From Aquificaceae bacterium (GTDB taxonomy: Bacteria > Aquificota > Aquificia > Aquificales > Aquificaceae): DNA of 64,000 nt. The notes under the pieces were generated by a model. That model saw nothing but the letters and a program-made list of their open reading frames with translations, did no database searches and had not been told where the DNA came from. The stretch lies in contig JALWVU010000065.1 of the NCBI GenBank assembly GCA_027079305.1, forward strand, positions 1 through 64,000, given 5' to 3'. Made by a program: the position numbers and the translations under genes. Below, piece after piece: positions 1 through 64,000 of the stretch (positions within the stretch are counted from its first letter, which is position 1; every line of letters begins with the position of its first letter).

Positions 1-738
1 CTAAGAGATCTTATATACACCGCCAAAGAGCGTGTGGTCGAAGCCTACTACCATGAGGTTGAGGGAAGGAAGGTCCTGAACGATTACGAGAGACCTCTGG
101 CCACGAAGGTGGTGAGCCACACAGACAGCAGCAGAAAGCTGAGGATATGTTCCAGCAAGCTGGGCAGGATCCTCGAGGAGAAGTTCGGCTTCACCGCTGA
201 GACCAAGCACAGGGTTCCAGAGGTAATCTTCAGGGGAACAAGGGAAACTGTAAAAGGATACCTTCAGGCACTTTTCACCGCGGATGCGACCGTAGAAGTT
301 ATAAAGAACTCGGGCATCCCCACCTTCACAATCCAGCTCACCAGCAAGAGCAGAGAACTGCTCGAGGGTGTTCAGATACTCCTCGCCAACTTCGGGATAA
401 AGTCATCCATATACAGGCGCGGAGGAGGTAAGTTCAACTACGTTACGAAGGACGGTGTAAAGAAGGAGTATGCAAGCTCTCAGGCCTACAGGCTCGACAT
501 AAAGGGAAGGAACGCTGTAAGGTTCGTGGAGGAGATAGGCTTTATAGGCAGCAAGCAGGAGAAGGCCCTCAAGGTTATCATGGAGAGAATTTCGAAGGGC
601 TATCCTGCGGAGGGCAGAAAGGGGGAGAAGTTCCTCAGCGAGGTGGTAAGTATAAAGTACGCTGGGAAGGAGGACGTCTACGATACGACCCAGCTCTACA
701 ACCACTCACTGATATTCAACGGCATAGTTACAGGGAAC
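1..738 (+). other. C-terminal part of an intein with a LAGLIDADG (DOD) endonuclease domain
   Basis: Codons 1-246 match no reductase sequence but show intein blocks in order. HRVPEVIF resembles block [14 protein letters not shown] resembles the second LAGLIDADG helix (block E) with its acidic residue kept. [16 protein letters not shown] resembles block H. The run [21 protein letters not shown] corresponds to blocks F and G. The last residue is the conserved Asn, and the +1 residue is Cys. The penultimate position is Gly instead of the common His. The splicing N-terminus and first LAGLIDADG helix must lie upstream of the window. Confidence 0.88.
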
Positions 739-1692
739 TGCCATGAGATAATCCAGAACATGAGTCCCACCAAGCACCTCGGAAGGGAGCTGGACCCCGA
801 GACTGGGGAGATAACCTACAGGAAGGTGTCGGGGGACGTGGTGGTATGCAACCTAGGATCGGTGAACCTCGGGAAGGTGCATACAAAGGAGATGATGGAG
901 AGGGTTGTTCCCAAACTGGTGAGGATGCTCGACAACGTGATAGAGATAAACTACTACGCCATACCAGAAGCGGAATACACCAACAAGAGATACAGGGCTA
1001 TAGGGATAGGTGTCTCCAACTACCACTACTGCCTCGTCAAGAACGGGATTCAGTGGGAGAGCGAGGAGCACCTGAGGTTTGCGGACAGGCTCTTCGAGCT
1101 TCTCGCCTTCTACGCTATAAAAGGATCGGTGGAGCTCGCCAAGGAGAGAGGTAAATACAGGCTCTTCGAGGGCTCGGACTGGAGCAGGGGCATCTTCTTC
1201 GGGAGGAAGATAGAGGATATAGAGGAGAACTCCAAGGAGAACGGCAACAACCTCCCCTGGAGGGAGCTGGCGGAGGAGGTCAAAACCCACGGTATGAGGA
1301 ATGCCTACCTCCTCGCCCTCATGCCCACGGGATCCACCTCCCTGATCTTGGGAGCGACACCCTCCGTGGATCCTATATTTGCTAAATACTACAAGGAAGA
1401 GAACATGAGCGGTATCCTCCCTCAGGTCCCTCCCGAGATAGACAGGTTCTTCTGGCACTACAAGAGCGCCTACAACATAGATCAGGAGTGGGTGGTAAGG
1501 GCCGCGGCGGTCAGGCAGAAGTGGATAGACCAGGCCCAGTCCCTCAACCTCTTCATAGACCCCGAGAAGATAGACGGCCCTACCCTTTCGAAGATCTACC
1601 AGCTCGCCTGGGAGCTGGGACTCAAGACCATCTACTACCTGAGGTCCAAGTCCGTTCTCGACATAGACGAGTGCGAGAGCTGTGCGGTTTAG
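1..1692 (+). CDS. nrdA: Ribonucleoside-diphosphate reductase alpha subunit, 3' part, containing the end of an intein
   Basis: This frame is open from base 1, so the gene begins upstream. It is the large catalytic subunit that reduces ribonucleotides to deoxyribonucleotides. Codons 1-246 are intein. The C-extein starts at Cys739-741 with CHEI, matching the NxCxE active site of class I enzymes (E. coli Cys439 and Glu441). [11 protein letters not shown] supplies the second redox Cys (E. coli Cys462), [12 protein letters not shown] the substrate loop, KTIYYLRS the paired radical-transfer tyrosines, and CESC at the end the redox-shuttle cysteines. nrdB follows after 53 bp. The family assignment is secure; what cannot be seen is the N-extein, the allosteric site and whether the intein splices. 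Confidence 0.96.
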
Positions 1693-1745
1693 GGTTTAAA
1701 AACGGGCGGAAGGAACGAAATTTATAAGCTGGAGGAGGTAAGAAG

Positions 1746-2798
1746 ATGCTGGAGAGCTCCGAGAAGGTCCTCTCGAGAAAGCTCATATTCAACCCAGAGG
1801 GGGAAAGGGACGCGGCCAAGAGGAAGGTCGTAAAGGGCAATCCCACCAACATAATCGAGCTCAACAACATCAAGTACGGATGGGCCTTCGATCTCTACAA
1901 GACGATGGGCTTTTCCAACTTCTGGATCCCCGAGGAGATCCCCCTCATGGAGGACAAGAAGCAGTACGAGAGGGTTCTGTCCGACTACGAGAGGAGAGCA
2001 TACGAGCTGGTCCTGAGCTTCCTGATAGCTCTCGACTCCTTTCAGGTGGACATGCTCAAGGACTTCGCAAGGATGGTAACCGCCCCCGAGATAGAGATGG
2101 CCCTCACCGCCCAGGAGTTCCAGGAGTCCATACACGCCTACTCCTACCAGTTCATCTTAGAGTCCGTGGTCGATCCCATAAAGGCGGACGAGATCTACAA
2201 CTACTGGAGGGAGGACGAGAGGCTGAAGGAGAGGAACGAGGTGGTCGCGGAGGTCTACAACGAGTTCATAAGGAAGCCTACAGAGGAGAACTTCGTAAAG
2301 GCGGTCATAGGCAACTACATACTCGAGTCCATCTACTTCTACTCGGGCTTTGCCTTCTTCTACACCCTCGGAAGGCAGGGCAAGATGACCAACACCGTTC
2401 AGCAGATCAAGTACATAAACAGGGACGAGCTGACACACGTGACCCTCTTCAGGAACATGATCCTCTCCCTTCAGAAGGAGAATCCAGAGCTCTTCACACC
2501 CGAGATAAAGAGCTGGATAAGGGAGTACTTCAAGTACGCGGTGGATCAGGAGATAAAGTGGGGCCAGTATGTGACCCAGGACCAGATCCTGGGTATAAAC
2601 AACCAGCTGATAGACAGGTACATAAAGTATCTGGGGAACCTGAGGATAACCCAGATAGGCATGGAGCCTCTCTACCCCGAGATAACCGACAACCCCATGA
2701 AGTGGATAGACGACTTCAGGAAGATAAACAACACCAAGACAGACTTCTTCCAGAGGAAACCTCAGACCTACGCGAAGGCCAACGAGCTGAGGTGGTAA
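1746..2798 (+). CDS. nrdB: Ribonucleoside-diphosphate reductase beta subunit
   Basis: This 350-residue class I small subunit holds the di-iron/tyrosyl-radical cofactor and works with NrdA encoded just upstream. Visible ligands are Asp97 (ALDSFQ), Glu127 and His130 (ESIH), a Glu in ILESIYFYSG, and Glu and His in RDELTH. Tyr134, four residues after His130, matches the radical Tyr122 of E. coli. The start is an ATG preceded by GGAGGAGG at about 1731-1738. The two genes are closely spaced on the same strand and probably co-transcribed. The length is normal for the family. The metal used (Fe/Fe or Mn/Fe) cannot be told from the sequence. Confidence 0.96.
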   Translation: MLESSEKVLSRKLIFNPEGERDAAKRKVVKGNPTNIIELNNIKYGWAFDLYKTMGFSNFWIPEEIPLMEDKKQYERVLSDYERRAYELVLSFLIALDSFQVDMLKDFARMVTAPEIEMALTAQEFQESIHAYSYQFILESVVDPIKADEIYNYWREDERLKERNEVVAEVYNEFIRKPTEENFVKAVIGNYILESIYFYSGFAFFYTLGRQGKMTNTVQQIKYINRDELTHVTLFRNMILSLQKENPELFTPEIKSWIREYFKYAVDQEIKWGQYVTQDQILGINNQLIDRYIKYLGNLRITQIGMEPLYPEITDNPMKWIDDFRKINNTKTDFFQRKPQTYAKANELRW

Positions 2799-2816
2799 GC
2801 GATCGGAGGTTTCGAA

Positions 2817-3917
2817 ATGAGGGGCGTTAAGATCCTTTCTTCCATCGGGTTCGTCCTGTTCGCAGCCGGGTGCGGGGGTTACGACGACCTCGGAATCTCC
2901 AGCAGGAACTCGCCCGAGGCCAGAAGGTATGAGATCCTGAAGGCCTTGGACAGGGGAGATTACGACTTCGTAATCCAGGCGCTTGCACCCGACCCCACCT
3001 ACGGGGGAGCCTTCACCCTTGAGGAGGGAAGGTTCAACCTGGCCGCCGCCTACGTGGGGAAGGCCGGCTTTGACGCGAACGATGTCCTGAGGGAGCTGGT
3101 AAACAGCGCGGGCACAACCTCCAACAGCTTCCAGCTGTTCATAGAGGCCATAGCCTCCAACGTGAGCGCCGGGAACATACCCTATCTCTCGAGAGCGTCC
3201 GCTCTATATGACGCGGTCGCAGACAACGTATGCGAGCAGACCGCACCCACCGAGAGCCTTAAAAGGGACGCCTGCTTTTACAAGGCTATAATTGACGCCG
3301 CCACGGCGGCGGTTACCGTGGCGAACATAGTGGGAGACGTGGACAGCTGGCTCAACCCCCAGGGTTGCGGAGAGGACGCCAACGGCAACTCGGTGGGGGA
3401 CGAAGCGGACGCGTCAGCCTGCGCGATAGAGTATGCGGTAGCCAAAGGTAACGATCCAAATATTGCACCTCCCTACAGCTGCAACACGAGTGCGGGAACC
3501 GTCTCTGTGGACAGTGCCACAAACCTGACCTTCACAGACTCCCAGAACAACAGCTACTCCTTCGAACTGCTGAGCATCAGCGTGGGCGGAGGCAGCGAGT
3601 GCAACACGCAGACCTACTACAGGCTTATAGACAGCTCCTCCGGGGCGCTCGCAGTTACGGAGGGCTATTGCGATACGAGCTTTAACCCCTGCTCTCAGGT
3701 GGACCCAAATGCAGGATGCTACCCCTGTCCGGTAGTGGACAACGGGAACGTCCTTGACCTTGTGGAAACGGTCGTCAACACGATCGAGAGTGCCCAGCAG
3801 ATAATAACCAACCTCGTCCAGGGAACGGATGCGGAGCAGGCGGTAAACAACTTTATACAGGAAGTTTGTGGTAACGACGGCGTGTGCACGCAGGAGGATC
3901 TGGCGGGTTACCTGTGA
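2817..3917 (+). CDS. Predicted lipoprotein of unknown function, Cys-rich C-terminal half
   Basis: I do not recognise a family. The 366-residue product starts with a short basic n-region, a hydrophobic stretch and a lipobox FAAGC at about residues 15-19, so it is probably lipidated. A helical, TPR-like segment (about 40-110) is followed by a Cys-rich region. Two stretches, EDANGNSVGDEAD and GNDGVCTQEDL, resemble EF-hand or dockerin-type calcium loops; that is an inference from residue spacing only. GGAGGT precedes the ATG. The stop is 16 bp before the TraF-like gene, which is also predicted to be envelope-located, so the two may form a transcription unit. Confidence 0.75.
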   Translation: MRGVKILSSIGFVLFAAGCGGYDDLGISSRNSPEARRYEILKALDRGDYDFVIQALAPDPTYGGAFTLEEGRFNLAAAYVGKAGFDANDVLRELVNSAGTTSNSFQLFIEAIASNVSAGNIPYLSRASALYDAVADNVCEQTAPTESLKRDACFYKAIIDAATAAVTVANIVGDVDSWLNPQGCGEDANGNSVGDEADASACAIEYAVAKGNDPNIAPPYSCNTSAGTVSVDSATNLTFTDSQNNSYSFELLSISVGGGSECNTQTYYRLIDSSSGALAVTEGYCDTSFNPCSQVDPNAGCYPCPVVDNGNVLDLVETVVNTIESAQQIITNLVQGTDAEQAVNNFIQEVCGNDGVCTQEDLAGYL

Positions 3918-3933
3918 TAAAAGGAGGTTTCCT

Positions 3934-5058
3934 ATGAAGAGGCTTATCCTCACCCTTATCCTACCCTTTTCCTTTGCCTTCCCCATAGCCCTCGAGTACC
4001 CTTACGTCTACAAGGATCCCAGGGTCATGGGCATGGGGGGAGCTTACGTGGCGGTCGGGGGAACTTCCGCATCCCTCTTCTACAACCCCGCGGGGCTGGG
4101 TAAGGTAAGGAAAGAGGCGGGCTTCGAGGTGGATCTTATCGGTGCGACCGTCGCCTTCAGCGAGGACGGCTACAACTTCGTTCGGGATCTCGACAGGGCT
4201 ATGAGATCAGACGATCAGCTGAACGCCACCCTGGATGTTCTGAAAAAATACAGGGGTGAGGTCCTCCACTTCTCCGCGGACACCTTTCCCTCCGTGGCCA
4301 AGAGGGTCGGGAACTTCGGCGTGGCTCTGGGGGGCCTGTTCGTTGCCAGGATGGATGCGGTTCCCCATCAGGGCTTCAGCTCCCAGGGACTTCTGAGCAT
4401 AGATGGGAGCGTCACGTACGGCGGGCTCGGGGGAGTGTCCTATGGACTCATGGGTGAGAGGCTCATTTTAGGGGTGGGCATCAAACAGCTCACGAGGGAG
4501 AGGGTTCAGAGGGACGTCACCGCGAGGGAGCTGGTGGAGAACCAGGGGGATCTGAGCTCCTATCTCTGGAGCGAGGCAAAGAGGGTGGGCTCCGCCGTAG
4601 GTCTGGATCTGGGTGTGATATACGATGTTGGGGCTCTATTCGGTTTCAAGACTTCCCTGGGAGCTTCCTACCTCAATGTGGGCGGTCTGAACTTCGGCGG
4701 TGCGGGAACGGTCCCGGGGACCCTTAACCTGGGCGTCGCCCTGAAAAGGCATACAGATTCCAGCTTCCTCGGAGGCCTGACCCTCGCCTTCGACGTGGTG
4801 GACGTAACCGGTAATTACAAACAGGACAGGGATCTGGGTAAGCGCCTCCGCGCCGGTGCGGAGCTGGAGGTGTGGAGGGGAAAGCTTACAGGTTTTACTC
4901 TCAGACTGGGATCCTACCAGGGCTACTGGACCGCGGGGGCGGAGCTGAGGCTCCTTCTTCTCAGGATAGTCGCCACCACCTACGCGGAGGAGGTGGGCGC
5001 CTACTCGGGACAGGACGAGAACAGGAGGTATATGCTCTCCGCCTACCTAACCTGGTAA
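3934..5058 (+). CDS. TraF/PorV-like outer-membrane beta-barrel protein
   Basis: A 374-residue protein with a signal peptide (MKRLILTLILPFSFAFPIA) and alternating amphipathic strands. The motif PRVMGMGGAYVAV followed by SLFYNPAGLG at about residues 28-55 is typical of FadL/PorV/TraF_2-type outer-membrane proteins. The chosen ATG has AAGGAGG nine bases upstream; a longer frame from 3868 would overlap the preceding lipoprotein and would put the signal peptide inside the protein. Its cargo or function is unknown. Related proteins act as transport barrels or as secretion accessory proteins, and nothing here decides between them. Confidence 0.78.
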   Translation: MKRLILTLILPFSFAFPIALEYPYVYKDPRVMGMGGAYVAVGGTSASLFYNPAGLGKVRKEAGFEVDLIGATVAFSEDGYNFVRDLDRAMRSDDQLNATLDVLKKYRGEVLHFSADTFPSVAKRVGNFGVALGGLFVARMDAVPHQGFSSQGLLSIDGSVTYGGLGGVSYGLMGERLILGVGIKQLTRERVQRDVTARELVENQGDLSSYLWSEAKRVGSAVGLDLGVIYDVGALFGFKTSLGASYLNVGGLNFGGAGTVPGTLNLGVALKRHTDSSFLGGLTLAFDVVDVTGNYKQDRDLGKRLRAGAELEVWRGKLTGFTLRLGSYQGYWTAGAELRLLLLRIVATTYAEEVGAYSGQDENRRYMLSAYLTW

Positions 5059-5061
5059 AAT
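5056..5061 (+). promoter_or_regulatory. Candidate -10 box of a leaderless promoter
   Basis: TAAAAT ends nine bases before the ATG of the amidohydrolase gene and overlaps the stop codon of the preceding gene. There is no Shine-Dalgarno sequence in the nine-base gap. This is one of several examples of the same arrangement in the window. Confidence 0.5.
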
Positions 5062-5070
5062 CTCTTTCCC

Positions 5071-6372
5071 ATGGAGAGGTTCGACCTCCTCGTAAAGTCC
5101 GCCTTGGTGCCCGAAAGAGGCACCGTGGACATAGCCATCAGAGACACCAAGATAGTTAAGATCGCAAGCGGTATAGAGGCCGAGGCGGATTACATAATCA
5201 GGGCAGATGGAAAGCTCGCCCTCCCCTCCTTCGCCAACATGCACACCCACGTCCCCATGTCCCTGCTCAGAGGCATAGGTGCGGATCTTCCCCTCATGGA
5301 CTGGCTTCAGAAGGTGATATGGCCCCTGGAAGGGGAGTTCGTCTCCCCGGAGTTCGTGAGGGCGGGGGCTCAGCTGGGGATCCTGGAGATGATAAAGAGC
5401 GGGACCACCCTCTTCATGGACATGTACTTCTTCGAGGAGGAGGTGGGGGAGGTGGCGAGAGAGGCGGGGATAAGGGCAGGCCTCGGCTTCGGGATACTGG
5501 ACTTCCCCACGAAGGTGGCAAAAACGCCTGAGGAATACATAAAGAGGGCGAGGGAGTTCGCCCAGAGCTTCAGAGGGGATGAGCTACTATTTCCCGTCAT
5601 ATGCCCCCACGCTCCCTACACCTGCTCTCCCGATACACTCAGGAAAGCCAAAGAGCTTGCGGAGGAGCTGGACCTTTACCTTCACATACACGTGGCGGAA
5701 ACCAGAGGAGAAGTAGAGAGGATAAAGGAAGAATATGGAAACACTCCTGTGAGGCACCTCGAGAGTGTGGGATTCCTCTCAGAGAAGGTCCTATGCGCCC
5801 ACATGGTCTGGCTCGAGGAGGAGGAGATGGAGATAGTTAAGGAGAGGGGAGTTAAAGTAGCCCACTGCCCCGAGAGCAACCTGAAGCTCGCCTCAGGGAT
5901 AGCTCCAGTTCCAGAGTATGTTAGAAGGGGGGTTCACCTCTGCCTCGGGACGGACGGGTCCGCTTCCAACGACAACCTGGACATGCTCGAGGAGCTCTCC
6001 ACCATGGCGAAGCTCCACAAAGGGGCGAATCTGGACGCCAAGGCTATGGACGCAAAGACCGCTCTGAAAATAGCCACCGAAAACGGGTTCTCCGCGGTGG
6101 GAATAAAGGCGGGGAGGATAGAGGAAGGATACGAGGCGGATCTGATACTTATAGATACGGACTCTCCCCATCTCCAGCCCCTCTACGATCCCGTCGCCCA
6201 GGTGGTTTACTCCGCAAGCAGTTCCGACGTAGACACGGTCGTGTGCAGGGGGAAGGTCCTTATGGAGAAGAGGGAGGTAAAGACCCTCGACGAGGAGAGG
6301 ATACTCCACGAAGCAAAAAGGTGGGGGGAGAAGATCAGGAGCTTCCTTGACAGGCTCTCATCCCAGACTTAG
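5071..6372 (+). CDS. Amidohydrolase, MTA/S-adenosylhomocysteine deaminase type
   Basis: A 433-residue metal-dependent deaminase of the ATZ/TRZ-like amidohydrolase group. Metal-binding and catalytic motifs are present: NMHTHVPMSLLRG (His58, His60), HIHVAE, AHCPESNLKLASGIAP and LGTDGSASNDNLDM with the metal-ligand Asp. Known relatives deaminate 5'-methylthioadenosine, S-adenosylhomocysteine or 5'-deoxyadenosine and serve S-adenosylmethionine by-product salvage. The exact substrate cannot be read from the sequence; guanine or chlorohydrolase relatives are less likely. It may have its own leaderless promoter, since TAAAAT lies nine bases before the ATG. A small orphan gene follows 11 bp downstream. 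Confidence 0.9.
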   Translation: MERFDLLVKSALVPERGTVDIAIRDTKIVKIASGIEAEADYIIRADGKLALPSFANMHTHVPMSLLRGIGADLPLMDWLQKVIWPLEGEFVSPEFVRAGAQLGILEMIKSGTTLFMDMYFFEEEVGEVAREAGIRAGLGFGILDFPTKVAKTPEEYIKRAREFAQSFRGDELLFPVICPHAPYTCSPDTLRKAKELAEELDLYLHIHVAETRGEVERIKEEYGNTPVRHLESVGFLSEKVLCAHMVWLEEEEMEIVKERGVKVAHCPESNLKLASGIAPVPEYVRRGVHLCLGTDGSASNDNLDMLEELSTMAKLHKGANLDAKAMDAKTALKIATENGFSAVGIKAGRIEEGYEADLILIDTDSPHLQPLYDPVAQVVYSASSSDVDTVVCRGKVLMEKREVKTLDEERILHEAKRWGEKIRSFLDRLSSQT

Positions 6373-6383
6373 ACTAACTCACG

Positions 6384-6863
6384 ATGAAGAAGGACCTCAC
6401 AGATCTTCTGAAGAAGGAGACCGTCCCTCCAGGTTTTGAGAGTTTGGACTCCGCGAAGGAGTATCTGGCACGCTATCTTCTCAGCTACATAAACATAGAG
6501 CTGGAGGGCCTCCCCAAAGAGGAGTGGGAGAAGACTCTAAACACATGGGCGAAGATATGCGCCTTTGCAAAGAGTCTGATAAGAAAAAATGAGGAGGAGA
6601 GGCAGAAGATATACGAGAGGTTCAACTTCGACCTCATGATGCAGGGGATAGCGGAGGACGTCCGCCAGACCTTCATAGGTATGCTTTCCTTGGGGATTCT
6701 CAGGGAGAGCGATCCTCCCCACGCTCTGATCCTGAGGGCCACCGAGCTTGTAAGGGGGAACGAGGAGCTTATGAAGAGGTGGGAGCTGAGTCCAGAGATA
6801 GTGGATTTCATACACGCTTTCTTCTCGGGACTGGATCAGAGATCCGAGAGCAGTTCATCGTAG
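6384..6863 (+). CDS. Hypothetical helical protein
   Basis: A 159-residue, highly charged, predicted all-alpha protein without signal peptide, membrane segment or motif that I recognise. It starts with ATG 11 bp after the deaminase gene, so it is probably the last gene of that transcript. Its Ser-rich C-terminus overlaps the 3' end of the convergent orphan gene by 28 bp. Reading-frame quality and codon use resemble the neighbours, which supports a real gene, but no function can be proposed. Confidence 0.7.
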   Translation: MKKDLTDLLKKETVPPGFESLDSAKEYLARYLLSYINIELEGLPKEEWEKTLNTWAKICAFAKSLIRKNEEERQKIYERFNFDLMMQGIAEDVRQTFIGMLSLGILRESDPPHALILRATELVRGNEELMKRWELSPEIVDFIHAFFSGLDQRSESSSS

Positions 6864-8839
6864 TCAAGGCCCCAGCCCGTGAAGAACTCGGGGAGATTTA
6901 TATCCTTTAAAACCTCCCGCGGTGTATTGGAGAGAACCTCCCTGAGTATGCTCCTGGCCTCCTCCTCACCTCCCTCCGAGTAGAGGAGGTAAACCACCTT
7001 ATAGAGCTTAAGCGTGGTAAGGTAAAAGCTGAAGACCTCCTCTGGGGAGGTGTCCTTTCTCCTCACTTTGATCAGAAGGAGATCGCCCACCCTTAAGCCT
7101 TCCCGCTCATAGGGCTTCGTCCTGTATTTATCGAACAGGCCTTCGATAAAGTCCATCTTCTCTGCCATCCTCTCCCACTCTTTTTCCAGCTCGTCCTCCG
7201 AGCCCACTTCCTCCGAAATCAGGTTGTAAAGCTTGATGGATATATAGTTGGCCAGGTTCTCGTAGATCCTGGGGAAGAGGTATATCTCCTCCTCCTCCAG
7301 ACTCCCCGAAATCTCCTCCAGGTAGAGAAGCTCGTAAAACCGCTCATACCAGTATAGAGACTTCTCCAGAAACTTTACATCCTCGTCCTCCGAAAACCTG
7401 TCGAAAAACTTCAATCCTAAGGTCCCCGTTATCTCTATGAACAGGGGGCTGACCGCTCCGACCTCGATCGCCTTCCTCACAAGCGCCTCAGCCCTCTCAA
7501 GATCGTCCCTGTCCATAAACAGCCACACCAGGTTCTCAACGGAGGCGTGTATCTGCGCTCTGGTGTGGGCGAGCACCTCCCTGTCCAGCAGGTTCATGTA
7601 AGCCTCGTAAGCCTCCTCAACTATCGGGTTATCGGTCTGGGGGAAGCCCTCTTCTGTGAAGAGATCGATAACCTTCTGGTGAACTCTCCTCAGGTAGGAG
7701 GCCTTCTTCTTAAGCTCCATTACTCCATCGACCGCGGTTCTCAGGTCATCCAGCCTGTTCCTCTCAAGAAACGCAAGAACCTTCTTATGGGATCTCAGGA
7801 GTCTAAAGAGCATGTCCACAAAGATCCGCTCCCTTTCCCGATCGCCCCTGACAACGTGCCTGCAGATGTGCGCGAGAAGCTCCTCCGCGATTTTCCTGAA
7901 CCTTCTGTCCCGTATTGCCCTGTAGATGACCGACATATCCGCCTTTTCGGGCACCAGCTGGAGATCCAGAATGTCCTTCATGAACCTGCTCTCCACGTAA
8001 TTTTTGTATGAGTCCTTGTCTTCGAACCTCCTGCGGCACCTGGCTGGATGTTCACAGTAGCTCATAATGGGTCTACCGCTCTGGAGGTATCTCAGGAACC
8101 CGTCAGGGTCCTCCCTGCCCATCCTGCGGATAAGTCTCTTCAGATCCTTCATGTAGCTACTCACGCTGGCTCTCACGAGGTCCCTCAAGTGCTCTCTGAG
8201 GGAGTTAACCTCGTAGCCTATAAGCTCCCACACCTCGTATTCCAGCTCCTTCTCGACGGTCCTGGTAAGCTGTCCGCGGATGTATCTTTGAATATGATTA
8301 ACCGCACTCGCCACACCGCCCACACGTATGTTCTTCTTCTTGATATACTTCAAAGACACCCTTCTTACCTCTTCGTCGGTAGGCTGTATCTCACACACTA
8401 TCCTCTTCTTAGGAAGCTCTTTAGCGAAAGCTATCTTTATGAAAGCGAGTTCGAGGACATCCTTCAAAAGCCTCTCCACGCTCTCCGGATAGAGGAGGGG
8501 TATTCCCTCGCTGAAGGACCACTCGGGCTCCGCAAATATATGGTTGTTCTCGTTTACGTCAGAAAGGCTGGAGAACTTCAAGGGCGGTCGTATGTCCGAA
8601 CTTACGATCCCGTAGACGAGGGGTCTGTTCTCAAAGTAGGTGCGGGTTATCTCCCTCAGAAGCTCCCCGTCCTCCTCCGAAGGCTCCTCGTAAGGAACAT
8701 CCTCTAAAAGCTCGAGAAGCTCCTTCGAGAGTTCGTAGCGCTCCGATATGTAGGAGAGCCAGATCCTCACAAACGCGGGCCTGGTAATGCTCCGCTCAAT
8801 CTCCCCTATGAAGTCGAGAGGTATCCTCACCTTCCCCAT
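6836..8839 (-). CDS. Large hypothetical protein, probably cytoplasmic and all-alpha
   Basis: A 667-residue protein I cannot assign. There is no signal peptide or membrane helix. It is rich in Glu, Arg and Leu with long amphipathic helices, and the segment around residues 430-480 looks like helical repeats. CEHPARCRRR at about residues 269-278 contains paired Cys and His residues, but no full zinc-finger pattern is completed. Only an AT-rich TTTATATA lies a few bases before the ATG, so translation may be leaderless. The gene is convergent with the preceding orphan and divergent from mnmA, so it stands as a single-gene unit. Confidence 0.75.
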   Translation of the reverse strand: MGKVRIPLDFIGEIERSITRPAFVRIWLSYISERYELSKELLELLEDVPYEEPSEEDGELLREITRTYFENRPLVYGIVSSDIRPPLKFSSLSDVNENNHIFAEPEWSFSEGIPLLYPESVERLLKDVLELAFIKIAFAKELPKKRIVCEIQPTDEEVRRVSLKYIKKKNIRVGGVASAVNHIQRYIRGQLTRTVEKELEYEVWELIGYEVNSLREHLRDLVRASVSSYMKDLKRLIRRMGREDPDGFLRYLQSGRPIMSYCEHPARCRRRFEDKDSYKNYVESRFMKDILDLQLVPEKADMSVIYRAIRDRRFRKIAEELLAHICRHVVRGDRERERIFVDMLFRLLRSHKKVLAFLERNRLDDLRTAVDGVMELKKKASYLRRVHQKVIDLFTEEGFPQTDNPIVEEAYEAYMNLLDREVLAHTRAQIHASVENLVWLFMDRDDLERAEALVRKAIEVGAVSPLFIEITGTLGLKFFDRFSEDEDVKFLEKSLYWYERFYELLYLEEISGSLEEEEIYLFPRIYENLANYISIKLYNLISEEVGSEDELEKEWERMAEKMDFIEGLFDKYRTKPYEREGLRVGDLLLIKVRRKDTSPEEVFSFYLTTLKLYKVVYLLYSEGGEEEARSILREVLSNTPREVLKDINLPEFFTGWGLDYDELLSDL

Positions 8840-8884
8840 CGTGTATATAAAAACGCTGTTCTTTTCTCCTTTCTGACAGGGGAA

Positions 8885-8890
8885 TATATT
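8885..8890 (+). promoter_or_regulatory. Candidate -10 box before mnmA
   Basis: TATATT ends nine bases before the mnmA ATG, and there is no ribosome-binding site between them. No good -35 box is visible. The arrangement fits a leaderless or nearly leaderless transcript. Confidence 0.5.
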
Positions 8891-8899
8891 AACTCAGCT

Positions 8900-9979
8900 A
8901 TGAGGGTGGCGGTCGGTATGAGCGGTGGCGTGGACAGCAGCGTCACCGCCCTTTTGATGAAGGAGCGGGGACACGAGGTAATAGGTGTTACTCTGCGCTT
9001 TCACACGATCGAGGCCTGCGAGCTGGAGGGGGCACACAACGTGTGCTGTTCTCCAAAGGACGTTCAGGATGCGGCGAAGGTTTCCCAGAGGCTCGGGATC
9101 CCGCACCTGACCTTCGACTGGGAGAAGATCTTCAGGGAGAGGGTCATAGACTACTTCGTAGAGGAATATTCAAGAGGGAGAACTCCCAATCCCTGCGCCC
9201 TATGCAACAGGGAGGTGAAGACGGGCTACTTCGCCAGGTATTTGAAGGCGGTGGCGGACATAGAGAGGCTCGCCACGGGGCACTACGCAAAGGTGGAGGA
9301 CCATCCCCGATACGGAAGGGTTATCAGGAGGGGCAGGGACAGGAGGAGGGATCAGTCCTACTTTCTGGCCCTCGTGAGAAAGGAGGATCTGGAGCTCTTA
9401 GAGTTCCCCCTCGGTGATCTTACGAAGGAGGAGGTTAGGGAGATCGCCCGCTCCAGAGGTCTGGAGGTGGCGGACAAGAGGGACTCCCAGGAGGTGTGCT
9501 TCCTGATGGGCAGGAGTCCCGGGGAGTATCTGGAAAACATACTCGGGGAGAGGGAAGGGGAGATAAGGCACGTCTCTGGAAAGGTCCTGGGAAAACACAG
9601 GGGCATATACCGCTTCACCATAGGCCAGAGGAGGGGGCTGGGCATCTCCTACGGGAAGCCTCTCTATGTGGTGGACATAGATCCCATCACAAACACCGTA
9701 GTGGTGGGAGAAGAAGAGTATCTATACAACGACACCCTCTACGTGAAGGATTTGAACCTTCACGTTCCCCTGAACGAGTGGGGGGAAGGGGTGGTGGCCC
9801 AGATAAGATACAGACACAATCCCGTTCCCGTTGAAAGCGTAGAGAAAACTTCCGAAGGGTATAAGGTGAAGTTCAAAGAGGATCTGAGGGGGATAACTCC
9901 AGGACAGGTGGTAGCCTTTTATAATGATGACGTGCTCTTGGGTGGAGGGATAATAGAAGGGGTAGAAGGTGGGAGATAA
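8900..9979 (+). CDS. mnmA: tRNA-specific 2-thiouridylase MnmA
   Basis: This 359-residue enzyme makes the s2U34 modification in tRNAs for Glu, Gln and Lys, using sulfur relayed by persulfide carriers and ATP activation of the uridine. The pyrophosphatase-type P-loop MSGGVDSS lies at residues 7-14. Catalytic cysteines sit in NPCALCN and in DSQEVCF. A central GHYAK and a C-terminal beta-barrel region complete the family pattern at normal length. The downstream GGDEF-EAL gene overlaps its 3' end by 11 bp, so the two are likely co-transcribed although functionally unrelated. Confidence 0.96.
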   Translation: MRVAVGMSGGVDSSVTALLMKERGHEVIGVTLRFHTIEACELEGAHNVCCSPKDVQDAAKVSQRLGIPHLTFDWEKIFRERVIDYFVEEYSRGRTPNPCALCNREVKTGYFARYLKAVADIERLATGHYAKVEDHPRYGRVIRRGRDRRRDQSYFLALVRKEDLELLEFPLGDLTKEEVREIARSRGLEVADKRDSQEVCFLMGRSPGEYLENILGEREGEIRHVSGKVLGKHRGIYRFTIGQRRGLGISYGKPLYVVDIDPITNTVVVGEEEYLYNDTLYVKDLNLHVPLNEWGEGVVAQIRYRHNPVPVESVEKTSEGYKVKFKEDLRGITPGQVVAFYNDDVLLGGGIIEGVEGGR

Positions 9980-12839
9980 AAAGAGGGTAGCGGTATACCT
10001 ACTCCTGCTCCTTTCCTCTTCGGTAGCGAACCTCATCAGCGTAAATCTGTTTCTGGATGCACTGCCCCTTACCTTCGGAGGCATATTCCTCTACCTGACC
10101 CTCGAGCTGTTCGGTCTGACCTTCGCCTTCCCCATATCCCTCATACTCGCTTTCCAGGCGGATCTGCTCTATTCGGATCCCCTGTGGGGCATATTCATAC
10201 TCCTTGAGTTCCTCATCGTATCGATCCTAAGGCTTAAGTTCGGTTTGAACCTCGTCGTATCCGCATGGATCTTCTGGACGATACTGGGAATTCCCTTATA
10301 CTTCCTCGTTTTAAATAGAGTTCTCGAGATCGAACCTTTCGTAGCGATAACTATACCCCTCAAGAGTGCGGTGAACAGCCTCGTAAACGTCGCCTTTGCC
10401 AATCTGGTCGCCGTGATCTACAGCCTCCACGCAAAGGAAGAGGATAGGAAGGTCAGCTATCGACAGGTGGTATCCCTGTCCCTTTTGATAATGGCCTCCT
10501 TTCCACTGCTCGGATGGGCCATATACAACGCCAAGCAGGAAGAGGAGGAGATGGCCCACGAGGTTAAAGAGGATCTGGATCTCATAACGGACAACGTGAA
10601 GAACGATCTGACCTACTGGCTGGACACGCATCTGAACGCGGTCAGAGAGCTGGCCAACAGGCTCGTGATATGGGGACACAGCAACAGAGTTCAGCTTCAG
10701 AGGGAGACAGAAGCCATAAGGAGAACCTTCAACGATCTTCACGCCTGCTACATAGCGGACGAAAAGGCAACTACCATAGCCTTCTACCCGGAGGTAAACC
10801 CTGCCGGGAAGTATATGATAGGTGTGAACTTCAGCTACAGGCCCTACTACAAGAAGGTCAGGGACACTCTGAAGCATACCTTCACCAGGGTCTTTGTGGC
10901 CAAGTTCGCCCTCAAACCGGTCGTAGGCATAGCTGTTCCAGCTGTTAAAGAGGGAAGGTTTATAGGATACGCTTACTGCGGTCTGAAGCTGAAGCACGTG
11001 GAAGATGTGGTGAGAAACTCCTCTCTAAAGGAGAGTGTTTACATAACCATAGTTGATTCACACGGTAAGGTTATAGTCTCCGCCTTCGAGGACATGAGTC
11101 CGCTCAGCAACTTTTACCCAGGCGAGGTGGAAACGGTAAAGCACGGAATTCCAATAGTTCACAGGGGGAACGACTTCCACACGCTCAAGGTGGGTAAGTA
11201 TCTCTACTCTTACTTCTACAGGCAGGAGGACATGAGGAAGGATACGGGCTGGAAGGTGGCTACCTTCATATCCGTCAGGCCATACATGGCAAACCTCTTT
11301 TCATACCTTTCGGGCAACTTTGTATCGATAATGATCCTCTCCGCCGTATCCTTCTTCGCAGCCAAGATATTGGGAGGGGTGATATCAAACCCCTTGGAGA
11401 GGCTGGCCAGGACCGTCGATTCTCTGACGAGGACCATAGAGAGAAGGCCAGAGGTAAACATGCCTAAGACAAACCTCCTGGAGCTTGGCCTCCTCTCCAA
11501 AGCCTTCAGTGAGCTTACCGCAAAGCTCAGCTCCTACATGGAGGAACTGAGGAGGCTTGCCTACTACGATCCCCTGACAGGGCTTCCCAACAGAGCTCTC
11601 CTGAGGGACAGGATAGAGAGCGCCATCGCAAGATCCAACAGGAACGGGACCAAAACCGCCATACTCTTCATAGATCTCGACTACTTCAAGACGGTAAACG
11701 ACACCCTCGGTCACGAGGCTGGAGACAGGATACTCGTTCAGGTGGCCAACAGGCTTAGATCAGTGTTCAGGGAGATAGACACGGTAGCGAGGTTCGGAGG
11801 GGACGAGTTCGTGGCTGTCATATCGGACATCAGGGACATAAAGGATATAATCTCGGTGGCGGAGAAGGTTCTCAGGCTCTTCGACACCCCCTTCGACGCG
11901 GACGGGGAGGACGTTTACCTCTCAGCCTCTATAGGCATAGCCCTCTATCCGGACAACGGGAAGAACCCCAGCACCCTGATAAAGAACGCGGACATAGCCA
12001 TGTATAAGGCCAAAGAAGAGGGCAAGAACAGCTTCGCTTTCTTCAGTGAGGAGATGAACAGGGAGGCTGAGGAGATACTTACCTTGAAAACGAAGCTACA
12101 CAGAGCCCTCGACAGGGAAGAGTTCGTCCTCTACTACCAACCCATATACAGACTGGCTACCGGTGAGATCGTGGGGTTGGAGGCACTCCTCAGGTGGAGA
12201 GATCCCCAGACAGGCCTCGTGCCTCCTCAGAGGTTCATACCCCTCCTGGAAGAGCTGGGTTTTATAAAGGATGTGGGCAGGTGGGTGATGGAGAAGGCCT
12301 TTTTAAAGTCCAAAGAGTGGGAGAGGTTCGGCGTTTACGTGAGTGTAAACGTCTCACCAAGGCAGTTCATAGACAGGCGTTTTGTGGACAAGGTTATAGA
12401 CGTTTTAAAGGACACGGACGCGAACCCCTTCAACCTCGTTCTCGAAATCACGGAAACCTCACTCATGTATGATCCAGAGGAGTCCGCGAGCAGACTAAAG
12501 AAGCTCAAAACCCTCGGCTTCCGATTTGCGGTGGACGACTTCGGAACAGGATACTCCTCCCTTGCATATCTGAAGAGGCTCCCGATAGACGTGATCAAGA
12601 TAGACATGACCTTTACCCAGGGCATAATTCACAACAAGGTGGACAGAGCCATAGTCTCCTCCATAGTGACTCTGGCCAGATCTCTCAACCTTGAGACGCT
12701 CGCGGAGGGTGTTGAGACCAAGAGTCAGAAGGAGGTCATGGAAGATCTGGGGTGCGATCTCGTTCAGGGGTTCTACTTTGGAAGGCCCGTGCCCGAGGAG
12801 GAGGCGGAGGAGCTTCTCAAGGGCGAAAAGAGATTATAA
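9969..12839 (+). CDS. Membrane-bound diguanylate cyclase/phosphodiesterase (GGDEF-EAL)
   Basis: A 956-residue cyclic-di-GMP enzyme. Order: a multi-helix N-terminal membrane region (about 1-190), an extracytoplasmic sensor segment resembling a Cache domain (about 200-440), a membrane helix, a HAMP-like linker, GGDEF (about 530-690) and EAL (about 710-950). The cyclase motif RFGGDEF is intact, with an inhibitory-site RxxD (REID) five residues ahead. The EAL part keeps GLEALLRW, NVSPRQF, EITETSL, DDFGTGYSS, KID and AEGVET, so both activities are plausible. The start is GTG inside mnmA. The ligand sensed is unknown. Confidence 0.94.
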   Translation: MGDKKRVAVYLLLLLSSSVANLISVNLFLDALPLTFGGIFLYLTLELFGLTFAFPISLILAFQADLLYSDPLWGIFILLEFLIVSILRLKFGLNLVVSAWIFWTILGIPLYFLVLNRVLEIEPFVAITIPLKSAVNSLVNVAFANLVAVIYSLHAKEEDRKVSYRQVVSLSLLIMASFPLLGWAIYNAKQEEEEMAHEVKEDLDLITDNVKNDLTYWLDTHLNAVRELANRLVIWGHSNRVQLQRETEAIRRTFNDLHACYIADEKATTIAFYPEVNPAGKYMIGVNFSYRPYYKKVRDTLKHTFTRVFVAKFALKPVVGIAVPAVKEGRFIGYAYCGLKLKHVEDVVRNSSLKESVYITIVDSHGKVIVSAFEDMSPLSNFYPGEVETVKHGIPIVHRGNDFHTLKVGKYLYSYFYRQEDMRKDTGWKVATFISVRPYMANLFSYLSGNFVSIMILSAVSFFAAKILGGVISNPLERLARTVDSLTRTIERRPEVNMPKTNLLELGLLSKAFSELTAKLSSYMEELRRLAYYDPLTGLPNRALLRDRIESAIARSNRNGTKTAILFIDLDYFKTVNDTLGHEAGDRILVQVANRLRSVFREIDTVARFGGDEFVAVISDIRDIKDIISVAEKVLRLFDTPFDADGEDVYLSASIGIALYPDNGKNPSTLIKNADIAMYKAKEEGKNSFAFFSEEMNREAEEILTLKTKLHRALDREEFVLYYQPIYRLATGEIVGLEALLRWRDPQTGLVPPQRFIPLLEELGFIKDVGRWVMEKAFLKSKEWERFGVYVSVNVSPRQFIDRRFVDKVIDVLKDTDANPFNLVLEITETSLMYDPEESASRLKKLKTLGFRFAVDDFGTGYSSLAYLKRLPIDVIKIDMTFTQGIIHNKVDRAIVSSIVTLARSLNLETLAEGVETKSQKEVMEDLGCDLVQGFYFGRPVPEEEAEELLKGEKRL

Positions 12840-12840
12840 T
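12835..12840 (+). promoter_or_regulatory. Candidate -10 box for tRNA-Leu/tig
   Basis: A perfect TATAAT overlaps the stop codon of the GGDEF-EAL gene and ends 11 bases before the first base of the tRNA. The spacing suits a transcript starting a few bases before the tRNA. No clear -35 hexamer is visible 17 bases upstream. Confidence 0.55.
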
Positions 12841-12851
12841 AATCCCTCTTA

Positions 12852-12935
12852 GCGGGTGTGGCGGAACTGGCAGACGCGCCGGACTTAGGATCCGGTGCCC
12901 TTCGGGGCGTGAGGGTTCGACTCCCTCCACCCGCA
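12852..12935 (+). tRNA. tRNA-Leu, anticodon UAG
   Basis: The 84-base gene folds as a class II tRNA. The acceptor strands GCGGGTG (12852-12858) and CACCCGC (12928-12934) pair, with discriminator A at 12935. The anticodon stem CCGGA/TCCGG encloses the loop CTTAGGA, giving anticodon TAG. A long variable arm (TGCCC/GGGCG around TTCG) and a T-arm with GGTTCGACTCC are present. CCA is not encoded. The 3' end lies only eight bases before the ribosome-binding site of tig. Confidence 0.96.
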
Positions 12936-12956
12936 TGAGCTTCAGGAGGATCTTTG

Positions 12957-14285
12957 ATGAAGGTGAAGACTGAAGAGAGAGAAGGACTCTTCAAAGCCCT
13001 TACCGTGGAGATAGAAGGTCCCACGGTGGAGGAGGCTCTGAACGAGGTTTACTCCTACCTAAAAGAGAACGTGGAGATACAGGGATTCAGAAAGGGGACC
13101 GCGCCCCTCTGGCTGATAAAGGCCAAATACAAGGACTACATAGAGGAGGAGGTCGGCAAGAAGGTAGCCAACAAAACCCTCCAGGAGGCCATAGAGGAGA
13201 GCAAGCTGATCCCAGTGGCGGACATATACCTGGAGAAGGTGGTGCTCGAAGACAAGACACCCAAGGTGACCTACACCGTCAGCTTCGAGACACCTCCCGA
13301 GTTCGAGCTCAAAGAGATAGAAGGCCTCGAGGTGGAGGTCCCCAAGCTCGAGTTCAGCGAGGAGCTCATCCAGAAGAGGATAGAACAGCTGAAGGAGGAG
13401 CACGCGGTATGGGAACCCGTGGAGGACAGGCCCATAAAGGAGGGTGACCTCGTCAGCATAGACTACGAGGTTCAGGAGATAAAGGAAGGCGAGGAGGGAG
13501 AGAAGGTAACCGGGGAGACCTCGGGAATAATAGGTCAGAAGATGTTCAGGGAGGAGCTCGAGAAAGCCCTGATAGGCAAGAAGCCCGAAGATGAGGTGGA
13601 GCTGAAAGATCTCCCCCTATACGATCAGGAGGGTAAGGAGATAGGAAGGGCCAACATAAAGGTGAAGATCAAGGAGGTGAAGGAGAAGGTCCTTCCCGAG
13701 GAGAACGACGACTTTGCGAAGGAGCTGGGATACGAGAGCTGGGAGGAGGCAAAGAAAAAGATAGAGGAGGAGGTGAGGGAGAACTTCGAGAGGACCAGAA
13801 GGGCAATAATAGAGGACGTTGTGGCGGATAAGCTGGTGAGCATTCACGAGATAGAGGTTCCCAAGACCCTCCTCAACAGGGAACTCTCCTTCCTAATAGA
13901 GAACAGGGTTCGCCAGCTCCAGCAGTTCGGGATAGACACCAGATACTTCGACTACAGGGCGATGGCCCAGGAGCTCCTTCCCCAGGCGGAGGCCAACATA
14001 AAGCTCAGATACATCTTGGACAAGTATGCTGAGGAAAAAGGAATAGAGGCTACCGAGGAGGACATAGAGGAGCAGTTTGAGGATCTCGCCCAGCAGATGG
14101 GAAGCACCAAGGAGGAGGTAAAGGAATACTTTGAGAAGGAGAACCTCATGGATGTGGTCAGATCGGACGCCAGGAGGAAGAAGGCTCTCAAGGAGATAGT
14201 GTCCAAGGTAAAGATAAAGGAGGTGGAGAAGAAGGAGGAAGAACCTCAAAAGCAGGAAGAAGCTAAGGAAGGAGGAGAAGGATGA
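12957..14285 (+). CDS. tig: Trigger factor chaperone
   Basis: A 442-residue ribosome-associated chaperone and peptidyl-prolyl isomerase that meets nascent chains at the exit tunnel. The N-terminal domain carries the ribosome-binding loop, seen as [10 protein letters not shown] at about residues 41-50 (family signature GFRxGKxP, slightly altered). The FKBP-like segment with GDLVSIDYE lies at about 163-250, followed by the long helical C-terminal domain and a Lys/Glu tail. ATG 12957 is preferred over TTG 12954 because AGGAGGA lies six bases ahead. It heads tig-clpP-clpX; its stop overlaps the clpP start (ATGA), so translation is probably coupled. Confidence 0.95.
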
Positions 14286-14881
14286 AGGACATTCTAAACC
14301 AGCTCGTCCCGATAGTCATAGAGCAGACGCCCAGAGGTGAAAGAGCCTTCGACATATACTCGAGGCTCCTCCAGGACAGGATAGTCCTCCTGGGCTTTCC
14401 CATAGACGACCACGTGGCCAACCTGATAGTGGCCCAGCTTCTATTTTTAGAGTCCCAGGACCCTGAGAAGGACATATACCTCTACATAAACTCGCCCGGA
14501 GGATCGGTGACCGCGGGCATGGCCATATACGACACGATGCAGTATATAAAGCCCGACGTGGTCACCATATGCATAGGGCAGGCCGCCTCGATGGGAGCGG
14601 TGCTCCTGGCGGCGGGAGCCAAGGGAAAGAGGTACGCCCTGCCCCACTCGAGGATAATGATCCACCAGCCCATAGGCGGAATTCAGGGACAGGCGACCGA
14701 CATAATAATCCACGCGGAGGAGATAAAGAGGATAAAGCAGATGCTCAACGAGATCCTCTCCAAGCACACGGGCCAGCCTTTGGAGAAGATAGAGAAGGAC
14801 GTGGAGAGGGACTACTTCATGTCCGCGGAAGAGGCGAAGGAGTACGGGGTTATAGACAAGGTCATTGAAAAGAGGGAGTAG
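14282..14881 (+). CDS. clpP: ATP-dependent Clp protease proteolytic subunit
   Basis: A 199-residue serine peptidase that forms the two-ring chamber of ClpXP. The catalytic Ser103 lies in [10 protein letters not shown] and His128 in IMIHQP, and the Asp lies in the [14 protein letters not shown] segment. [10 protein letters not shown] forms the oxyanion and substrate strand. Length and order match the family. It sits between tig and clpX with an ATGA overlap upstream and 18 bp downstream, the common bacterial tig-clpP-clpX operon, which provides folding and degradation of the same client pool. Confidence 0.97.
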
Positions 14882-14899
14882 TCAGATAAATTCTGAGGT

Positions 14900-16141
14900 A
14901 TGAAAAACATGAAGAATCAGAAGCAGAGGTGCTCCTTCTGTGGAAAGCCCCAGGATGAGGCTCTCATACTTATAGCGGGGCCCTCAAACACCTTTATCTG
15001 CGACGAGTGCGTGGAGAAGTGCTACCACATAGTTAAGGAGCAGAAGGTAGACAGCTACGAGCTGGACCTGGAGGACCTGCCCACTCCCGAGAGGATAAAG
15101 AAGATCCTCGACGAGTACGTGATAGGCCAGGAGAGGGCCAAGAAGGTTCTTTCGGTTGCGGTTTACAACCACTACAAGAGGATAAAGGCCAAGGAGTCGG
15201 GCATAGATCTGGGCGGTGTGGAGGTGGAGAAGAGCAACATACTTCTGATAGGTCCCACGGGATCGGGAAAAACGCTTCTGGCAAAGACTCTGGCCAAGAT
15301 CCTCAACGTCCCCTTCGCCATAGCGGACGCCACCTCCCTCACCGAGGCGGGATACGTGGGGGAGGACGTGGAGAACGTTCTCACGAGGCTACTCCAGAAC
15401 TGCGGATACGACGTGGAGGCGGCCCAGAAGGGGATAGTATACATAGACGAGATAGACAAGATAGCCAAAAAGTCCGGGATAAACCCCTCCATCACGAGGG
15501 ACGTCTCCGGTGAGGGGGTCCAGCAGGCCCTTCTGAAGATAATAGAGGGGACAATAGCCAACGTCCCTCCCCAGGGCGGGAGGAAGCACCCCCACCAGGA
15601 GTTCATTCAGATAGACACCACAGACATCCTTTTCATATGCGGAGGGGCCTTCGTGGGCCTCGATGAGATTATAAAGCACAGGCTCGGCAAGTCCGTCATG
15701 GGCTTCGAGTCCTCCATAAAGAAGTCTATGGACGATGAGAACGTCCTCGCCCTCGTGGAGCCCGACGACCTGATAAAGTTCGGCCTCATACCCGAGTTCG
15801 TGGGCAGGCTTCCCGTAATAGCCACCCTCGATGAGCTGGGAGAGGAGGACCTGGTCAGGATACTGGTAGAGCCGAAGAACGCCCTTGTGAAGCAGTTCAA
15901 GAAGCTCCTCGAACTCGACGGGGTGGAGCTGGAGTTCACCGAAGAGGCCCTGAGAGAGATAGCGAGGGAGGCCATAAGGAGGAAGACGGGGGCCAGGGGT
16001 CTGAGGGCCATAATGGAGGAGATAATGACCGACATAATGTTCGAGATACCCTCCCTCGGGAACGTGAAGAAGGTCATAGTGGACAGAGACACGGTGGCCA
16101 AGAAGCAAAAGCCCAAGCTAATCTACGAGAAAGCGGTCTGA
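14900..16141 (+). CDS. clpX: ATP-dependent Clp protease ATP-binding subunit ClpX
   Basis: A 413-residue AAA+ unfoldase that recognises substrates and threads them into ClpP. The N-terminal zinc-binding domain has CSFCGKPQ and later CDECVEKC. Walker A is [12 protein letters not shown] and Walker B is [11 protein letters not shown]. The sensor and pore segment [11 protein letters not shown] and the [11 protein letters not shown]-terminal motif are present, as is an IGF-like ClpP-docking loop (IGY/MGF region). GAGG lies just before the ATG. It is the third gene of the tig operon; the Memo gene begins one base after its stop. Confidence 0.97.
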
Positions 16142-16142
16142 G

Positions 16143-17261
16143 ATGGACCGTCCCAGAGTCAGGTTCGTAGAGGTTCAGCCTTACGGGGACAGGTTCCTAA
16201 TCAGAGACCCTTACGGCCTCTCCCCTCCCCTGATGGTCTCCTCACACCTGCTCCTCCTCATGTCCCTGATGGACGGCTCGAGGGACGAGAACGAGATAAA
16301 GGCGGAGTTCTTCAGAAGGACGGGGAGCATACTGAGTTCCGAGGACTACAGTGAGGTCCTCAGGCTCCTCGATGAGAACCTGCTCCTCCTGAACGGCAGG
16401 TTCCAGAAGGCCCTCCAGGATCTCAGAGACAGGATGCTTTCTTCTAAGGTCCTGAAGCCCTACCATGCGGGGGAGGCCTACCCGAAGGATCCCAAAGAGC
16501 TGAGGAAGTTTCTGGACTCGAGCCTTGAAAGCTCACAAAAGGAACACCCCCTCGGAATCCTCGTTCCCCACATGGACATGAGGGTGGCGCTGAGCACCTA
16601 CGGGAAGGTTTACGGGAGGATAGGCAGAAGGCCGGATACGGTCCTTATACTCGGAGTCTCCCACTACCTCCACGAGACACCCTTCTCGGTCTGCCCCCTT
16701 GATTTAGAAACACCACTCGGAGTGCTCGAGGTGGATCTGGAGGTGGTGGAAAGGCTAAGGAAAAACTTCGAGCACGATATATTCCAGGACATCCTCTCCT
16801 ACAGGATGGAGCACTCGATAGAGTTCCAAGCGGTCTTCGTGAAGCACCTCTTCCCAGAGGCCAGGGCGGTTCCTGCGATAGTCTCCTACGGGAACGAGGG
16901 GTCCCTGAGGGAAACTGCCCTCAGACTCGCCAGAGCGATCGAAGACAGGAACCTTCTCGTGATATCGAGCGTGGACATGAGCCACGTGGGAAGGAAGTTC
17001 GGGGATCCCTTCAGCTACGACCCCTCCTTCAGGGACAAGGAATACATAAAGCTTCTTGAGAGGCTCGACAGCTCCTCCGCCTTCAGACTTCTGGAGTCGG
17101 ACAGCAACAGGACCAGGATAGACGGCCAGTTCACCAACTACGTCTTTACGGAGCTCCTGAAGGAGCTGGGGGCTAGAAAGGGAAGGGAAGTTGATTACCA
17201 GATCTACCACGAGGAGCCTACCGACTCAAAGGTCTCGTATGCGGGCATGACCTTTTCCTGA
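16143..17261 (+). CDS. Memo family protein with N-terminal extension (AmmeMemoRadiSam system B-type)
   Basis: A 372-residue protein. Residues from about 115 onward are a Memo domain, shown by GILVPHMDMRVA, LILGVSHYL, MEHSIEFQ and SSVDMSHVG, which carry the conserved His and Asp residues of this metal-binding, extradiol-dioxygenase-like fold. About 110 N-terminal residues form a winged-helix-like domain of unknown role. In many bacteria and archaea Memo genes neighbour AMMECR1 and radical-SAM genes, which are absent here. It starts one base after the clpX stop and probably shares that transcript. The biochemical function of bacterial Memo is unsettled. Confidence 0.85.
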   Translation: MDRPRVRFVEVQPYGDRFLIRDPYGLSPPLMVSSHLLLLMSLMDGSRDENEIKAEFFRRTGSILSSEDYSEVLRLLDENLLLLNGRFQKALQDLRDRMLSSKVLKPYHAGEAYPKDPKELRKFLDSSLESSQKEHPLGILVPHMDMRVALSTYGKVYGRIGRRPDTVLILGVSHYLHETPFSVCPLDLETPLGVLEVDLEVVERLRKNFEHDIFQDILSYRMEHSIEFQAVFVKHLFPEARAVPAIVSYGNEGSLRETALRLARAIEDRNLLVISSVDMSHVGRKFGDPFSYDPSFRDKEYIKLLERLDSSSAFRLLESDSNRTRIDGQFTNYVFTELLKELGARKGREVDYQIYHEEPTDSKVSYAGMTFS

Positions 17262-17267
17262 CTGACT

Positions 17268-17273
17268 TATAAT
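17268..17273 (+). promoter_or_regulatory. Candidate -10 box of a leaderless promoter
   Basis: TATAAT ends nine bases before the ATG at 17283, with only an A/C-rich spacer and no ribosome-binding site between. A -35 box is not evident. Confidence 0.5.
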
Positions 17274-17282
17274 AATCCCAAA

Positions 17283-17981
17283 ATGAAAAAAGCTCTTTTG
17301 ACGCTTCTCTTATCCGTGGTGTCTTTATCCTTCCCGTCCACGCAGAAATACTGCATACAGGTGGCAACTTACAGAAGCATAGATCTTGCCATGACAGACT
17401 TCGAGAAGATAAAGGACTTCCCCGAAGCAAGGATAGAGCTCAGAGGAAACGTCTACCTCCTTAGGGTGGGAGCGGAGGAAAGATCGAGGGACCTGATACT
17501 CATGCTACGCAAGGTCAGAAGGTTTTTCCCGGATGCCTTCATAAAAAAGTGTGAGATAGATCCCTCCTACGTTATATACCCTGAACCTGAGAAGATGGAA
17601 AAACCCAAAGAAGAGGAAAAGCCAAAGGCTCCCGAACCTGATATCAAAAAAGATATAGAGGAGCTTAAAAGAAGGATAGAAACACTTAGAAAAGATATAG
17701 CTTCTTTGAAAACGGAGGAGAAAGGACCTTACGAGTTCGAAAAGTTCCTCTTCAGCGTCGGACTCTTCACGGGAGGTCTTTTCCTCTTCACCTGGTTTCT
17801 GATAATCCTCCTCTACAGGAAGGTGGGAAGCGTGAGTGAGAAGGAGGCAAGACTTGTAAACGATCTTTTTAACCTGATAAAGGTCCTGAACCTTCTCGGA
17901 AGAGGATACACGGTAAAGATGGAAAGGGGGAAGATAATGGTCTACGACAAAGAGAAGGACAGGTGGAAAGAGGTCGAGTGA
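17283..17981 (+). CDS. Signal-peptide SPOR-like protein with one membrane helix
   Basis: A 232-residue envelope protein. After a signal sequence, residues about 24-75 (YCIQVATYRSIDLA through VYLLRVGAEERS) have the beta-alpha-beta look of a SPOR peptidoglycan-binding repeat. A Pro/Lys/Glu linker and a coiled coil follow (about 105-145), then one membrane helix (about 158-180) and a cytoplasmic tail. An N-terminal SPOR-like domain before the helix is unusual, since SPOR is often C-terminal; two-sided topology is therefore likely. The stop overlaps the thyX start by one base. SPOR membership is by eye only. Confidence 0.65.
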   Translation: MKKALLTLLLSVVSLSFPSTQKYCIQVATYRSIDLAMTDFEKIKDFPEARIELRGNVYLLRVGAEERSRDLILMLRKVRRFFPDAFIKKCEIDPSYVIYPEPEKMEKPKEEEKPKAPEPDIKKDIEELKRRIETLRKDIASLKTEEKGPYEFEKFLFSVGLFTGGLFLFTWFLIILLYRKVGSVSEKEARLVNDLFNLIKVLNLLGRGYTVKMERGKIMVYDKEKDRWKEVE

Positions 17982-18934
17982 TGGAAATCCACGTAATGGG
18001 TTCGGATCAGAGGATAGTCAGGTGTGCGAGGGTGTCCTTCGGAAGGGACGAGAAGGTGGACCCCGAGAGAGACAAGAGGCTTATAAGGTTCCTCTTCAGG
18101 CACAGGCACGCCTCACCCTTCGAGCACAACGTGATAGCCTTCGAAGGCAGTAAGAGGGACTGGTTGAACATACTCGAAAAGCTCAGCATACCTACCGTCC
18201 AGATCTACTACTCGGGAGGCTACATATGGGTGAATCTCAGGAACGCCATAAACTCCCTCGAGCACCTTCCGGAGAAGATCTTTGAGCAGGTGAAGAAGTC
18301 CTTCCCCGCGACCTGGAGCATAGTGGAGAGGAAAGGGGAGATCTCGGACGAGGAGCTATCTGAAGTTCCTTACACCACAGACAGGGTCTTTTTGCAAGAA
18401 AGGATAGAGACTTCCTCCGGATGGATAGGGCTGGTGGACAAGCTCGAGCTTGGAACTGACATGGATTACTACACCTTCATAGTGGAGTGCCCCCTCTTTG
18501 TGGCCCGCCAGTGGCACAGGCACAGGTTCGGCTCCTACAACGAGATCTCCAGAAGATACACCGCCTACGACATAAAGTTTTACATCCCCGAGGTTCTCAG
18601 AAAGCAGGCCAAGACCAACAAGCAGGCCTCCGTAGACGAGCCCGTGGAAGAGCCTTACCACTCAGAGTTTTTAGAAGAGATAAAGAGGATCATAAAAGAG
18701 AGCCACTCCCTCTACGAGAGGATGACCGAAAAAGAAGTGGCCAAGGAGCTGGCGAGGGGTGTCCTGCCTCAGTTCATGAAGACCCGCTACTACTGGACGG
18801 TCCCCAGAGCCTCTCTGGACAACTTCATAACACTCAGGACCCACGAGGGCGCCCAGAAGGAGATAAGGGAGTTCGCCCAGGCTATAAGAGAGATGGTGGG
18901 ATACAAGGGGACCGACAAGAAGAGCAGGCTTTAA
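17981..18934 (+). CDS. thyX: Flavin-dependent thymidylate synthase
   Basis: A 317-residue enzyme that methylates dUMP to dTMP using methylenetetrahydrofolate, FAD and NADPH. The ThyX signature RHRxxSxNxxSxR is present as RHRFGSYNEISRR. HRHASPFEHN near the N-terminus is the FAD/substrate region, and the C-terminal RASLDNFITLRTH completes the site. At 317 residues it is longer than the roughly 220-260 residues of many ThyX proteins. ATG 17981 is chosen because it forms a TGATG junction with the upstream stop; a GTG 18 bases earlier is possible. No thyA is present in the window. Confidence 0.94.
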   Translation: MEIHVMGSDQRIVRCARVSFGRDEKVDPERDKRLIRFLFRHRHASPFEHNVIAFEGSKRDWLNILEKLSIPTVQIYYSGGYIWVNLRNAINSLEHLPEKIFEQVKKSFPATWSIVERKGEISDEELSEVPYTTDRVFLQERIETSSGWIGLVDKLELGTDMDYYTFIVECPLFVARQWHRHRFGSYNEISRRYTAYDIKFYIPEVLRKQAKTNKQASVDEPVEEPYHSEFLEEIKRIIKESHSLYERMTEKEVAKELARGVLPQFMKTRYYWTVPRASLDNFITLRTHEGAQKEIREFAQAIREMVGYKGTDKKSRL

Positions 18935-18952
18935 AAGATCAGGCAAACTTTT

Positions 18953-19762
18953 ATGAGGATAGCGGATCTAATATACGGGAAGCCCAAAGTAGAGAAGAGA
19001 AAGACGGATCCCGCAGTTTTGAAAAAAGCTCAAAAGGTAATGCTCAACATACTTATAGAGGTTCACAGGATATGTGAAAACCACGGGTTGAAATATTGGT
19101 TGGACAGTGGAACCCTTCTGGGTGCGGTTAGACATAAAGGTTTCATACCTTGGGATGATGATCTCGATATATGCATGCCTCTCGAAGACTACCACAGATT
19201 TTTAGATATAGCTCCGAGGGAACTCCCCGACCACATGTTCCTTCAAACCAAAGAGTTAGAGAGAAAGTTTCCCAGATACTACGCTAAGGTAAGAAGCAAT
19301 AAAGGAAGGATACTGGAGGAGAGGGAAGTTGTAAAAATAAAGCGTGGACAGGATATAGGATACAACACTGGCTTATACATAGACATATTCCCCTGCATAA
19401 CCGTAAAGAAAGAAAAGGTGAATCTTTATAGAAAGATCATGGGTGCCGTGGACAGGATCAGAAAGGTGGCTGACATATACTATCTGATTGAAAACCTCTT
19501 CAGCTTAACGGATAAGATTATGCATTCCGGATGGACGGATAAGGATCTTATGGTGGTAAGAAGCGTGCGGTTTCCGGAAAAGGAGTTCTGCGTGCCTCTG
19601 GACAGCCTCTATCCGTTGAAGCTCTACGATTTTGAGGGACATAAGTTCTGGGGACCTAAGGATTACGATACCTATCTCAGAATCTTATACGGCAACTACA
19701 TGGAACTTCCTCCCGAGGAAGAGAGAATAAACCATGCTTACATACTTGAGGTCTATGAATAG
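18953..19762 (+). CDS. LicD family phosphotransferase
   Basis: A 269-residue LicD-type protein. KYWLDSGTLLGAVRHKGFI is followed by PWDDDLDICM at about residues 59-68, the family's metal-binding core on a nucleotidyltransferase fold. LicD proteins transfer phosphocholine, and probably other phospho-groups, from a CDP-activated donor to surface glycans. The next gene, convergent and overlapping by 10 bp, encodes a cytidylyltransferase fused to a PLP enzyme that could supply such a donor. Neither a ribosome-binding site nor a good -10 box precedes the ATG. Codon use is A/T-richer than in the flanking core genes, suggesting transfer. Confidence 0.87.
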   Translation: MRIADLIYGKPKVEKRKTDPAVLKKAQKVMLNILIEVHRICENHGLKYWLDSGTLLGAVRHKGFIPWDDDLDICMPLEDYHRFLDIAPRELPDHMFLQTKELERKFPRYYAKVRSNKGRILEEREVVKIKRGQDIGYNTGLYIDIFPCITVKKEKVNLYRKIMGAVDRIRKVADIYYLIENLFSLTDKIMHSGWTDKDLMVVRSVRFPEKEFCVPLDSLYPLKLYDFEGHKFWGPKDYDTYLRILYGNYMELPPEEERINHAYILEVYE

Positions 19763-21555
19763 ATTTCTTCAACGCTTTTAATAAAGTAGTCATTATCTTT
19801 AGAATCTCTTATCGCCACTCTGATAAACTCTCCTTTCACTCCCTTCTTACTCGAAAGATCCTTAACAAATATATCCTTCTCCCAGAGCATTCTGGAAACA
19901 AAGTCCTTTGCCCTCAAACCTTCCTTAAGCTCACACATAAAGTAGTTAGCCTCAGAAGGAATCACTCTCAAGATAGGAAGCTTTTTGAGGTTTTTGTAAA
20001 ACCTTTCTCTTTCTTCCCTCACCTTATCGCATGCCTTCCGATACTCATCTACATACTTTGGAAATATCTGGAGAAAAAACTCGCCGAAGGAGTTTATATT
20101 CCATACGGGGAGCCTACCCCTTAGGACCTTTAACAACTCCCTGTTAGAGGTGGCAAGCACCCCCAATCTCAAACCGGGAACACCGTAGCTTTTACTTATA
20201 CTTTTTACAACTATAAGGTTCGGAAATTCATACAGTATATCCTTCCTTATCAGACTCGCTTTATCTCCTTCACACGAGAAATCAACAAATGATTCATCGA
20301 GAACAAGATATTTGTTTCTTCTTTTCAGTTCCTCCAGCAGATACAGGATCTCATTCCTGTTTATATAGTTTCCGCTCGGATTGTCCGGATTTACAAGAAC
20401 TATGGTTCCCGTAAGCTTAGCTAACCTCAAAAGATCTTCTACACCGTATCTGTAGTCCGGGCTATCCGAAGTATAAGCTATAACATTTTTAAATCTCGAG
20501 GGATACTCCTCGAAAGTTGGAAGAATCACACCCACAGGTTCTGGAAGCAGTCCGGGCAAGGAGGCTATAAGTTCTGAAGCGCCGTTTCCTACAAGGATAT
20601 CATCCTCATCCACTCCGAAGAGCATTCCCGCAAGTAGGTTCTGAACCTTCAGTGTAGAGGGATACTGGGAGGAGAGGGTGTCAAAGCTCGCTTTTATCTC
20701 CTCATACATCTTCTTGGTAGGAAAATAGGGATTTACCAGATAACAAAAATCCTTTATCTTGGGGAACCTCCAGTAGCCCCCGTATCTTTCCTTTACTTTC
20801 TTCAGTTTAAGCTCCGGAGATGTGGCGAAGACAACCTCTGCGTTCTTAATGTCCTGGAGAGTATCTATCTCATACCACTTTTCGCCTTCCAGTCTCAAAG
20901 CTTTTACGTTTGCCTTTTCGAGGAAGGAAATAACCCTCAGCACAAGCTCATAGTAAGCGTTTTTTCCCATAACTTCCACATAAGCTTTCAGAAAGGGCAG
21001 GTAAGTATCCCTTATGAACTCTTTTGAGAACTTGTATATGTTCACAGTCTTATAGTATTCATCCGCCTCCTCGTAATCAAAGAATTCTTTGGGTATGAAG
21101 GCGGTTATATTGTCTTCCTCATCTACCTTTACCACCGTTCCGTCCATCCAAGGCTGATACTTATCTACAACAGCAAGAACCTCCCTTCTGTCATTAAGAA
21201 GTTTTGTGAGTATACTCCTTTCAAAGAAAACGTCGCTCTCCAAGAGAATACTGTCCTCCTCTAAAAGGAAGTCCCTTGCCAAGTATAGAGAGTAAATATT
21301 GTTAGTAGAGGCATATTCTTTGTTGTATACGAACTCGAAGTTAAGTTCAGGAAACATTTCTCTAACGAAGGACTCCAGCTTCTCATGGGCGTGACCTGTC
21401 ACAAGTATGACTCTCTCTATCCCTGCTTTCTTCAAAGCTTCTAATGCATTCTCTATTATGGTCCTACCGTTTATAGAAACCATACACTTAGGCTTGTTCC
21501 TCGTTATATCTCCGAGTCTCCTCCCTATACCGGCGGCGAGTATAACAGCCTGCAT
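19753..21555 (-). CDS. LicC-like cytidylyltransferase fused to a PLP-dependent aminotransferase/decarboxylase
   Basis: A 600-residue two-domain enzyme. Residues 1-240 are a sugar-phosphate/choline-phosphate type nucleotidyltransferase: ILAAGIGRRLG, NKPKCMVSINGR, LLESDVFF and EGEKWYEIDT. Residues about 255-600 are a fold-type I, HisC/CobD-like PLP enzyme: VGNGASELI, NPDNPSGNY, LDESFVDF and the lysine motif SISKSYGVPGLRLG, ending with IRVAIRDS. The architecture recalls PntC-type enzymes that activate aminoethylphosphonate; the CobD-like C-domain would equally suit making phosphoethanolamine from phosphoserine. No PEP mutase is in the window. The product is probably a CDP-amino-alcohol or CDP-phosphonate used by the adjacent LicD. 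Confidence 0.85.
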   Translation of the reverse strand: MQAVILAAGIGRRLGDITRNKPKCMVSINGRTIIENALEALKKAGIERVILVTGHAHEKLESFVREMFPELNFEFVYNKEYASTNNIYSLYLARDFLLEEDSILLESDVFFERSILTKLLNDRREVLAVVDKYQPWMDGTVVKVDEEDNITAFIPKEFFDYEEADEYYKTVNIYKFSKEFIRDTYLPFLKAYVEVMGKNAYYELVLRVISFLEKANVKALRLEGEKWYEIDTLQDIKNAEVVFATSPELKLKKVKERYGGYWRFPKIKDFCYLVNPYFPTKKMYEEIKASFDTLSSQYPSTLKVQNLLAGMLFGVDEDDILVGNGASELIASLPGLLPEPVGVILPTFEEYPSRFKNVIAYTSDSPDYRYGVEDLLRLAKLTGTIVLVNPDNPSGNYINRNEILYLLEELKRRNKYLVLDESFVDFSCEGDKASLIRKDILYEFPNLIVVKSISKSYGVPGLRLGVLATSNRELLKVLRGRLPVWNINSFGEFFLQIFPKYVDEYRKACDKVREERERFYKNLKKLPILRVIPSEANYFMCELKEGLRAKDFVSRMLWEKDIFVKDLSSKKGVKGEFIRVAIRDSKDNDYFIKSVEEIYS

Positions 21556-21567
21556 ATTTCTGAACGC

Positions 21568-21574
21568 TTATAAT
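21568..21574. promoter_or_regulatory. Shared -10 region of a divergent promoter pair
   Basis: TTATAAT reads as TATAAT on the plus strand, eight bases before the aminotransferase ATG at 21583. On the minus strand the same bases read TTATAA, twelve bases before the fusion-gene ATG at 21555. Neither start has a ribosome-binding site. The two genes are separated by only 27 bp. Confidence 0.5.
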
Positions 21575-21582
21575 TGTATTTC

Positions 21583-22728
21583 ATGAAACCGTTCAAAGGA
21601 GAGAGGATATTCACTCCCGGCCCGGTGGAATTACAGGATAGGATAAGAGAGGTTCTCAGCAGGCAGATAATACACCACAGAACTCCGGAGTTCAAGGAAG
21701 CCTTCCTCGAAACGAGGGAACTCTTCAAACAGCTCGTCGATTGCAAGGAAGACAACTTCATCTTCTTTGCCTCCTCGGGAACCGGTGCTATGGAAGCCTC
21801 GGTTCTGAACTTCTTTGAAGAGGGGGATAAAGTCATAGCTGTAGTCGGAGGTAAATTCGGTGAGAGATGGGCGGAGCTCGGGAGGAAATATAAGCTCCAA
21901 GTGGTAGAACTCGAAGTTGAGTGGGGGAAAAGCGTAGATCCCGATGCTGTGGAGAAACTTATAAAGGAGAACCCAGATTGCAAAGGTGTTCTCGTTCAGG
22001 CTTCCGAAAGCTCCACGGGAGCTTACCACAATGTAAAGGCTCTCGCTGAGATCACAAAAGATACGGGTGTTCTCCTGGTGGTGGACGCCATAACCGCCCT
22101 CGGTGTATACAACATGAAGCCCCACCAGTGGGGCCTCGACGTGGTCGTGGGAGGGTCCCAAAAGGCCTTCATGCTACCGCCCGGTCTATCCATGCTCTGG
22201 TTTTCAGAGAAGGCCAAGGAGAGACTCACCGACAGATCCTATTACTTCGATGTCAAAGAAGAGCTAAAGAAACAGAAGGAAGGGCAGACCGCTTTCACAC
22301 CCGCCATCAGCCTGATCCTCGCCTTAAGAGAGTCCCTCTCTATCCTGCTGGAGGAAGGTATGGAAAAGGTAGAGAGAAGATACAGACTTATGTCCGAAGG
22401 CATGAAGAGGGCTATAGAAGTTCTTGGACTGAAAATCTTTCCCGAAAACCCTTCCATATCCTTAACCACCGTGATACCTCCCGAAGGTATAGATCCCGAA
22501 AATCTCAGAAGGAGCATGCTCAAACTCGGTGTAAGGGTGGCAGGCGGACAGGGCAAACTTAAAGGAAAGATCTTCAGGATATCCCACATGGGTATGGACA
22601 TAATGGACATGCCGGTGGTCCTGTCCGCTTTAGAGCTTTCCCTGAAGTCTATCGGACACACTTTCGGACTTGGTGCGGGTGTGGGAGAGTATCTCAAGGC
22701 GGTTCACCCGGGCGTTGAAGATGGATAA
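21583..22728 (+). CDS. Class V PLP-dependent aminotransferase (alanine-glyoxylate/serine-pyruvate type)
   Basis: A 381-residue fold-type I enzyme of the AGXT/soluble-hydrogenase-subunit family. Features are FTPGPVEL at the N-terminus, HHRTPEF, the phosphate-binding FASSGTGAMEA, LVVDAITALGV and the Schiff-base lysine in GGSQKAFMLPPGL. Such enzymes transfer amino groups between serine or alanine and glyoxylate or pyruvate and can serve glycine and serine synthesis in autotrophs. It resembles general aminotransferases more than PhnW. The ATG at 21583 is preferred over TTG 21574 because TATAAT lies eight bases ahead. The glycosyltransferase start overlaps its stop by 8 bp. Confidence 0.88.
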   Translation: MKPFKGERIFTPGPVELQDRIREVLSRQIIHHRTPEFKEAFLETRELFKQLVDCKEDNFIFFASSGTGAMEASVLNFFEEGDKVIAVVGGKFGERWAELGRKYKLQVVELEVEWGKSVDPDAVEKLIKENPDCKGVLVQASESSTGAYHNVKALAEITKDTGVLLVVDAITALGVYNMKPHQWGLDVVVGGSQKAFMLPPGLSMLWFSEKAKERLTDRSYYFDVKEELKKQKEGQTAFTPAISLILALRESLSILLEEGMEKVERRYRLMSEGMKRAIEVLGLKIFPENPSISLTTVIPPEGIDPENLRRSMLKLGVRVAGGQGKLKGKIFRISHMGMDIMDMPVVLSALELSLKSIGHTFGLGAGVGEYLKAVHPGVEDG

Positions 22729-23512
22729 GCTTCCTCTCTCGGTTGCGATAATAGCATACAACGAAGAAGACATAATAGGTAAAACTCTCGAAGCTGTAAG
22801 GGACATAGCTTCCGAAATAATAGTTGTGGACTCCCACTCAACGGACAGGACGAGGGAGATAGCAGAATCCTATGGAGCAAAGGTGTATGTGGAGGAATGG
22901 AAAGGCTACGCTCAGCAGAAGAACTCCGCCTTGGAGAAGTGCACTCAGGAGTGGATCCTCTTTCTGGATGCGGATGAGATTGTTTCGGAAGAGCTGAAAA
23001 GAAGCATAAAAGAAGAGCTGAAGGACCCTCAGGCGGACGGATACATGATAAACAGGAAGACATACTACCTGGGCGGTTTCTTAGAACATGTATGGCAACC
23101 AGAGTGGAGACTCAGGCTCGTTAGGAGGAGTGCGGATCCGGTATGGAAGGGGGATATCCACGAGGTCCTGCTCATAAAGGGAAGAACACGGAAACTGAAG
23201 GGCGACCTCTACCACTTTCCTTACAGAGGACTTAAAAACCAAGCCTTGAAAGGTGTAGAGTTTGCCCAGATCGATGCTAAGGAGAAATTTAAAGCTGGGA
23301 AGAAGGTTTCCTTTACGAGGGATATCTTGCTCAGGCCCCTTTGGACCTTCTTCAAAGAGTTCTTCCTCAGAAAAGGCTTCCTCGAAGGCAGAAGAGGACT
23401 TATCCTGTCTCTGATGGCTTCCTATTACACGTTTCTGAAGTACTCCTTCCTATACGAGCTAAAACTAAAAGCGGACATAGGAGATAGGCTTTGGCGGAGA
23501 GAGGAAAGGTAA
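22721..23512 (+). CDS. Family 2 glycosyltransferase, WaaE/KdtX-like
   Basis: A 263-residue GT-A enzyme: SVAIIAYNEEDIIGKTL, IVVDSHSTDRT, WILFLDADE and a region with HEVLL. The EEWKGYAQQKN stretch with DADEIVSEEL is characteristic of the lipopolysaccharide-core beta-glucosyltransferase group (WaaE/KdtX). It would add a sugar to the inner core at the cytoplasmic membrane. ATG 22721 overlaps the preceding gene by 8 bp; a longer frame from 22670 would run deeper into that gene. It leads a glycan pair with the next gene. Confidence 0.88.
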   Translation: MDKLPLSVAIIAYNEEDIIGKTLEAVRDIASEIIVVDSHSTDRTREIAESYGAKVYVEEWKGYAQQKNSALEKCTQEWILFLDADEIVSEELKRSIKEELKDPQADGYMINRKTYYLGGFLEHVWQPEWRLRLVRRSADPVWKGDIHEVLLIKGRTRKLKGDLYHFPYRGLKNQALKGVEFAQIDAKEKFKAGKKVSFTRDILLRPLWTFFKEFFLRKGFLEGRRGLILSLMASYYTFLKYSFLYELKLKADIGDRLWRREER

Positions 23513-24384
23513 GCGTAATAATTCCTGTGCACAACGGAGAGAAATTTCTCAAAAGAGCTATAGAAACCGCTCTGTATCAAACCGCTCCACCCCTTGAGGT
23601 TATCGTAGTGGACGATGCCTCGACCGACAGAACTCGGGAGGTAGTCGGGTCTATAAAAGATCCCAGGATTAAATATCTTAGAAACGATGTTAATAGAGAG
23701 AGAGCCTACACACGGAACAGAGGTGTGGAGGTGGCAAGGGGCGATTTCATATTCTTCTTAGACTACGACGACGAGTGGAAGGAAGACTACCTGGAAAGCT
23801 CTCTGGAATATCTCGAAGGCGGATACGACGTGGTTTACTCCTTTCCGAGGGAATTCATAGACGGGAACGGAAAGGTGATCAGGGTGTCGAGAAAGCCCCT
23901 TCCAAAGGATACGGGCGCGATTATCTTCAGCTCGCTCATAGGATATCCCTCCGCCACATCCATGAGAAAAGACATCTTTACGGGATACAGGGACGAGTAT
24001 ATTCCCCGTGAGGATTGGGAACTTTTCATAAGATCCTTCCTTGAAGGTAGAAGTATAAAAGTGCTCGACAATAGAAAGGTTCTGATAAGAGAGCACGAGG
24101 GTAGGACAAGCAGAAGTTTGAAGTTCATGCACTCTACACTAAAACTCTATAAGGATTACAAAGATAAAGTTCCCGAGGAGTATCTACCTCAGCTTACCCT
24201 ACACACCGCACTTATATGCCTTCGGTTCGGCAACCTGCCCCGCGGGTGGTTTCTATTTTTTAAATCGATCGCCCGCAAACCTTCTCTGCTAAAAAATTCC
24301 AGGAACCTGATAAACGTTCTAAAGTGGGGATTCCGCGTAGACAGGTTTTTCAATTACCTTCAAAGGCCTTCTCCCCGAACTTAA
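23491..24384 (+). CDS. Family 2 glycosyltransferase
   Basis: A 297-residue GT-A fold enzyme with VSVIIPVHNGEKFLKRAI, VIVVDDASTDRT, RGVEVARGDFIFFLDYDDEW and a C-terminal EDWELFIRSF acidic region. The metal-binding DxD appears as DYDD. Donor and acceptor sugars cannot be inferred. It starts with TTG, 22 bp inside the previous gene, implying translational coupling. Its 3' end overlaps the convergent O-antigen-ligase-like gene by 35 bp. It belongs to the surface-glycan block between thyX and the phosphohexomutase. Confidence 0.88.
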   Translation: MAERGKVSVIIPVHNGEKFLKRAIETALYQTAPPLEVIVVDDASTDRTREVVGSIKDPRIKYLRNDVNRERAYTRNRGVEVARGDFIFFLDYDDEWKEDYLESSLEYLEGGYDVVYSFPREFIDGNGKVIRVSRKPLPKDTGAIIFSSLIGYPSATSMRKDIFTGYRDEYIPREDWELFIRSFLEGRSIKVLDNRKVLIREHEGRTSRSLKFMHSTLKLYKDYKDKVPEEYLPQLTLHTALICLRFGNLPRGWFLFFKSIARKPSLLKNSRNLINVLKWGFRVDRFFNYLQRPSPRT

Positions 24385-25513
24385 ACATGAACAGGTAAAG
24401 GGGAAGGAGAGCATCCCAGAAGAAGGTAAATATGGAAGCTACCGAGTGAACAAGCAGAGGGATAAAGGCTATCAAATAAACAACCTCCCTCCCGTTCGAA
24501 AGCTTAACGCTCAGGAACTTCTTAAAAGCGAGCAGGAATATGAGCAGTATGGATAACAGGCCTACAATCCCTCTTTCTATAAGCTCGGACACGAATATGA
24601 TCGACTCGTATCTCTGCCAGCTTTTCGGACTCTTCTCGTGGGGCAGGTAAAGGCCTGACCTTATCCCGTGACCTATGAGCAAGTTGAGGTATTTTCCCTC
24701 CTTCCAGTCGCTTTTTATTATCTTGATGCCGTCAAGCATTATGTAGTATCTGTGTGAGCTTATAGCGTTCATAGCCCACGTATCGAGCTTCCTCTTGCCC
24801 AGAATAAGCTCGTTGAGGGTCCTAAACCTGATGTCCTTCTGGGATAGATAGTAGTATGCCCCCGCTCCTCCCAGGAGCAAGGTGACCAGAGTGAGGGCGA
24901 GGAATTTGGATGATATGAGGCGGTTTCTACGCAGTGTAAAGAGCACGAGAAGGAAAACTATCGGGATGGCAAGAAGGTAAGACCTCCTCTGGGACAACAC
25001 TACCACACCCAGGAACAGCAGAGACAAAACAAGGTAAAACACCGCATCACCGCTGAGTCTACCCCTGAGTTTTACCTCCCTGACACCTATCAGGAAGGAA
25101 GCGAAAGAGAACAGGGTGTAGAACTGGGCGGTTTCAAAGACACCTCCCCAGAAAATCTTGTAGGAGCCGGTTTTTGTCCAGTTGTAGAATAGCAGAGGCA
25201 TTCCGAGTATTCCCAGAAGAACGAAGAGGTAAGGTATTTTCGTTAAGGCTCTCCTTGCCTCCTTTCCGCTGACCTTAGATAGGTAAATCAGCTGAAAGAG
25301 GCCCTCGTTAAGACTTTTTACAAGCATTTTAGGAAAGTAGATGGCTGTGGACAGCACTGTGGTTCCCACAAAGCCTGCAAGAGGCAGTGTTAGAAGGCCA
25401 CCCTCTACCTTTCTCTTTATAAGAAGCATGAGCAGACCCAGTATCACGAACCCCTCGTATACGCTTATGGAGAGGAAAGAAAACAGAACAAGCAGGACCA
25501 GATAGGAGGACAT
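24350..25513 (-). CDS. O-antigen ligase/polymerase-like membrane protein
   Basis: A protein of about 387 residues with roughly ten membrane helices and one larger periplasmic loop at about residues 240-320, containing the Arg and His residues typical of Wzy/WaaL-type enzymes (SSHRYYIMLDG, IGHGIRSG). Such proteins join an O-polysaccharide to lipid A-core at the outer face of the inner membrane. ATG 25513 (MSSYLV) is chosen because TATAAT lies seven bases upstream on this strand; an in-frame ATG at 25531 overlaps the divergent gene's own start codon. Ligase rather than polymerase is a guess based on there being one copy here. Confidence 0.75.
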   Translation of the reverse strand: MSSYLVLLVLFSFLSISVYEGFVILGLLMLLIKRKVEGGLLTLPLAGFVGTTVLSTAIYFPKMLVKSLNEGLFQLIYLSKVSGKEARRALTKIPYLFVLLGILGMPLLFYNWTKTGSYKIFWGGVFETAQFYTLFSFASFLIGVREVKLRGRLSGDAVFYLVLSLLFLGVVVLSQRRSYLLAIPIVFLLVLFTLRRNRLISSKFLALTLVTLLLGGAGAYYYLSQKDIRFRTLNELILGKRKLDTWAMNAISSHRYYIMLDGIKIIKSDWKEGKYLNLLIGHGIRSGLYLPHEKSPKSWQRYESIIFVSELIERGIVGLLSILLIFLLAFKKFLSVKLSNGREVVYLIAFIPLLVHSVASIFTFFWDALLPLYLFMFKFGEKAFEGN

Positions 25514-25516
25514 CCG

Positions 25517-25526
25517 TAAAATTATA
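25517..25526. promoter_or_regulatory. Overlapping divergent leaderless promoter core
   Basis: On the plus strand TAAAAT (25517-25522) ends seven bases before the phosphohexomutase ATG at 25530. On the minus strand TATAAT (25526-25521) ends seven bases before ATG 25513 of the ligase-like gene. The two hexamers overlap by two bases, and neither gene has a ribosome-binding site at usable distance. Confidence 0.5.
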
Positions 25527-25529
25527 TCC

Positions 25530-26909
25530 ATGATCAAGTTCGGAACAGACGGATGGAGGGCGGTAATAGGGGAGGGATTTACATATGAGAACGTCAGAAA
25601 GGTGGCCCGGGCTCACGCAAAGGTTTTAAGAGAGAAAAACCTGAGGAGAATCCTTATAGGCTACGACTGGAGGTTCTCCTCCGAGAACTTCGCAAAGCAG
25701 GTCTACGATGTCCTCGTTTCCGAAGGCCTTGAGGTGAAGCTAACGAGGAGAGCCTGCACGACACCCATGGTCTCTTTCGGTGTCAAGTATATGGGCTTCG
25801 ACAACGGTATAATGATAACCGCTTCCCACAATCCGCCCGTATACAACGGCTACAAGATAAAGGAGAAGTTTGGAGGATCCGCCACGCCGGAGTTCATAAG
25901 GGAGGTTGAAGCCCACCTGAATAAGGTATCGGGAGATCCCGCTCCATCCGCGGAACCTGAGCTTCTGGACGTGGAGGAGGGATACCTTTCGAAAGTAAGG
26001 GAGCAGGTTAGTCTGGACATTTTCAGGGAAAAGGATCTGAAGATAGTTCACGATGCCATGTATGGAACTTCCTCCGGATTGCTCTCAAAGGCTCTCGAGG
26101 AGACAAGAGTTCAGGTTTTAAGTATGAGAAGTTACAGGGATCCTCTCTTCGGGGGCCGTCCTCCCGAACCGGTGGAGAAGAATTTAAAACCTCTTATGGA
26201 GAAGGTCAGGGCCTCGGGAGCTGATCTGGGTGTGGCTAACGACGGAGACGGGGACAGGATAGCCCTTGTGGACGAAAAAGGAAACTATGTAAACTCTCAG
26301 CTCATATACGTGATACTCCTGCTCCACCTCGTCAGGCATAAAAATATGAGGGAAGGAGTGGTGGTAAAAACTGTATCTACCACCTACCTGGCGGACAGGA
26401 TCTGCAGGGCGGAGGGGATAGAACTGAGGGAGGTGCCGGTAGGCTTCAAAAACATAAACGAGATAATCCTCAAGGAGAAGGTCATATTCGGCGGGGAGGA
26501 GAGCGGAGGATACGGCGTCCCCTCATTCCTGCCTGAGCGGGACGGCCTCATGTCCGCCCTATTTGTTATAGAGAGCTTGCTTTTAAAAGGAGTGAGCCTT
26601 TCCCAATTCATAGAAGAAATTTTCAAGGAGTTCGGCAGTGCCTACTATAGGAGGGTGGACTTTCCTGCGGACGAGAAGGTCAAGGAGAAGCTCAAGGCGT
26701 TGATAGAGAATCCTCCCTCTCAGCTGAAGGGAAGAAAAGTTGATAGAGCTCTGACCATAGACGGCTTGAAGCTGATTTTTGAGGATGAGAGCTGGCTCCT
26801 TTTTAGAGCTTCCGGAACTGAACCCCTCATAAGGGTTTACGCGGAAGCTCCCACCGAAAGGGAACTTTCCGAGCTGGTAGAGTCCGGCACCTCTCTCCTG
26901 AGTGTATAA
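25530..26909 (+). CDS. Phosphoglucomutase/phosphomannomutase family protein
   Basis: A 459-residue alpha-D-phosphohexomutase. MIKFGTDGWR opens the protein. The phosphoserine loop TASHNPP carries catalytic Ser99. NDGDGDR is the metal-binding loop, GGEESGG the sugar-binding loop and RASGTEPLIRV the phosphate-binding loop. It interconverts hexose 1- and 6-phosphates and would feed nucleotide-sugar synthesis for the neighbouring glycan genes. Glucose versus mannose (or glucosamine) specificity is not evident. A leaderless promoter is likely, as noted for the shared core at 25517-25526. Confidence 0.92.
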   Translation: MIKFGTDGWRAVIGEGFTYENVRKVARAHAKVLREKNLRRILIGYDWRFSSENFAKQVYDVLVSEGLEVKLTRRACTTPMVSFGVKYMGFDNGIMITASHNPPVYNGYKIKEKFGGSATPEFIREVEAHLNKVSGDPAPSAEPELLDVEEGYLSKVREQVSLDIFREKDLKIVHDAMYGTSSGLLSKALEETRVQVLSMRSYRDPLFGGRPPEPVEKNLKPLMEKVRASGADLGVANDGDGDRIALVDEKGNYVNSQLIYVILLLHLVRHKNMREGVVVKTVSTTYLADRICRAEGIELREVPVGFKNINEIILKEKVIFGGEESGGYGVPSFLPERDGLMSALFVIESLLLKGVSLSQFIEEIFKEFGSAYYRRVDFPADEKVKEKLKALIENPPSQLKGRKVDRALTIDGLKLIFEDESWLLFRASGTEPLIRVYAEAPTERELSELVESGTSLLSV

Positions 26910-26910
26910 T
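26905..26910 (+). promoter_or_regulatory. Candidate -10 box for metK
   Basis: TATAAT overlaps the stop codon of the phosphohexomutase gene and lies 33 bases before the metK start. Unlike the leaderless cases, a Shine-Dalgarno GGAGG at 26931-26935 follows, so this transcript would carry a normal short leader. Confidence 0.5.
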
Positions 26911-26943
26911 TTTTAAGCTCAGATTTCCCAGGAGGTATGCAAG

Positions 26944-28146
26944 TTGGCAAACGTTGTCGTCACTCCCATGACCTTTGAACCCGTCTACTCCCAGGATGCG
27001 GAGATAGTGGAGAGGAAGGGTGTGGGACATCCAGATACAATATGCGACTCCATAGCTGAAGAGCTGTCCGTGGAACTTTCTAAGCTCTACATAGAGGAGT
27101 TCGGTGCGGTGATGCACCACAATGTGGACAAGGCTCTGCTGGTGGGCGGTGTAGCGAACCCCGAGTTTGGAGGAGGAGAGGTAATCTCTCCAATAGAGCT
27201 CTACCTGGTCGGGAGAGCCCTAAATGAAAAGGATGGCAAGCCCCTTCCTGTGGAAGAGATAGCCATAGAGGTCGCGAGGAGGTGGATAAGGGAGAATGTA
27301 AGGAACCTCGATCCGGACAGGCACGTGATAGTTCAGCCGAGGATAAAGCCCGGCAGTAAGGATCTGGTAGATCTCTTCCTCAGGTTCCAGCAAAAGGGTG
27401 AAGTTCCCCTCGCGAACGACACATCCTTCGGCGTGGGCTTCGCTCCCCTCGACGATCTTGAGAGGGTCGTCTTCGAAACGGAGCAGTTCCTGAACTCTCC
27501 TCAGCTCAAAGAAGAACATCCGGAGGTGGGTGAGGACATAAAGGTTATGGGGGTGAGAATAAAGGACAGGATAAGGATAACCATAGCCTGCGCCTTCGTG
27601 AGCAGGCATGTGAGCTCCCTTCAGGACTACCTGAACAAGAAGGAGAGTGTTCTTAACAAGGTCAGGGACCTGGCCTCTTCGATCACAGATAAGGAGGTGG
27701 AGGTATTCATGAACACCGCGGACGACCCGGAGGGAGGTTCTGTATACATAACAGTCACGGGGACCTCCGCGGAACAGGGAGACGACGGCCAGGTAGGAAG
27801 GGGGAACAGGGTAAACGGGCTGATAACCCCTTACAGACCTATGAGTCTGGAGGCTGCGGCAGGTAAGAACCCCGTATCCCATATAGGCAAGATATACAAC
27901 ACGGTTGCAAACCTTATAGCGGAGAGGGTGGTCAAGGAGATAGAGGAGGTGGAGGAGGCCTACTGCTACATAGTTTCTCAGATAGGAAAGCCCATAAACG
28001 AGCCTCAGGTCTGTGATGTGAAGATAAGAACTTCGAAGGACATTTCCGGTCTTGAAAAAGAGGTGATGAAGATAGCGGAGCAGGAGCTCGAAGCTATGCC
28101 CTCTACATGGAGAAGGTTCCTCAACAGAGAGTTCTCCATCGCCTGA
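26944..28146 (+). CDS. S-adenosylmethionine synthetase, archaeal type
   Basis: A 400-residue methionine adenosyltransferase that makes S-adenosylmethionine from ATP and methionine. It belongs to the archaeal MAT family, not the usual bacterial MetK, as seen in [58 protein letters not shown] and the C-terminal [12 protein letters not shown]. The start codon is TTG at 26944, fixed by GGAGG eight bases upstream; a nearer ATG at 26937 is out of frame and soon stops. It is followed by the promoter of the first nuo cluster. Presence in a bacterium suggests ancient transfer from Archaea. Confidence 0.94.
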
Positions 28147-28153
28147 AATTTCC

Positions 28154-28183
28154 TTGACAGTAAGGACATAACGCTGTTATATT
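28154..28183 (+). promoter_or_regulatory. Sigma70-type promoter of the first nuo cluster
   Basis: A perfect -35 box TTGACA (28154-28159) is followed after 18 bases by TATATT (28178-28183), or after 17 by the overlapping TTATAT. It lies between metK and nuoA; the nuoA ribosome-binding site GGAGG is at 28199-28203. This is the clearest two-box promoter in the window and could drive the whole 21-kb nuo region, since no terminator is visible inside it. Confidence 0.75.
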
Positions 28184-28208
28184 TTTGTCTACCTTTTTGG
28201 AGGCTCGA

Positions 28209-28568
28209 ATGGGAGACTACGGGGCTCTTTTTGTCTTCGCTCTGATAGCTGTCACGGTGGGTCTCGCCTTCGCCTTCCTGAACGATATTCTCGGAACCCG
28301 CAAGAAGGACCCCCTCGAGGACTATCCCTACGAGTGCGGAGTTCCTCTATACGACCCCGAGGCGAGGGGAACCTTCAAACAGGGATACTACCTTTTGGGG
28401 CTCTTGCTCATACTCTTCGACATAGAGGCGGCCTATCTTTTTCCCTGGGCGGTGGTCTTTAAAGAAATAGGCCTCTACGGGCTTATAGAGGCGGCGCTTT
28501 TTATATTTATACTCGCTCTTGGCTTCGTTTACGCCTGGGCCAAGGGAGCGCTCAGGTGGCAGACCTGA
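28209..28568 (+). CDS. nuoA: NADH-quinone oxidoreductase subunit A (cluster 1)
   Basis: A 119-residue membrane subunit of complex I with three helices. The conserved first loop contains YPYECGVPLYD, and GYYLLGLLLILFDIEAAYLFPWAVV forms helix 2. The loop cysteine marks the quinone-pocket entrance, where NuoA packs against NuoD and NuoH. ATG 28209 is chosen over TTG 28185 because GGAGG lies five bases upstream; the longer form would start only two bases after the -10 box. It is the first gene of cluster 1. Confidence 0.95.
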   Translation: MGDYGALFVFALIAVTVGLAFAFLNDILGTRKKDPLEDYPYECGVPLYDPEARGTFKQGYYLLGLLLILFDIEAAYLFPWAVVFKEIGLYGLIEAALFIFILALGFVYAWAKGALRWQT

Positions 28569-28583
28569 AGGAGGTAACGAGCC

Positions 28584-29123
28584 ATGGCTGCTATAAACTC
28601 TAACGGCTTTGTAACAACTACGGTGGACGAGCTCCTCAGGTGGGGCCGGAGGAACGCCCTCTGGCCGGTTACCATAGGGCTCGCCTGCTGTGCCATAGAG
28701 ATGATGCACACCGCGGCCTCCAGGTTTGACCTGGACAGGCTCGGGGTCATATTCAGGGCGTCTCCCAGACAGGCGGACGTCCTCATAGTAGCCGGGACCG
28801 TTGTGAACAAGGTTGCCCCCATGCTCAAGCTCATCTGGGATCAGATGCCCGATCCCAAGTGGTGCATATCGATGGGAGGATGCGCTTCCGCGGGAGGTCC
28901 ATTTCCCACATACTCAACGCTTCAGGGGGTTGACAGGATAATACCCGTGGACGTTTACGTTCCGGGGTGCCCTCCCACACCTCAGGGACTCATCTACGGG
29001 ATACTTCAGCTCCAGAAGAAGATAAAGGAGAAGGGTGTGAGGAAATACGACAAGGCCTTCGAGCAGTTCAGGAAGGACATAGAGAAGGAGGGCCTGTTCG
29101 TCCCGCAGGAGATGACCGTCTGA
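28584..29123 (+). CDS. nuoB: NADH-quinone oxidoreductase subunit B
   Basis: A 179-residue subunit that binds iron-sulfur cluster N2, the last electron carrier before quinone. The ligands are visible as the tandem Cys35-Cys36 (GLACCAIEM), Cys100 (SMGGCAS) and Cys129 (VPGCPPTPQ). The C-terminus (about 150-179) is a charged helix. GGAGG precedes the ATG by eight bases. It is the only nuoB in the window although two nuo clusters follow one another, so it may serve both enzymes. Confidence 0.96.
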
Positions 29124-29133
29124 GGAGCTTTCT

Positions 29134-30894
29134 ATGTCTTGGATAAACAGGGCTACGGTAGACAGACTCAAGCAGGAGTTCAAGGAGGACCTGAGCGTCC
29201 AGTGGGGCGAGAACGCGGTAAGCCTCGAGATCTCCCACATAAAGCTCAAGGACTTCCTGAAACATCTGAAGGAGAAGGAGAGGTTCCTCCACTTCGTGGA
29301 CATGACCTGTATAGACTTCCCCGAGGATCCGAAGAGGTTCCAGGGGGTATACATCCTCTACAACCCCGACGAGAACGAGAGGGTGATAGTCAAGTCCTGG
29401 GCCCAGAACGGAAAGCTCCCTACGGTCTCGGACCTATGGCCCGGGGCTAAGTGGGCGGAGCGCGAAGCCTACGATATGTTCGGCGTCGAGTTCGAGGGGC
29501 ACGAAAACTTAAGAAGGATGTTCATGTGGGAGGGCTACGAGCACTTCCCCCTAAGGAAGGACTTTCCCCTCGAAGGGATCCCAGAGCAGGAGCTTCCCTC
29601 TCTTACAGAGGTTCTACACGGGAGGACCGATCCTCCCTCCCACGACTACGAGGTCCTCCACACCAAGGTTCCCACCTTAGAGGATCTCGAGAGAACGGAG
29701 AAGGCCCGCCTGAAGAAGAAGGCCCAGCTCGTTCTCAACTGGGGCCCCCTCCATCCAGGGACTCACGGGACCATATGGTTTCTGTTCGACCTTGAGGGAG
29801 AGTTCGTGGAGCAGAGCGACGTGATCCTGGGTCAGCTCCACAGGGGGATGGAGAAGCTGGCGGAGAACCTCTACTACTTCCAGTTCCTCCCCTACACGGA
29901 CAGGATGGACTACATCTCCGCCATCTGCAACGAGCTCTCCTACGTTACCGCGGTAGAGAAGCTTCTGAAGGTTGAGGTCCCCGAGAAGGCACAGTACATA
30001 AGGACCATGTTCGCGGAGCTCCAGAGGATAAACTCCCACCTCCTCTGGCTCGGGACTGGGGCCCTGGATCTGGGAGCCCTTACAGTATTCCTGTATGCCT
30101 TCAGAGAGCGCGAGAAGATAATGGACATAATAGAGGGGAACGCAGGATACAGGCTCACCACCTGCTTCCTGAGGATAGGGGGAGTTCACTACGATCTCGC
30201 CGAGGGAACTCTGGACGTTGTCAAGGCCTTCATAAAGGACTTCCCCAGCAGGCTCAAGGAGTACCACATGCTCCTCACCAGGAACAGGATATGGCTCAGG
30301 AGAACCAAGGATGTGGGAGTGATCACAAGGGAGGACGTCCACGCCTACGGCCTCTCTGGCCCCGTGGCGAGGGGATCTGGAGTTCCATACGACATAAGAA
30401 AGCTGGAACCTTACGCCGCCTACGAGGAGGTGGATTTCGATATCCCCGTGGGAGAGGTGGGGGACGTATACGACAGGTATCTGGTCAGGATGGAGGAGAT
30501 GGCCCAGAGCGTGAGGATAATAGAGCAGTGCGTTGAGAAGCTCGAGAAGATGCCGAAGGACGCCCCCTACCTGAACAAGGACCATCCGGCGGTCATACCT
30601 CCCAAGGAAGACGTCTTCATGACGCTCGAGGACATGGTCCAGTCCTTCAGGGTGGTGGTTCACGGGGAGAACGCCCCTCCTGGGGAGGTCTACTCCTCTG
30701 GAGAGAATCCGAGGGGTGAGCTGGGCTTCTACATATACTCCAGAGGGGGTAGCAGGCCCTACAGGCTGAGGATAAGGTCAGGGGCCCTGTACAACCTCTC
30801 CATCTTCCCCAAGCTGATAAAGGGGAGAACCATAGCGGACGCGATAGCCCTCCTCGGAAGTTTAGATCCCGTGGTGGGGGAGACGGACAGATGA
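29134..30894 (+). CDS. nuoCD: NADH-quinone oxidoreductase subunits C and D, fused (cluster 1)
   Basis: A 586-residue fusion. Residues about 1-155 are NuoC (FLHFVDMTCIDFP, VKSWAQNGKLPTVSDLWP, AEREAYDMFGVEFEGH). Residues about 190-586 are NuoD (LNWGPLHPGTHGT with the quinone-site His, then LGQLHRGMEKLAE, YTDRMDYIS and GEVYSSGENPRGELGFY). The linker region matches other NuoCD fusions. The stop overlaps the Uma2-like gene by four bases (ATGA). It forms the quinone-binding part of the hydrophilic arm. Confidence 0.96.
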   Translation: MSWINRATVDRLKQEFKEDLSVQWGENAVSLEISHIKLKDFLKHLKEKERFLHFVDMTCIDFPEDPKRFQGVYILYNPDENERVIVKSWAQNGKLPTVSDLWPGAKWAEREAYDMFGVEFEGHENLRRMFMWEGYEHFPLRKDFPLEGIPEQELPSLTEVLHGRTDPPSHDYEVLHTKVPTLEDLERTEKARLKKKAQLVLNWGPLHPGTHGTIWFLFDLEGEFVEQSDVILGQLHRGMEKLAENLYYFQFLPYTDRMDYISAICNELSYVTAVEKLLKVEVPEKAQYIRTMFAELQRINSHLLWLGTGALDLGALTVFLYAFREREKIMDIIEGNAGYRLTTCFLRIGGVHYDLAEGTLDVVKAFIKDFPSRLKEYHMLLTRNRIWLRRTKDVGVITREDVHAYGLSGPVARGSGVPYDIRKLEPYAAYEEVDFDIPVGEVGDVYDRYLVRMEEMAQSVRIIEQCVEKLEKMPKDAPYLNKDHPAVIPPKEDVFMTLEDMVQSFRVVVHGENAPPGEVYSSGENPRGELGFYIYSRGGSRPYRLRIRSGALYNLSIFPKLIKGRTIADAIALLGSLDPVVGETDR

Positions 30895-31424
30895 GCGTGA
30901 AGGAGAAGCTTCTGACCTACGAGGACATAAGCGAGCTTCCTGGAGAGGGGTTTTACGAGGTTATAGAGGGGAGGATACTTGAGATGGCTCCATCGGGAGG
31001 AGTGCACGGGTTTTATGAAGCAGGCCTGGCCCATGAACTGCTCAAGAAACTGTCCAAGAAGGGCTACGTTCTCGTAGGCGAGGTGGGTCTGGTTATAAAG
31101 AAGAATCCGCTCACTATCAGGGGTGCTGATGTTGTGTTTATCTCCAAAGATAAAGTGGAGAAGCTCCCCGAGGGGTTCTTAGAAACTCCTCCCGACCTTG
31201 TGGTGGAGATACTCTCGAAAGATATCCCCTTTGAGTATATGGAGGGGAAGATAAAGGACTACATGGATTTCGGCGTGGGGAGGATACTTCTAATAGATCC
31301 TGGGATCAGGAAGGTGACCTTGATAGACGAGGAGAGGAGGATACAGATAAAGGGCTTCGATGAGGAGGTGGAGGTTCTTCCAGGGCTCAAGCTCAGGATG
31401 TCGGAGCTGGGAGGTTCTGAATGA
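30891..31424 (+). CDS. Uma2 (DUF820) family PD-(D/E)xK nuclease-fold protein, in nuo cluster 1
   Basis: A 177-residue protein with the Uma2 pattern: an N-terminal LTYEDISELP and YEVIEGRILEMAPSG, then RGADVVFIS, PPDLVVEILS and IKDYMDFGVGRILLIDP, which place the Asp, Glu and Lys residues of a PD-(D/E)xK-like core. Its role is unknown; relatives are cyanobacterial Uma2 proteins of uncertain nuclease activity. It is locked between nuoCD and nuoH by ATGA overlaps at both ends, so it is translated with complex I. A different Uma2 gene occupies the same position in cluster 2. Confidence 0.9.
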   Translation: MSVKEKLLTYEDISELPGEGFYEVIEGRILEMAPSGGVHGFYEAGLAHELLKKLSKKGYVLVGEVGLVIKKNPLTIRGADVVFISKDKVEKLPEGFLETPPDLVVEILSKDIPFEYMEGKIKDYMDFGVGRILLIDPGIRKVTLIDEERRIQIKGFDEEVEVLPGLKLRMSELGGSE

Positions 31425-32443
31425 GCGAGTTCGTGGTCTCGCTGGTAATAACGCTGATAAAGATAGGTGTCCTGCTGGGGGTGGCCCTCGGTCTGGGGGC
31501 GTATCTGACCTGGGTGGAGAGGAAGCTGGCGGGTCACATACAGGCGAGACTGGGCCCCACGGTGGTCGGTCCCTTTGGATTACTTCAGCCCCTTGCGGAC
31601 GGCCTCAAGCTGATGACCAAGGAGTCCATAATCCCCAAGGGTGCGGACGTTCCCGTCTACTACCTGGCCATAATGATGGCGGTCGCCCCCGCCATACTTC
31701 TCTTCTCCGTGATCCCCTTCGGCCCCGAGTTCAGGATCCTCGGATACGAGATAAAGCCCATAATCTCGGACGTGAACATAGGGCTTCTGGTGGTCTTCGC
31801 CATGGGGTCGCTCGCGGTCTACGGGACCATATTCTCGGGATGGGCCTCCAACTCCAAATACGCCTTCATAGGGTCTCTGAGAAAGGCGGCGGTGATAATA
31901 GCCTACGAGGTGGTTCTGGGTTTTTCCGTCCTCGGGGTGATATTGCTTGCGGGGACCATGAGCACCACGGGCATAGTGGAGGCCCAGATGGAGAGGGGGG
32001 TGTGGTTCATCTTCTACCAGCCCGTCGCCTTCATACTCTACCTCTTCTGCATGCTCGCAGAGTCTGGCAGGGTTCCCTTCGACATACAGGAGGCGGAGGC
32101 TGAGCTGGTCACGGGCTACAACGTTGAATACGGGGGGATGAGGTTCGGGGCCCTTCCCCTCGCGGAGTGGTATCTGAACACGGTGGCCCTTTCCGCCATA
32201 GCGGTGGTCCTCTTCTTCGGCGGATGGTCAGGCCCCAACATACTCGGTCCGATCTCTCCCTACTTCTGGTTTCTGGCCAAGACCTTCGGGCTCGTCTTCT
32301 TCGTTCTCTGGCTCCACTGGACACTCCCCAGGTTCCAGGCCAAGGACGTGACCGAGATAGCTTGGAAGATAATGCTCCCCCTGGCCCTTGCGAACGTTCT
32401 GATCACCGCTGTGGTAGTCTACATCTTCGGAGGTGCAGGATGA
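31421..32443 (+). CDS. nuoH: NADH-quinone oxidoreductase subunit H (cluster 1)
   Basis: A 340-residue membrane subunit with eight or nine helices. It connects the quinone cavity to the proton channels. Diagnostic segments are LTWVERKLAGHIQARLGP, LLQPLADGLKLMTKE, DVNIGLLVVFAMGSLAVYG and ESGRVPFDIQEAEAELVTGYNVEYGG, whose acidic loop lies in the quinone and proton pathway. The start overlaps the Uma2 stop (ATGA) and the stop overlaps the nuoI start in the same way. Confidence 0.96.
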   Translation: MSEFVVSLVITLIKIGVLLGVALGLGAYLTWVERKLAGHIQARLGPTVVGPFGLLQPLADGLKLMTKESIIPKGADVPVYYLAIMMAVAPAILLFSVIPFGPEFRILGYEIKPIISDVNIGLLVVFAMGSLAVYGTIFSGWASNSKYAFIGSLRKAAVIIAYEVVLGFSVLGVILLAGTMSTTGIVEAQMERGVWFIFYQPVAFILYLFCMLAESGRVPFDIQEAEAELVTGYNVEYGGMRFGALPLAEWYLNTVALSAIAVVLFFGGWSGPNILGPISPYFWFLAKTFGLVFFVLWLHWTLPRFQAKDVTEIAWKIMLPLALANVLITAVVVYIFGGAG

Positions 32444-33045
32444 GGATAAAGAGGCTCTCGAGGAAGGACTACCTGAACCTTATAGAGGCCATCTTCTTCA
32501 TAGACTTCCTCAAAGGCCTTTCGGTAACGCTCAGAAATTTACTGAGAAAGCCCATAACCACCGAGTATCCCAAGGAGAAGCTCACTCCTCCCAAGAGGTT
32601 CAGGGGAGCCCACGGACACTTCGTATGGGACGGAAAGGAGCCAGACTCTCTCAAGGCCATAGAGAAGTTCATGAGTTTCGAGAGGGGCAAGAGCAGGTGC
32701 GTCGCCTGCTACATGTGCCAGACCGCCTGTCCCATGCCCACTCTCTTCAGAATAGAGGCGGTCCAGCTCCCAGACGGGAGGAAGAAGGTGGTCCGCTTCG
32801 ACATGAACCTGCTCAACTGCCTCTTCTGCGGGCTCTGCGTGGACGCCTGCCCTGTTGGGTGTCTCACGATGACGGATCTCTACGAGCTTGCGGGCTACTC
32901 GAGGAGGGACGAGGTCCTGAGGATGGACAGGCTCGAACAGCACGGGATAGACTTCTCCAGAAGGAGAGGGGACGAGCCAGACAGGATATGGCCCGACGAC
33001 AGGGAGCGTGAGAAACTCTGGGGGAAGATAGAGTGGAGTGGGTGA
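32440..33045 (+). CDS. nuoI: NADH-quinone oxidoreductase subunit I (cluster 1)
   Basis: A 201-residue ferredoxin-type subunit holding clusters N6a and N6b. The two CxxCxxCxxxCP motifs are RCVACYMCQTACPMP and NCLFCGLCVDACPVG. The N-terminal amphipathic helix contains FFIDFLKGLSVT. ATG 32440 overlaps the nuoH stop; a longer open frame from 32167 would lie inside nuoH and is not used. It relays electrons from the peripheral arm to NuoB. Confidence 0.96.
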   Translation: MRIKRLSRKDYLNLIEAIFFIDFLKGLSVTLRNLLRKPITTEYPKEKLTPPKRFRGAHGHFVWDGKEPDSLKAIEKFMSFERGKSRCVACYMCQTACPMPTLFRIEAVQLPDGRKKVVRFDMNLLNCLFCGLCVDACPVGCLTMTDLYELAGYSRRDEVLRMDRLEQHGIDFSRRRGDEPDRIWPDDREREKLWGKIEWSG

Positions 33046-33521
33046 TCTTCGGAGTTCTGGCCTTCTGGCTTCTGGTCTCGGTGCTCGGTGCGGTTCTTGT
33101 TAAAAATCCCGTTCACTCCATCCTCTTCTTCCTCTCCTCGGTCCTGGCGATGGCGGGGCTCTTTCTGAGCCTTGGTGCTGAGCTTCTTGCGGGGCTCCAG
33201 ATAATCATCTACGCAGTCGCCATAGTGGTCTTCTACGTCCTCGTTATAACCACGATCCCCTGGGAGAAGGTGAAGAGGTTCGAGGGGGTATACAAGAAGG
33301 AGCTCCTCTTCGGTATCCCCGTGGTTCTGGTTATCTTCCTCCTGATGGGGTCCATGGTCCTGAGGGGCAGGTTCGCCCAGCCAGTTGGCGTGGTTGAGGA
33401 CAACGTGAGAGAGGTGGGAAGGACGCTCTTCACCTCCTATCTCTTTCCCTTCGAGGTGGCTTCAGTTATACTTTTAGTCGCCATGATAGGGGCTATCCTC
33501 TTAGGGAGGAAGGAGGAATGA
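33033..33521 (+). CDS. nuoJ: NADH-quinone oxidoreductase subunit J (cluster 1)
   Basis: A 162-residue membrane subunit with five predicted helices. LLAGLQIIIYAVAIVVFYVLVI forms the conserved third helix with the pi-bulge Tyr and Ala positions. The start is probably GTG 33033, overlapping nuoI by 13 bp; the stop overlaps nuoK as ATGA. It forms part of the E-channel of the membrane arm. Confidence 0.93.
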   Translation: MEWVIFGVLAFWLLVSVLGAVLVKNPVHSILFFLSSVLAMAGLFLSLGAELLAGLQIIIYAVAIVVFYVLVITTIPWEKVKRFEGVYKKELLFGIPVVLVIFLLMGSMVLRGRFAQPVGVVEDNVREVGRTLFTSYLFPFEVASVILLVAMIGAILLGRKEE

Positions 33522-33820
33522 CCTTAGAGAAGGCCTACATACTGCTCAGCATACTCGTCTTCCTGATAGGATTGCTCGGCGTGATAGCGAGGAAGAACCT
33601 GATAACGATGCTCGTTAGCACGGAGATAATGCTAAACGGCGTGAACCTCACGCTCGTTGCGGTGGATAAGGTTCTCGGGAGGGTGGACGGTCAGATCTTC
33701 TCCTTCTTTACCTTGACGGTCGCCGCCGCCGAGGTGGCGGTCGGTCTCGGTCTTGTGGTCGCCATCTTCAGACTGAGGGGATACGAGGGTTCCTCCGAGA
33801 TAGTCCATCTGAGGGATTGA
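33518..33820 (+). CDS. nuoK: NADH-quinone oxidoreductase subunit K (cluster 1)
   Basis: A 100-residue, three-helix subunit. The conserved glutamates lie in STEIMLNGVNLTLVA (helix 2) and VAAAEVAVGLGLVVAI (helix 3). RKNLITMLVSTE is the family signature. ATGA overlap with nuoJ and 3 bp to nuoL show tight operon packing. It forms the antiporter-like E-channel together with NuoJ and NuoH. Confidence 0.96.
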   Translation: MTLEKAYILLSILVFLIGLLGVIARKNLITMLVSTEIMLNGVNLTLVAVDKVLGRVDGQIFSFFTLTVAAAEVAVGLGLVVAIFRLRGYEGSSEIVHLRD

Positions 33821-33823
33821 GGA

Positions 33824-35752
33824 ATGGAAGGTATCTTCGTTCTTCTGATGCCCCTTCTTGCCTTCTTGATTGTGGCCTTCTTCGGAAGGCGCATAGGGGA
33901 CCTCACGAGCGGGATAGTGGTGGTCCTCGGAGGAGCCTTCTCCTTCGTTTTCTCCCTTTACATGGTTTTCAAGTCCCTCCACTCTCCTGTTCAGATCAAG
34001 CTCTACGAGTTCCTTCCCTTAGAGGGATACACACTCACAGTGGGCTTCTACTTCGATCCCCTGTCCTCAATAACCGCCGCGGTGGTTACATTCGTCGCAA
34101 CCTTGATATTCGTCTACTCCATCGGCTACATGCACAACGAGTTCGGCAAGTGGGTCTACAAGTTCTACGCATACCTGTCCCTCTTCCTCTTTGCCATGCT
34201 CCTCATAGTTCTTTCCGACAACCTGCTGGGAATCTTCTTCGGATGGGAAGGTGTGGGGCTGGCCTCATACCTACTGATCGGCTACTACCACAACCAGAAA
34301 AAGGCCACAAACGCCTCCCTGGAAGCTTTTGTAATGAACCGAATAGGTGACTGGCTCTTTATCTTCGGGATAATTGCCACCTTTCTCATCTTCAAAACGC
34401 TCGACATAGTGGAGATCTTCGAGAGAGTCCCCACAACAGAGAGCGCCCTGATAGGTTTAGCGACTCTCCTTCTCTTTGGAGGGGCTGTGGGAAAGTCGGG
34501 ACAGCTTCCCCTCCACACCTGGCTTCCCAACGCCATGGCTGGTCCAACGCCCGTTTCCGCCCTCCTGCACGCGGCCACGATGGTAGCTGCGGGAGTTTAC
34601 ATGGTCGCAAGGCTCTATCCCCTCTTCGAGTCAGCTCCCCAGACACTGAAGGTGGTGGCGGTGATCGGGGGACTGACCGCCCTCTTTGCGGCTCTCGCTG
34701 CCACCTCGCACACGGACATGAAGAAGATAATAGCCTTCTCCACCATGTCCCAGCTGGGATACATGTTCCTTGCCCTTGGAGTTGGGGACATGGGTGGAGC
34801 CATGTTTCACCTGACCACACACGCCTTCTTCAAGGCCTTGCTCTTCCTTGCGGCTGGATCAGTGATCACAGCCTTCCACCACAGGCTTTACGACATCTAC
34901 AACTTCGGGGGGCTCAAGAAATACATGCCCATAACGTATGCGAGCTTCACGGTGGGGGCTTTAGCGCTTGCGGGGATATTTCCTCTGTCAGGCTTTTGGT
35001 CGAAGGACAGGCTTATAGGTAGCTACTACGAGGCGAGCTTTGTGTGGGGGCTACTGGGGACTGTGGTGGCCTTTCTGACCGCCTACTACATCTTCAGGGA
35101 AGGTTTTGTGGTATTTCACGGGGAGGAGAGGTACAGGAGGTTCAGTGAGCATGAGCCTCATGAGATGGGTGCAGTGATGACGGTTCCCATGGTGGTGCTT
35201 GGAGTTATGGCGGTGGTAGCAGGATTTTTTGAAGGCTGGTATATGCATGCTATAGGTGGTGAGCACAAGGAGATTCATCTGAACATCGCGGTTACGTCCG
35301 TGAGCGTGGGCCTTGTGGGGATACTGATAGCCTACCTCGTCTTCGTGAGGAGGCTCCTCTCCCCAGAGGGTGCCTACTCCGCCCTGAAGCCCATAGCCCA
35401 GACCTTCAGGGAGCAGTTCTTCACGGAAAAGCTCTACCACAGGGGTCTTGCGAAGGGCTACATGCTTCTCTCCAGGGCCACCTACTTCGTGGGGGACAGG
35501 TTCCTCATAGACGGGAGCATAAACCTATCCTACAGGGGGTTCTTCAGGATGGCCAAGGATGTGTGGAAGGCCTTCGACATAAAGTCCATAGACATATTCA
35601 TCCACTGGCTCGCCACGACCTCCTTCAGGAGCGGGAGGCTCCTTGGTAACCTTCAGACTGGTCTGCTCAACAACTACGTTCTCTTTCTCCTCATAGGGAT
35701 AATCATCATCCTCGGTATAATGCTTTATGCCCTCGACAGGGTGAAAGGGTAA
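33824..35752 (+). CDS. nuoL: NADH-quinone oxidoreductase subunit L (cluster 1)
   Basis: A 642-residue antiporter-like proton-pumping subunit with about 16 helices, including the C-terminal lateral helix. Key residues are visible: Glu in FFGWEGVGLASYL (helix 5), Lys in AVGKSGQLPLHTWLP (helix 7) and His and Lys in AATSHTDMKKIIAFSTMSQLGYM. Residues 50-487 are almost identical, also at the DNA level, to NuoL of cluster 2. The first 49 and the last 150 residues differ strongly. This points to gene conversion between the two genes. Confidence 0.97.
   Translation: MEGIFVLLMPLLAFLIVAFFGRRIGDLTSGIVVVLGGAFSFVFSLYMVFKSLHSPVQIKLYEFLPLEGYTLTVGFYFDPLSSITAAVVTFVATLIFVYSIGYMHNEFGKWVYKFYAYLSLFLFAMLLIVLSDNLLGIFFGWEGVGLASYLLIGYYHNQKKATNASLEAFVMNRIGDWLFIFGIIATFLIFKTLDIVEIFERVPTTESALIGLATLLLFGGAVGKSGQLPLHTWLPNAMAGPTPVSALLHAATMVAAGVYMVARLYPLFESAPQTLKVVAVIGGLTALFAALAATSHTDMKKIIAFSTMSQLGYMFLALGVGDMGGAMFHLTTHAFFKALLFLAAGSVITAFHHRLYDIYNFGGLKKYMPITYASFTVGALALAGIFPLSGFWSKDRLIGSYYEASFVWGLLGTVVAFLTAYYIFREGFVVFHGEERYRRFSEHEPHEMGAVMTVPMVVLGVMAVVAGFFEGWYMHAIGGEHKEIHLNIAVTSVSVGLVGILIAYLVFVRRLLSPEGAYSALKPIAQTFREQFFTEKLYHRGLAKGYMLLSRATYFVGDRFLIDGSINLSYRGFFRMAKDVWKAFDIKSIDIFIHWLATTSFRSGRLLGNLQTGLLNNYVLFLLIGIIIILGIMLYALDRVKG
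33971..35285 (+). repeat. Near-identical nuoL core, copy 1
   Basis: This stretch aligns without gaps to 44870-46184 at a constant offset of 10,899 bases. It includes 185 consecutive identical bases (34127-34311 against 45026-45210) as well as many shared third-codon positions. Identity drops abruptly outside the tract. The borders are approximate, judged by eye. Confidence 0.85.
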
Positions 35753-35758
35753 GGGAAG

Positions 35759-37261
35759 ATGGAGGTGGTAAGGGGAGATTTTCCTTTTGTGAGCCTGTCC
35801 ATAATACTGCCAGCGGTGTCCGCCCTGCTGGTGGTCCTGCTGAGGGAAAGGTATGCTAAAGCGATATCGGTTGTAGGGGCTGGAATAACCTTCCTGCTCT
35901 CCCTGGTGGTTCTCTATCTCTTCGATTACTCGAGGAGCTCGTCGGTCCAGTTCTACGAGGAATACTCCATCCTTAAAGAGTTCAACGTCAAACTTGCCCT
36001 CGGTCTGGACGGGCTCTCCCTGATCATGTATTTCCTCACCACGCTCGTGTCCCTCGTGGCGATCCTCTGGTCCGTGAGGGATAAGCAGATAAGCACGAGG
36101 CTGAAGGAATACTACGTGGCCTTTCTGCTCTCGGAGAGCTTCCTTGTGGGGGTCTTTGCCAGCTTCGATCTCATCGTCTTCTACGTCTTCTACGAGCTTA
36201 CGCTCATCCCCATGCTCTTTGCCATAGGCATATGGGGATACAAGCTCAGGCTCTACTCCGCATACAAGTTCTTCATATACATATTCGTCTCCTCCCTATT
36301 CCTCCTCCTCGGGATAGCCTCCGTCTCCGCCCAGCACTACTTCCAGAAGGGAAGCTTTTCTTTCAGCTACTTCGATCTTCTGAAGCTCAGCTATCCAGAG
36401 GGTCTCGGGATATTCTTCTTCCTCCTATTCTTCATAGCCTTTGCGGTCAAGACTCCCCTCGTTCCCTTCCACACCTGGCTACCAGACGCCCACGGAGAGG
36501 CTCCCACCGCAGGTTCGGTGATCCTGGCAGCCATACTCCTGAAGATGGGGACCTACGCACTCCTGAGGTTCAACGTGGGCCTCTTCCCAGAGGCAACTAT
36601 AAAGCTCATGCCCTTCATGGTGGCGATAGGGATAATCACCATAATCTACGCCTCCTGGATGACCATAGTCCAGAACAACGTGAAGAGGTTCGTGGCCTAC
36701 TCCTCCGTCTCCCACATGGGCTTTATAGTTACCGCCATGTTCCTGCTCAATCACGAGGGCCTGAGGGCTTCCGTTATAGAGATGTTCGCCCACGGGATGA
36801 CGAGCGCCTCCCTGTTTATGATGGCGGGCTTCATCTACAACAGGCTACACACCTTCAACATGAACAGCCTGAGGGGTTCGGTCAAGTTCATGCCTCTCTT
36901 CGCGGTGATAGTGGCCATAACCGCCTTCGCTGCGATGGGCCTCCCTGGAGGCTCCTCCTTCTGGGGCAAGTTCCTGACCATACTCTCCGCGAGGGAATAC
37001 TCCTACACTCTCGCCCTGCTGGTCTTGGTGGGAGGTTTCTTCAGCGCAGCATACGTCCTCTACATGCTCAAGACTCTCTTCCTGGACGTGAAGGAGGAGA
37101 GCATACTGATACACTTCAAGGACATAAGGGGCGTGATGCTCGTCTCTTTCCTCTTCCTGATAGTTCCCATACTTCTGATAGGTTTCTTTCCCCATCTTTT
37201 CTTCAGCATGTTCGACGGCTCTATCGGCTACATACTGAGACACATACTGAGGTTGGAGTGA
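35759..37261 (+). CDS. nuoM: NADH-quinone oxidoreductase subunit M (cluster 1)
   Basis: A 500-residue antiporter-like subunit with about 14 helices. The channel Glu is in FYVFYELTLIPM, the helix-7 Lys in FAVKTPLVPFHTWLPDAHGEAPTAGS and the helix-8 Lys and following residues in VKRFVAYSSVSHMGF. It pumps protons next to NuoL and NuoN. Similarity to NuoM of cluster 2 is only moderate, unlike the nuoL pair. It starts 6 bp after nuoL and ends 1 bp before nuoN. Confidence 0.95.
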   Translation: MEVVRGDFPFVSLSIILPAVSALLVVLLRERYAKAISVVGAGITFLLSLVVLYLFDYSRSSSVQFYEEYSILKEFNVKLALGLDGLSLIMYFLTTLVSLVAILWSVRDKQISTRLKEYYVAFLLSESFLVGVFASFDLIVFYVFYELTLIPMLFAIGIWGYKLRLYSAYKFFIYIFVSSLFLLLGIASVSAQHYFQKGSFSFSYFDLLKLSYPEGLGIFFFLLFFIAFAVKTPLVPFHTWLPDAHGEAPTAGSVILAAILLKMGTYALLRFNVGLFPEATIKLMPFMVAIGIITIIYASWMTIVQNNVKRFVAYSSVSHMGFIVTAMFLLNHEGLRASVIEMFAHGMTSASLFMMAGFIYNRLHTFNMNSLRGSVKFMPLFAVIVAITAFAAMGLPGGSSFWGKFLTILSAREYSYTLALLVLVGGFFSAAYVLYMLKTLFLDVKEESILIHFKDIRGVMLVSFLFLIVPILLIGFFPHLFFSMFDGSIGYILRHILRLE

Positions 37262-37262
37262 G

Positions 37263-38729
37263 ATGGATATAAAGGAGCTTATAGGTCCCATAGAGCTTCC
37301 GAGGCTGGTCCTCTTCCTTCCAGAGCTCATAGTGCTGATAACCGCCTTCGTCCTCTTCACGCTCGATCTCATACTCTCTGGCAGGAGCAAGAGGATAGTC
37401 CTTCCTTCCCTCAGCGCTATAGGATACGTCCTGGCCCTGATGTCCGTAGGGGTCTCCGCCCAGTTCAGGGGGGACACCTTCTACGGGAGCTTCACCAACG
37501 ATGCCCTCGCGTCTCTGGTGAAGATATTCGCGCTCCTGATAGCCCTCACCGTCCTCGCCTTCGCGGGCAGATACTTCTCCTCGAAGAGGTCCTTCTACGG
37601 GGAGTTCTACTACATGCTCGCCTTCACGCTTCTGGGGGCCATGATACTGGCCTCTTCGTATAACCTGATAATCATCTACGTCTCCTTGGAGCTGGTCTCC
37701 ATAGGCTTTTACATACTGACCGCTCTGCTGAGGGGATCCTTCATCTCCAAGGAGGGGGCCTTCAAATACCTCATCCTCGGAGGCCTCAGCATAGCCCTCG
37801 CCTCCTACGGGGCGGTCTTCATGTACATATACGCGGGCTCGATAGATCTGAGGGAGATCTTCACCTATGAAGGTGAGGACTACCACTACCTGGTCCTGGG
37901 CATAGTCTTCTTCCTGATAGGTTTCGCCCTCAAGATAGGGGCGGTCCCCTTCCACTTCTGGCTCCCAGACGCCTACCAGGGTGCTCCCACGCCCGTTACC
38001 GCCTTCATGGCCTCGGTGGGAAAGCTCGCCTTCTTCATCCCCGTGGTAAGGATCATGCCCCTGATCCAGGAGAAGTTCTCCCTAACCTGGACTCTTACCG
38101 TGGGGGTCATAGCGGCCGCAACCATGCTCTACGGGAATCTCGTGGCCCTCGTTCAGAAGGATATAAAGAGACTCCTGGCCTACTCATCCATAGCCCACTC
38201 GGGATACATCCTCGCGGCGGTGGCGGTCACCAAGGACATAGGCATGAAGGCGGTGATCTACTTCCTCGTGGTCTACGCGGTGATGGCGGCGGGATCCTTC
38301 TTCGTAGTGGCCATGCTCGAGAGGGCGGAGGGCTGGGAGAACAGGATCCAGGAGTTCTCGGGCCTGAGGTTCAACCTGCCTTACCTGGCCTTCGGCTTCA
38401 TGATATACATGTTCGCCCTCCTGGGGGTCCCTCCCACGGTGGGGTTCGTGGGGAAGACTCTCGTCTTCATGGCCCTCTCCTTCGACCAGCTCTGGTGGCT
38501 CGCCTTCGTGGTGATCCTCTCCACTGCGATCTCCACGGGATACTACGTAAGGCTCGTGGTTCTCATGTATATGAAGGACAGGGAGAAGGAGGTGAGGGTC
38601 CCCCAGAGGGGCTACGCGGAGGCCCTCTCTTTGGTGTTTCTGACCATACTAACTGTAGCCCTCGCAGTTGTGCCCGAGGTGATATGGTCCCTCGTGGCGC
38701 CAGCTTCGGAAACTCTCTTTGCGAGGTGA
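37263..38729 (+). CDS. nuoN: NADH-quinone oxidoreductase subunit N (cluster 1)
   Basis: A 488-residue antiporter-like subunit, the one nearest the E-channel. The conserved Glu is in IIYVSLELVSIGFYIL, Lys in FALKIGAVPFHFWLPDAYQGAPTPV and Lys in DIKRLLAYSSIAHSGYIL. It closes cluster 1. The nuoA gene of cluster 2 begins 4 bp after its stop, so the two clusters form one continuous run with no visible promoter between them. Confidence 0.95.
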   Translation: MDIKELIGPIELPRLVLFLPELIVLITAFVLFTLDLILSGRSKRIVLPSLSAIGYVLALMSVGVSAQFRGDTFYGSFTNDALASLVKIFALLIALTVLAFAGRYFSSKRSFYGEFYYMLAFTLLGAMILASSYNLIIIYVSLELVSIGFYILTALLRGSFISKEGAFKYLILGGLSIALASYGAVFMYIYAGSIDLREIFTYEGEDYHYLVLGIVFFLIGFALKIGAVPFHFWLPDAYQGAPTPVTAFMASVGKLAFFIPVVRIMPLIQEKFSLTWTLTVGVIAAATMLYGNLVALVQKDIKRLLAYSSIAHSGYILAAVAVTKDIGMKAVIYFLVVYAVMAAGSFFVVAMLERAEGWENRIQEFSGLRFNLPYLAFGFMIYMFALLGVPPTVGFVGKTLVFMALSFDQLWWLAFVVILSTAISTGYYVRLVVLMYMKDREKEVRVPQRGYAEALSLVFLTILTVALAVVPEVIWSLVAPASETLFAR

Positions 38730-38733
38730 GAAG

Positions 38734-39105
38734 ATGGACTACATAGGGTTCCTGATCTTCTTCGTGATAATGCTGGGGATAGCCCTCGTGATGATATCCC
38801 TCAACTGGCTCTTCGGCCCCAGGACTCCTCAGGAATACGAGGACTATCCCTACGAGTGCGGTGTTCCCCTCTACGATGAGAGCGCCCAGACCACCTTCCA
38901 CCAGGGGTATTACCTGCTGGGGCTCCTCATACTCCTCTTCGACATAGAGGCAGCCTTCCTCTTCCCCTGGACGGTGGTCTACAGGTGGCTCGGGGTTTTC
39001 GGCTTCATAGAGATGTTCCTCTTCATACTCATACTCACCTACGGACTCCTATACGCCTGGAGGAAGGGAGCCCTCAACTGGCAGTTTGAGATGGAGGAGG
39101 TATGA
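38734..39105 (+). CDS. nuoA: NADH-quinone oxidoreductase subunit A (cluster 2)
   Basis: A 123-residue three-helix subunit with YPYECGVPLYDESAQ and QGYYLLGLLILLFDIEAAFLFPWTVV, paralogous to the copy at 28209. ATG 38734, with GAGGTGA upstream, is preferred over GTG 38719, which lies inside nuoN. It is the first gene of cluster 2. Its stop overlaps the next small membrane ORF by four bases (ATGA), where nuoB would normally follow. Confidence 0.95.
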   Translation: MDYIGFLIFFVIMLGIALVMISLNWLFGPRTPQEYEDYPYECGVPLYDESAQTTFHQGYYLLGLLILLFDIEAAFLFPWTVVYRWLGVFGFIEMFLFILILTYGLLYAWRKGALNWQFEMEEV

Positions 39106-39347
39106 GCAGGGAGGCTTTGCTGAAAAGAATAGAGGTAGAGCAGGACAGGTTTAAGGTGGGCATGTCTCTCGTGGTTATCGTCACCTCAGGTTTGATAGGG
39201 CTTGTTTTGAAAAGTAAATACTCTGTGAGCGACTACGTTCTTTCCCTCGGTGGGTTGATAATAGACTTTATCTTCATACTCTATACCTTAAAGGTCTACT
39301 TGCAGGTAAATGCCTTACTATCTGAGCTGGAGGAGAAGGATGTTTGA
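39102..39347 (+). CDS. Small membrane protein in nuo cluster 2
   Basis: An 81-residue protein, not recognised. An N-terminal charged helix (REALLKRIEVEQDR) is followed by two predicted membrane helices (about 18-36 and 45-65) and an acidic end. It overlaps nuoA by four bases and the next ORF by eight, so it is translationally coupled. It occupies the place of nuoB. It may be a cluster-specific accessory or assembly factor; that is inference from position only. Confidence 0.7.
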   Translation: MSREALLKRIEVEQDRFKVGMSLVVIVTSGLIGLVLKSKYSVSDYVLSLGGLIIDFIFILYTLKVYLQVNALLSELEEKDV

Positions 39348-39450
39348 TCTTGTTCTTGTTCTTGCGGTTCTGATATCAGTGCTGATGATCTTCTTCGCCT
39401 ACAGATTATACAGAGCGGAAGAAGAGATGCCCCAGAGGAGAGTTCCATGA
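39340..39450 (+). CDS. Very short single-helix membrane protein in nuo cluster 2
   Basis: A 36-codon frame from ATG 39340 to TGA 39450. Residues 4-20 are hydrophobic (LVLVLAVLISVLMIFF), followed by YRLYRAEEEMPQRRVP, a positive-then-mixed tail. GGAGAAGG lies just before the ATG. It overlaps the preceding ORF by eight bases and ends 15 bp before nuoCD. Its tight packing suggests it is translated, perhaps as a stabilising mini-subunit. It is too short to judge by composition alone. Confidence 0.55.
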   Translation: MFDLVLVLAVLISVLMIFFAYRLYRAEEEMPQRRVP

Positions 39451-39465
39451 GATGGAGGAGGTGTA

Positions 39466-41247
39466 ATGCCCTGGGCTAAGGCTGAGGACTTTATAGATCT
39501 GAAGGAGAGGTTTCCCGAACTTGAGATAGTGGAAGCAAAAAACGAGACCTCCCTCCACGTAAAGAAGGAGAACCTCATAGAGCTTCTGAAGGAGCTCAAA
39601 AACAGGGGCTTCAAGCTTTTCATAGACCACTCGGTTGTGGATCTCAAGGAGCTCCTTGAAAAGGAGAAGGACTACAGGAACGCGGTAAAGGAAAAGCTGA
39701 TAGCCTTCCCCGAGGACAGGATTTCCAGGTTCCAGGCCTTCTACATCCTCTACAACGTGGACGAGAGGAAGAGGGTGATAGTGAAGACGAGGACCGAGGG
39801 AAAGCTCCCGACCATAGAGAAGCTCTGGTTCGCTGGAAAGTGGGCGGAGAGAGAGTGCTACGACATGTTCGGTATAGATTACGAGGGGCACGAGAACCTG
39901 GTGCGGGCCTTCATGTGGGATACCTATCCCTACTTCCCCCTCAGGAAGGACTTCCCCCTCGAGGGCTTTCCAGAGCAGGACCTTCCCTCCCTGAACGAGG
40001 TCCTCTGGGGGGACAAGCTCGAGGGGACGATGAACTACGAGAGGAAGCACACCATAGTCCCCACCTTGGAGGACCTCGAGATAACGGAGAAGAGGAGGCT
40101 CAAGAAGAAGGCCCAGATAGTTCTCAACTGGGGTCCCCTCCATCCTGGAACCCACGGGACCATGTGGTTCCTCTTTGACCTGGAGGGGGAGCGTATAGTC
40201 CAGGCGGACGTGATCCTGGGTCAGCTCCACAGGGGCGTGGAGAAGCTCGCAGAGAACGAGATGTACAACCAGTTCCTCGTCTACACGGACAGGATGGACT
40301 ACCTGTCCGCCCTCTGCTCCAATCAGGCCTGGGTGGTCGCCGTAGAGCGGATGCTGGGGATAGAGGATGATGTTCCCGAGAAGGCCAAGTTCATAAGGAC
40401 CATGATGTCCGAGCTCCAGAGGATAAACTCCCACCTCCTCTGGCTCGGGACCTACGCCCTCGACCTGGGAGCTCTCACCATATTCCTCTACGCCTTCAAG
40501 GAGAGAGAGAAGATAATGGACATCCTCGAGGGGATAACAGGTGCAAGACTCACCATCTCCTATCCGCGGGTAGGTGGTGTCAGGATGGACCTTCCCGAGG
40601 GCGCCCTTGAGGTCATCAAAGCCTTCATAAAGAGGTTTCCCAGAGAACTCGACGACTGGGAGAGGATACTCACCAGGAACAGGATATGGCTCAGGAGGAA
40701 CAAGGAAGTAGGTGTTATATCCCCAGAGGACGCCTACTTCTACGGAGTCACGGGGCCTGTGATAAGGGGCTCTGGAATCCCCTACGACATGAGGAAGCTC
40801 GAGCCCTACGATGCCTACTCGGAGGTGGAGTTCGACATTCCCGTCGGAGAGACAGGGGACTGCTACGACAGGTATCTGGTCAGGATGGAGGAGATGAGGC
40901 AGAGTGTGAGGATAATAGAGCAGTGCGTGGCGAGGCTCGAGAGGATGCCCAAGGACGCCCCCTTCTTCGCGGAGGTTCCGAAGGAGAAGAAGATAAAGCT
41001 CACCATAGACGGGATAGGTCTCAAGGTCCCGATGGGAGACATCTACTCCTCTGGGGAGAACCCGAGGGGTGAGCTGGGCTTTTACGTCTTCTCCACGGGA
41101 GGGGTGAAGCCCTACAGGGTCAAGGTCAGGCCCCCCTCCTACTACAACCTGTGCATATATCCGTATCTCATGAAGGACAGGGTGATAGCGGATGCGGTTA
41201 CCGTCCTGGCGAGTATAGATCCAGTTGTGGGAGAGACGGACAGATGA
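39466..41247 (+). CDS. nuoCD: NADH-quinone oxidoreductase subunits C and D, fused (cluster 2)
   Basis: A 593-residue fusion paralogous to the cluster 1 protein. The NuoC part (about 1-180) is somewhat longer and more diverged at its N-terminus (about 1-70). The NuoD part has LNWGPLHPGTHGT, LGQLHRGVEKLAE, YTDRMDYLS and GDIYSSGENPRGELGFY. GGAGGAGGTG precedes the ATG. Its partner NuoB is not encoded in this cluster, so it must bind the NuoB from cluster 1 or one encoded elsewhere. The stop overlaps the second Uma2 gene (ATGA). Confidence 0.95.
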   Translation: MPWAKAEDFIDLKERFPELEIVEAKNETSLHVKKENLIELLKELKNRGFKLFIDHSVVDLKELLEKEKDYRNAVKEKLIAFPEDRISRFQAFYILYNVDERKRVIVKTRTEGKLPTIEKLWFAGKWAERECYDMFGIDYEGHENLVRAFMWDTYPYFPLRKDFPLEGFPEQDLPSLNEVLWGDKLEGTMNYERKHTIVPTLEDLEITEKRRLKKKAQIVLNWGPLHPGTHGTMWFLFDLEGERIVQADVILGQLHRGVEKLAENEMYNQFLVYTDRMDYLSALCSNQAWVVAVERMLGIEDDVPEKAKFIRTMMSELQRINSHLLWLGTYALDLGALTIFLYAFKEREKIMDILEGITGARLTISYPRVGGVRMDLPEGALEVIKAFIKRFPRELDDWERILTRNRIWLRRNKEVGVISPEDAYFYGVTGPVIRGSGIPYDMRKLEPYDAYSEVEFDIPVGETGDCYDRYLVRMEEMRQSVRIIEQCVARLERMPKDAPFFAEVPKEKKIKLTIDGIGLKVPMGDIYSSGENPRGELGFYVFSTGGVKPYRVKVRPPSYYNLCIYPYLMKDRVIADAVTVLASIDPVVGETDR

Positions 41248-41771
41248 GGGAGGTTCGCTACCTTCCCCACTACACCTACGAAGATTACAAGAACTGGCAG
41301 GGAGACTGGGAGCTTATAGAAGGCATACCCGTAGCTCTGGCATCTCCCAAGTACATCCATCAGAGAACGCTGACGCGTCTGGCCTCAGTTCTGGAAGAAG
41401 CCCTTGAGGAATGCGATAAGTGCGACGTGGTGGTGGAGCTCGATTATATAGTATCCCACGATACAATCCTCAGGCCAGACGTTTCCGTTCTTTGTGAGAA
41501 GGTGGATGACTATATACTTAAGGCTCCGAGTATAGTATTCGAGGTGGTCTCCGAATCCACAGCGGAAAGGGATGAAGGGGTTAAGAAAGATATCTACGAG
41601 CGGGAAGGTGTCAAATACTACGTTCTGCTTTACCCTGAGAAGAGGATAGCCAAAATATACAGGAACACGGAAAGAGGATATTTAAAGCTCAAAGACGTAG
41701 ATACAGGGAAACTGGTTTTAGAGCTTAATGAATGCGGTATTGAGATAGACTTTTCCAAGGTCTGGATTTAG
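41244..41771 (+). CDS. Uma2 (DUF820) family PD-(D/E)xK nuclease-fold protein, in nuo cluster 2
   Basis: A 175-residue Uma2 protein: YTYEDYKNWQGDWELIEG, ASPKYIHQRT, ILRPDVSVLC, SIVFEVVSESTAERDEGVK and YYVLLYPEKRIAKIY. Asp, Glu and Lys of the nuclease-like core are kept. It is only distantly similar to the Uma2 protein of cluster 1 and belongs to another branch of the family. The ATG overlaps the nuoCD stop and the gene ends 11 bp before nuoH. The same location in both clusters is striking. No catalytic role is known. Confidence 0.88.
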   Translation: MREVRYLPHYTYEDYKNWQGDWELIEGIPVALASPKYIHQRTLTRLASVLEEALEECDKCDVVVELDYIVSHDTILRPDVSVLCEKVDDYILKAPSIVFEVVSESTAERDEGVKKDIYEREGVKYYVLLYPEKRIAKIYRNTERGYLKLKDVDTGKLVLELNECGIEIDFSKVWI

Positions 41772-41782
41772 GAGGAGGTTTT

Positions 41783-42832
41783 ATGGAGAGCGTAGTGGCA
41801 GGGGTGATCATAGCGATCATAAAGATACTGGTGATCCTTGGAATAGTTCTCGGAGTTGGAGCGTATCTTACCTGGGTAGAGAGGAAGGTAGCAGCCCATA
41901 TACAAAGAAGGCCGGGTCCCATGGTGGTCGGCTGGCACGGACTCCTTCAGCCCCTTGCGGACGGCCTGAAACTGATAACAAAGGAGGATTTATTCCCCAG
42001 ATACGGGAACAAATTCCTATACAACCTTGCCATAGTTCTGGCTCTCGTTCCCGCCACCCTTGTGTTCGCGGTAGTTCCCTTCGGTCCCGAGTTCGAGCTC
42101 TTCGGATACAAGATAAAGCCGATTCTGACCGACGTGAACGTTGGGCTCCTCCTTGTCTTCGGCCTCGGATCTCTGGCTGTCTACGCCATAGCCATAGCGG
42201 GATGGGCCTCCAACTCCAAGTATCCCCTGATAGGTTCTATGAGGAAGGCTGGAATTATCATTTCTTACGAAGTCGTTATAACCTTCGCGGTGATGGGACC
42301 TCTTATACTCGCAGGGACACTCTCTACCTACGAGATAGTTCAGAAACAGATAGAGCAGAACCTCTGGTATGTATGGGTCCAGCCCGTTGCCTTCGTGGTC
42401 TTCATGTTCGCCCTCCTCGCGGAGACAGGAAGGGTCCCCTTCGACATACAGGAGGCGGAAGCGGAGCTGGTTACCGGTTTTACGGTCGAATACGGAGGTA
42501 TGAAGTTCGGACTCTTCCCTCTGGTGGAGTGGTATGTGGAGGTTCTGTCCCTTTCCGCGATAGCGGTGGTCCTATTCTTTGGCGGGTGGTCTCCTATAAA
42601 CATCCCCTTTGTGGGCTTTGTGGATCCCCTCTTCTTCTTGGGGCCTTTTTCTCCCTACGCCTGGTTCCTCCTTAAGGTGACGCTCCTCTTCCTCTTTATC
42701 CTTTGGCTTCACTGGACGCTCCCCAGATACAGGATAGACCAGATAACGGAGACCGCTTGGAAGATAATGCTTCCTCTGACGCTTATAAACATAGTTTTCA
42801 CAGCTGTCATAGCTCCGGTTGTGTGGGGTTGA
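41783..42832 (+). CDS. nuoH: NADH-quinone oxidoreductase subunit H (cluster 2)
   Basis: A 349-residue membrane subunit with LTWVERKVAAHIQRRPGP, LLQPLADGLKLITKED, DVNVGLLLVFGLGSLAVY and ETGRVPFDIQEAEAELVTGFTVEYGG. GGAGG lies about eight bases before the ATG. It is clearly paralogous to the copy at 31421. An extra loop (about residues 265-285) with PINIPFVGFVDPLFFLG distinguishes it. A coiled-coil ORF, not nuoI, follows directly. Confidence 0.95.
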   Translation: MESVVAGVIIAIIKILVILGIVLGVGAYLTWVERKVAAHIQRRPGPMVVGWHGLLQPLADGLKLITKEDLFPRYGNKFLYNLAIVLALVPATLVFAVVPFGPEFELFGYKIKPILTDVNVGLLLVFGLGSLAVYAIAIAGWASNSKYPLIGSMRKAGIIISYEVVITFAVMGPLILAGTLSTYEIVQKQIEQNLWYVWVQPVAFVVFMFALLAETGRVPFDIQEAEAELVTGFTVEYGGMKFGLFPLVEWYVEVLSLSAIAVVLFFGGWSPINIPFVGFVDPLFFLGPFSPYAWFLLKVTLLFLFILWLHWTLPRYRIDQITETAWKIMLPLTLINIVFTAVIAPVVWG

Positions 42833-42863
42833 AGGGCATATTCGACAGGACTAATCTATAGCT

Positions 42864-43205
42864 ATGATCGAAAAGGCGAAGGGAATCATAAAGAAGGTAA
42901 CCTTAGAGATGGTATACGAAATAGTTGACGCAAGGACAAACGAGATAAACCACAGGATAGACAAACTTGAGGACAGAATGGATAGACTGGATCAAAAGAT
43001 CGAGGGTGTCAGACAGGAGATGAGACAGGATATAGGCCAGCTCAGGCAGGAGATGGGTCAGCTTCGGCAAGAGATGGGTCAACTGAGACAAGAGGTGAGT
43101 CATTTCAGGCAGGAGATAGACCGTCTCGATGATAAGATAGACAGGGTTAACCAGAGAATAGATACGGTGATCCAGATGCTATCAGAGATTATAAGGAGAA
43201 CTTAA
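42864..43205 (+). CDS. Coiled-coil protein with tandem heptads
   Basis: A 113-residue protein with no recognised family. From about residue 25 to the end it is a continuous coiled coil, with three perfect or near-perfect copies of the heptad GQLRQEM. The N-terminal 25 residues (KGIIKKVTLEMVYEIVDA) form an amphipathic helix. A TAATCT box lies six bases before the ATG and there is no ribosome-binding site, so it may have its own leaderless promoter. It interrupts the nuoH-nuoI junction of cluster 2. Scaffold or structural roles are possible but not shown. Confidence 0.75.
   Translation: MIEKAKGIIKKVTLEMVYEIVDARTNEINHRIDKLEDRMDRLDQKIEGVRQEMRQDIGQLRQEMGQLRQEMGQLRQEVSHFRQEIDRLDDKIDRVNQRIDTVIQMLSEIIRRT
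43038..43121 (+). repeat. Tandem 21-bp repeats encoding a heptad
   Basis: Three adjacent 21-base units (43038-43058, 43059-43079, 43080-43100) encode GQLRQEM-type heptads with a few substitutions, and a weaker fourth unit follows (43101-43121). The copies probably arose by slippage or unequal exchange, so copy number may vary between strains. Confidence 0.8.
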
Positions 43206-43228
43206 GTCCATCCTATTTTTAAAATCCT

Positions 43229-43243
43229 GTTAGAATATCTAAC
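43229..43243. promoter_or_regulatory. Palindrome before nuoI of cluster 2
   Basis: GTTAGA-ATA-TCTAAC is a perfect 6+6 inverted repeat in the 56-bp gap upstream of nuoI. It contains TAGAAT, a possible -10 box. A GGAGGT ribosome-binding site follows at 43250-43255. It may be an operator over an internal promoter. It is AT-rich and lacks an adjoining T-run typical of terminators. Confidence 0.4.
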
Positions 43244-43261
43244 GCTTTTGGAGGTAGTGGC

Positions 43262-43903
43262 ATGATTAAGCGTGTGGCCGCCAAGCCTCTCTCCTGGCTG
43301 GAGAGAGCTTTGTTTATAGATTTCATAAAGGGACTTTCGGTCACCATAAGGCACGCCTTCAGCAGGACCATAACCACCCACTACCCCTACGAGAAGCTGA
43401 CCCCTCCCAAGAGGTTTCGGGGCTTCTTCGGGCACAAGGTGGTGGACGGGAACGAGCCCCAACCTGCCTACGACGAGTGGGTTGAGAGGTTCAAGATAGA
43501 GGTTATCCCCGGAAAGAGCAGGTGCGTGGTCTGTATGCTCTGCAAGCGCGCCTGTCCTGTTCCGCAGCTCTTTGAGATAGAGGGCAAGAAGCTCGAGAAC
43601 GGTAAGAGGGTGGTCTCGGTCTTCAACATGAACCTTATGCTCTGCACCTTCTGCGGATTCTGCGTGGACGCCTGTCCCGTGGACTGCCTCTTCCAGAGCG
43701 ACATACACGAAACTGCCTCCTACACGAGGAAGGACTCCATACTCGACCTCGAGCTTCTGGAGAGGATAGGGAAGGACTGGCAGGCGAGAAGGGAGCACGA
43801 GCCGGACAGGATATGGATAGACGACTCCCAGCGGGAAAAGCTCTGGTATGAGAACGATGTGAAGCTCCCGGAGCTTGAGTTCAGGGGGAGGCATGAATGG
43901 TAA
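43262..43903 (+). CDS. nuoI: NADH-quinone oxidoreductase subunit I (cluster 2)
   Basis: A 213-residue two-cluster ferredoxin subunit. The [4Fe-4S] motifs are RCVVCMLCKRACPVP and LCTFCGFCVDACPVD. The N-terminal segment ALFIDFIKGLSVTIRH resembles the cluster 1 protein, and the C-terminus is about 12 residues longer. GGAGGT lies six bases before the ATG. A 56-bp gap with a palindrome upstream makes an internal promoter possible. The end overlaps nuoJ by 7 bp. Confidence 0.95.
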   Translation: MIKRVAAKPLSWLERALFIDFIKGLSVTIRHAFSRTITTHYPYEKLTPPKRFRGFFGHKVVDGNEPQPAYDEWVERFKIEVIPGKSRCVVCMLCKRACPVPQLFEIEGKKLENGKRVVSVFNMNLMLCTFCGFCVDACPVDCLFQSDIHETASYTRKDSILDLELLERIGKDWQARREHEPDRIWIDDSQREKLWYENDVKLPELEFRGRHEW

Positions 43904-44430
43904 GGCTGATCATATTCCTCATATTCTCAGCCTGGGCGATAATATCCGCGGTGGGCGTGATCACCTTCACCAATCCCATATACGTTATCCTCTGGCTTCT
44001 GTCCGCTCTCATAGCCATAGCGGGCATATTCTTCACCGCCGGGGCGGAGCTGGTAGGAGCTCTCCAGCTTCTCATCTACGCGGTCGCCATAGCGGTCTTC
44101 TACGTCTTCGTCTTGACAGCGGTCCCCTGGGAGAAGGCTGTTAAAAAGAGCTCCCACTACAGGATGGAGGGAGTTCTATCCCTTCCCTTGGTCCTTCTCC
44201 TCTACCTTGAGATGGCGATCGTTTTCTTCCTGGGAATCACGGCCTCTCCTGAGGGCAAGATAAGAGCCTTTATAGAGAAGTTCGGGAACACAGAGGTGGT
44301 GGGCTCAGTGCTCTTTACCAAGTACTTCTTCGCCTTCGAGGTGGTCTCCCTCGTGCTTTTGATAGGCATGATAGGGGCGGTTTTAATAGGAAGGAAGGAG
44401 AGTCAGACCTATGAAGACGATACCACTTGA
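43897..44430 (+). CDS. nuoJ: NADH-quinone oxidoreductase subunit J (cluster 2)
   Basis: A 177-residue membrane subunit with five predicted helices. ELVGALQLLIYAVAIAVFYVFVL is the conserved helix 3, and GMIGAVLIGRKES ends the last helix. The C-terminal tail is longer than in the cluster 1 protein because the frame runs 20 bp into nuoK. Its role is the same as in cluster 1. Confidence 0.93.
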   Translation: MVRLIIFLIFSAWAIISAVGVITFTNPIYVILWLLSALIAIAGIFFTAGAELVGALQLLIYAVAIAVFYVFVLTAVPWEKAVKKSSHYRMEGVLSLPLVLLLYLEMAIVFFLGITASPEGKIRAFIEKFGNTEVVGSVLFTKYFFAFEVVSLVLLIGMIGAVLIGRKESQTYEDDTT

Positions 44431-44719
44431 GGCCTTCTTCATAGTTAGCATGATACTCTTCGGCCTGGGCGTGCTCGGGCTGATAGCGAGGAGGAACCTG
44501 ATCACTGTCCTGATGAGCCTGGAGCTGGCTCTGAACGCGGTGAACGTGGCCTTCGTGGGTGCGGACTACCACCTGGGCCTGGTCGAGGGACAGATCTTTG
44601 CCCTCTTCATAATAGCCCTCGCCGCAGCCGAAGCGGCCGTGGGGCTCGGTATAATCATAGCCATATTCAGATACAGATACGTGGAGTCCACGGACGAGAT
44701 TACGGACATGAGGGGGTAA
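44411..44719 (+). CDS. nuoK: NADH-quinone oxidoreductase subunit K (cluster 2)
   Basis: A 102-residue three-helix subunit with RRNLITVLMSLELALNAVNVAFVG and ALAAAEAAVGLGIIIAIFRYR, carrying the two membrane glutamates. It starts 20 bp inside nuoJ and ends 3 bp before nuoL. Confidence 0.95.
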   Translation: MKTIPLEAFFIVSMILFGLGVLGLIARRNLITVLMSLELALNAVNVAFVGADYHLGLVEGQIFALFIIALAAAEAAVGLGIIIAIFRYRYVESTDEITDMRG

Positions 44720-44722
44720 GGT

Positions 44723-46570
44723 ATGGAAGGGCTGGTTGTTCTCGCCGCACCGCTCTCTGCGTTTCTGCTGATAGGACTCCTTGGACGATACATAGGAGAC
44801 AAAGCGAGCGGAATTATAACCATAGTGGCTGGCGCAATATCCTTCCTCTTCTCGATTGTGGTTTCCTTCAAATCCCTCCACTCTCCTGTTCAGATCAAGC
44901 TCTACGAGTTCCTCCCCTTAGAAGGCTACACACTGACTGTGGGCTTCTACTTTGACGCCCTCTCTTCAATAACCGCAGCGGTTGTCACCTTCGTGGCTAC
45001 CTTGATCTTCGTCTACTCCATCGGATACATGCACAACGAGTTCGGCAAGTGGGTCTACAAGTTCTACGCATACCTGTCCCTCTTCCTCTTTGCCATGCTC
45101 CTCATAGTTCTTTCCGACAACCTGCTGGGAATCTTCTTCGGATGGGAAGGTGTGGGGCTGGCCTCATACCTACTGATCGGCTACTACCACAACCAGAAAA
45201 AGGCCACAAATGCCTCCCTGGAAGCTTTTGTAATGAACCGAATAGGCGACTGGCTCTTTATCTTCGGGATAATAGCCACCTTTCTCATCTTCAAAACGCT
45301 CGACATAGTGGAGATCTTCGAGAGAGTCCCCACAACAGAGAGCGCCCTGATAGGTTTAGCGACGCTCCTGCTCTTTGGAGGGGCTGTGGGAAAGTCGGGA
45401 CAGCTTCCCCTCCACACCTGGCTTCCCAACGCCATGGCTGGTCCAACGCCAGTTTCCGCACTCCTGCACGCTGCCACCATGGTCGCTGCGGGAGTCTACA
45501 TGGTCGCAAGGCTCTATCCCCTCTTCGAGTCAGCTCCCCAGACTCTGAAGGTGGTGGCGGTCATCGGAGGGCTCACCGCCCTCTTTGCTGCACTTGCGGC
45601 CACCTCGCACACGGACATGAAGAAGATAATAGCCTTCTCCACCATGTCCCAGCTGGGATACATGTTTCTTGCCCTTGGAGTTGGGGACATGGGTGGAGCC
45701 ATGTTTCACCTGACCACACACGCCTTCTTCAAGGCCCTGCTCTTCCTTGCTGCTGGATCTGTGATAACAGCCTTTCACCACAGGCTTTACGACATCTACA
45801 ACTTCGGAGGGCTCAAGAAATACATGCCCATAACGTATGCCAGCTTCACGGTAGGTGCCCTTGCGCTTGCGGGGATATTTCCTCTGTCAGGCTTTTGGTC
45901 CAAGGACAGGCTTATAGGGAGCTATTATGAAGCGAGTTTTGTGTGGGGGCTATTGGGGACAGTGGTGGCCTTTCTGACCGCCTACTACATTTTCAGGGAA
46001 GGTTTTGTGGTGTTTCACGGGGAGGAGAGGTATAAAAAATTCAGCGAACACGAGCCACAAGAGATGGGAGCTGTGATGACAGTTCCTATGGTAGTTCTTG
46101 GAGTTATGGCGGTTGTGGCTGGCTTTTTTGAGGGCTGGTATATGCACGCTGTAGGTGGTGAGCACAAAGAGATCCATCTGAATATTGCCCTGACATCCGT
46201 ATTCGTGGGTGTTCTCGGTATAGCCTTAGCCTACGGGGTCTTCGTTAAGAGGTTCCTCGATCCCGAGAGAACCTATGAGGCTCTGAAGGCCCTCCACACC
46301 ACCTTTAAGGAGCAGTTCTTCACAGAGAAGCTCTACCACAGCATCCTCGCCGCGGGATACATGAGCTACTCGAAGGTCCTGTATCTCGTGGGGGAGAGGC
46401 AGTTCATAGACGGGATAGTGAACGGGACCGCATATATAGTCCAGTCCGCGGGGCAGGGCCTTAGGTTCCTTCAGGCGGGTAAGCTCAACTGGTATGCTCT
46501 CGGTCTTGCGGGCGGGTTTGCCCTGCTGGCCGCACTTCTGGTGTTTCTAATATACGGAGGAGGATACTGA
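44723..46570 (+). CDS. nuoL: NADH-quinone oxidoreductase subunit L (cluster 2)
   Basis: A 615-residue antiporter-like subunit. Residues 50-487 are almost the same as in the cluster 1 protein, with the channel Glu in GWEGVGLASYL and Lys in VGKSGQLPLHTW. The N-terminal 49 residues and the C-terminal 130, including the end of the lateral helix, are diverged and shorter. Its stop overlaps the nuoM start by one base (TGATG). The mosaic pattern indicates recombination with the copy at 33824. Confidence 0.97.
   Translation: MEGLVVLAAPLSAFLLIGLLGRYIGDKASGIITIVAGAISFLFSIVVSFKSLHSPVQIKLYEFLPLEGYTLTVGFYFDALSSITAAVVTFVATLIFVYSIGYMHNEFGKWVYKFYAYLSLFLFAMLLIVLSDNLLGIFFGWEGVGLASYLLIGYYHNQKKATNASLEAFVMNRIGDWLFIFGIIATFLIFKTLDIVEIFERVPTTESALIGLATLLLFGGAVGKSGQLPLHTWLPNAMAGPTPVSALLHAATMVAAGVYMVARLYPLFESAPQTLKVVAVIGGLTALFAALAATSHTDMKKIIAFSTMSQLGYMFLALGVGDMGGAMFHLTTHAFFKALLFLAAGSVITAFHHRLYDIYNFGGLKKYMPITYASFTVGALALAGIFPLSGFWSKDRLIGSYYEASFVWGLLGTVVAFLTAYYIFREGFVVFHGEERYKKFSEHEPQEMGAVMTVPMVVLGVMAVVAGFFEGWYMHAVGGEHKEIHLNIALTSVFVGVLGIALAYGVFVKRFLDPERTYEALKALHTTFKEQFFTEKLYHSILAAGYMSYSKVLYLVGERQFIDGIVNGTAYIVQSAGQGLRFLQAGKLNWYALGLAGGFALLAALLVFLIYGGGY
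44870..46184 (+). repeat. Near-identical nuoL core, copy 2
   Basis: Second copy of the tract described at 33971-35285, in direct orientation about 10.9 kb apart. Most differences are synonymous single-base changes and become denser towards the 3' end, as expected at the edge of a conversion tract. Borders are approximate. Confidence 0.85.
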
Positions 46571-48045
46571 TGGAGAAACTGCTGAGCCTGATAATATTTC
46601 TGCCTCTGATAACCGCGGGGGTTATATCCCTGATAAGGAAGGAGGAGGTTGCCAAGGTAGCCTCCGTGGTGGTCTCGGGAATAGTGTTCATACTTTCCCT
46701 GGTTCTATTCTTCAACTTCGATTTTTCTAAACCGGGCTTTCAGTTCGAGACGAAGATAGACTGGATCCCAGCTCTTGGGATTTCATACCACCTTGGTCTC
46801 GACGGGATGGCCATCTCCCTGATAGTTATGACCGCTCTCCTCTTCTTCGCGGTCTTCGTCTGGTCCTGGAGGGTGGAGGACAGGCCCGTTCTGTATACCG
46901 CCCTCTTCCTCATGCTCGAGACCGCCTGTTTGGGTGTGTTCTCCGCTCTCGACTTCTTTCTCTTCTACATATTCTGGGAGGGGATGCTCATACCCATGTA
47001 TTTCATAATCGGCTTCTGGGGGCATGAGAGGAAGGTCTACGCGGCTAACAAGTTCTTTTTATACACCTTCTTCGGATCCCTCTTTCTGCTTCTGGGCTTT
47101 GCCTCCGTGATAGTCTACGGCTACTTCGCCACGGGGGAGATAACCTTCGACTACATAGAGCACCTCAAGATGGGCTATCCCCTCTGGCTCCAGCTGGCGG
47201 TCTTCCTTCTCTTCGGGATAGGTTTCGCTGTAAAGATCCCCATGTTCCCGGTCCACACCTGGCTTCCGGACGCCCACGTTGAGGCTCCCACCGCAGGCTC
47301 CGTAATCCTGGCAGGTGTCCTCCTCAAGATGGGAACCTACGGCTTCGTAAGATACTCCCTTCCCCTATTCCCTGACGCCTCCAAATACTACATACCTCTC
47401 ATCTTCACCCTCTCGGTGATAGCGATAATCTACGCGGCGATGATGGCGATAGCCCAGACCCACATAAAGAGACTGATAGCCTACTCATCCATATCCCACA
47501 TGGGGATAGTCACTTTGGGAACTTTCGCTCTCGACAAGGACGCCCTGAACGGCGCGGTCTACATGATGATAGCTCACGGCCTCTCCTCCGCGGCCCTCTT
47601 TTTCGCAGCGGGCTTTATCTACGACAGGATCCACTCCTACAACATGGACGATCTGGGGGGACTGGCAAGGTATCTTCCCAACTTCGCCATCTTCTTCATG
47701 ATCTCCGGTCTCGCGGGTATAGGACTTCCAGGTCTTGCGGGCTTCATAGCGGAGTTCCTCGTTCTTCTGGGAACCTTTAAGGCCCATCCAGTATGGGCGG
47801 TCATTGCGGGGACCGGGATGATCCTGGGAGCGGCCTACTTCCTCTACATGTATAAGAGGGTGATGCTCGAGGAGGACACGATCCCCGATTCGAGAAAGGA
47901 GAGGTGGGCCAAGCTCAGGGATGTGGAGGCTCACCACGTGATACCCTTCGTTCTGATCCTTCTGGTAGCCTTCATAATGGGGCTTTACCCCGCACCTTTT
48001 GTAAGGCTGATAGATCACACGAGCAAGCTCGTCTTCGGAGGTTAG
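46570..48045 (+). CDS. nuoM: NADH-quinone oxidoreductase subunit M (cluster 2)
   Basis: A 491-residue antiporter-like subunit. The conserved Glu is in FYIFWEGMLIPMYF, Lys in GFAVKIPMFPVHTWLPDAHVEAPTAGS and Lys in HIKRLIAYSSISHMGIV. It is only moderately similar to NuoM of cluster 1, which shows how diverged the clusters are outside the nuoL core. Start TGATG overlap with nuoL; nuoN follows after 4 bp. Confidence 0.95.
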   Translation: MEKLLSLIIFLPLITAGVISLIRKEEVAKVASVVVSGIVFILSLVLFFNFDFSKPGFQFETKIDWIPALGISYHLGLDGMAISLIVMTALLFFAVFVWSWRVEDRPVLYTALFLMLETACLGVFSALDFFLFYIFWEGMLIPMYFIIGFWGHERKVYAANKFFLYTFFGSLFLLLGFASVIVYGYFATGEITFDYIEHLKMGYPLWLQLAVFLLFGIGFAVKIPMFPVHTWLPDAHVEAPTAGSVILAGVLLKMGTYGFVRYSLPLFPDASKYYIPLIFTLSVIAIIYAAMMAIAQTHIKRLIAYSSISHMGIVTLGTFALDKDALNGAVYMMIAHGLSSAALFFAAGFIYDRIHSYNMDDLGGLARYLPNFAIFFMISGLAGIGLPGLAGFIAEFLVLLGTFKAHPVWAVIAGTGMILGAAYFLYMYKRVMLEEDTIPDSRKERWAKLRDVEAHHVIPFVLILLVAFIMGLYPAPFVRLIDHTSKLVFGG

Positions 48046-48049
48046 AGCC

Positions 48050-49441
48050 TTGAACTGGAACGCCCTTCTGCCCGAGCTCGTTCTGTTGATAGGAACTCTC
48101 ATAGTCTTCGGTCTGGAGCTGGTTCTTAAGGAGAGATACTACAAAAGCCTGAGCCTTCTCGCCTTCATAACGGTGGTGGCTTCCGCTTTCTCTATCTTCT
48201 TCGTCAACTATCCCACCTCCACGCTGTTTGATGGATTCTCGGTCTCGGGCTTTAACCTCATAGCCAAGTTTCTTCTCCTGGCGGTTACGGGGCTCGTTAT
48301 TCTTTCTTCCTACGACTACTTCATTAAAAAGGATTCTGTTTACAGCGAGCTTTCGTACCTGTACCTGATAGCCCTGATGGGCTTCATGGTGATGCTCTCC
48401 TCCGAGAATCTGGCCATAATCTTCGTGGGCATAGAGCTCGCCTCCATAAGCATGTATATACTCGTGGGGCTATTCAAAAGGGAGTATCTCTCCAAGGAAG
48501 GAGCCTTCAAATACCTCGTTATAGGAACTACGGGAACCTCCATGTTCGCCCTTGGTTCGGGTCTCGTATACGCCTCCAAGGGAGATCTTCTTCTGGGCTT
48601 CAGGGAGAGCACCGATCCTCTCTTTGCCTTAGGCGTTCTGCTTTTGATGTCCGCCTTGGCTCTGAAGGTCTCCGCGGTTCCCTTCCACTTCTGGACACCG
48701 GACGCCTACGAGGGTGCACCCACACCCACCACCTCCTTCCTGGCGACGGTCCCGAAGATAGCCATGTATTTCCTATTTGTGAAGCTGACCGTCTACATGT
48801 TCTCAGCCTTACCCAGCTGGGAGTTCCTGATAGGCGTTGTGGCGGTCGCCTCCATGTTCTACGGGAACTTCATGGCTTACGTTCAAAAGAGCGTAAAGAG
48901 GCTTCTTGCCTATTCCTCTATAGCCCACGCGGGCTACTTTACCCTCGCCCTGACGGTGGTAGACAGGCTCCTGATCTCCTCCCTGCTCTTCTACGTTGTG
49001 GTTTACGCCCTCGCAACTCTCGGAGCCTTCACAGTTCTTTCCATACTTGAAAAAAAGGAAGGTTGGACTCACCACTTTCTGGACTACAAGGGCATATTCA
49101 GGGAGCACCCTGTTCTGGCGTCCCTTCTGGCACTATTTCTCTTCGCCCTCATAGGTATACCTCCCATGGCCATCTTTGTGGGTAAGCTGGGGATATTCAT
49201 GGGTCTGGTCAAGAACGAGCTGTTTCTGTATGCGATCCTCTTCGTCCTTGCAAGCGTAATATCCGCAGGATACTATCTGAAGGTCATAGTCTACATGTTC
49301 TTACACGAGAAGGAGAGGGATTGGGGAAGCACAAGCGTATCCGCAGGAGAGTCTCTGGCGCTCTTGGTCGCGGGTGTATTTGTGCTGTTTCTGGGTATCT
49401 TTCCCGACACCATACTCGCATTATTTTTAAGATTTGTATGA
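48050..49441 (+). CDS. nuoN: NADH-quinone oxidoreductase subunit N (cluster 2)
   Basis: A 463-residue antiporter-like subunit. Visible are Glu in IIFVGIELASISMYILVG, Lys in ALKVSAVPFHFWTPDAYEGAPTPT and Lys in SVKRLLAYSSIAHAGYF. The start codon is TTG, supported by GGAGG eight bases upstream. It is the last nuo gene; the protease gene begins at its stop codon. No nuoE, nuoF or nuoG follows, so the NADH-input module, if any, is encoded elsewhere. Confidence 0.94.
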   Translation: MNWNALLPELVLLIGTLIVFGLELVLKERYYKSLSLLAFITVVASAFSIFFVNYPTSTLFDGFSVSGFNLIAKFLLLAVTGLVILSSYDYFIKKDSVYSELSYLYLIALMGFMVMLSSENLAIIFVGIELASISMYILVGLFKREYLSKEGAFKYLVIGTTGTSMFALGSGLVYASKGDLLLGFRESTDPLFALGVLLLMSALALKVSAVPFHFWTPDAYEGAPTPTTSFLATVPKIAMYFLFVKLTVYMFSALPSWEFLIGVVAVASMFYGNFMAYVQKSVKRLLAYSSIAHAGYFTLALTVVDRLLISSLLFYVVVYALATLGAFTVLSILEKKEGWTHHFLDYKGIFREHPVLASLLALFLFALIGIPPMAIFVGKLGIFMGLVKNELFLYAILFVLASVISAGYYLKVIVYMFLHEKERDWGSTSVSAGESLALLVAGVFVLFLGIFPDTILALFLRFV

Positions 49442-50781
49442 TGCTATGGGCTTTCCTGCTTCTGCTCTCCGTATCCTTTGGGGCTGAGTTCATAGTAAAG
49501 CTGAAACCAGGCGCTGACGAAAGTGCTCTGGCAGGATACAGAGTAATAAAGAGGTTCAAGAACTACGCCCTCGTTGAGATACCTCAAAACAGGGTGAACG
49601 GTTTTGCCACCCTCAATCCCGCCTTCGAGTATGCGGTAAGGAACGTAAGGTTGAAAGCTTTCGTGATCCCTAACGATCCCAAATACAGCAATCAGCAGGG
49701 CCTGGCTCTTATCAACGCGGAGAGAGCATGGGATATTAACACGGATTGCTCCTCCGTAGTTGTTGCGGTTATAGACACGGGCGTGGATTACCAGCACACG
49801 GATCTGGCTGACAACATCTGGACCAATCAGACTGAGTGCACGGGATCCCAGGGAACGGATGACGACGGGAACGGCTTTGTGGACGATTGCTACGGGTGGG
49901 ACTTCGTGAATTCGGATCCTGATCCCATGGACGACCACTGGCACGGAACCCACGTGGCGGGGATAATAGGGGCGGTCGGCAACAACTCTACCGGTGTTAC
50001 GGGAACCTGCTGGCAAGCCAAGATCATGGCCCTCAAGATACTGGATGCAAGCGGAGGAGGAACCGCCTTCGACTTCCTGCTGGCGGTTCGGTATGCGGTG
50101 GATAACGGCGCCAGGGTTATAAACTCGAGCCTGGGAACACAAGACTGTAATATTACCGATGCGGAGCTACAGCCTCTGAGGGATGCTGTAGAGTATGCCA
50201 ACTCTAACGGAGTTATAATCGTCACCGCGGCCGGGAATTCGGGATCGAACAACGACACCTGTCCTACCTACCCCGCCTCCTTCTCAAGGGACTATTCCAA
50301 CGTGATAAGTGTGGCTTCCGTGGACCAGAATGGTAGTTTGTCGGGCTTCTCCAACTACGGACAGAACTCGGTGGATCTGGGTGCTCCTGGAGAAGCGATC
50401 TTGAGCACCATAACCGGCAACGGCTACACCAGTTATTCGGGAACTTCCATGGCAACTCCCTTCGTTGCAGGGGCGGTAGCCCACATACTCAGCATGAATC
50501 CCTCCTTCACACCTTCCCTTGTAAAGAACAGACTCCTGAGCACGGCAAGGAAAAATGATGATCTCGCCGGAAAGGTGAAGAGCGGAGGTTATCTGGACCT
50601 CTACGCTGCCATTACAGGAACCGTTTCTTCGGGAGGATCCGCCTCACCGGGCAACCCCGCGGACTCGGAATCCTCTGGCGGGGGCGGTGGGTGCAACTCT
50701 ACGGGTGGTTCTAATCTCGGGTTCCTCGCGTTAGCTTTCGTCCTCATCGTCAGGAAACTACTCAAGAAACTCCCTAATTAA
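49441..50781 (+). CDS. Secreted subtilisin-like serine protease with a Gly/Cys/TM sorting-like tail
   Basis: A 446-residue S8 peptidase. After a signal peptide (MLWAFLLLLSVSFGA) comes a short inhibitor-like propeptide (FIVKLKPGADESAL to about 85). The catalytic triad is Asp112 (AVIDTGVD), His168 (HWHGTHVAG) and Ser336 (SGTSMATPF). Several Cys residues could form disulfides. The C-terminus, Gly-Ser-rich with GGGGGCNSTGG, then a hydrophobic helix and RKLLKK, resembles cysteine-containing CTERM sorting signals. ATG 49441 has TAAGAT seven bases upstream; ATG 49438 is equally possible. Confidence 0.92.
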   Translation: MLWAFLLLLSVSFGAEFIVKLKPGADESALAGYRVIKRFKNYALVEIPQNRVNGFATLNPAFEYAVRNVRLKAFVIPNDPKYSNQQGLALINAERAWDINTDCSSVVVAVIDTGVDYQHTDLADNIWTNQTECTGSQGTDDDGNGFVDDCYGWDFVNSDPDPMDDHWHGTHVAGIIGAVGNNSTGVTGTCWQAKIMALKILDASGGGTAFDFLLAVRYAVDNGARVINSSLGTQDCNITDAELQPLRDAVEYANSNGVIIVTAAGNSGSNNDTCPTYPASFSRDYSNVISVASVDQNGSLSGFSNYGQNSVDLGAPGEAILSTITGNGYTSYSGTSMATPFVAGAVAHILSMNPSFTPSLVKNRLLSTARKNDDLAGKVKSGGYLDLYAAITGTVSSGGSASPGNPADSESSGGGGGCNSTGGSNLGFLALAFVLIVRKLLKKLPN

Positions 50782-50952
50782 CCTTTCCCTTCTCTTTTGC
50801 TCCTTTCTAAACTTAAGGTAGGCCAGCAAGCTGAGCACAAGGATAAGCCCGAGCACGACGGGAAGAACTACAACTCCGAAGATCAGGACAAGAGCGGATA
50901 TAAAGCCGATCAGGAAGCCCGATAAGAACATGAAAAAGCACTGTAGATTCAT
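50758..50952 (-). CDS. Small membrane protein
   Basis: A 64-residue protein with two hydrophobic helices (about 5-28 and 30-46) and a basic C-terminal helix (KFRKEQKRRERLIREFLE). It is not recognised. It converges with the protease gene (24-bp overlap) and is divergent from dxr. TATATT lies nine bases before its ATG on the minus strand, supporting a leaderless transcript. It may equally be spurious, given its length. Confidence 0.6.
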   Translation of the reverse strand: MNLQCFFMFLSGFLIGFISALVLIFGVVVLPVVLGLILVLSLLAYLKFRKEQKRRERLIREFLE

Positions 50953-50958
50953 AGGAAA

Positions 50959-50967
50959 TAAAATATA
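50959..50967. promoter_or_regulatory. Overlapping divergent leaderless promoter core
   Basis: On the plus strand TAAAAT (50959-50964) ends nine bases before the dxr ATG. On the minus strand TATATT (50967-50962) ends nine bases before the small membrane gene's ATG at 50952. The whole gap between the genes is 21 bp, and there is no ribosome-binding site in either direction. Confidence 0.5.
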
Positions 50968-50973
50968 CCAGTT

Positions 50974-52119
50974 ATGATCAGGCTTGCGGTCCTCGGTTCC
51001 ACAGGATCCATAGGGACTCAGACCCTCGAGGTGGTGGGAAAGTTCCCCGATGAGATAGAGGTGGTGGCCCTTCTGGCGAAGAGGGCCTCCGAAAAGCTCC
51101 TCGATCAGGTTCTACGCCACAGACCCTCGATCGTGGTAACCTACGAAAAGCCCTCTCAAGAGTGGCTCAGCTCACTCCCCGAAGGAACGGAGTATATGTT
51201 CGGGGACGAAGGTCTCAGAGAAGCCATATCTCTTGCGGACAGGGTGATGAACGCGGTATCCGGGATCCACGGCATAAAGCCCGCTTATTATGCTCTAAAA
51301 GAGAAGAAGACCCTCCTTGCCTCCAACAAGGAGTCGATAGTTTGCCTTGGGGGCCTCGTAAGGGAAAACAGGGAGAGGATAATCCCTGTCGATAGCGAAC
51401 ACAACGCACTTTTTCAACTACTGGAAGGAGTTAGGAGAGAGGATATACGCTTTCTCTACCTTACCGCCTCTGGCGGTCCTTTCAGGAATTGGTCAATTGA
51501 GGAGATGAAGAAGGCAACTCCGGAAGACGCTCTCAAACACCCCAACTGGAACATGGGGGCCAAGATAACTATTGACTCAGCCACGCTGATGAATAAGGGC
51601 TTCGAGATGCTCGAGGCCATGAACCTCTTCGATGTGGAGCTCAGCAGGATCAAGGTGGTGATCCATCCCCAGAGCGTGGTTCATGGAGTGCTCGAGCTCA
51701 AGGACGGCTCCTTCTTCCTCCACGCAGGGAAGACGGACATGAGGATACCGATAATGCACACTCTCTTTTATCCCGAAAGAAAGGAGTATCCCTTCGGGAG
51801 GGTGGATCTTACATCCCTCTCTCCCGTGGAGTTTGAGCCTGTGGACGAGGAGAAGTTCAGATCCCTATACCTCGCCAGATGGGCGGGAGAGATGAGAGGT
51901 GTTTACATCCCCGTTCTGGTGGGAGCGGACGAGGAGGCGGTATCCCTGTTCTTGGAGGGAAGGATAGGCTTTCTGGACATAGTCGATCTTATAGAGAAAG
52001 TTCTGTCTTCCGTAAACATTCCCGATCCGGAAAACTTGGAGGGAATACTGGAGGCCATCGAGTGGGCGAGGAGGAAGGTCAGGGAGATTTACGAGAAAGA
52101 GTGTGCAGAAATCCGATAG
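50974..52119 (+). CDS. dxr: 1-deoxy-D-xylulose 5-phosphate reductoisomerase
   Basis: A 381-residue enzyme that rearranges and reduces DXP to 2-C-methylerythritol 4-phosphate with NADPH, the second step of non-mevalonate isoprenoid synthesis. The nucleotide-binding GSTGSIGTQTLE begins at residue 7. ASNKES, DSEHNALFQ, TASGGPFR and HPNWNMGAKITIDSATLMNKG supply metal and substrate contacts. The length is normal. Its 3' end overlaps the convergent flippase-like gene by 41 bp. Confidence 0.96.
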   Translation: MIRLAVLGSTGSIGTQTLEVVGKFPDEIEVVALLAKRASEKLLDQVLRHRPSIVVTYEKPSQEWLSSLPEGTEYMFGDEGLREAISLADRVMNAVSGIHGIKPAYYALKEKKTLLASNKESIVCLGGLVRENRERIIPVDSEHNALFQLLEGVRREDIRFLYLTASGGPFRNWSIEEMKKATPEDALKHPNWNMGAKITIDSATLMNKGFEMLEAMNLFDVELSRIKVVIHPQSVVHGVLELKDGSFFLHAGKTDMRIPIMHTLFYPERKEYPFGRVDLTSLSPVEFEPVDEEKFRSLYLARWAGEMRGVYIPVLVGADEEAVSLFLEGRIGFLDIVDLIEKVLSSVNIPDPENLEGILEAIEWARRKVREIYEKECAEIR

Positions 52120-52942
52120 ATACTATGCCCCAGATAGCTGAAGAGATAAGAAGAAAGCTGTGAGCTATAAAGCCAACCTTGAGGGCATCCCTTACCTCCG
52201 CTCCGAGGGCCTTCATGGGGATAAGAAAGCCGGTCTCGTAGGTTCCGTATCCCATGAAGCTGTGGAAGGGAAGGACGCTTGTAAGTTCTCCCCCTGCGAA
52301 GGCGAGGGTGAACTCAAAGAGGCCAAATCCTGAAAAGAGAAGGTAAACGGAAAGAGCCTTCAGAAGGAAACTCGTAAAGGATAGGTAGAAAAGCCATACT
52401 GATAGAGAGGGTGTGAATTCCCTGCGGAGGAAGTCCTTAAGATCCTTAATCCTGCCCCATTCGGGAAGGAAAGACCTCATCAGGGGCAAGAGGAGGGAGG
52501 TAATTCCGACCGCAGGCAGTAAAGCGAGGGCAACCGCGGGATCCCTAACGTATAGGTAGGAAAATATGACCAGAAAGATGAGTCCGAGGAGGTCGTATCC
52601 CCTGCCGATCAGGAAGGCCCAGGCGGAAGTTTTCAGATCCACGCCGAGCTTTCTTGCGTAGTAGAACCAGCTCAGCTCTCCCGTCCTCGCGGGCAGGAGG
52701 TTGTTCAGAAATATGTTGGCGGAGTTTATAAGGAATATCTCCCACAGGGATAGGTCTTTAAGGATCTTCTTCCACCTCAGGCTCCTCGTTACCTGACTCA
52801 GAGTATAAAGGCAGAAGGCGAGAACCAGGTCGGCTGGTTTTATTCCCTTCAGACTATTTACGAGTTCTTCGACGGGCACGAGATAGAAGAGGAGAGAAAG
52901 GAATACTAGGGATACGAGCGTGGGAAGGATGTATCTCTTCAA
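52079..52942 (-). CDS. Flippase-like / lysylphosphatidylglycerol synthetase TM region (UPF0104) protein
   Basis: A protein of about 287 residues with seven or eight membrane helices and the family features SQVTRSLRWKKILKD, NNLLPARTGELSW and GRGYDLLGL. Related proteins include AglD and the membrane part of MprF, thought to move or transfer lipid-linked groups. TTG 52942 forms a TTGA overlap with the upstream stop and yields a clean N-terminus MKRYILPTLV; a longer form from GTG 52987 would add 15 basic residues. The substrate is unknown. It overlaps dxr convergently. Confidence 0.8.
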   Translation of the reverse strand: MKRYILPTLVSLVFLSLLFYLVPVEELVNSLKGIKPADLVLAFCLYTLSQVTRSLRWKKILKDLSLWEIFLINSANIFLNNLLPARTGELSWFYYARKLGVDLKTSAWAFLIGRGYDLLGLIFLVIFSYLYVRDPAVALALLPAVGITSLLLPLMRSFLPEWGRIKDLKDFLRREFTPSLSVWLFYLSFTSFLLKALSVYLLFSGFGLFEFTLAFAGGELTSVLPFHSFMGYGTYETGFLIPMKALGAEVRDALKVGFIAHSFLLISSAIWGIVSIGFLHTLSRKSP

Positions 52943-53547
52943 CTCTTTTCGGGGACGTCGTGGATTACCACCGGTTTTCCTGCCCACTCTGAGAGGATGT
53001 TTATCGCAACCTGGACACCGCTTCCCGCGGCGGCTGTAAACATGGAGCTAACCCCTGCAAGAAGCCCCGCTACGTAAAGGCCCTCCCGAACCTTGTAATC
53101 CCCATCATGCTCTACCATCACCCTCCCGGGCTTTGGGGACTTGGGATTGTCCACCACTTTAACACCCTCACACTTTATTTCGAACCTGTGGAATCCGCTT
53201 GCGAGAACCACATACTCGGATTCGAAGACCTTCCCGCTCTCCGTGTAAACTTTAAAGCTTCCCTTATCACCTTCCACCTTTACAGCCTTATCCTCGAGAA
53301 AATCTACCCCGCCGAACTCCTTTATCTGTTCCTTTATCCTGTCTATAAGCTCCCTGCCGAGTGTTCCCGAGGGCACTCCCGGAGCGTTTCTGAAGAGGGC
53401 CCTGTTCATGTCCGATCTTCCGGTGTCCAAGACCAGATACCTTCTGTTCTCCGCCCACTCCCAGCCCCTTCCCTGAGCAGAGGCGAGCGTGAGTGCACAG
53501 GAAAGCCCGGAAGCTCCTCCACCGATTATAACTACATCGTATCTCAT
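52939..53547 (-). CDS. Small FAD-dependent oxidoreductase (single Rossmann domain)
   Basis: A 202-residue protein. The FAD/NAD ADP-binding fold is at the N-terminus (VVIIGGGASGLSCAL), and the second FAD motif VREGLYVAGLLAG is near residues 155-170. This layout resembles a thioredoxin reductase lacking the NADPH domain and the CxxC pair. The redox partner is unknown. TATAAT lies nine bases before the ATG on this strand. The flippase-like gene overlaps its stop, so both are probably one transcript. Confidence 0.82.
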   Translation of the reverse strand: MRYDVVIIGGGASGLSCALTLASAQGRGWEWAENRRYLVLDTGRSDMNRALFRNAPGVPSGTLGRELIDRIKEQIKEFGGVDFLEDKAVKVEGDKGSFKVYTESGKVFESEYVVLASGFHRFEIKCEGVKVVDNPKSPKPGRVMVEHDGDYKVREGLYVAGLLAGVSSMFTAAAGSGVQVAINILSEWAGKPVVIHDVPEKS

Positions 53548-53556
53548 CAGCGATTA

Positions 53557-53562
53557 ATTATA
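53557..53562 (-). promoter_or_regulatory. Candidate -10 box before the small FAD gene
   Basis: On the minus strand TATAAT (53562-53557) ends nine bases before the ATG at 53547 and overlaps the stop codon of the SbcD-like gene. No ribosome-binding site lies between. Confidence 0.5.
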
Positions 53563-54688
53563 CTCCCTCCTCCACCTTTCTGAGCAGTTCGAGGAACTTC
53601 TTTTCAAGATCCTCGGGCAGGTCCTTTCCGTAGGCGGTCCTGTGGTATTCCCTGTATAGATCCAATGGATCGAGCTTAGAGTGAAGCTCGGGATCCGCGA
53701 TGGGTTTCACCTGATCCGTTATCAGCTCTATCTTTATCAACCTCTCCCCCAATTCTTCTCTCAAGTTATCTACGAGGAGAGGGAAGCTCGTTTTGTCCTC
53801 CACCCTTACGAACACTTTAAGATATCCCTCCTCGGACCTGAGCTCTTCCAATCTGCTCAGAACCTCATTCTGCCTAAGATCGAAGACTTTCAGGGGGTTT
53901 TTGAGATCTACTTTGACAGCTTCTACCTTGGGAGTTCCTTCCTCCAGAAGGACAAGGTTGAAAAACTTACCATCTCCCGCCTCGGAGAAGTCCAGCTGGT
54001 AGAGGGATCCCGTGTAGTAGGCGTAGGTCGGTGCGTTCTCTATCCTCTGGTATCTGTGGACGTGTCCGAGGGCTACGTAGTCGAATACATCGCTCAGGCT
54101 CGAGGGCTGGACCGCGTAGTGCTGAGTTATGGTCGCCTCCTTTTCAGTTCTCGTATACCTGGAGCCTGCCACGAATAGGTGCGCCAGGAGGATTTTGTAT
54201 CTGGCGCCTCTGACCTGACTCGCCAGGTAGGTTATGAACTGGGACACCAGATCGGCGTAATTCTTTTTAGCCTCCTCCGAGGCTGAGGTTATCACCCTCT
54301 CGGAGGGATAGGGGAGACAGGCAACCTTAAGATCTCCCAAGCTGTAGATACATTCCTCCCTGCTGGGCCTGTCGTAGATGTGGACGTTGGCCAGCTTAGA
54401 AAGTTTTTTGATGCTCCTCATGAAGTCGTAGCTGTCATGATTGCCCGATATTAGAACAACCTCAAGATCGAGATCCTTCAGCCTAAGAAAAAAGTCAAAC
54501 ACAAGTTCCTTGGACTCGTTGTCTGGATTGGCTTTGTCAAAAACGTCTCCCGCCACAAGGACGAGGTCCGGGGAGTTCTCTTTTGCGAACTGGACCACCT
54601 GATCGAGGGCGTAGGAGAGGTCCGGATTTCTGCTCACCTTGCCAAGAGTCTTCCCAGCATGCAGATCAGCTATGTGCAAGAGCCTCAT
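53558..54688 (-). CDS. DNA repair exonuclease, SbcD/Mre11-like
   Basis: A 376-residue calcineurin-like phosphoesterase. The metal motifs are LHIADLHAGK (residues 4-13), VLVAGDVFDKAN, LISGNHDS, LLAHL and ALGHVHRYQ. The C-terminal capping region (about 260-376) fits Mre11/SbcD. With SbcC or Rad50 it would process double-strand breaks and hairpins, but no SbcC gene is next to it in this window. It overlaps the LOG-family gene by 23 bp in the same direction. Confidence 0.9.
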   Translation of the reverse strand: MRLLHIADLHAGKTLGKVSRNPDLSYALDQVVQFAKENSPDLVLVAGDVFDKANPDNESKELVFDFFLRLKDLDLEVVLISGNHDSYDFMRSIKKLSKLANVHIYDRPSREECIYSLGDLKVACLPYPSERVITSASEEAKKNYADLVSQFITYLASQVRGARYKILLAHLFVAGSRYTRTEKEATITQHYAVQPSSLSDVFDYVALGHVHRYQRIENAPTYAYYTGSLYQLDFSEAGDGKFFNLVLLEEGTPKVEAVKVDLKNPLKVFDLRQNEVLSRLEELRSEEGYLKVFVRVEDKTSFPLLVDNLREELGERLIKIELITDQVKPIADPELHSKLDPLDLYREYHRTAYGKDLPEDLEKKFLELLRKVEEGV

Positions 54689-55427
54689 GGTTTTTCAAAA
54701 TCCTCCTAAGTTTCTCCATAAAGCTTGTCACCTCCCCGTAGTATTCCTCAAGGTAGCGATACTTCTCCTTACTGCGTTCGTAAACGAGATCGACAACCTC
54801 TTGGGGACTGTCCACCAGGCTCATTAAACCCACGTCCTTCTCGCCTATCGTCCCCGCAGGAACCATAACCTTCTTCATGTAGTCCAGTAGCGGAGACCAG
54901 AACTCGCTTCCGAACAGAATAAGGGGAAACTTGTAGCTCTTTCCCGTCTGTATCAGGGTGAGGGCCTCGAAGAGCTCATCGAAGGTCCCGAAACCCCCCG
55001 GAAATATAACGTAGGCGAGGGAATATTTTAAGAGCATAACCTTTCTGACGAAGAAGTAATCGAACTTGAGGGATAGGTTCTGATACTTATTAGGATGCTG
55101 TTCTGTAGGTATCTCTATGTTCAGTCCCACAGAGAGGGTTCCGCTGTCGTGGGCGCCCCTGTTGGCCGCCTCCATTATGCCCGGTCCTCCACCCGTTATG
55201 ATAGCGTATCCGAGCTTTCCGAGGTTGAAGGCGGTCTCGTAGGCGAGCCTGTAGTATTTGTCCTCCTCTTTTGCCCTTGAGCTTCCGAAAAAGGTTACAG
55301 CGGGACCGACGTTTGCAAGCTCGTCGAACCCCTGAACGAACTCACTCATTATCTTGAGGACACGCCAGGTATCCCCCTGCCTGAGCTTCAGCTCCTCTAT
55401 TATCCTGAGGCTGTTGTCCTTACTCAT
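54666..55427 (-). CDS. LOG family protein (cytokinin-riboside phosphoribohydrolase type)
   Basis: A 253-residue Rossmann-like protein with the LOG signatures GGGPGIMEAANRGA and PGGFGTFDELFEALT. Members hydrolyse nucleoside monophosphates at the N-glycosidic bond and were formerly called lysine decarboxylases. VTFFGSSRAKEED is the N-terminal nucleotide-binding segment. It overlaps the small secreted gene by 8 bp and SbcD by 23 bp. The physiological substrate in bacteria is unclear. Confidence 0.9.
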   Translation of the reverse strand: MSKDNSLRIIEELKLRQGDTWRVLKIMSEFVQGFDELANVGPAVTFFGSSRAKEEDKYYRLAYETAFNLGKLGYAIITGGGPGIMEAANRGAHDSGTLSVGLNIEIPTEQHPNKYQNLSLKFDYFFVRKVMLLKYSLAYVIFPGGFGTFDELFEALTLIQTGKSYKFPLILFGSEFWSPLLDYMKKVMVPAGTIGEKDVGLMSLVDSPQEVVDLVYERSKEKYRYLEEYYGEVTSFMEKLRRILKNHEALAHS

Positions 55428-55626
55428 AGATGTCTTTCAGCATCTCCTCTATCTTAAGCTCCTCTCCCTTGGGATTCACCTTGGCGGGATACCTAAGGTA
55501 GCGTTTTTTCTTAGACTTCTTTTTCTTAACATAGCTCTCCTTTTTGGCCACGTAGGTTCCCTTCTCCTTGGATACCGCTGGAAGTGTAAGGACAAGGGCT
55601 AAAGCGAATACGAGAACTCCTTTCAC
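55420..55626 (-). CDS. Small secreted Lys-rich protein
   Basis: A 68-residue product with a signal peptide (about residues 1-19, LVFALALVLTLPAVS) and a strongly basic middle (KKESYVKKKKSKKKRY). It is not recognised. The start is GTG with GGAGG six bases ahead, 10 bp after dnaN. It overlaps the LOG gene by 8 bp, so translation is coupled. The charge suggests binding to anionic envelope or nucleic-acid polymers, but this is speculation. Confidence 0.65.
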   Translation of the reverse strand: MKGVLVFALALVLTLPAVSKEKGTYVAKKESYVKKKKSKKKRYLRYPAKVNPKGEELKIEEMLKDIYE

Positions 55627-55636
55627 CTCCTTCCTC

Positions 55637-56728
55637 CTAAACGCGCATCGGCATAATTATACATCTGTAGGGATCCTTCTCGTAATCGTCCGATTCCAAC
55701 AGGGCCGCGGTATCCGGAGTGGTAAACCTGAACCAGACCTTTCCCGAGTCGAAGGAGTCGAGGGCCTCGAGTATGTATTTACCGTTGAAGCCTATCTCAA
55801 AGGGATCACCTATGTAGTCCACGTCCAGCTCCTCCCTACCCTCACCGAACTCGGGATCGATGAACTCTAAGACCGCCAGATTATCGCTGAGGGTTATCTT
55901 CACCGGAAACACCTTACCCTCCGAAAGTCCCGAGAGCCTTTTGAGTGCCCGTGTGGTCTCTTCAACGTCCAGAAGGACCTCCGCTGCAAACTCCTTGGGT
56001 ATAACCGCCAGATAGTCGGGATACTCACCCTCCAGAAGCCTTATTATCAGCTTCCACCCCTCACTGGAGAAGTAGGCGAAGTTCCCGTCCTCGCTCTTGG
56101 AGACCTTGACATCTTCTATACCCGTAAGAAGTCTCTGGATAACCTTCATGCTCTTCCTGGGAACCAGAAGCTCGTAGGGAAAGTTCCCCTCCGGTTCATA
56201 CAGGGCAAGCCTGTGGCCATCGGATCCTACGAAGTGGATCTTACCCTCGTAACCCCTCATGAACATACCCTGTAGAGCTATCCTCGTCTCCTCCTTAGCT
56301 ATGGCGTATTCGGTCTTATTTATTCCCTCGAGAATTAGGTTCCCGTTTATGGACTCCTCTCCCTCCTTTACTTCGGGGAATTCGGGGAAGTCCTCGGTGG
56401 GAACCGTCGGGAGCTTGAATTTACTCCTTCCTCCGGTTATCAGAAGCTTCTCCTCCTCAGTCTGAAGGTTTACGACAGCTGAAGAGAGGTTCCTGACTAT
56501 GTCCGCAAGACTTCTCGAGCTCACGCAGACTGAGCCTTCTTCCTCCACATCAGCCTTCAGGGAAAGCACCAGGTAGTTTTCAAGGTCGGTGGCTTTGATT
56601 ACGAGCCTGTCTTCCTCCGCGGATAGTAAGAAGTTGGTAAGTATCGGAAGAGCGGACTTCTTCTCGGTAGCTTCCTTTGCTTTCTTAAGGGCTTCCTCAA
56701 ACTCCTCCCTGTCGATCTGTAGTTTCAT
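55637..56728 (-). CDS. dnaN: DNA polymerase III beta sliding clamp
   Basis: A 363-residue three-domain clamp that encircles DNA and tethers polymerase III. Typical segments are [25 protein letters not shown], the central [15 protein letters not shown] and the C-terminal [10 protein letters not shown], matching the family ending that forms the protein-binding pocket. GGAGGAAGG precedes the ATG. It heads a minus-strand group with the small secreted, LOG, SbcD, FAD and flippase-like genes; no dnaA or gyrB adjoins it, so an origin is not indicated here. Confidence 0.96.
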
Positions 56729-56778
56729 TACCTTCCTCCGGATGGTGTTTAAAGTATTTTAACTGAAAGTCAAGTAAA

Positions 56779-57807
56779 ATGTTTATTACAGTGATGATAA
56801 GAGTAATATTACTCTTACTATTATTCTCTTTTCTATCTCTTTTCTCATTCTCATCAGATCTTAAAGGCTTTTCCTATAAACCAGGCAGGGGTCTGAAGAT
56901 AAAATTTCTTAAAACAACCGTAGGTGGCTATATAACGTCAGTATATGAAAAAAGCCAAGAATATGAAGAGTTTAGTATAGATGACATAGCATTTCTCATC
57001 TACGGCAAGCCTGTAAACAGGCTCCGGTATTTCTTGGAACTTGAACTTGATGACTCTTACTCCGTTGTCAATGGGAATGAAAGGGTTAAAAAAAAGATAG
57101 ACTTTGAAAGAGCGTATATAGATATAGAAACAAGCGATGCACTGAAGTTAAGGGTAGGTAGATTCATAACACCTGTAGGTCTCTGGAATCCAATACATAT
57201 TAATGTTCTTAAATGGACTACTTCCGATCCACTAACCGCAACAAAGTTCTTTCCAAAGTTTACTACAGGTATTCAGCTCTTCGGAGAATTACCGGAGGGC
57301 TTTTCTTACTCCCTCTTTTTACAAAAGAACAAAGGCATTAGCGAAAGCTACAACAACTTCTTAGCAAGGAAGCTTATAGGTGGAGAGGTAAGAAAAGAAT
57401 TTTCTGACAATATAAAGGCAGGCTTAAACGGTGGATGGTTTGAGATAAGAGTTCCTAAGGAAGAACTTACTTTTTTAGGTCTGAACGCTATATACAAAAT
57501 TCCCAGAATAGAGCTGTCTGCTGAATTTATGTATGGTGTAGAAAAAGAGAAATACATACCCGGCAATTCCATATGGAGCTACAGACTTTCGTACTATCTC
57601 CAGGGTGTTTACAGAATTGTAAAGGGTAACTACGCAGTATTCAGATACGGATTCTTTAAGGATAAATCGGATAGGAAAAATTACAGAATACTGACTCTCG
57701 GTTGGAACTACAGACCCGTTTACTACATAGCTTTGAAGGCGGAGTATCAGTTCCGGGAAAAGAAAGAGCTTAACAAATTCTTAGCTTCCTTTTCGTGGAT
57801 GTTTTAG
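56779..57807 (+). CDS. Outer-membrane porin-like protein
   Basis: A 342-residue protein with a signal peptide (VILLLLLFSFLSLFSFSS), alternating strands rich in Tyr and Phe, and a terminal Trp-Met-Phe ending as in outer-membrane barrels. AYIDIETSDALKLRVGRFITPVGLWNP resembles the phosphate/pyrophosphate-selective porin group. The start is uncertain: ATG 56779, GTG 56791 or ATG 56794; TAAAAT at 56775-56780 would favour one of the later two. A/T-rich codon use differs from the core genes. A PstS-like gene follows 2 bp later. Confidence 0.75.
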   Translation: MFITVMIRVILLLLLFSFLSLFSFSSDLKGFSYKPGRGLKIKFLKTTVGGYITSVYEKSQEYEEFSIDDIAFLIYGKPVNRLRYFLELELDDSYSVVNGNERVKKKIDFERAYIDIETSDALKLRVGRFITPVGLWNPIHINVLKWTTSDPLTATKFFPKFTTGIQLFGELPEGFSYSLFLQKNKGISESYNNFLARKLIGGEVRKEFSDNIKAGLNGGWFEIRVPKEELTFLGLNAIYKIPRIELSAEFMYGVEKEKYIPGNSIWSYRLSYYLQGVYRIVKGNYAVFRYGFFKDKSDRKNYRILTLGWNYRPVYYIALKAEYQFREKKELNKFLASFSWMF

Positions 57808-57809
57808 GC

Positions 57810-58226
57810 ATGGTGTTGGTGCTGGGGCTTTTGCTTGCTCTTTGGGTGTCGTGCATCGGATGGGGAGGGGATATAGTGTTCGTAGTTAGCAAGGATGTTA
57901 AGGTAGAGAAATTGTCCAGAAGAGATCTCAGGAAGATCTTTCTCAAAGAAAAGGAATTTATGGATGGATATTCCGCTATACCTGTTAATTTACCTCCCAA
58001 CAACCCTCTCCGTGTAGAGGTTCAGAAGAAAATCCTGAACATGGATGAAGAGGAGCTTCAGCTCTTTTGGAATAGAAAGTATTTAAACGGTATAGACCCT
58101 CCCCCAGTATTTGCTTCCCAAGAAGCGGTAAAAGCTTTTGTAAAAAAGATAAAGGGAGCTATAGGATACATAGATGAGTCGCAGTTGGACGAAGATCTGA
58201 AGGTAGTATTCAGGTTAAAGAGATGA
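57810..58226 (+). CDS. Short PstS-like periplasmic binding protein
   Basis: A protein of about 138 residues: a signal sequence, then IVFVVSKDVKVEKLSRRDLRKIFL and AIPVNLPPNNPLRVEVQKKIL, ending in IKGAIGYIDES. These match one lobe of the phosphate-ABC-transporter substrate-binding family, about half the length of true PstS. Such short forms are often encoded beside sensor kinases. ATG 57810 is 2 bp after the porin stop; GTG 57795 is an alternative. The stop overlaps the kinase start (ATGA), suggesting a joint sensing role. Confidence 0.78.
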   Translation: MVLVLGLLLALWVSCIGWGGDIVFVVSKDVKVEKLSRRDLRKIFLKEKEFMDGYSAIPVNLPPNNPLRVEVQKKILNMDEEELQLFWNRKYLNGIDPPPVFASQEAVKAFVKKIKGAIGYIDESQLDEDLKVVFRLKR

Positions 58227-60253
58227 AACCCTTAAAGTTGAGTTTCAGGCTGAAGGTAACTATAGCCTTCCTGCTCGCGGGTCTTGTGCCCTATATGCTA
58301 TTCTCAGTTTTCTCCGTGGTCAATATGGAAAGGATCTTGAAGGATAACGTTGAGAAAAGGCTTAGTTCAGAAGCTTACTTTTTACTTCACGAAATAACAG
58401 AAGTTGTCCGTTCTTTGAACAATCAACTCTTGCAATGGGCTCAGCTTCAGATAATGGACGATGTGCTCGTAGGAGATGTGGATAAGAGGATATCCCGATT
58501 CCTGTCCAGGGTTCACAAGGAACTCGGATTTAAAGGATACATACTGTGTCTTGACGATAAGGGTAAAGCGGTAGCATCTTCCCCGCCCGAGTTGGAAGGC
58601 TTATCCTTTAGGTCGGATAAAAGGGTTCACACCGGGAACGGAGGGAAGTTTCTCGTGCTCAGGGCCCCAATATATGCTTCCTTTAAAAAGGATATGAGAA
58701 TAGGTGAACTAGTGCTCTTATATTCTTTTGAGAACTTTCGGGATATGCTTCCCGATGATAAAAACAGAAAAGGTGCTCTTATAAACAGAGATTTGAACGT
58801 ATCCGTATCCTCTTTCTCAAAAAAACTTCCTTATCCAGAAGAAGATGAGGGGTTTTTAGACTTTGGGGGTTATCTGATTCATTACAGAAGATTCAATGAC
58901 AATGTTATGGGCAAGAACTGGATCCTATTTTTGGGGGTAAACAGAAGCATAATCCTGTCTCCTATCAAAGATATGGCTTTGCTCATGGCAGGTTCAGCTT
59001 TCGCAGGTGCTTTGCTTATAGTTTCAACCTCTTTTCTGCTATCCTCACGAACTCTGAAGCCTTTAGAGCTTATAGCTGATACCGCTCAGTATATAACAAG
59101 AACAAGAGATTACGGGAAAAGGGTCCCTGTAAAGGGAGAGGACGAACTTGCTAAGCTGTCTTCCGCCTTCAACAGCATGCTCGATGAAATCCAGAAGGCC
59201 CTTCAGGAGATAGAGGAAGAGAACGTTCGGAGGCTGAGACTTTTCAGAAAACTTGTGGAGATGTTTTCTATAATCCTACAGCAAGAAGATGAGCAAGACC
59301 TCTTAAGGGTTGCGGTAAGTGAACTTAGAGATTTCCTGAATGTAGATGTGAGCTTTACAAAGGAAAGAAGAAATCTGAGTTACAGGATAGAAGCGGACGT
59401 TTTTGAAAACGGATCACTTAAAAGAAAGGTGATCGGATTTCTATCTTTTAATCTTGAGAAACCTCCTCCCGAAATGGATGAGTTCTTAAGCTCGATCGCC
59501 AAGCTAATCTCCTTCCAGATAAGCAGGTTGAATATGTTCAGATTTCAAAGTTATCTAAGGGAACGTGCGGAGTCCGCATCGAGGGCGAAGTCTATGTTTA
59601 TAGCCAACATGTCCCACGAACTCAGAACGCCTTTGAACGCGATAATAGGCTTCGCCCAGTATCTCCAGACGGACCCCTCCCTCGATGAAACCTACAAAGA
59701 GATAGCAAAGAACATAGAGCTATCCGGCAGACATCTGCTCTCGATAATAAACGATATCCTTGACTTTTCTAAAGCTGAAGCGGGTAGGTTGAAAGTCTCA
59801 AAAGAGAAGGTGAACCTTAAAGATCTTATAAATGAAGTGGAGGTTATGATAAGGCCCTCCGCGAAGGAAAAAGGTCTTGATCTTTATATAGATAAGCCCG
59901 ACATAGAACTCGAAACCGATCCTAAACTGCTCAAACAGATCCTTATAAACCTCCTTTCGAACGCTGTGAAGTATACTGAGAAGGGGAACGTAAAGCTCAA
60001 GATAGAAAAGCATAGCTCGGAGCTTAAGTTCAGAGTGATAGATACGGGGATAGGCATACCAAAGGAAGATCAAAAAAGGATTTTCGAAGTCTTCGAACAG
60101 CTTGACAATCCTTTGCAGAAGAAGTATAAAGGAACAGGGCTCGGTCTTGCCCTAACAAAGAAGCTTGTAGAGATCATGGGAGGGAAGATAGGAGTGTATT
60201 CCGAAGGTGAGGGTAGGGGTTCGGAGTTTTGGTTTACACTACCGATACGCTAA
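58223..60253 (+). CDS. Membrane sensor histidine kinase
   Basis: A 676-residue kinase. A first membrane helix (about 10-30), a periplasmic Cache-like sensor (about 35-250), a second helix (about 255-275), HAMP (about 275-335, LKPLELIADTAQYI), a coiled linker and a GAF-like segment precede the HisKA domain with phospho-acceptor His465 (SHELRTP). HATPase_c motifs are NLLSNAVKYT, DTGIGIP and GTGLGLALTKKLVE. It is encoded with the PstS-like protein and converges with a REC-HD-GYP regulator (4-bp overlap), its likely but unproven partner. Confidence 0.94.
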   Translation: MKPLKLSFRLKVTIAFLLAGLVPYMLFSVFSVVNMERILKDNVEKRLSSEAYFLLHEITEVVRSLNNQLLQWAQLQIMDDVLVGDVDKRISRFLSRVHKELGFKGYILCLDDKGKAVASSPPELEGLSFRSDKRVHTGNGGKFLVLRAPIYASFKKDMRIGELVLLYSFENFRDMLPDDKNRKGALINRDLNVSVSSFSKKLPYPEEDEGFLDFGGYLIHYRRFNDNVMGKNWILFLGVNRSIILSPIKDMALLMAGSAFAGALLIVSTSFLLSSRTLKPLELIADTAQYITRTRDYGKRVPVKGEDELAKLSSAFNSMLDEIQKALQEIEEENVRRLRLFRKLVEMFSIILQQEDEQDLLRVAVSELRDFLNVDVSFTKERRNLSYRIEADVFENGSLKRKVIGFLSFNLEKPPPEMDEFLSSIAKLISFQISRLNMFRFQSYLRERAESASRAKSMFIANMSHELRTPLNAIIGFAQYLQTDPSLDETYKEIAKNIELSGRHLLSIINDILDFSKAEAGRLKVSKEKVNLKDLINEVEVMIRPSAKEKGLDLYIDKPDIELETDPKLLKQILINLLSNAVKYTEKGNVKLKIEKHSSELKFRVIDTGIGIPKEDQKRIFEVFEQLDNPLQKKYKGTGLGLALTKKLVEIMGGKIGVYSEGEGRGSEFWFTLPIR

Positions 60254-61305
60254 TCCTTCAGTTCCTCATATATTTCATCGAGTTTGCTGTGTATTTTCTC
60301 GAAAGTGTCCAGAACTTCCGGATCGAAATGTTCCCGCTTAGTTCTTTCATCTCCGTGCAGGATTATTCTGTAAGCCTCTTCGTGGGTAAGGGGTGGTTTG
60401 TAAGGCCTCTTACTCCTCAGAGCATCGTAGACGTCCGCAAGGCTGACTATGCGGGCGGAGATAGGGATTTCCTCTCCTTTTAAACCCTGAGGGTATCCGC
60501 TCCCATCCCACCTTTCGTGATGGCAGAGGGCTATATCTTTTGCCATCTGTATCACCGGGGCCTTCGAGCCTTCAAGTATCCGTGCACCTATAATCGTATG
60601 CCTCTTCATAACCTCCCACTCCTCCAGGGTGAGAGGTCCCTCCTTGAGAAGGTTCTTTTCAGGAATCCCTACCTTCCCTATATCGTGCATCGGGGAGGCG
60701 TAGAATATCTTCTCCGCAAAGTCTCTATCCATACCCATGGAGAGGGCTATCTCCTTGGAGTAATGGGCTATCCTCTTTATGTGGTTTCCGGTTTCGGGAT
60801 CCTTATACTCCGCAGCTTTGGAGAGTCTGTAAAGCGTGTCTATATAAGCTTCTCTCAACTCTTCCGTTTTCTTTTTTACCTCCTTCTCAAGTTCCTCGTT
60901 GTAGTTTCTCAGAAGATCGTGATATTTCTTTATCTTTATCGTATTTCTCAAACGGAGACGTAGCTCCTCCATATCTATGGGTTTTGTCAGAAAGTCGTCC
61001 GCTCCGGCTTCTATGCCCTTTAGCCTGTCTTCCCTCGCGTCCAGAGCGGTGACCATTATCACGGGGATGAACTCAGTCTGGGGGTTGCTCTTGATGGTCT
61101 TCGTTGCTGTAAATCCGTCCATACGTGGCATCATGGCGTCCATCAGAATCACATCTGGTTTCACCTCTTCAATCATCTCAAGGGCTTCTTCACCGTCTTG
61201 AGCCTCCACCACATCATAGCCCCACCTCTTGCAAAACAGTTTTATGAGCGTTCTGTTCTGAGGCTCGTCATCTACCACAAGAACCTTAACTCCCTTATCT
61301 TCCAT
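60250..61305 (-). CDS. Response regulator with REC and HD-GYP domains
   Basis: A 351-residue cyclic-di-GMP phosphodiesterase-type regulator. The receiver domain has VVDDEPQN, phospho-acceptor Asp56 (ILMDAMMPRMDG), VTALDA and the Lys in LTKPID. The HD-GYP domain (about 150-340) has HDIGKVGIP and HHERWDGSGYPQGLKGEEIP, so the catalytic residues are intact. A coiled coil links the two. It faces the histidine-kinase gene and would connect that signal to c-di-GMP turnover. Confidence 0.95.
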   Translation of the reverse strand: MEDKGVKVLVVDDEPQNRTLIKLFCKRWGYDVVEAQDGEEALEMIEEVKPDVILMDAMMPRMDGFTATKTIKSNPQTEFIPVIMVTALDAREDRLKGIEAGADDFLTKPIDMEELRLRLRNTIKIKKYHDLLRNYNEELEKEVKKKTEELREAYIDTLYRLSKAAEYKDPETGNHIKRIAHYSKEIALSMGMDRDFAEKIFYASPMHDIGKVGIPEKNLLKEGPLTLEEWEVMKRHTIIGARILEGSKAPVIQMAKDIALCHHERWDGSGYPQGLKGEEIPISARIVSLADVYDALRSKRPYKPPLTHEEAYRIILHGDERTKREHFDPEVLDTFEKIHSKLDEIYEELKD

Positions 61306-61309
61306 ACCC

Positions 61310-62230
61310 CTAACTTAGGATAAGATAAACTCCCCTGACCTTTCCCTTCAAGCCGGAGCCTACCACAAGCTCACCTTCAGGTTTTTTTATAACTATGAAG
61401 CTGTCCGTAAGGGACGAGATCTTATCCGGGGGGAGATTGAAACTGGCTGTCGCAAGGGCGTCGAGCCTGGCACCGCAGAAGTCGTCTTCCACGAGGGTTA
61501 GACTTGAGTAAAAGTTCTCCTGACTTCCCTTCTCCGGATTGAGTATGTGGTGGATCTCCTTCGATCCTATGAACCTCTCGTAATCTCCGCTCGTTGATAT
61601 GGTCGTCTTCCCCTCCTTCGTCTCTATTACCCCCATGTGTCCCTTACCGTCCGGACTCTTTATCGCTATCTTCCACCTCCTTCCAAAGGTGCATATCTCC
61701 CCCCCTATGGAGACGAGAACCTCCGTAGCTCCCATGTCTATGAGGAACTCCGCGAGCTTCTGGGAGGTCCATCCCTTTGCTATTCCTCCGAGATCCAGCC
61801 TCATACCCTCTTCCTCCAGAAAGACCTCATTTCCTTTGATCTTGACCTTTCCGTAGTTCACCAGCCTTCTGAGCTTTTCCAGTTCCGAAGGAGATGGAAT
61901 CCTTTCTTTCCCGGTTCCGAAACCGTAAAGGCCCTGAGTAAGAACACCTACGGTGGGATCGAAGAGTCCTCCCGTTTCCCTGGCTATCTCCACCGCCTCC
62001 TTTATCAGCTCCACAACATCGAGCGGGCACCTCACAGGCGATATTCCCGCATATCTGTTTATCTTTGATATAAAAGAGTCCTCCCTGTAGGCGGAGAGCT
62101 TCCTCTCGTAGTCCCGTGCCATCGCGTAGGCTTCCTCCAGCAAGTTTTTCCCGAGATCCCCCTTTATAAGTATCTCGGTGGACATCACCGTCCCTCTCAG
62201 CTCTCTAAGTTTTCTGAAAACGCCCAGCAT
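61310..62230 (-). CDS. apbE: FAD:protein FMN transferase
   Basis: A 306-residue ApbE protein that attaches FMN to Ser/Thr of secreted or membrane redox proteins. Diagnostic segments are ETGGLFDPTVGVL, LDLGGIAKGWTSQ, VSIGGEI, ISTSGDYERF, HHILNPEKG and ATASFNL with the acidic metal site. ATG 62230 is chosen because GGAGG lies eight bases ahead; GTG 62239 would be within that site. There is no clear signal peptide or lipobox, unusual for an enzyme that normally works outside the cytoplasm. A candidate target, DUF3570, is encoded upstream. Confidence 0.93.
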   Translation of the reverse strand: MLGVFRKLRELRGTVMSTEILIKGDLGKNLLEEAYAMARDYERKLSAYREDSFISKINRYAGISPVRCPLDVVELIKEAVEIARETGGLFDPTVGVLTQGLYGFGTGKERIPSPSELEKLRRLVNYGKVKIKGNEVFLEEEGMRLDLGGIAKGWTSQKLAEFLIDMGATEVLVSIGGEICTFGRRWKIAIKSPDGKGHMGVIETKEGKTTISTSGDYERFIGSKEIHHILNPEKGSQENFYSSLTLVEDDFCGARLDALATASFNLPPDKISSLTDSFIVIKKPEGELVVGSGLKGKVRGVYLILS

Positions 62231-62232
62231 AC

Positions 62233-62551
62233 CTACCACCTCCCTGTAATGAATACTCCCTTTCCCCTCTCCGAAATCTCAACTCCCACCGTGTATCTTT
62301 TCACAACCGCGTAGCTTATGCCGAAGGTGAAGAGAGCGCTCGCGAGGACGTCGTGGAAGATACCAGGCTCCCGCAAAGGCTGAAGCTGTGTGCCCTGAGG
62401 GAAAGGAGTGATCACCGCCGTTCGGTCTCTTTTCGTTCACAGTAACCTTAAGGGCACAGGCGGGAATGGCTATCTGGAAGGCGTCTCCGTATGAGGTAAA
62501 GAGATCCTTGGAGAAGGAGAGGAGGGGAAGGAGGAGGAGAAGCAGGGCCAC
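62233..62551 (-). pseudogene. Decayed PAP2-family phosphatase
   Basis: The frame from ATG 62551 encodes a signal peptide and the PAP2 motif KRPNGGDHSFPSGHTASAFAG, then leaves frame. The expected continuation, FHDVLASALFTFGISYAVV with the second active-site His, appears in another frame only a few codons later (to 62233). About 35-40 codons between the motifs are missing, and the stretch AIPACALKVTVNEK looks like a second, in-frame deletion upstream of KRPNG. Both active-site halves are recognisable but cannot form one protein. It sits between apbE and the DUF3570 gene. Confidence 0.78.
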
Positions 62552-62563
62552 GCGAAGACCTCC

Positions 62564-63673
62564 TCAGAAGGTGTAATCGATAGAAAGGCTCCCGAACCAG
62601 GCGCTTATCCTGTCCTTCCCGTACCAGTTCCTTATGTACTCGTTGGAGGAGGTCTGGTAGTAGTTGACAGCGCCCTTCAGTTTTACGCCAGAAAGCCCGA
62701 AGCTCTTGATGAAGAGGAGTCCTACGGTGTTTGAGCTGAACTTGGAGAGCCTGTAGTCCACCGCCACATACCTGTCGGTGAGAGTGTAATCGCTTAGCCT
62801 TTTTGTAAAGTTCGCTTTGGTCTGAGTGTAGCATCTGAACCTTACGCCCGCTGTGAAGGTGTCCGTTATGTCCCTCAGGAGCTTTACGTCTCCGGTGTGG
62901 GACTTTATACCCCAGTCGTCGGTGTAGTATCTGTAGGAGAGGTTTACGCTCGTGGGTTCGTTTATGAGTTTAACCAGCTTCACCGCAAAGGCGTGGCCCT
63001 GGCGCTTTTCCGGGAGGGTCTCAAACCTTGCGAAGTCCTTCCTGAGGAGGTAGTGGTAGGGAGATCCCAGAAAGCCTTCTGAGTAAACGTTCGAGTAAAC
63101 GAACTGAACCATGGCGGTGGGAGAGAGGAGCTGGGTGAAGGACAGGTCTATCTTCCTCTCCTTCCTGTCGTTTCTGGGAAGGTTCCTCTTGAAGACGGGA
63201 TCCCACCTGTCGAAAGACTGGGAGAAGCCCACACCTACAGCGGTGTTCTGGAGGTTGAGCTGACGGACGTAGTTGGCAAAGACGGATCTTCCCGTGTAGT
63301 CCCTTTCGGTGGAGTAGTAGACACCGAAGGTGAAGGAGTTATCCCCGTCGTCGTAAACACCCAAAAGGGTGGGGGCGTATCTGACGTCGTCGAAGGTTCT
63401 CTTTGCGGTTGCGCCCGTTACCGCATCCGTCAGGGCTGGAGAACCTCCTTTCCTTATGCTCGCTGCGGATATGGCGTCTATCCTCATCTTTACACCTATC
63501 AGGAACTTCTTTGTGAGTGTTTTGAAGAAGGAGAAGGTGGGAGAGTAAACCTGAACATCCGTGTTGTCCGCGTAGAAGTCAAAACTGACTCCCGCCTTGT
63601 CTTCGAGGGAGCTTGCGATAGCCTTAAAAGGTAAAAGGAGTCCGAGTATACCGAAAAGCTTTCTTACCTGCAT
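62564..63673 (-). CDS. DUF3570 outer-membrane protein with a flavinylation-like motif
   Basis: A 369-residue protein with a signal peptide, many amphipathic strands and the C-terminal ending SIDYTF typical of outer-membrane barrels. It matches the DUF3570 family (VSFDFYADNTDVQVYSP near the start). Residues 83-89 read DAVTGAT, the D-x-x-T-G-A-T pattern that ApbE modifies in NqrC and RnfG; a weaker DAISAAS lies at 66-72. ATG 63673 has AAGGAGG six bases ahead. It overlaps the DUF4266 gene by 10 bp. Confidence 0.86.
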   Translation of the reverse strand: MQVRKLFGILGLLLPFKAIASSLEDKAGVSFDFYADNTDVQVYSPTFSFFKTLTKKFLIGVKMRIDAISAASIRKGGSPALTDAVTGATAKRTFDDVRYAPTLLGVYDDGDNSFTFGVYYSTERDYTGRSVFANYVRQLNLQNTAVGVGFSQSFDRWDPVFKRNLPRNDRKERKIDLSFTQLLSPTAMVQFVYSNVYSEGFLGSPYHYLLRKDFARFETLPEKRQGHAFAVKLVKLINEPTSVNLSYRYYTDDWGIKSHTGDVKLLRDITDTFTAGVRFRCYTQTKANFTKRLSDYTLTDRYVAVDYRLSKFSSNTVGLLFIKSFGLSGVKLKGAVNYYQTSSNEYIRNWYGKDRISAWFGSLSIDYTF

Positions 63674-63885
63674 CCGCACCCTCCTTGGAAGGAGCTTTCA
63701 CCGCCCGCGGAGGCTTCCTTTATCAGGAAGACGTGTCCCTCCTGCTCCGCTTCGGATTCGACCGGGTCTATCAGCATCTTGTCCTGGGCGAAGTACTCCC
63801 TCTCGTAGGGTTGAACCCTGACCAGTTTCTCGGAACAGGAGAAAAGGAAAAGTGAGAGGAGGGGAAGAAAGAGCAGGAGCCTCAT
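63664..63885 (-). CDS. DUF4266 small lipoprotein
   Basis: A 73-residue product with lipobox LFLFSC (Cys17), then VQPYEREYFAQDKMLIDP and the Gly/Cys ending ESSFQGGCGCR, the pattern of DUF4266. The C-terminal CxC may bind a metal or take part in redox chemistry; this is inference. The family is typically encoded beside DUF3570 and thioredoxin-like genes, as here. The start overlaps the TlpA-like stop (ATGA), and the end overlaps DUF3570. Confidence 0.85.
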   Translation of the reverse strand: MRLLLFLPLLSLFLFSCSEKLVRVQPYEREYFAQDKMLIDPVESEAEQEGHVFLIKEASAGGESSFQGGCGCR

Positions 63886-64000
63886 CTCAGAACCTCCTCT
63901 AAAGCCTTCTTGAGGACGCCTATGTTCTCTTCGGTGAAGCTGGAGGGAAAGTACTTGACGAGGACACCATTTCTGTCTATCAGGTAGGAGGAGGGCATCC
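63882..64000 (-). CDS. TlpA/ResA-like thioredoxin, C-terminal fragment
   Basis: Only the last 39 or so residues lie in the window: MPSSYLIDRNGVLVKYF followed by a helix ending EEVLR. This is the cis-Pro strand and last helix of TlpA/AhpC-type thioredoxins; the CxxC motif would be upstream, outside the window. Such proteins reduce disulfides in the periplasm. It is translationally coupled to the DUF4266 gene. Confidence 0.75.
   Translation of the reverse strand, partial: MPSSYLIDRNGVLVKYFPSSFTEENIGVLKKALEEVLR

Follow-up and report, generated by a model that had tools for sequence, protein, structure and literature searches.

A licD-like gene and a gene fusing a nucleotidyltransferase to a PLP enzyme form an obligate pair in Aquificaceae, and it seems probable, on balance, that the fusion protein makes CDP-ethanolamine from phosphoserine and that LicD transfers phosphoethanolamine from this predicted product to an LPS-type glycan. 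The pair lies within the window, a 64,000-nucleotide stretch of an Aquificaceae genome. In the proposed pathway, the C-terminal PLP domain would decarboxylate O-phospho-L-serine to O-phosphoethanolamine, the N-terminal domain would convert this and CTP to CDP-ethanolamine and pyrophosphate, and LicD would use CDP-ethanolamine to place phosphoethanolamine on a sugar of an LPS-type glycan from the adjacent glycosyltransferase locus. We infer here the substrate, the order of the two steps, the acceptor and the linkage.

When bacteria display phosphoethanolamine or phosphocholine on their surface, this influences immune recognition, membrane charge and the binding of phage; the routes known so far draw on external choline or on ethanolamine derived from phosphatidylethanolamine. 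If the proposal is true, one cytosolic enzyme leading from phosphoserine to CDP-ethanolamine would add a third, which autotrophs and bacteria lacking choline could use, and could explain surface decoration in many bacteria that lack choline or ethanolamine import. The original prediction, that a CobD-like decarboxylase and a cytidylyltransferase together supply LicD, is consistent with all tests run, but the phosphonate product that it offered as the other option is unsupported in this organism.

The gene pair and its surroundings

The licD-like gene (positions 18953–19762, plus strand, 269 aa) matches PF04991 at 143.8 bits (E 1e-41) against a curated cut-off of 22.6, carries the motif GFIPWDDDLDI, and encodes a predicted phosphotransferase that would take a phospho-aminoalcohol from a CDP-linked donor and attach it to a glycan. 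It converges on the fusion gene (19753–21555, minus strand, 600 aa), a predicted phosphoserine decarboxylase/phosphoethanolamine cytidylyltransferase, with a 10 bp overlap of their 3′ ends, so that the two genes adjoin as first described, each with Pfam support. In the fusion, a LicC/PntC-type domain covers approximately residues 1–250 (20806–21555, minus strand) and a fold-type I PLP domain of the CobD/SMUL_1544 group approximately residues 256–600 (19756–20790, minus strand), with Pfam domains at residues 3–181 (NTP_transferase, PF00483, E 1e-13) and 315–594 (Aminotran_1_2, PF00155, E 1e-27). The AlphaFold2 model is confident in both domains (pLDDT 91, pTM 0.86). Full-length homologues exist, aligning end to end at 42–65% identity across Aquificota and about 48–54% in other phyla, and the reading frame is neither a frame artefact nor a chance one.

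Of 64 Aquificaceae genomes, 6 carry LicD, and these are exactly the 6 that carry the fusion, which is absent from the other 58. In all six, licD adjoins the fusion gene, in three chromosomal settings and in both relative orientations. The pair behaves as an accessory cell-surface cassette, and the glycan locus around it is variable.

Two family 2 glycosyltransferase genes lie next to the fusion locus, as had been noted. The first, GT2a (22670–23512, plus strand; PF00535 and synteny), is likely a core or surface glycan enzyme; the second, GT2b (23491–24384, plus strand; PF00535, E 2e-35), is retained beside the fusion in genome G022 and also in some relatives. The gene described as O-antigen-ligase-like is present (24350–25537, minus strand) and encodes a polytopic membrane protein, which may serve this glycan locus as ligase or polymerase and has homologues in the equivalent position in G022 (43%) and G009 (56%); that label is tentative because the Wzy_C match (PF04932) falls below the Pfam cut-off (26.8 vs 31.7 bits). 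Divergent from the fusion gene is a class V aminotransferase gene (21574–22728), which was considered as the cassette's supplier of phosphoserine and rejected, since it accompanies GT2a in most genomes of the genus, whether they carry the fusion or not. Its best PDB matches (2dr1 and 1iug, then serine/alanine-glyoxylate and PucG-type enzymes) are compatible with a phosphoserine aminotransferase role and uninformative about it.

The two domains of the fusion protein

The joining of a LicC-like nucleotidyltransferase to a CobD/HisC-like PLP domain, as originally described, is borne out, and both active sites are intact. Conservation was counted over 82 homologous fusions. In the N-domain, R13, K23, E106, D108, E203, E229 and D231 are invariant (82/82), and the cytidylyltransferase signature GxG(T/S)RX4-8PK is present as LAAGIGRRLGDITRNKPKCM, although the match is not strict: at position 12 the fusion has R where the signature calls for T/S, and at position 22 the signature's P occurs in 7 of the 82 sequences, with T in 74. 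The best PDB relatives are PntC-AEPT (6pd1, E 2e-19) and LicC (1jyk, E 2e-19), and the domain is a predicted LicC/PntC-type cytidylyltransferase. In the alignment, R15, K25, E104 and E196 of PntC correspond to R13, K23, E106 and E203 of the fusion, each found in 82/82. E104 and E196 are the residues with which PntC touches the primary amine of AEP; their counterparts in LicC are the smaller D105 and D192 (PMC6697681).

The C-domain carries the lysine motif SISKSYGVPGLRLG and the C-terminal motif IRVAIRDS. Its best NCBIfam model is that of CobD (TIGR01140, 168 bits, below the cut-off of 290.6), followed by HisC (TIGR01141, 150 bits, below 276.6). Against the PDB, the sequence matches SMUL_1544 (6oux, titled ‘a decarboxylase from Sulfurospirillum multivorans’) at E 1e-42 and CobD (1lc5) at E 5e-24; CobD is thus second to SMUL_1544 among characterised relatives. 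Foldseek too finds SMUL_1544 to be the nearest solved relative, and a VIA-align fold ranking places 3ftb, CobD and SMUL_1544 at the top (Z 37–38), with HisC next at 34–36. In a tree of C-domains that left out FrbH, Cj1436 and Cj1437, the fusions, SMUL_1544, CobD and 3ftb share one branch (support 100/98) and HisC falls outside. Tree, sequence and fold therefore agree with the early view that the domain is CobD-like rather than HisC, and it is not a class V enzyme of the PhnW type.

The Schiff-base lysine is K455 (codon 20191–20193), and K455, R463, the W485-N-I-N488 stretch, K565 and R579 are invariant in 82/82 except for I487. By alignment, K455, R463, K565, R579 and W485 correspond to K216, R224, R323, R337 and W246 of Salmonella CobD, with one conservative change among them (R323 to K565). 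The W485-N-x-N motif is found in all 82 fusions; SMUL_1544 and 3ftb read WNIN at this place and CobD reads WSVN, and the aligned HisC sequences have Y, F or P in place of the tryptophan.

Some points tell against a decarboxylase assignment. The branches that link the fusions to SMUL_1544, the nearest solved enzyme in the tree, are very long (2.5 and 3.5 changes per site); transamination and decarboxylation interchange readily among PLP enzymes of fold type I; and R323 of CobD is replaced by K565.

Alternative readings and wider distribution

The two steps could run in the reverse order, the N-domain converting phosphoserine to CDP-serine (CMP-phosphoserine), which the C-domain would then decarboxylate to CDP-ethanolamine. 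We consider this unlikely, as E106 and E203 match residues of PntC, whose substrate, AEP, is without a carboxylate. SMUL_1544, one of the two enzymes closest in function, takes a free phosphoamino acid, which also counts against the reversed order. The same holds for the other, Cj1436 of C. jejuni, which forms ethanolamine phosphate for the capsule by decarboxylating free L-serine phosphate (PMC11800397). FrbH, in which a nucleotidyltransferase domain fused to a decarboxylase functions as a single enzyme, is a precedent for the proposed two-step protein as such. The reversed order draws its support from the sequence of events in FrbH, where 2-amino-4-phosphonobutyrate is first cytidylylated and only then decarboxylated by the C-terminal domain (PMC8976061), and from the two domains being joined in all members of the family examined.

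Alternatively, the C-domain could be a transaminase making an amino-alcohol phosphate such as serinol phosphate, which the N-domain would turn into CDP-serinol or similar for LicD. The capsule pathway of C. jejuni offers a model in Cj1437, which forms (S)-serinol phosphate by transamination of dihydroxyacetone phosphate (PMC11800397), and transaminases of the HisC type come next in closeness to the C-domain. In termite-gut spirochaetes, the fusion lies beside PEP mutase and phosphonopyruvate decarboxylase genes with no class V AEP transaminase nearby, a context suggesting that some C-domains may be transaminases. Such a role is nonetheless improbable for the Aquificaceae protein, whose C-domain clusters with decarboxylases, apart from HisC, in the tree. 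Among standalone enzymes of 248 Campylobacterales genomes, moreover, only one group scores well against the C-domain (406 aa, E 4e-44; presumed SMUL_1544 orthologues), the remaining matches reach E 3e-26 or weaker, and no Cj1436/Cj1437 capsule pair was identifiable below 1e-22.

A phosphonate route, in which the C-domain would form 2-aminoethylphosphonate and the N-domain CMP-AEP as a functional analogue of PntC-AEPT, is very improbable and is rejected for this genome. PntC-AEPT is the top PDB match of the N-domain, and PEP mutase and/or phosphonopyruvate decarboxylase genes adjoin the fusion at 4 of 77 loci outside Aquificaceae (L033, L034, L041 and L057); three of these four belong to one spirochaete group nested in the tree among fusions without phosphonate genes. 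The genome analysed here, which is 99.9% complete, has no PEP mutase above the cut-off (best PF13714 match 15.7 vs 31.5 bits), and its fusion has a C-domain unlike that of PntC-AEPT, which is a class V transaminase of the PhnW type. In favour of the main proposal, phosphoethanolamine is unlikely to come from phosphatidylserine decarboxylase, as no match to that family was found in the genome.

There is scarcely any chance that the fusion is a cobamide side-chain enzyme (a CobD or CobY-CobD fusion supplying aminopropanol or ethanolamine phosphate): CobD tops its NCBIfam models and SMUL_1544 serves norcobamide synthesis, but the N-domain is LicC/PntC-like rather than CobY-like, LicD is the partner in 6/6 genomes, and the reading is effectively refuted by the absence of the cobamide synthase gene CobS from the genome. 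The last possibility raised, that the protein is an ordinary histidinol-phosphate aminotransferase standing in for an absent HisC, was rejected and has almost no probability left despite the 150-bit HisC match, for the genome encodes a separate HisC that passes the curated threshold (C52:91150–92223, 339 vs 276.6 bits) and 58 of 64 relatives do without the fusion.

The decarboxylase–cytidylyltransferase reading would extend to many other bacteria. Relatives of the fusion are encoded at 495 loci and are widespread in Bacteroidota, Spirochaetota, Bacillota, Verrucomicrobiota and Campylobacterota; the enzyme is common among bacteria of the gut and of the environment. The next gene is often octopine-dehydrogenase-like, ornithine-cyclodeaminase-like or a methyltransferase, which suggests N-carboxyalkylated or N-methylated phosphoethanolamine. 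An octopine-dehydrogenase-like or ornithine-cyclodeaminase/mu-crystallin-like gene is found at 39 of 75 non-Aquificaceae loci; a methyltransferase gene follows, with LicD also present, in Sulfurimonas (L029) and Gloeothece (L159), for example, and comparison with PDB and NCBIfam recognised no phosphoethanolamine methyltransferase among the methyltransferase neighbours. It is conceivable, though somewhat short of probable, that a widespread modular pathway, making surface-glycan decorations from serine, centres on the fusion. In that case the bare version in Aquificaceae would yield phosphoethanolamine, the version with a methyltransferase N-methylated ethanolamine or de novo phosphocholine with no choline uptake, and that with an octopine-dehydrogenase-like or ornithine-cyclodeaminase/mu-crystallin-like gene N-carboxyalkyl-ethanolamine phosphate. 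N-[(R)-1-carboxyethyl]ethanolamine phosphate is known chemically from Proteus O-antigens, and the gene source of such decorations would become directly testable. Plasmid records name the fusion ‘aminotransferase class I/II-fold PLP-dependent enzyme’ or similar; given such generic labels, a functional assignment would change the annotation of hundreds of genes or more, many of them in glycan loci.

Comparison with known systems

The suggestion of a new route in a thermophilic autotroph was understated, as the fusion spans many phyla, although its architecture is not unprecedented, FrbH having been characterised (PMC8976061). Searches of the literature on phosphoserine decarboxylase and on LicD with CDP-ethanolamine, mostly outside subscription journals, found no account of the present fusion family. 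Compared by description, FrbH of FR-900098 biosynthesis likewise has an N-terminal cytidylyltransferase and a C-terminal decarboxylase in one protein (PMC8976061), but acts on 2-amino-4-phosphonobutyrate for a secreted antimalarial, whereas the fusion has a LicD partner, a glycan locus and no PEP mutase above cut-off in its genome. Tde1415 PntC-AEPT (PDB 6PD1/6PD2) resembles the fusion in layout, size, its related N-domain and the glutamates E104/E196 (E106/E203), and differs in its C-domain, a class V AEP transaminase where the fusion has a CobD-type class I/II domain.

SMUL_1544 (PDB 6OUX), the L-serine-O-phosphate decarboxylase of norcobamide biosynthesis, is the nearest solved relative of the C-domain and is predicted to share its reaction; unlike the fusion, it is a stand-alone protein of a cobamide operon, lacks a cytidylyltransferase domain and is about 29% identical. 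Cj1436 and Cj1437 likewise provide ethanolamine phosphate and serinol phosphate for surface glycans (PMC11800397), but their product is amide-linked to glucuronate by an ATP-dependent ligase, with no CDP form or LicD. The lic pathway of phosphocholine (LicC/LicD) shares with the fusion locus a CDP-activated small amine, transfer by LicD and a related cytidylyltransferase (1jyk, E 2e-19), the latter with D105/D192 where the fusion has E106/E203; in the lic pathway, choline is imported and phosphorylated, whereas here the amine would come from intracellular phosphoserine.

The LicD-fusion pair and its locus

The LicD gene (18953-19762, + strand; PF04991, E 1e-41) and the gene for a 600-aa fusion of an NTP_transferase domain with a class I/II PLP domain (19753-21555, - strand) are convergent, with 3' ends overlapping by 10 bp. 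The original prediction of a LicD beside a cytidylyltransferase-PLP fusion is thus borne out, both genes being as described. The fusion is patchily distributed (6/64 Aquificaceae genomes; 8/136 across the phylum), and LicD occurs in the identical six of the 64, immediately adjoining the fusion in all six. Counting the ways to draw 6 of 64, we infer naive odds of ~1 in 75 million for identical sets, with the true odds higher because of shared ancestry. The pair is convergent in the source genome, G015 and G022 and tandem in G058, G060 and G061; its surroundings are a glycosyltransferase locus in the source genome and G022, whereas G015 has it in a membrane-protease region of RseP/NfeD type and the three tandem genomes in a third setting, with an MscS-like gene next. 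Since they are always adjacent while their flanks differ among genomes, LicD and the fusion travel as a unit.

Within the genus, the segment that runs from a class V aminotransferase (21574-22728, +) past the family 2 glycosyltransferase GT2a (22670-23512, +) to a phosphomannomutase/phosphoglucomutase-family gene (at 25530) is mostly retained. The far side of the aminotransferase varies between genomes, and different ORFs occupy the place of LicD and the fusion where these are absent; the region behaves like a variable surface-glycan locus. The aminotransferase itself was rejected as a cassette member because it is also present in genomes without the fusion. It lies beside GT2a genus-wide, is nearest to BhcA and serine/alanine-glyoxylate-type enzymes, and is possibly a phosphoserine aminotransferase.

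The two domains of the fusion

An AlphaFold2 model of the fusion that draws on 32 homologous fusions is confident over nearly its whole length (pLDDT 91, pTM 0.86), with residues 203-213 weak. Of the curated family models, CobD gives the PLP domain its highest score (168 bits) and HisC the next (150), both under cut-off. The closest solved relative of this domain by sequence is 6oux (E 1e-42), the structure of SMUL_1544, which the entry's title calls 'a decarboxylase from Sulfurospirillum multivorans'. SMUL_1544 belongs to the norcobamide cluster and carries the annotation of a threonine phosphate decarboxylase-like enzyme (PMC7755780). In a maximum-likelihood tree a 100/98 branch unites the fusions with SMUL_1544, CobD and 3ftb join next, and HisC, including the organism's own, is set apart at 100/98. 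Sequence comparison therefore gives good support for a C-domain separate from HisC, while the exact sister relation to SMUL_1544 is unsure because of long branches to the solved enzymes; VIA-align Z scores of 37-38 for 3ftb, CobD and SMUL_1544 against 34-36 for HisC leave a small gap. All 82 of 82 homologous fusions carry the Schiff-base lysine K455, R463, R579 and W485-N-x-N488. The tryptophan W485 is common to CobD (W246), SMUL_1544 and 3ftb, where the HisC sequences compared have Tyr, Phe or Pro, and the position of CobD R323 is an invariant Lys565, which reads from the alignment as a family signature.

The closest solved relatives of the N-domain are PntC-AEPT (6pd1) and LicC (1jyk), each at E 2e-19. 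The catalytic PntC R15 and K25 align with fusion R13 and K23 (82/82), and the less strictly conserved K153 with K156 (51/82). The most telling residues are PntC E104 and E196, used near the primary amine of its substrate, their LicC counterparts being D105 and D192 (PMC6697681). They align with fusion E106 and E203 (both 82/82), and because these match the amine-side glutamates of PntC where LicC has aspartates, phosphoethanolamine, or another small substrate with a primary amine, is favoured over phosphocholine.

A possible route to CDP-ethanolamine

By analogy with these homologues, phosphoserine would form an external aldimine with PLP at K455 and lose CO2 to give phosphoethanolamine. The N-domain would bring this together with CTP-Mg; aided by R13 and K23, the phosphate of phosphoethanolamine would attack the alpha-phosphorus of CTP, and the CDP-ethanolamine released would then be used by LicD on a glycan. 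The substrate of SMUL_1544 is L-serine-O-phosphate. The route may instead lead through CDP-serine, decarboxylated to CDP-ethanolamine, since in the cytidylyltransferase-decarboxylase fusion FrbH, which acts on a phosphonate, the two steps come the other way round (PMC8976061). The main functional rival is a transaminase reaction by the C-domain, like that of the C. jejuni capsule transaminase Cj1437 (PMC11800397). Three other readings are removed by the source genome (estimated 99.9% complete), which has its own HisC (339 bits; curated cut-off 276.6), no CobS found on searching, as against a cobamide role, and no PEP mutase match over cut-off, as against a PEP-mutase-based phosphonate. Phosphoserine decarboxylation is left as the simplest phospho-amine source. 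Of the two products originally proposed, phosphoethanolamine is well supported, if unproven, and the phosphonate amine is not supported in this genome.

The same genome search gave no phosphatidylserine decarboxylase family match, so any phosphatidylethanolamine is made by another route. A second LicC-like nucleotidyltransferase (C55:182934-183674; L003 1531-2802) adjoins a CDP-alcohol phosphotransferase, a HAD phosphatase and a glycerophosphodiester phosphodiesterase-like gene, and probably belongs to a separate phospholipid headgroup route.

Relatives beyond the Aquificaceae

A GTDB genome scan returned at least 495 candidate stretches encoding relatives of the fusion. Among the best 80, which resemble the Aquificaceae proteins most closely, the fusion occurs in Bacteroidota, Spirochaetota, Bacillota, Verrucomicrobiota, Fibrobacterota and Campylobacterota; short contigs are common in this set, which makes the neighbour counts minimum values. 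LicD lies in the fetched flank of at least 28 of 77 non-Aquificaceae loci. The next downstream gene, present at 75 loci, is octopine-dehydrogenase-like in at least 24 (PF02317; representative against octopine dehydrogenase, E 8e-36), OCD/mu-crystallin-like in at least 15 (PF02423) and a SAM methyltransferase in at least five. Enzymes from each of these two dehydrogenase families form or reduce amine-keto acid imines, and a natural guess is therefore that these neighbours N-carboxyalkylate the ethanolamine amine. The Proteus mirabilis O-polysaccharide contains N-[(R)-1-carboxyethyl]ethanolamine phosphate (PMC9630907). The order fusion-methyltransferase-LicD, found in Sulfurimonas (L029) and on a Gloeothece plasmid, suggests N-methylated products up to phosphocholine. 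On the Gloeothece verrucosa plasmid (L159, 7793-13436) glycosyltransferases, fusion, SAM methyltransferase and LicD follow in order, a candidate for de novo phosphocholine (or methyl-ethanolamine) decoration in a cyanobacterium.

PEP mutase and/or phosphonopyruvate decarboxylase adjoin the fusion at four loci. Phosphonate use looks secondary, because three of these cluster inside a larger spirochaete clade whose remaining members are without such genes. In termite-gut Spirochaetaceae (L034 6087-10800; L057 1430-5890) the genes next to the fusion encode phosphonopyruvate decarboxylase and a CTP_transf_like-PEP mutase fusion; a class V AEP transaminase is missing from the vicinity, and the CobD-like domain may here have turned into the AEP-forming enzyme. 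A distant NT-PLP fusion (33% identity) on Priestia megaterium plasmid pBM700 (L156, 5534-13638) shares its neighbourhood with a second gene for 1-deoxy-xylulose-5-phosphate reductoisomerase, an AAC(3)-type acetyltransferase gene and two of the ATP-grasp family; the set looks like a cluster of the fosmidomycin/FR-900098 type that includes a resistant copy of the target. Another, on a Rahnella sikkimica plasmid (L157, 8716-19623), is followed by CDP-alcohol phosphatidyltransferase, HAD phosphatase, MaoC, SDR, ATP-grasp and MFS genes, apparently an undescribed small-molecule cluster; Erwinia rhapontici plasmids carry a similar fusion.

A search of the open literature gave no description of the fusion family, its LicD pairing or its modular neighbours, which appear to be undescribed there; an architecture of this kind is already known from FrbH and PntC-AEPT.

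Follow-up and report, generated by a model that had tools for sequence, protein, structure and literature searches.

The two Uma2 (DUF820) genes located between nuoCD and nuoH in the two complex I gene clusters of this heat-loving member of the Aquificaceae are, with a probability of about 0.6, operon-lodged accessory nucleases with a switchable helix, that is, old but changeable passengers of these operons and not parts of complex I. This interpretation is favored because the genes seem to combine a constant, selected core with a single tuned helix, have no antitoxin next to them, appear to be coupled to housekeeping genes and belong to lineages in which loss is tolerated.

Two Uma2 genes at the nuoCD-nuoH junctions

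The window, that is, the entire 64,000-nucleotide stretch of DNA that was analyzed, carries both nuo clusters on the forward strand. Cluster 1 has the gene order nuoA-nuoB-nuoCD-Uma2-nuoH, in which the Uma2 gene (30891-31424), encoding a protein of 177 amino acids (P0001), is joined to nuoCD (29134-30894; Pfam Complex1_30kDa and Complex1_49kDa) and to nuoH (31421-32443; Pfam NADHdh) by four-nucleotide ATGA stop/start overlaps at 30891-30894 and 31421-31424, respectively. In cluster 2, the order is nuoA-(81-aa ORF)-nuoCD-Uma2-nuoH, and the Uma2 gene (41244-41771; P0002, 175 amino acids) shares an ATGA overlap (41244-41247) with nuoCD (39466-41247; the same two Pfam domains), whereas towards nuoH (41783-42832; NADHdh) there is no overlap but a gap of 11 nucleotides with a GGAGG ribosome-binding site for nuoH. 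Direct reading, in agreement with Pfam, bears out the preliminary description of both junctions, and its further remarks, that the two proteins are distant from each other and keep an Asp/Glu/Lys pattern, hold as well: the sequences are about 25% identical, and D79, E100 and K114 (P0002 numbering) are invariant in an alignment of 21 sequences. Orthologues occupy the corresponding junction in another 12 genomes in the case of P0001 and in another 13 in that of P0002. For each slot, conservation of the nuoCD-Uma2-nuoH arrangement extends to further genomes from three genera, which makes it more than a matter of chance.

Both proteins are members of the Uma2 family (PF05685; 72.7 bits for P0001 and 80.2 bits for P0002, with a cut-off of 27). 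The AlphaFold model of P0002 (pLDDT 84.5) is closest to the solved structures 6okh, 9y1l, 3ot2 and 1wdj, with TM-scores of 0.66-0.84, and its best PDB matches are all of the Uma2/DUF820 type; P0001 shows sequence matches to 9y1l, 6okh and 1wdj. Both proteins have the PD-(D/E)XK fold, P0002 by the model and P0001 by sequence match, and, going by what is known of the family, the product is most likely a nuclease of this type that acts as a solo toxin or against invaders. The literature searched holds no demonstration of nuclease activity for any Uma2 protein, and no invader target of Uma2 was found. The ORFs and Pfam matches identify NuoCD and NuoH as the immediate neighbors at both slots, with no antitoxin-like gene at either, so that the adjacent antitoxin by which a type II toxin-antitoxin system is recognized is missing from both.

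The nuo clusters of the window show several further features. The sequence ATGAGCG is present at both ends of the cluster 1 Uma2 gene (30888-30900 and 31418-31430) and could be a trace of insertion; considered as a target-site duplication, this repeat is not significant as it extends only 3 nucleotides beyond the forced ATGA. Cluster 2 lacks nuoB between nuoA and nuoCD (38719-41247), the only nuoB seen being that of cluster 1. The 81-aa ORF that lies between nuoA and nuoCD of cluster 2 (39102-39347) has no Pfam match; a relative occupies the same place in genome G010 (58% identical), with matching inserts in G062 and G063 and weaker relatives elsewhere in the window's genus. Between nuoH and nuoI, cluster 2 carries a coiled-coil gene (42864-43205) that is peculiar to the window's genome in this position; as this genome contains several homologous stretches elsewhere, the gene, too, belongs to a multi-copy family.

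Distribution, origin and loss of the nuo-associated genes

A search of 136 Aquificota genomes, most of them incomplete assemblies, with both Uma2 and both NuoH proteins, combined with mapping of the gene order in about 110 nuo neighborhoods, reveals site-specific lineages: genome-wide, P0001 has nearly all of its best matches at cluster 1 junctions, and P0002 has its top matches at cluster 2 junctions. Among the Aquificaceae, the nuoCD-nuoH junction is occupied by Uma2 in 13 of about 49 copies of cluster 1 and 14 of about 44 copies of cluster 2, that is, in less than a third of the junctions examined, and none of the nine clusters examined in the sister family Hydrogenothermaceae carries Uma2 at this position. 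The occupied cluster 1 junctions belong to the window's genus (G000, G010, G016, G019 and G022), a second genus (G062 and G063) and a third one (G035, G036, G037, G042, G045 and G046); cluster 2 is occupied in G000, G010, G011, G021, G062, G063, G035, G036, G039 (a truncated copy), G040, G041, G044, G045 and G046. Insertions longer than 150 nucleotides in the Aquificaceae nuo clusters are confined to the junctions A|B or A|CD, CD|H and H|I; Uma2 occupies CD|H in either cluster, and G035 and G036 have it at H|I of cluster 2 as well. In these two genomes (loci L219 and L221), cluster 2 nuoH is flanked by Uma2 genes on both sides, with two per side in G035.

In a tree of 108 Uma2 proteins, the cluster 1 copies (CDH1, including P0001) form one clade (support 95/96), the cluster 2 copies (CDH2, including P0002) form another one together with the H|I copies (93/97), and the two belong to different deep subfamilies, with many Uma2 genes from outside nuo between them. 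Forcing CDH1 and CDH2 into a single clade costs 159 log-likelihood units (AU test, p = 4e-16). Because each slot has a clade of its own and a single origin is rejected, the sequences indicate that two different Uma2 genes colonized the nuoCD-nuoH slots independently, neither of them being a product of cluster duplication. Thus, of the two histories considered in the preliminary description, independent recruitment is upheld, whereas one insertion that preceded the duplication of the nuo cluster, followed by divergence of the copies at a faster rate than that of the nuo genes, can hardly be maintained. The latter scenario would account for the identical position in both clusters, but it conflicts with the rejection of the joint clade under the model used and with the nesting of non-nuo Uma2 genes between the two lineages, and most lineages that possess both clusters have no Uma2 in either. 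A group of 13 very long-branched sequences (icd-cfi type, with an extended N-terminus) fell inside CDH1 in the first quick tree; removal of these sequences restored the CDH1 clade, and their placement is treated as long-branch attraction.

In the NuoCD/NuoH tree, the carriers of Uma2 form two non-sister groups, one comprising the window's genus and its neighbor, and the other one the third genus, which is located near what we take to be Thermocrinis-like lineages. The Uma2 clade of each slot largely follows this split, the exception being the cluster 1 copy of G000, which groups weakly with the third genus (89/87). Each lineage is represented in two separate parts of the Aquificaceae, and both are therefore old: either both slots were filled early and then emptied in many lines, or there was one old transfer per slot.

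Uma2 has been lost from the nuo operons repeatedly and is dispensable there. In cluster 1 of G041, the interior of the Uma2 gene has disappeared and only its first ~11 and last ~13 codons are left; similar remnants are present in both clusters of G043 and in cluster 2 of G039; in all these cases, the reading frame of nuoH is intact. In G009, G013 and G020, the remnants are no more than suggestive. This frequent, clean loss is hard to reconcile with the possibility that Uma2 is an addiction module that stabilizes its operon, as has been proposed for a DUF820 gene in the hox operon of Synechocystis (PMC4963859). Apart from that published proposal, the location inside essential operons and the suggestion that Uma2 is a solo toxin (PMC2701414) are compatible with such a role, but given also that no antitoxin-like gene is found at either slot, addiction appears rather unlikely.

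The dN/dS values for the whole Uma2 genes are mostly 0.06-0.34, several times those of nuoCD and nuoH in the same pairs (0.01-0.09). Outside the helix block discussed below, the Uma2 genes are subject to purifying selection, and these dN/dS values, together with the invariant Asp, Glu and Lys residues, suggest that a function is retained.

Uma2 genes in other operons and the link to complex I

The window's genome yields 17 Uma2 matches, nearly all of which are wedged between the cistrons of other operons. With the neighbors identified from protein N-termini and not by database search, Uma2 genes separate por subunit genes, sucC from sucD and feoB from dnaB, occur around thiG, follow aspS and gcvPB, precede proA, adjoin a molybdopterin oxidoreductase gene and, in several cases, lie between icd and a biotin-carboxylase gene (icd-cfi). 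The por, molybdopterin oxidoreductase and aspS sites are also used in other genomes. Of the 83 Uma2 genes in eight genomes, 61 are closely embedded, with neighbors on the same strand within 30 nucleotides on both sides, compared with 22 of 52 control genes, where the controls are genes of the window, itself operon-rich, the gene caller is a simple one and tandem arrays are included. The number of Uma2 genes varies from 0 to 27 per genome.

Two further loci deserve mention. At locus L268, four N-terminally extended Uma2-like genes of a very divergent subfamily are interleaved with OsmC-like and DUF262-like ORFs, and the array is flanked by isocitrate dehydrogenase-like and biotin-carboxylase-like genes. 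At L267, a Uma2 gene of the window's genome is split into two frames and apparently in decay.

The preliminary description suggested that the shared position pointed to a link with the assembly, regulation or quality control of complex I, and named a scatter of Uma2 genes over operon junctions without enrichment in nuo as the finding that would speak against it. That is largely what is observed: the scatter is evident, and the excess in nuo is at most weak, the nuo seats amounting to 2 of about 17 Uma2 genes, which is above the share of nuo genes but was noticed after the fact. With Uma2 present in many unrelated operons and repeatedly lost from nuo, the suggested link is not supported. It can still be argued that Uma2 serves complex I, through assembly, regulation of the nuo mRNA or removal of faulty subunits, and was recruited twice where a factor was needed between nuoCD and nuoH. 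The same slot is used in both clusters, each lineage is kept across genera, G042 yields no Uma2 match other than its nuo copy, and Uma2 genes are also seen in nuo operons outside Aquificota, namely, in an Anaerolineales genome (nuoF-ATGA-Uma2; L115, 7730-8353) and in a Poribacteria genome, where two of the 28 Uma2 matches in total lie between nuoD and nuoE (L154, 8231-9094 and 10453-11226), as well as in the hox operon of Synechocystis (PMC4963859). Nevertheless, a role in complex I is improbable. Uma2 does not co-occur regularly with complex I, as would be expected of an accessory subunit or assembly factor: most Aquificaceae nuo clusters are without it, as are all those examined in Hydrogenothermaceae, and there are deletion scars with an intact nuoH. 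Moreover, G009 and G018, both from the window's genus, possess the two nuo clusters and lack Uma2 altogether, most Uma2 genes reside in unrelated operons, and Uma2 evolves under a dN/dS several times that of its nuo neighbors. The recurrence at nuoCD-nuoH in both clusters and the insertions in the Anaerolineales and Poribacteria nuo operons leave room for some affinity to the operons of redox complexes.

The exchanged helix and the relation to known Uma2 systems

The main variable element of these proteins is a stretch of ~15-20 residues after a conserved H/HQ motif. Both within nuo and at other sites, copies that are otherwise almost identical have this stretch replaced as a whole, while the catalytic residues remain unchanged. 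In P0002, the exchange-prone element comprises about residues 41-56 (41364-41411, forward strand) and largely coincides with the helix 37-53 of the model. Clear cases are cluster 1 of G062 compared with that of G063, and the two tandem copies in cluster 2 of G035. In 19 close, near-independent pairs, drawn from sites in nuo as well as elsewhere and all within Aquificota, to which the analysis of exchange was confined, pN is 0.20 inside the block versus 0.037 outside (~5-fold), and pS is 0.47 versus 0.30; in the strongest pairs, synonymous change reaches 0.7-0.8 in the block compared with 0.1-0.5 outside. Because synonymous change is raised in the block as well, tract replacement appears to be involved and not just fast point mutation. 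In a sliding-window analysis, six of the seven significant divergence peaks fall at P0002 residues 45-50, inside the model helix. The mean identity of the block in close pairs is 0.36 for paralogues within a genome, a value based on 9 non-independent pairs from few genomes, versus 0.74 between genomes. A search of the collected sequences for a gene that could have donated the exchanged helix found none.

The variability of the helix might reflect a loose structural constraint combined with ordinary gene conversion. Alternatively, the helix could set the target or the dimer partner of the nuclease, two options that the data do not separate. A bolder extension, which we regard as tentative, is that Aquificota maintain a repertoire of operon-housed Uma2 nucleases the specificity of which is reset by exchange of one helix, that is, a diversification system distributed over housekeeping operons including that of complex I, in which paralogues would be kept from cross-pairing or given different targets.

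The behavior of the helix also bears on the idea of homing, in which Uma2, as a selfish nuclease, would cleave the unoccupied stop/start junction and insert a copy of its own gene there. The clean insertion at such junctions, the patchy occupancy with widely varying copy numbers and the repeat that flanks the cluster 1 copy are all reminiscent of homing. This idea is disfavored, and we consider it very improbable, because the helix changes drastically while the host junction does not, the opposite of what would be expected of a nuclease tied to one target; besides, each site harbors one old lineage that has been passed on in a broadly vertical manner, as opposed to repeated invasion, and the flanking repeat barely exceeds the overlap itself.

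If these genes are indeed accessory nucleases lodged in operons, the following course of events can be proposed. Uma2 genes of Aquificota would enter housekeeping operons at stop/start junctions and would rely for their expression on translational coupling with the gene upstream, after which each junction would keep its own Uma2 lineage. The nuoCD-nuoH slots of clusters 1 and 2 would each have been colonized once, by different Uma2 subfamilies, before the carrier genera diverged or no later than through a single old transfer into each slot. Subsequently, the genes would have been inherited mostly vertically, with many deletions, tandem duplication in one genus and replacement of the single helix. 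The PD-(D/E)XK nuclease would act as a solo toxin or against invaders, and by determining the target or pairing partner of the nuclease, the switchable helix would keep co-resident paralogues distinct.

Few gene families without a known role are as strongly expanded as Uma2 in cyanobacteria and Thermus and, as found here, in Aquificota; expansions have been reported in Thermus (PMC1274311) and Thermosynechococcus (PMC9403480), and a role as a solo toxin, with paralogues arranged in cassettes, has been considered likely (PMC2701414). Fixed seats in operons of core metabolism, combined with change mainly through one helix, may provide a handle on the function of Uma2, in the form of a constant catalytic core with one tuned surface. 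The case is also a warning that position in an operon is not equivalent to functional partnership, which would have led to the mis-assignment of these genes to complex I.

The genes analyzed here share with the described Uma2/DUF820 proteins (PF05685, COG4636; PD-(D/E)XK superfamily) the family, the fold, the catalytic Asp/Glu/Lys residues, the high copy number and the tandem cassettes of paralogues. They differ in forming site-specific lineages at fixed operon junctions, including those of nuo, and in the exchange of a single helix; the open papers searched mention neither Uma2 genes within nuo operons nor an exchange of this kind. The DUF820 gene sll1222 of Synechocystis, for which the addiction role was proposed, is located inside the hoxEF-hoxUYH operon (PMC4963859) and is similar in its placement within the operon of a multi-subunit redox complex, the diaphorase subunits of which are related to NuoEF, but the operon and the phylum are different, and the operon of sll1222 contains a toxin-antitoxin pair. 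The closest parallel in the same bacterial family is aq_1194 of Aquifex aeolicus, an operon-lodged Uma2 gene in a different operon, the PFOR gene cluster, the product of which was hardly or not detected in a proteome study and was absent from the PFOR complex or band (PMC10052474); a Uma2 gene at the por site is present in the window's genome as well (L258).
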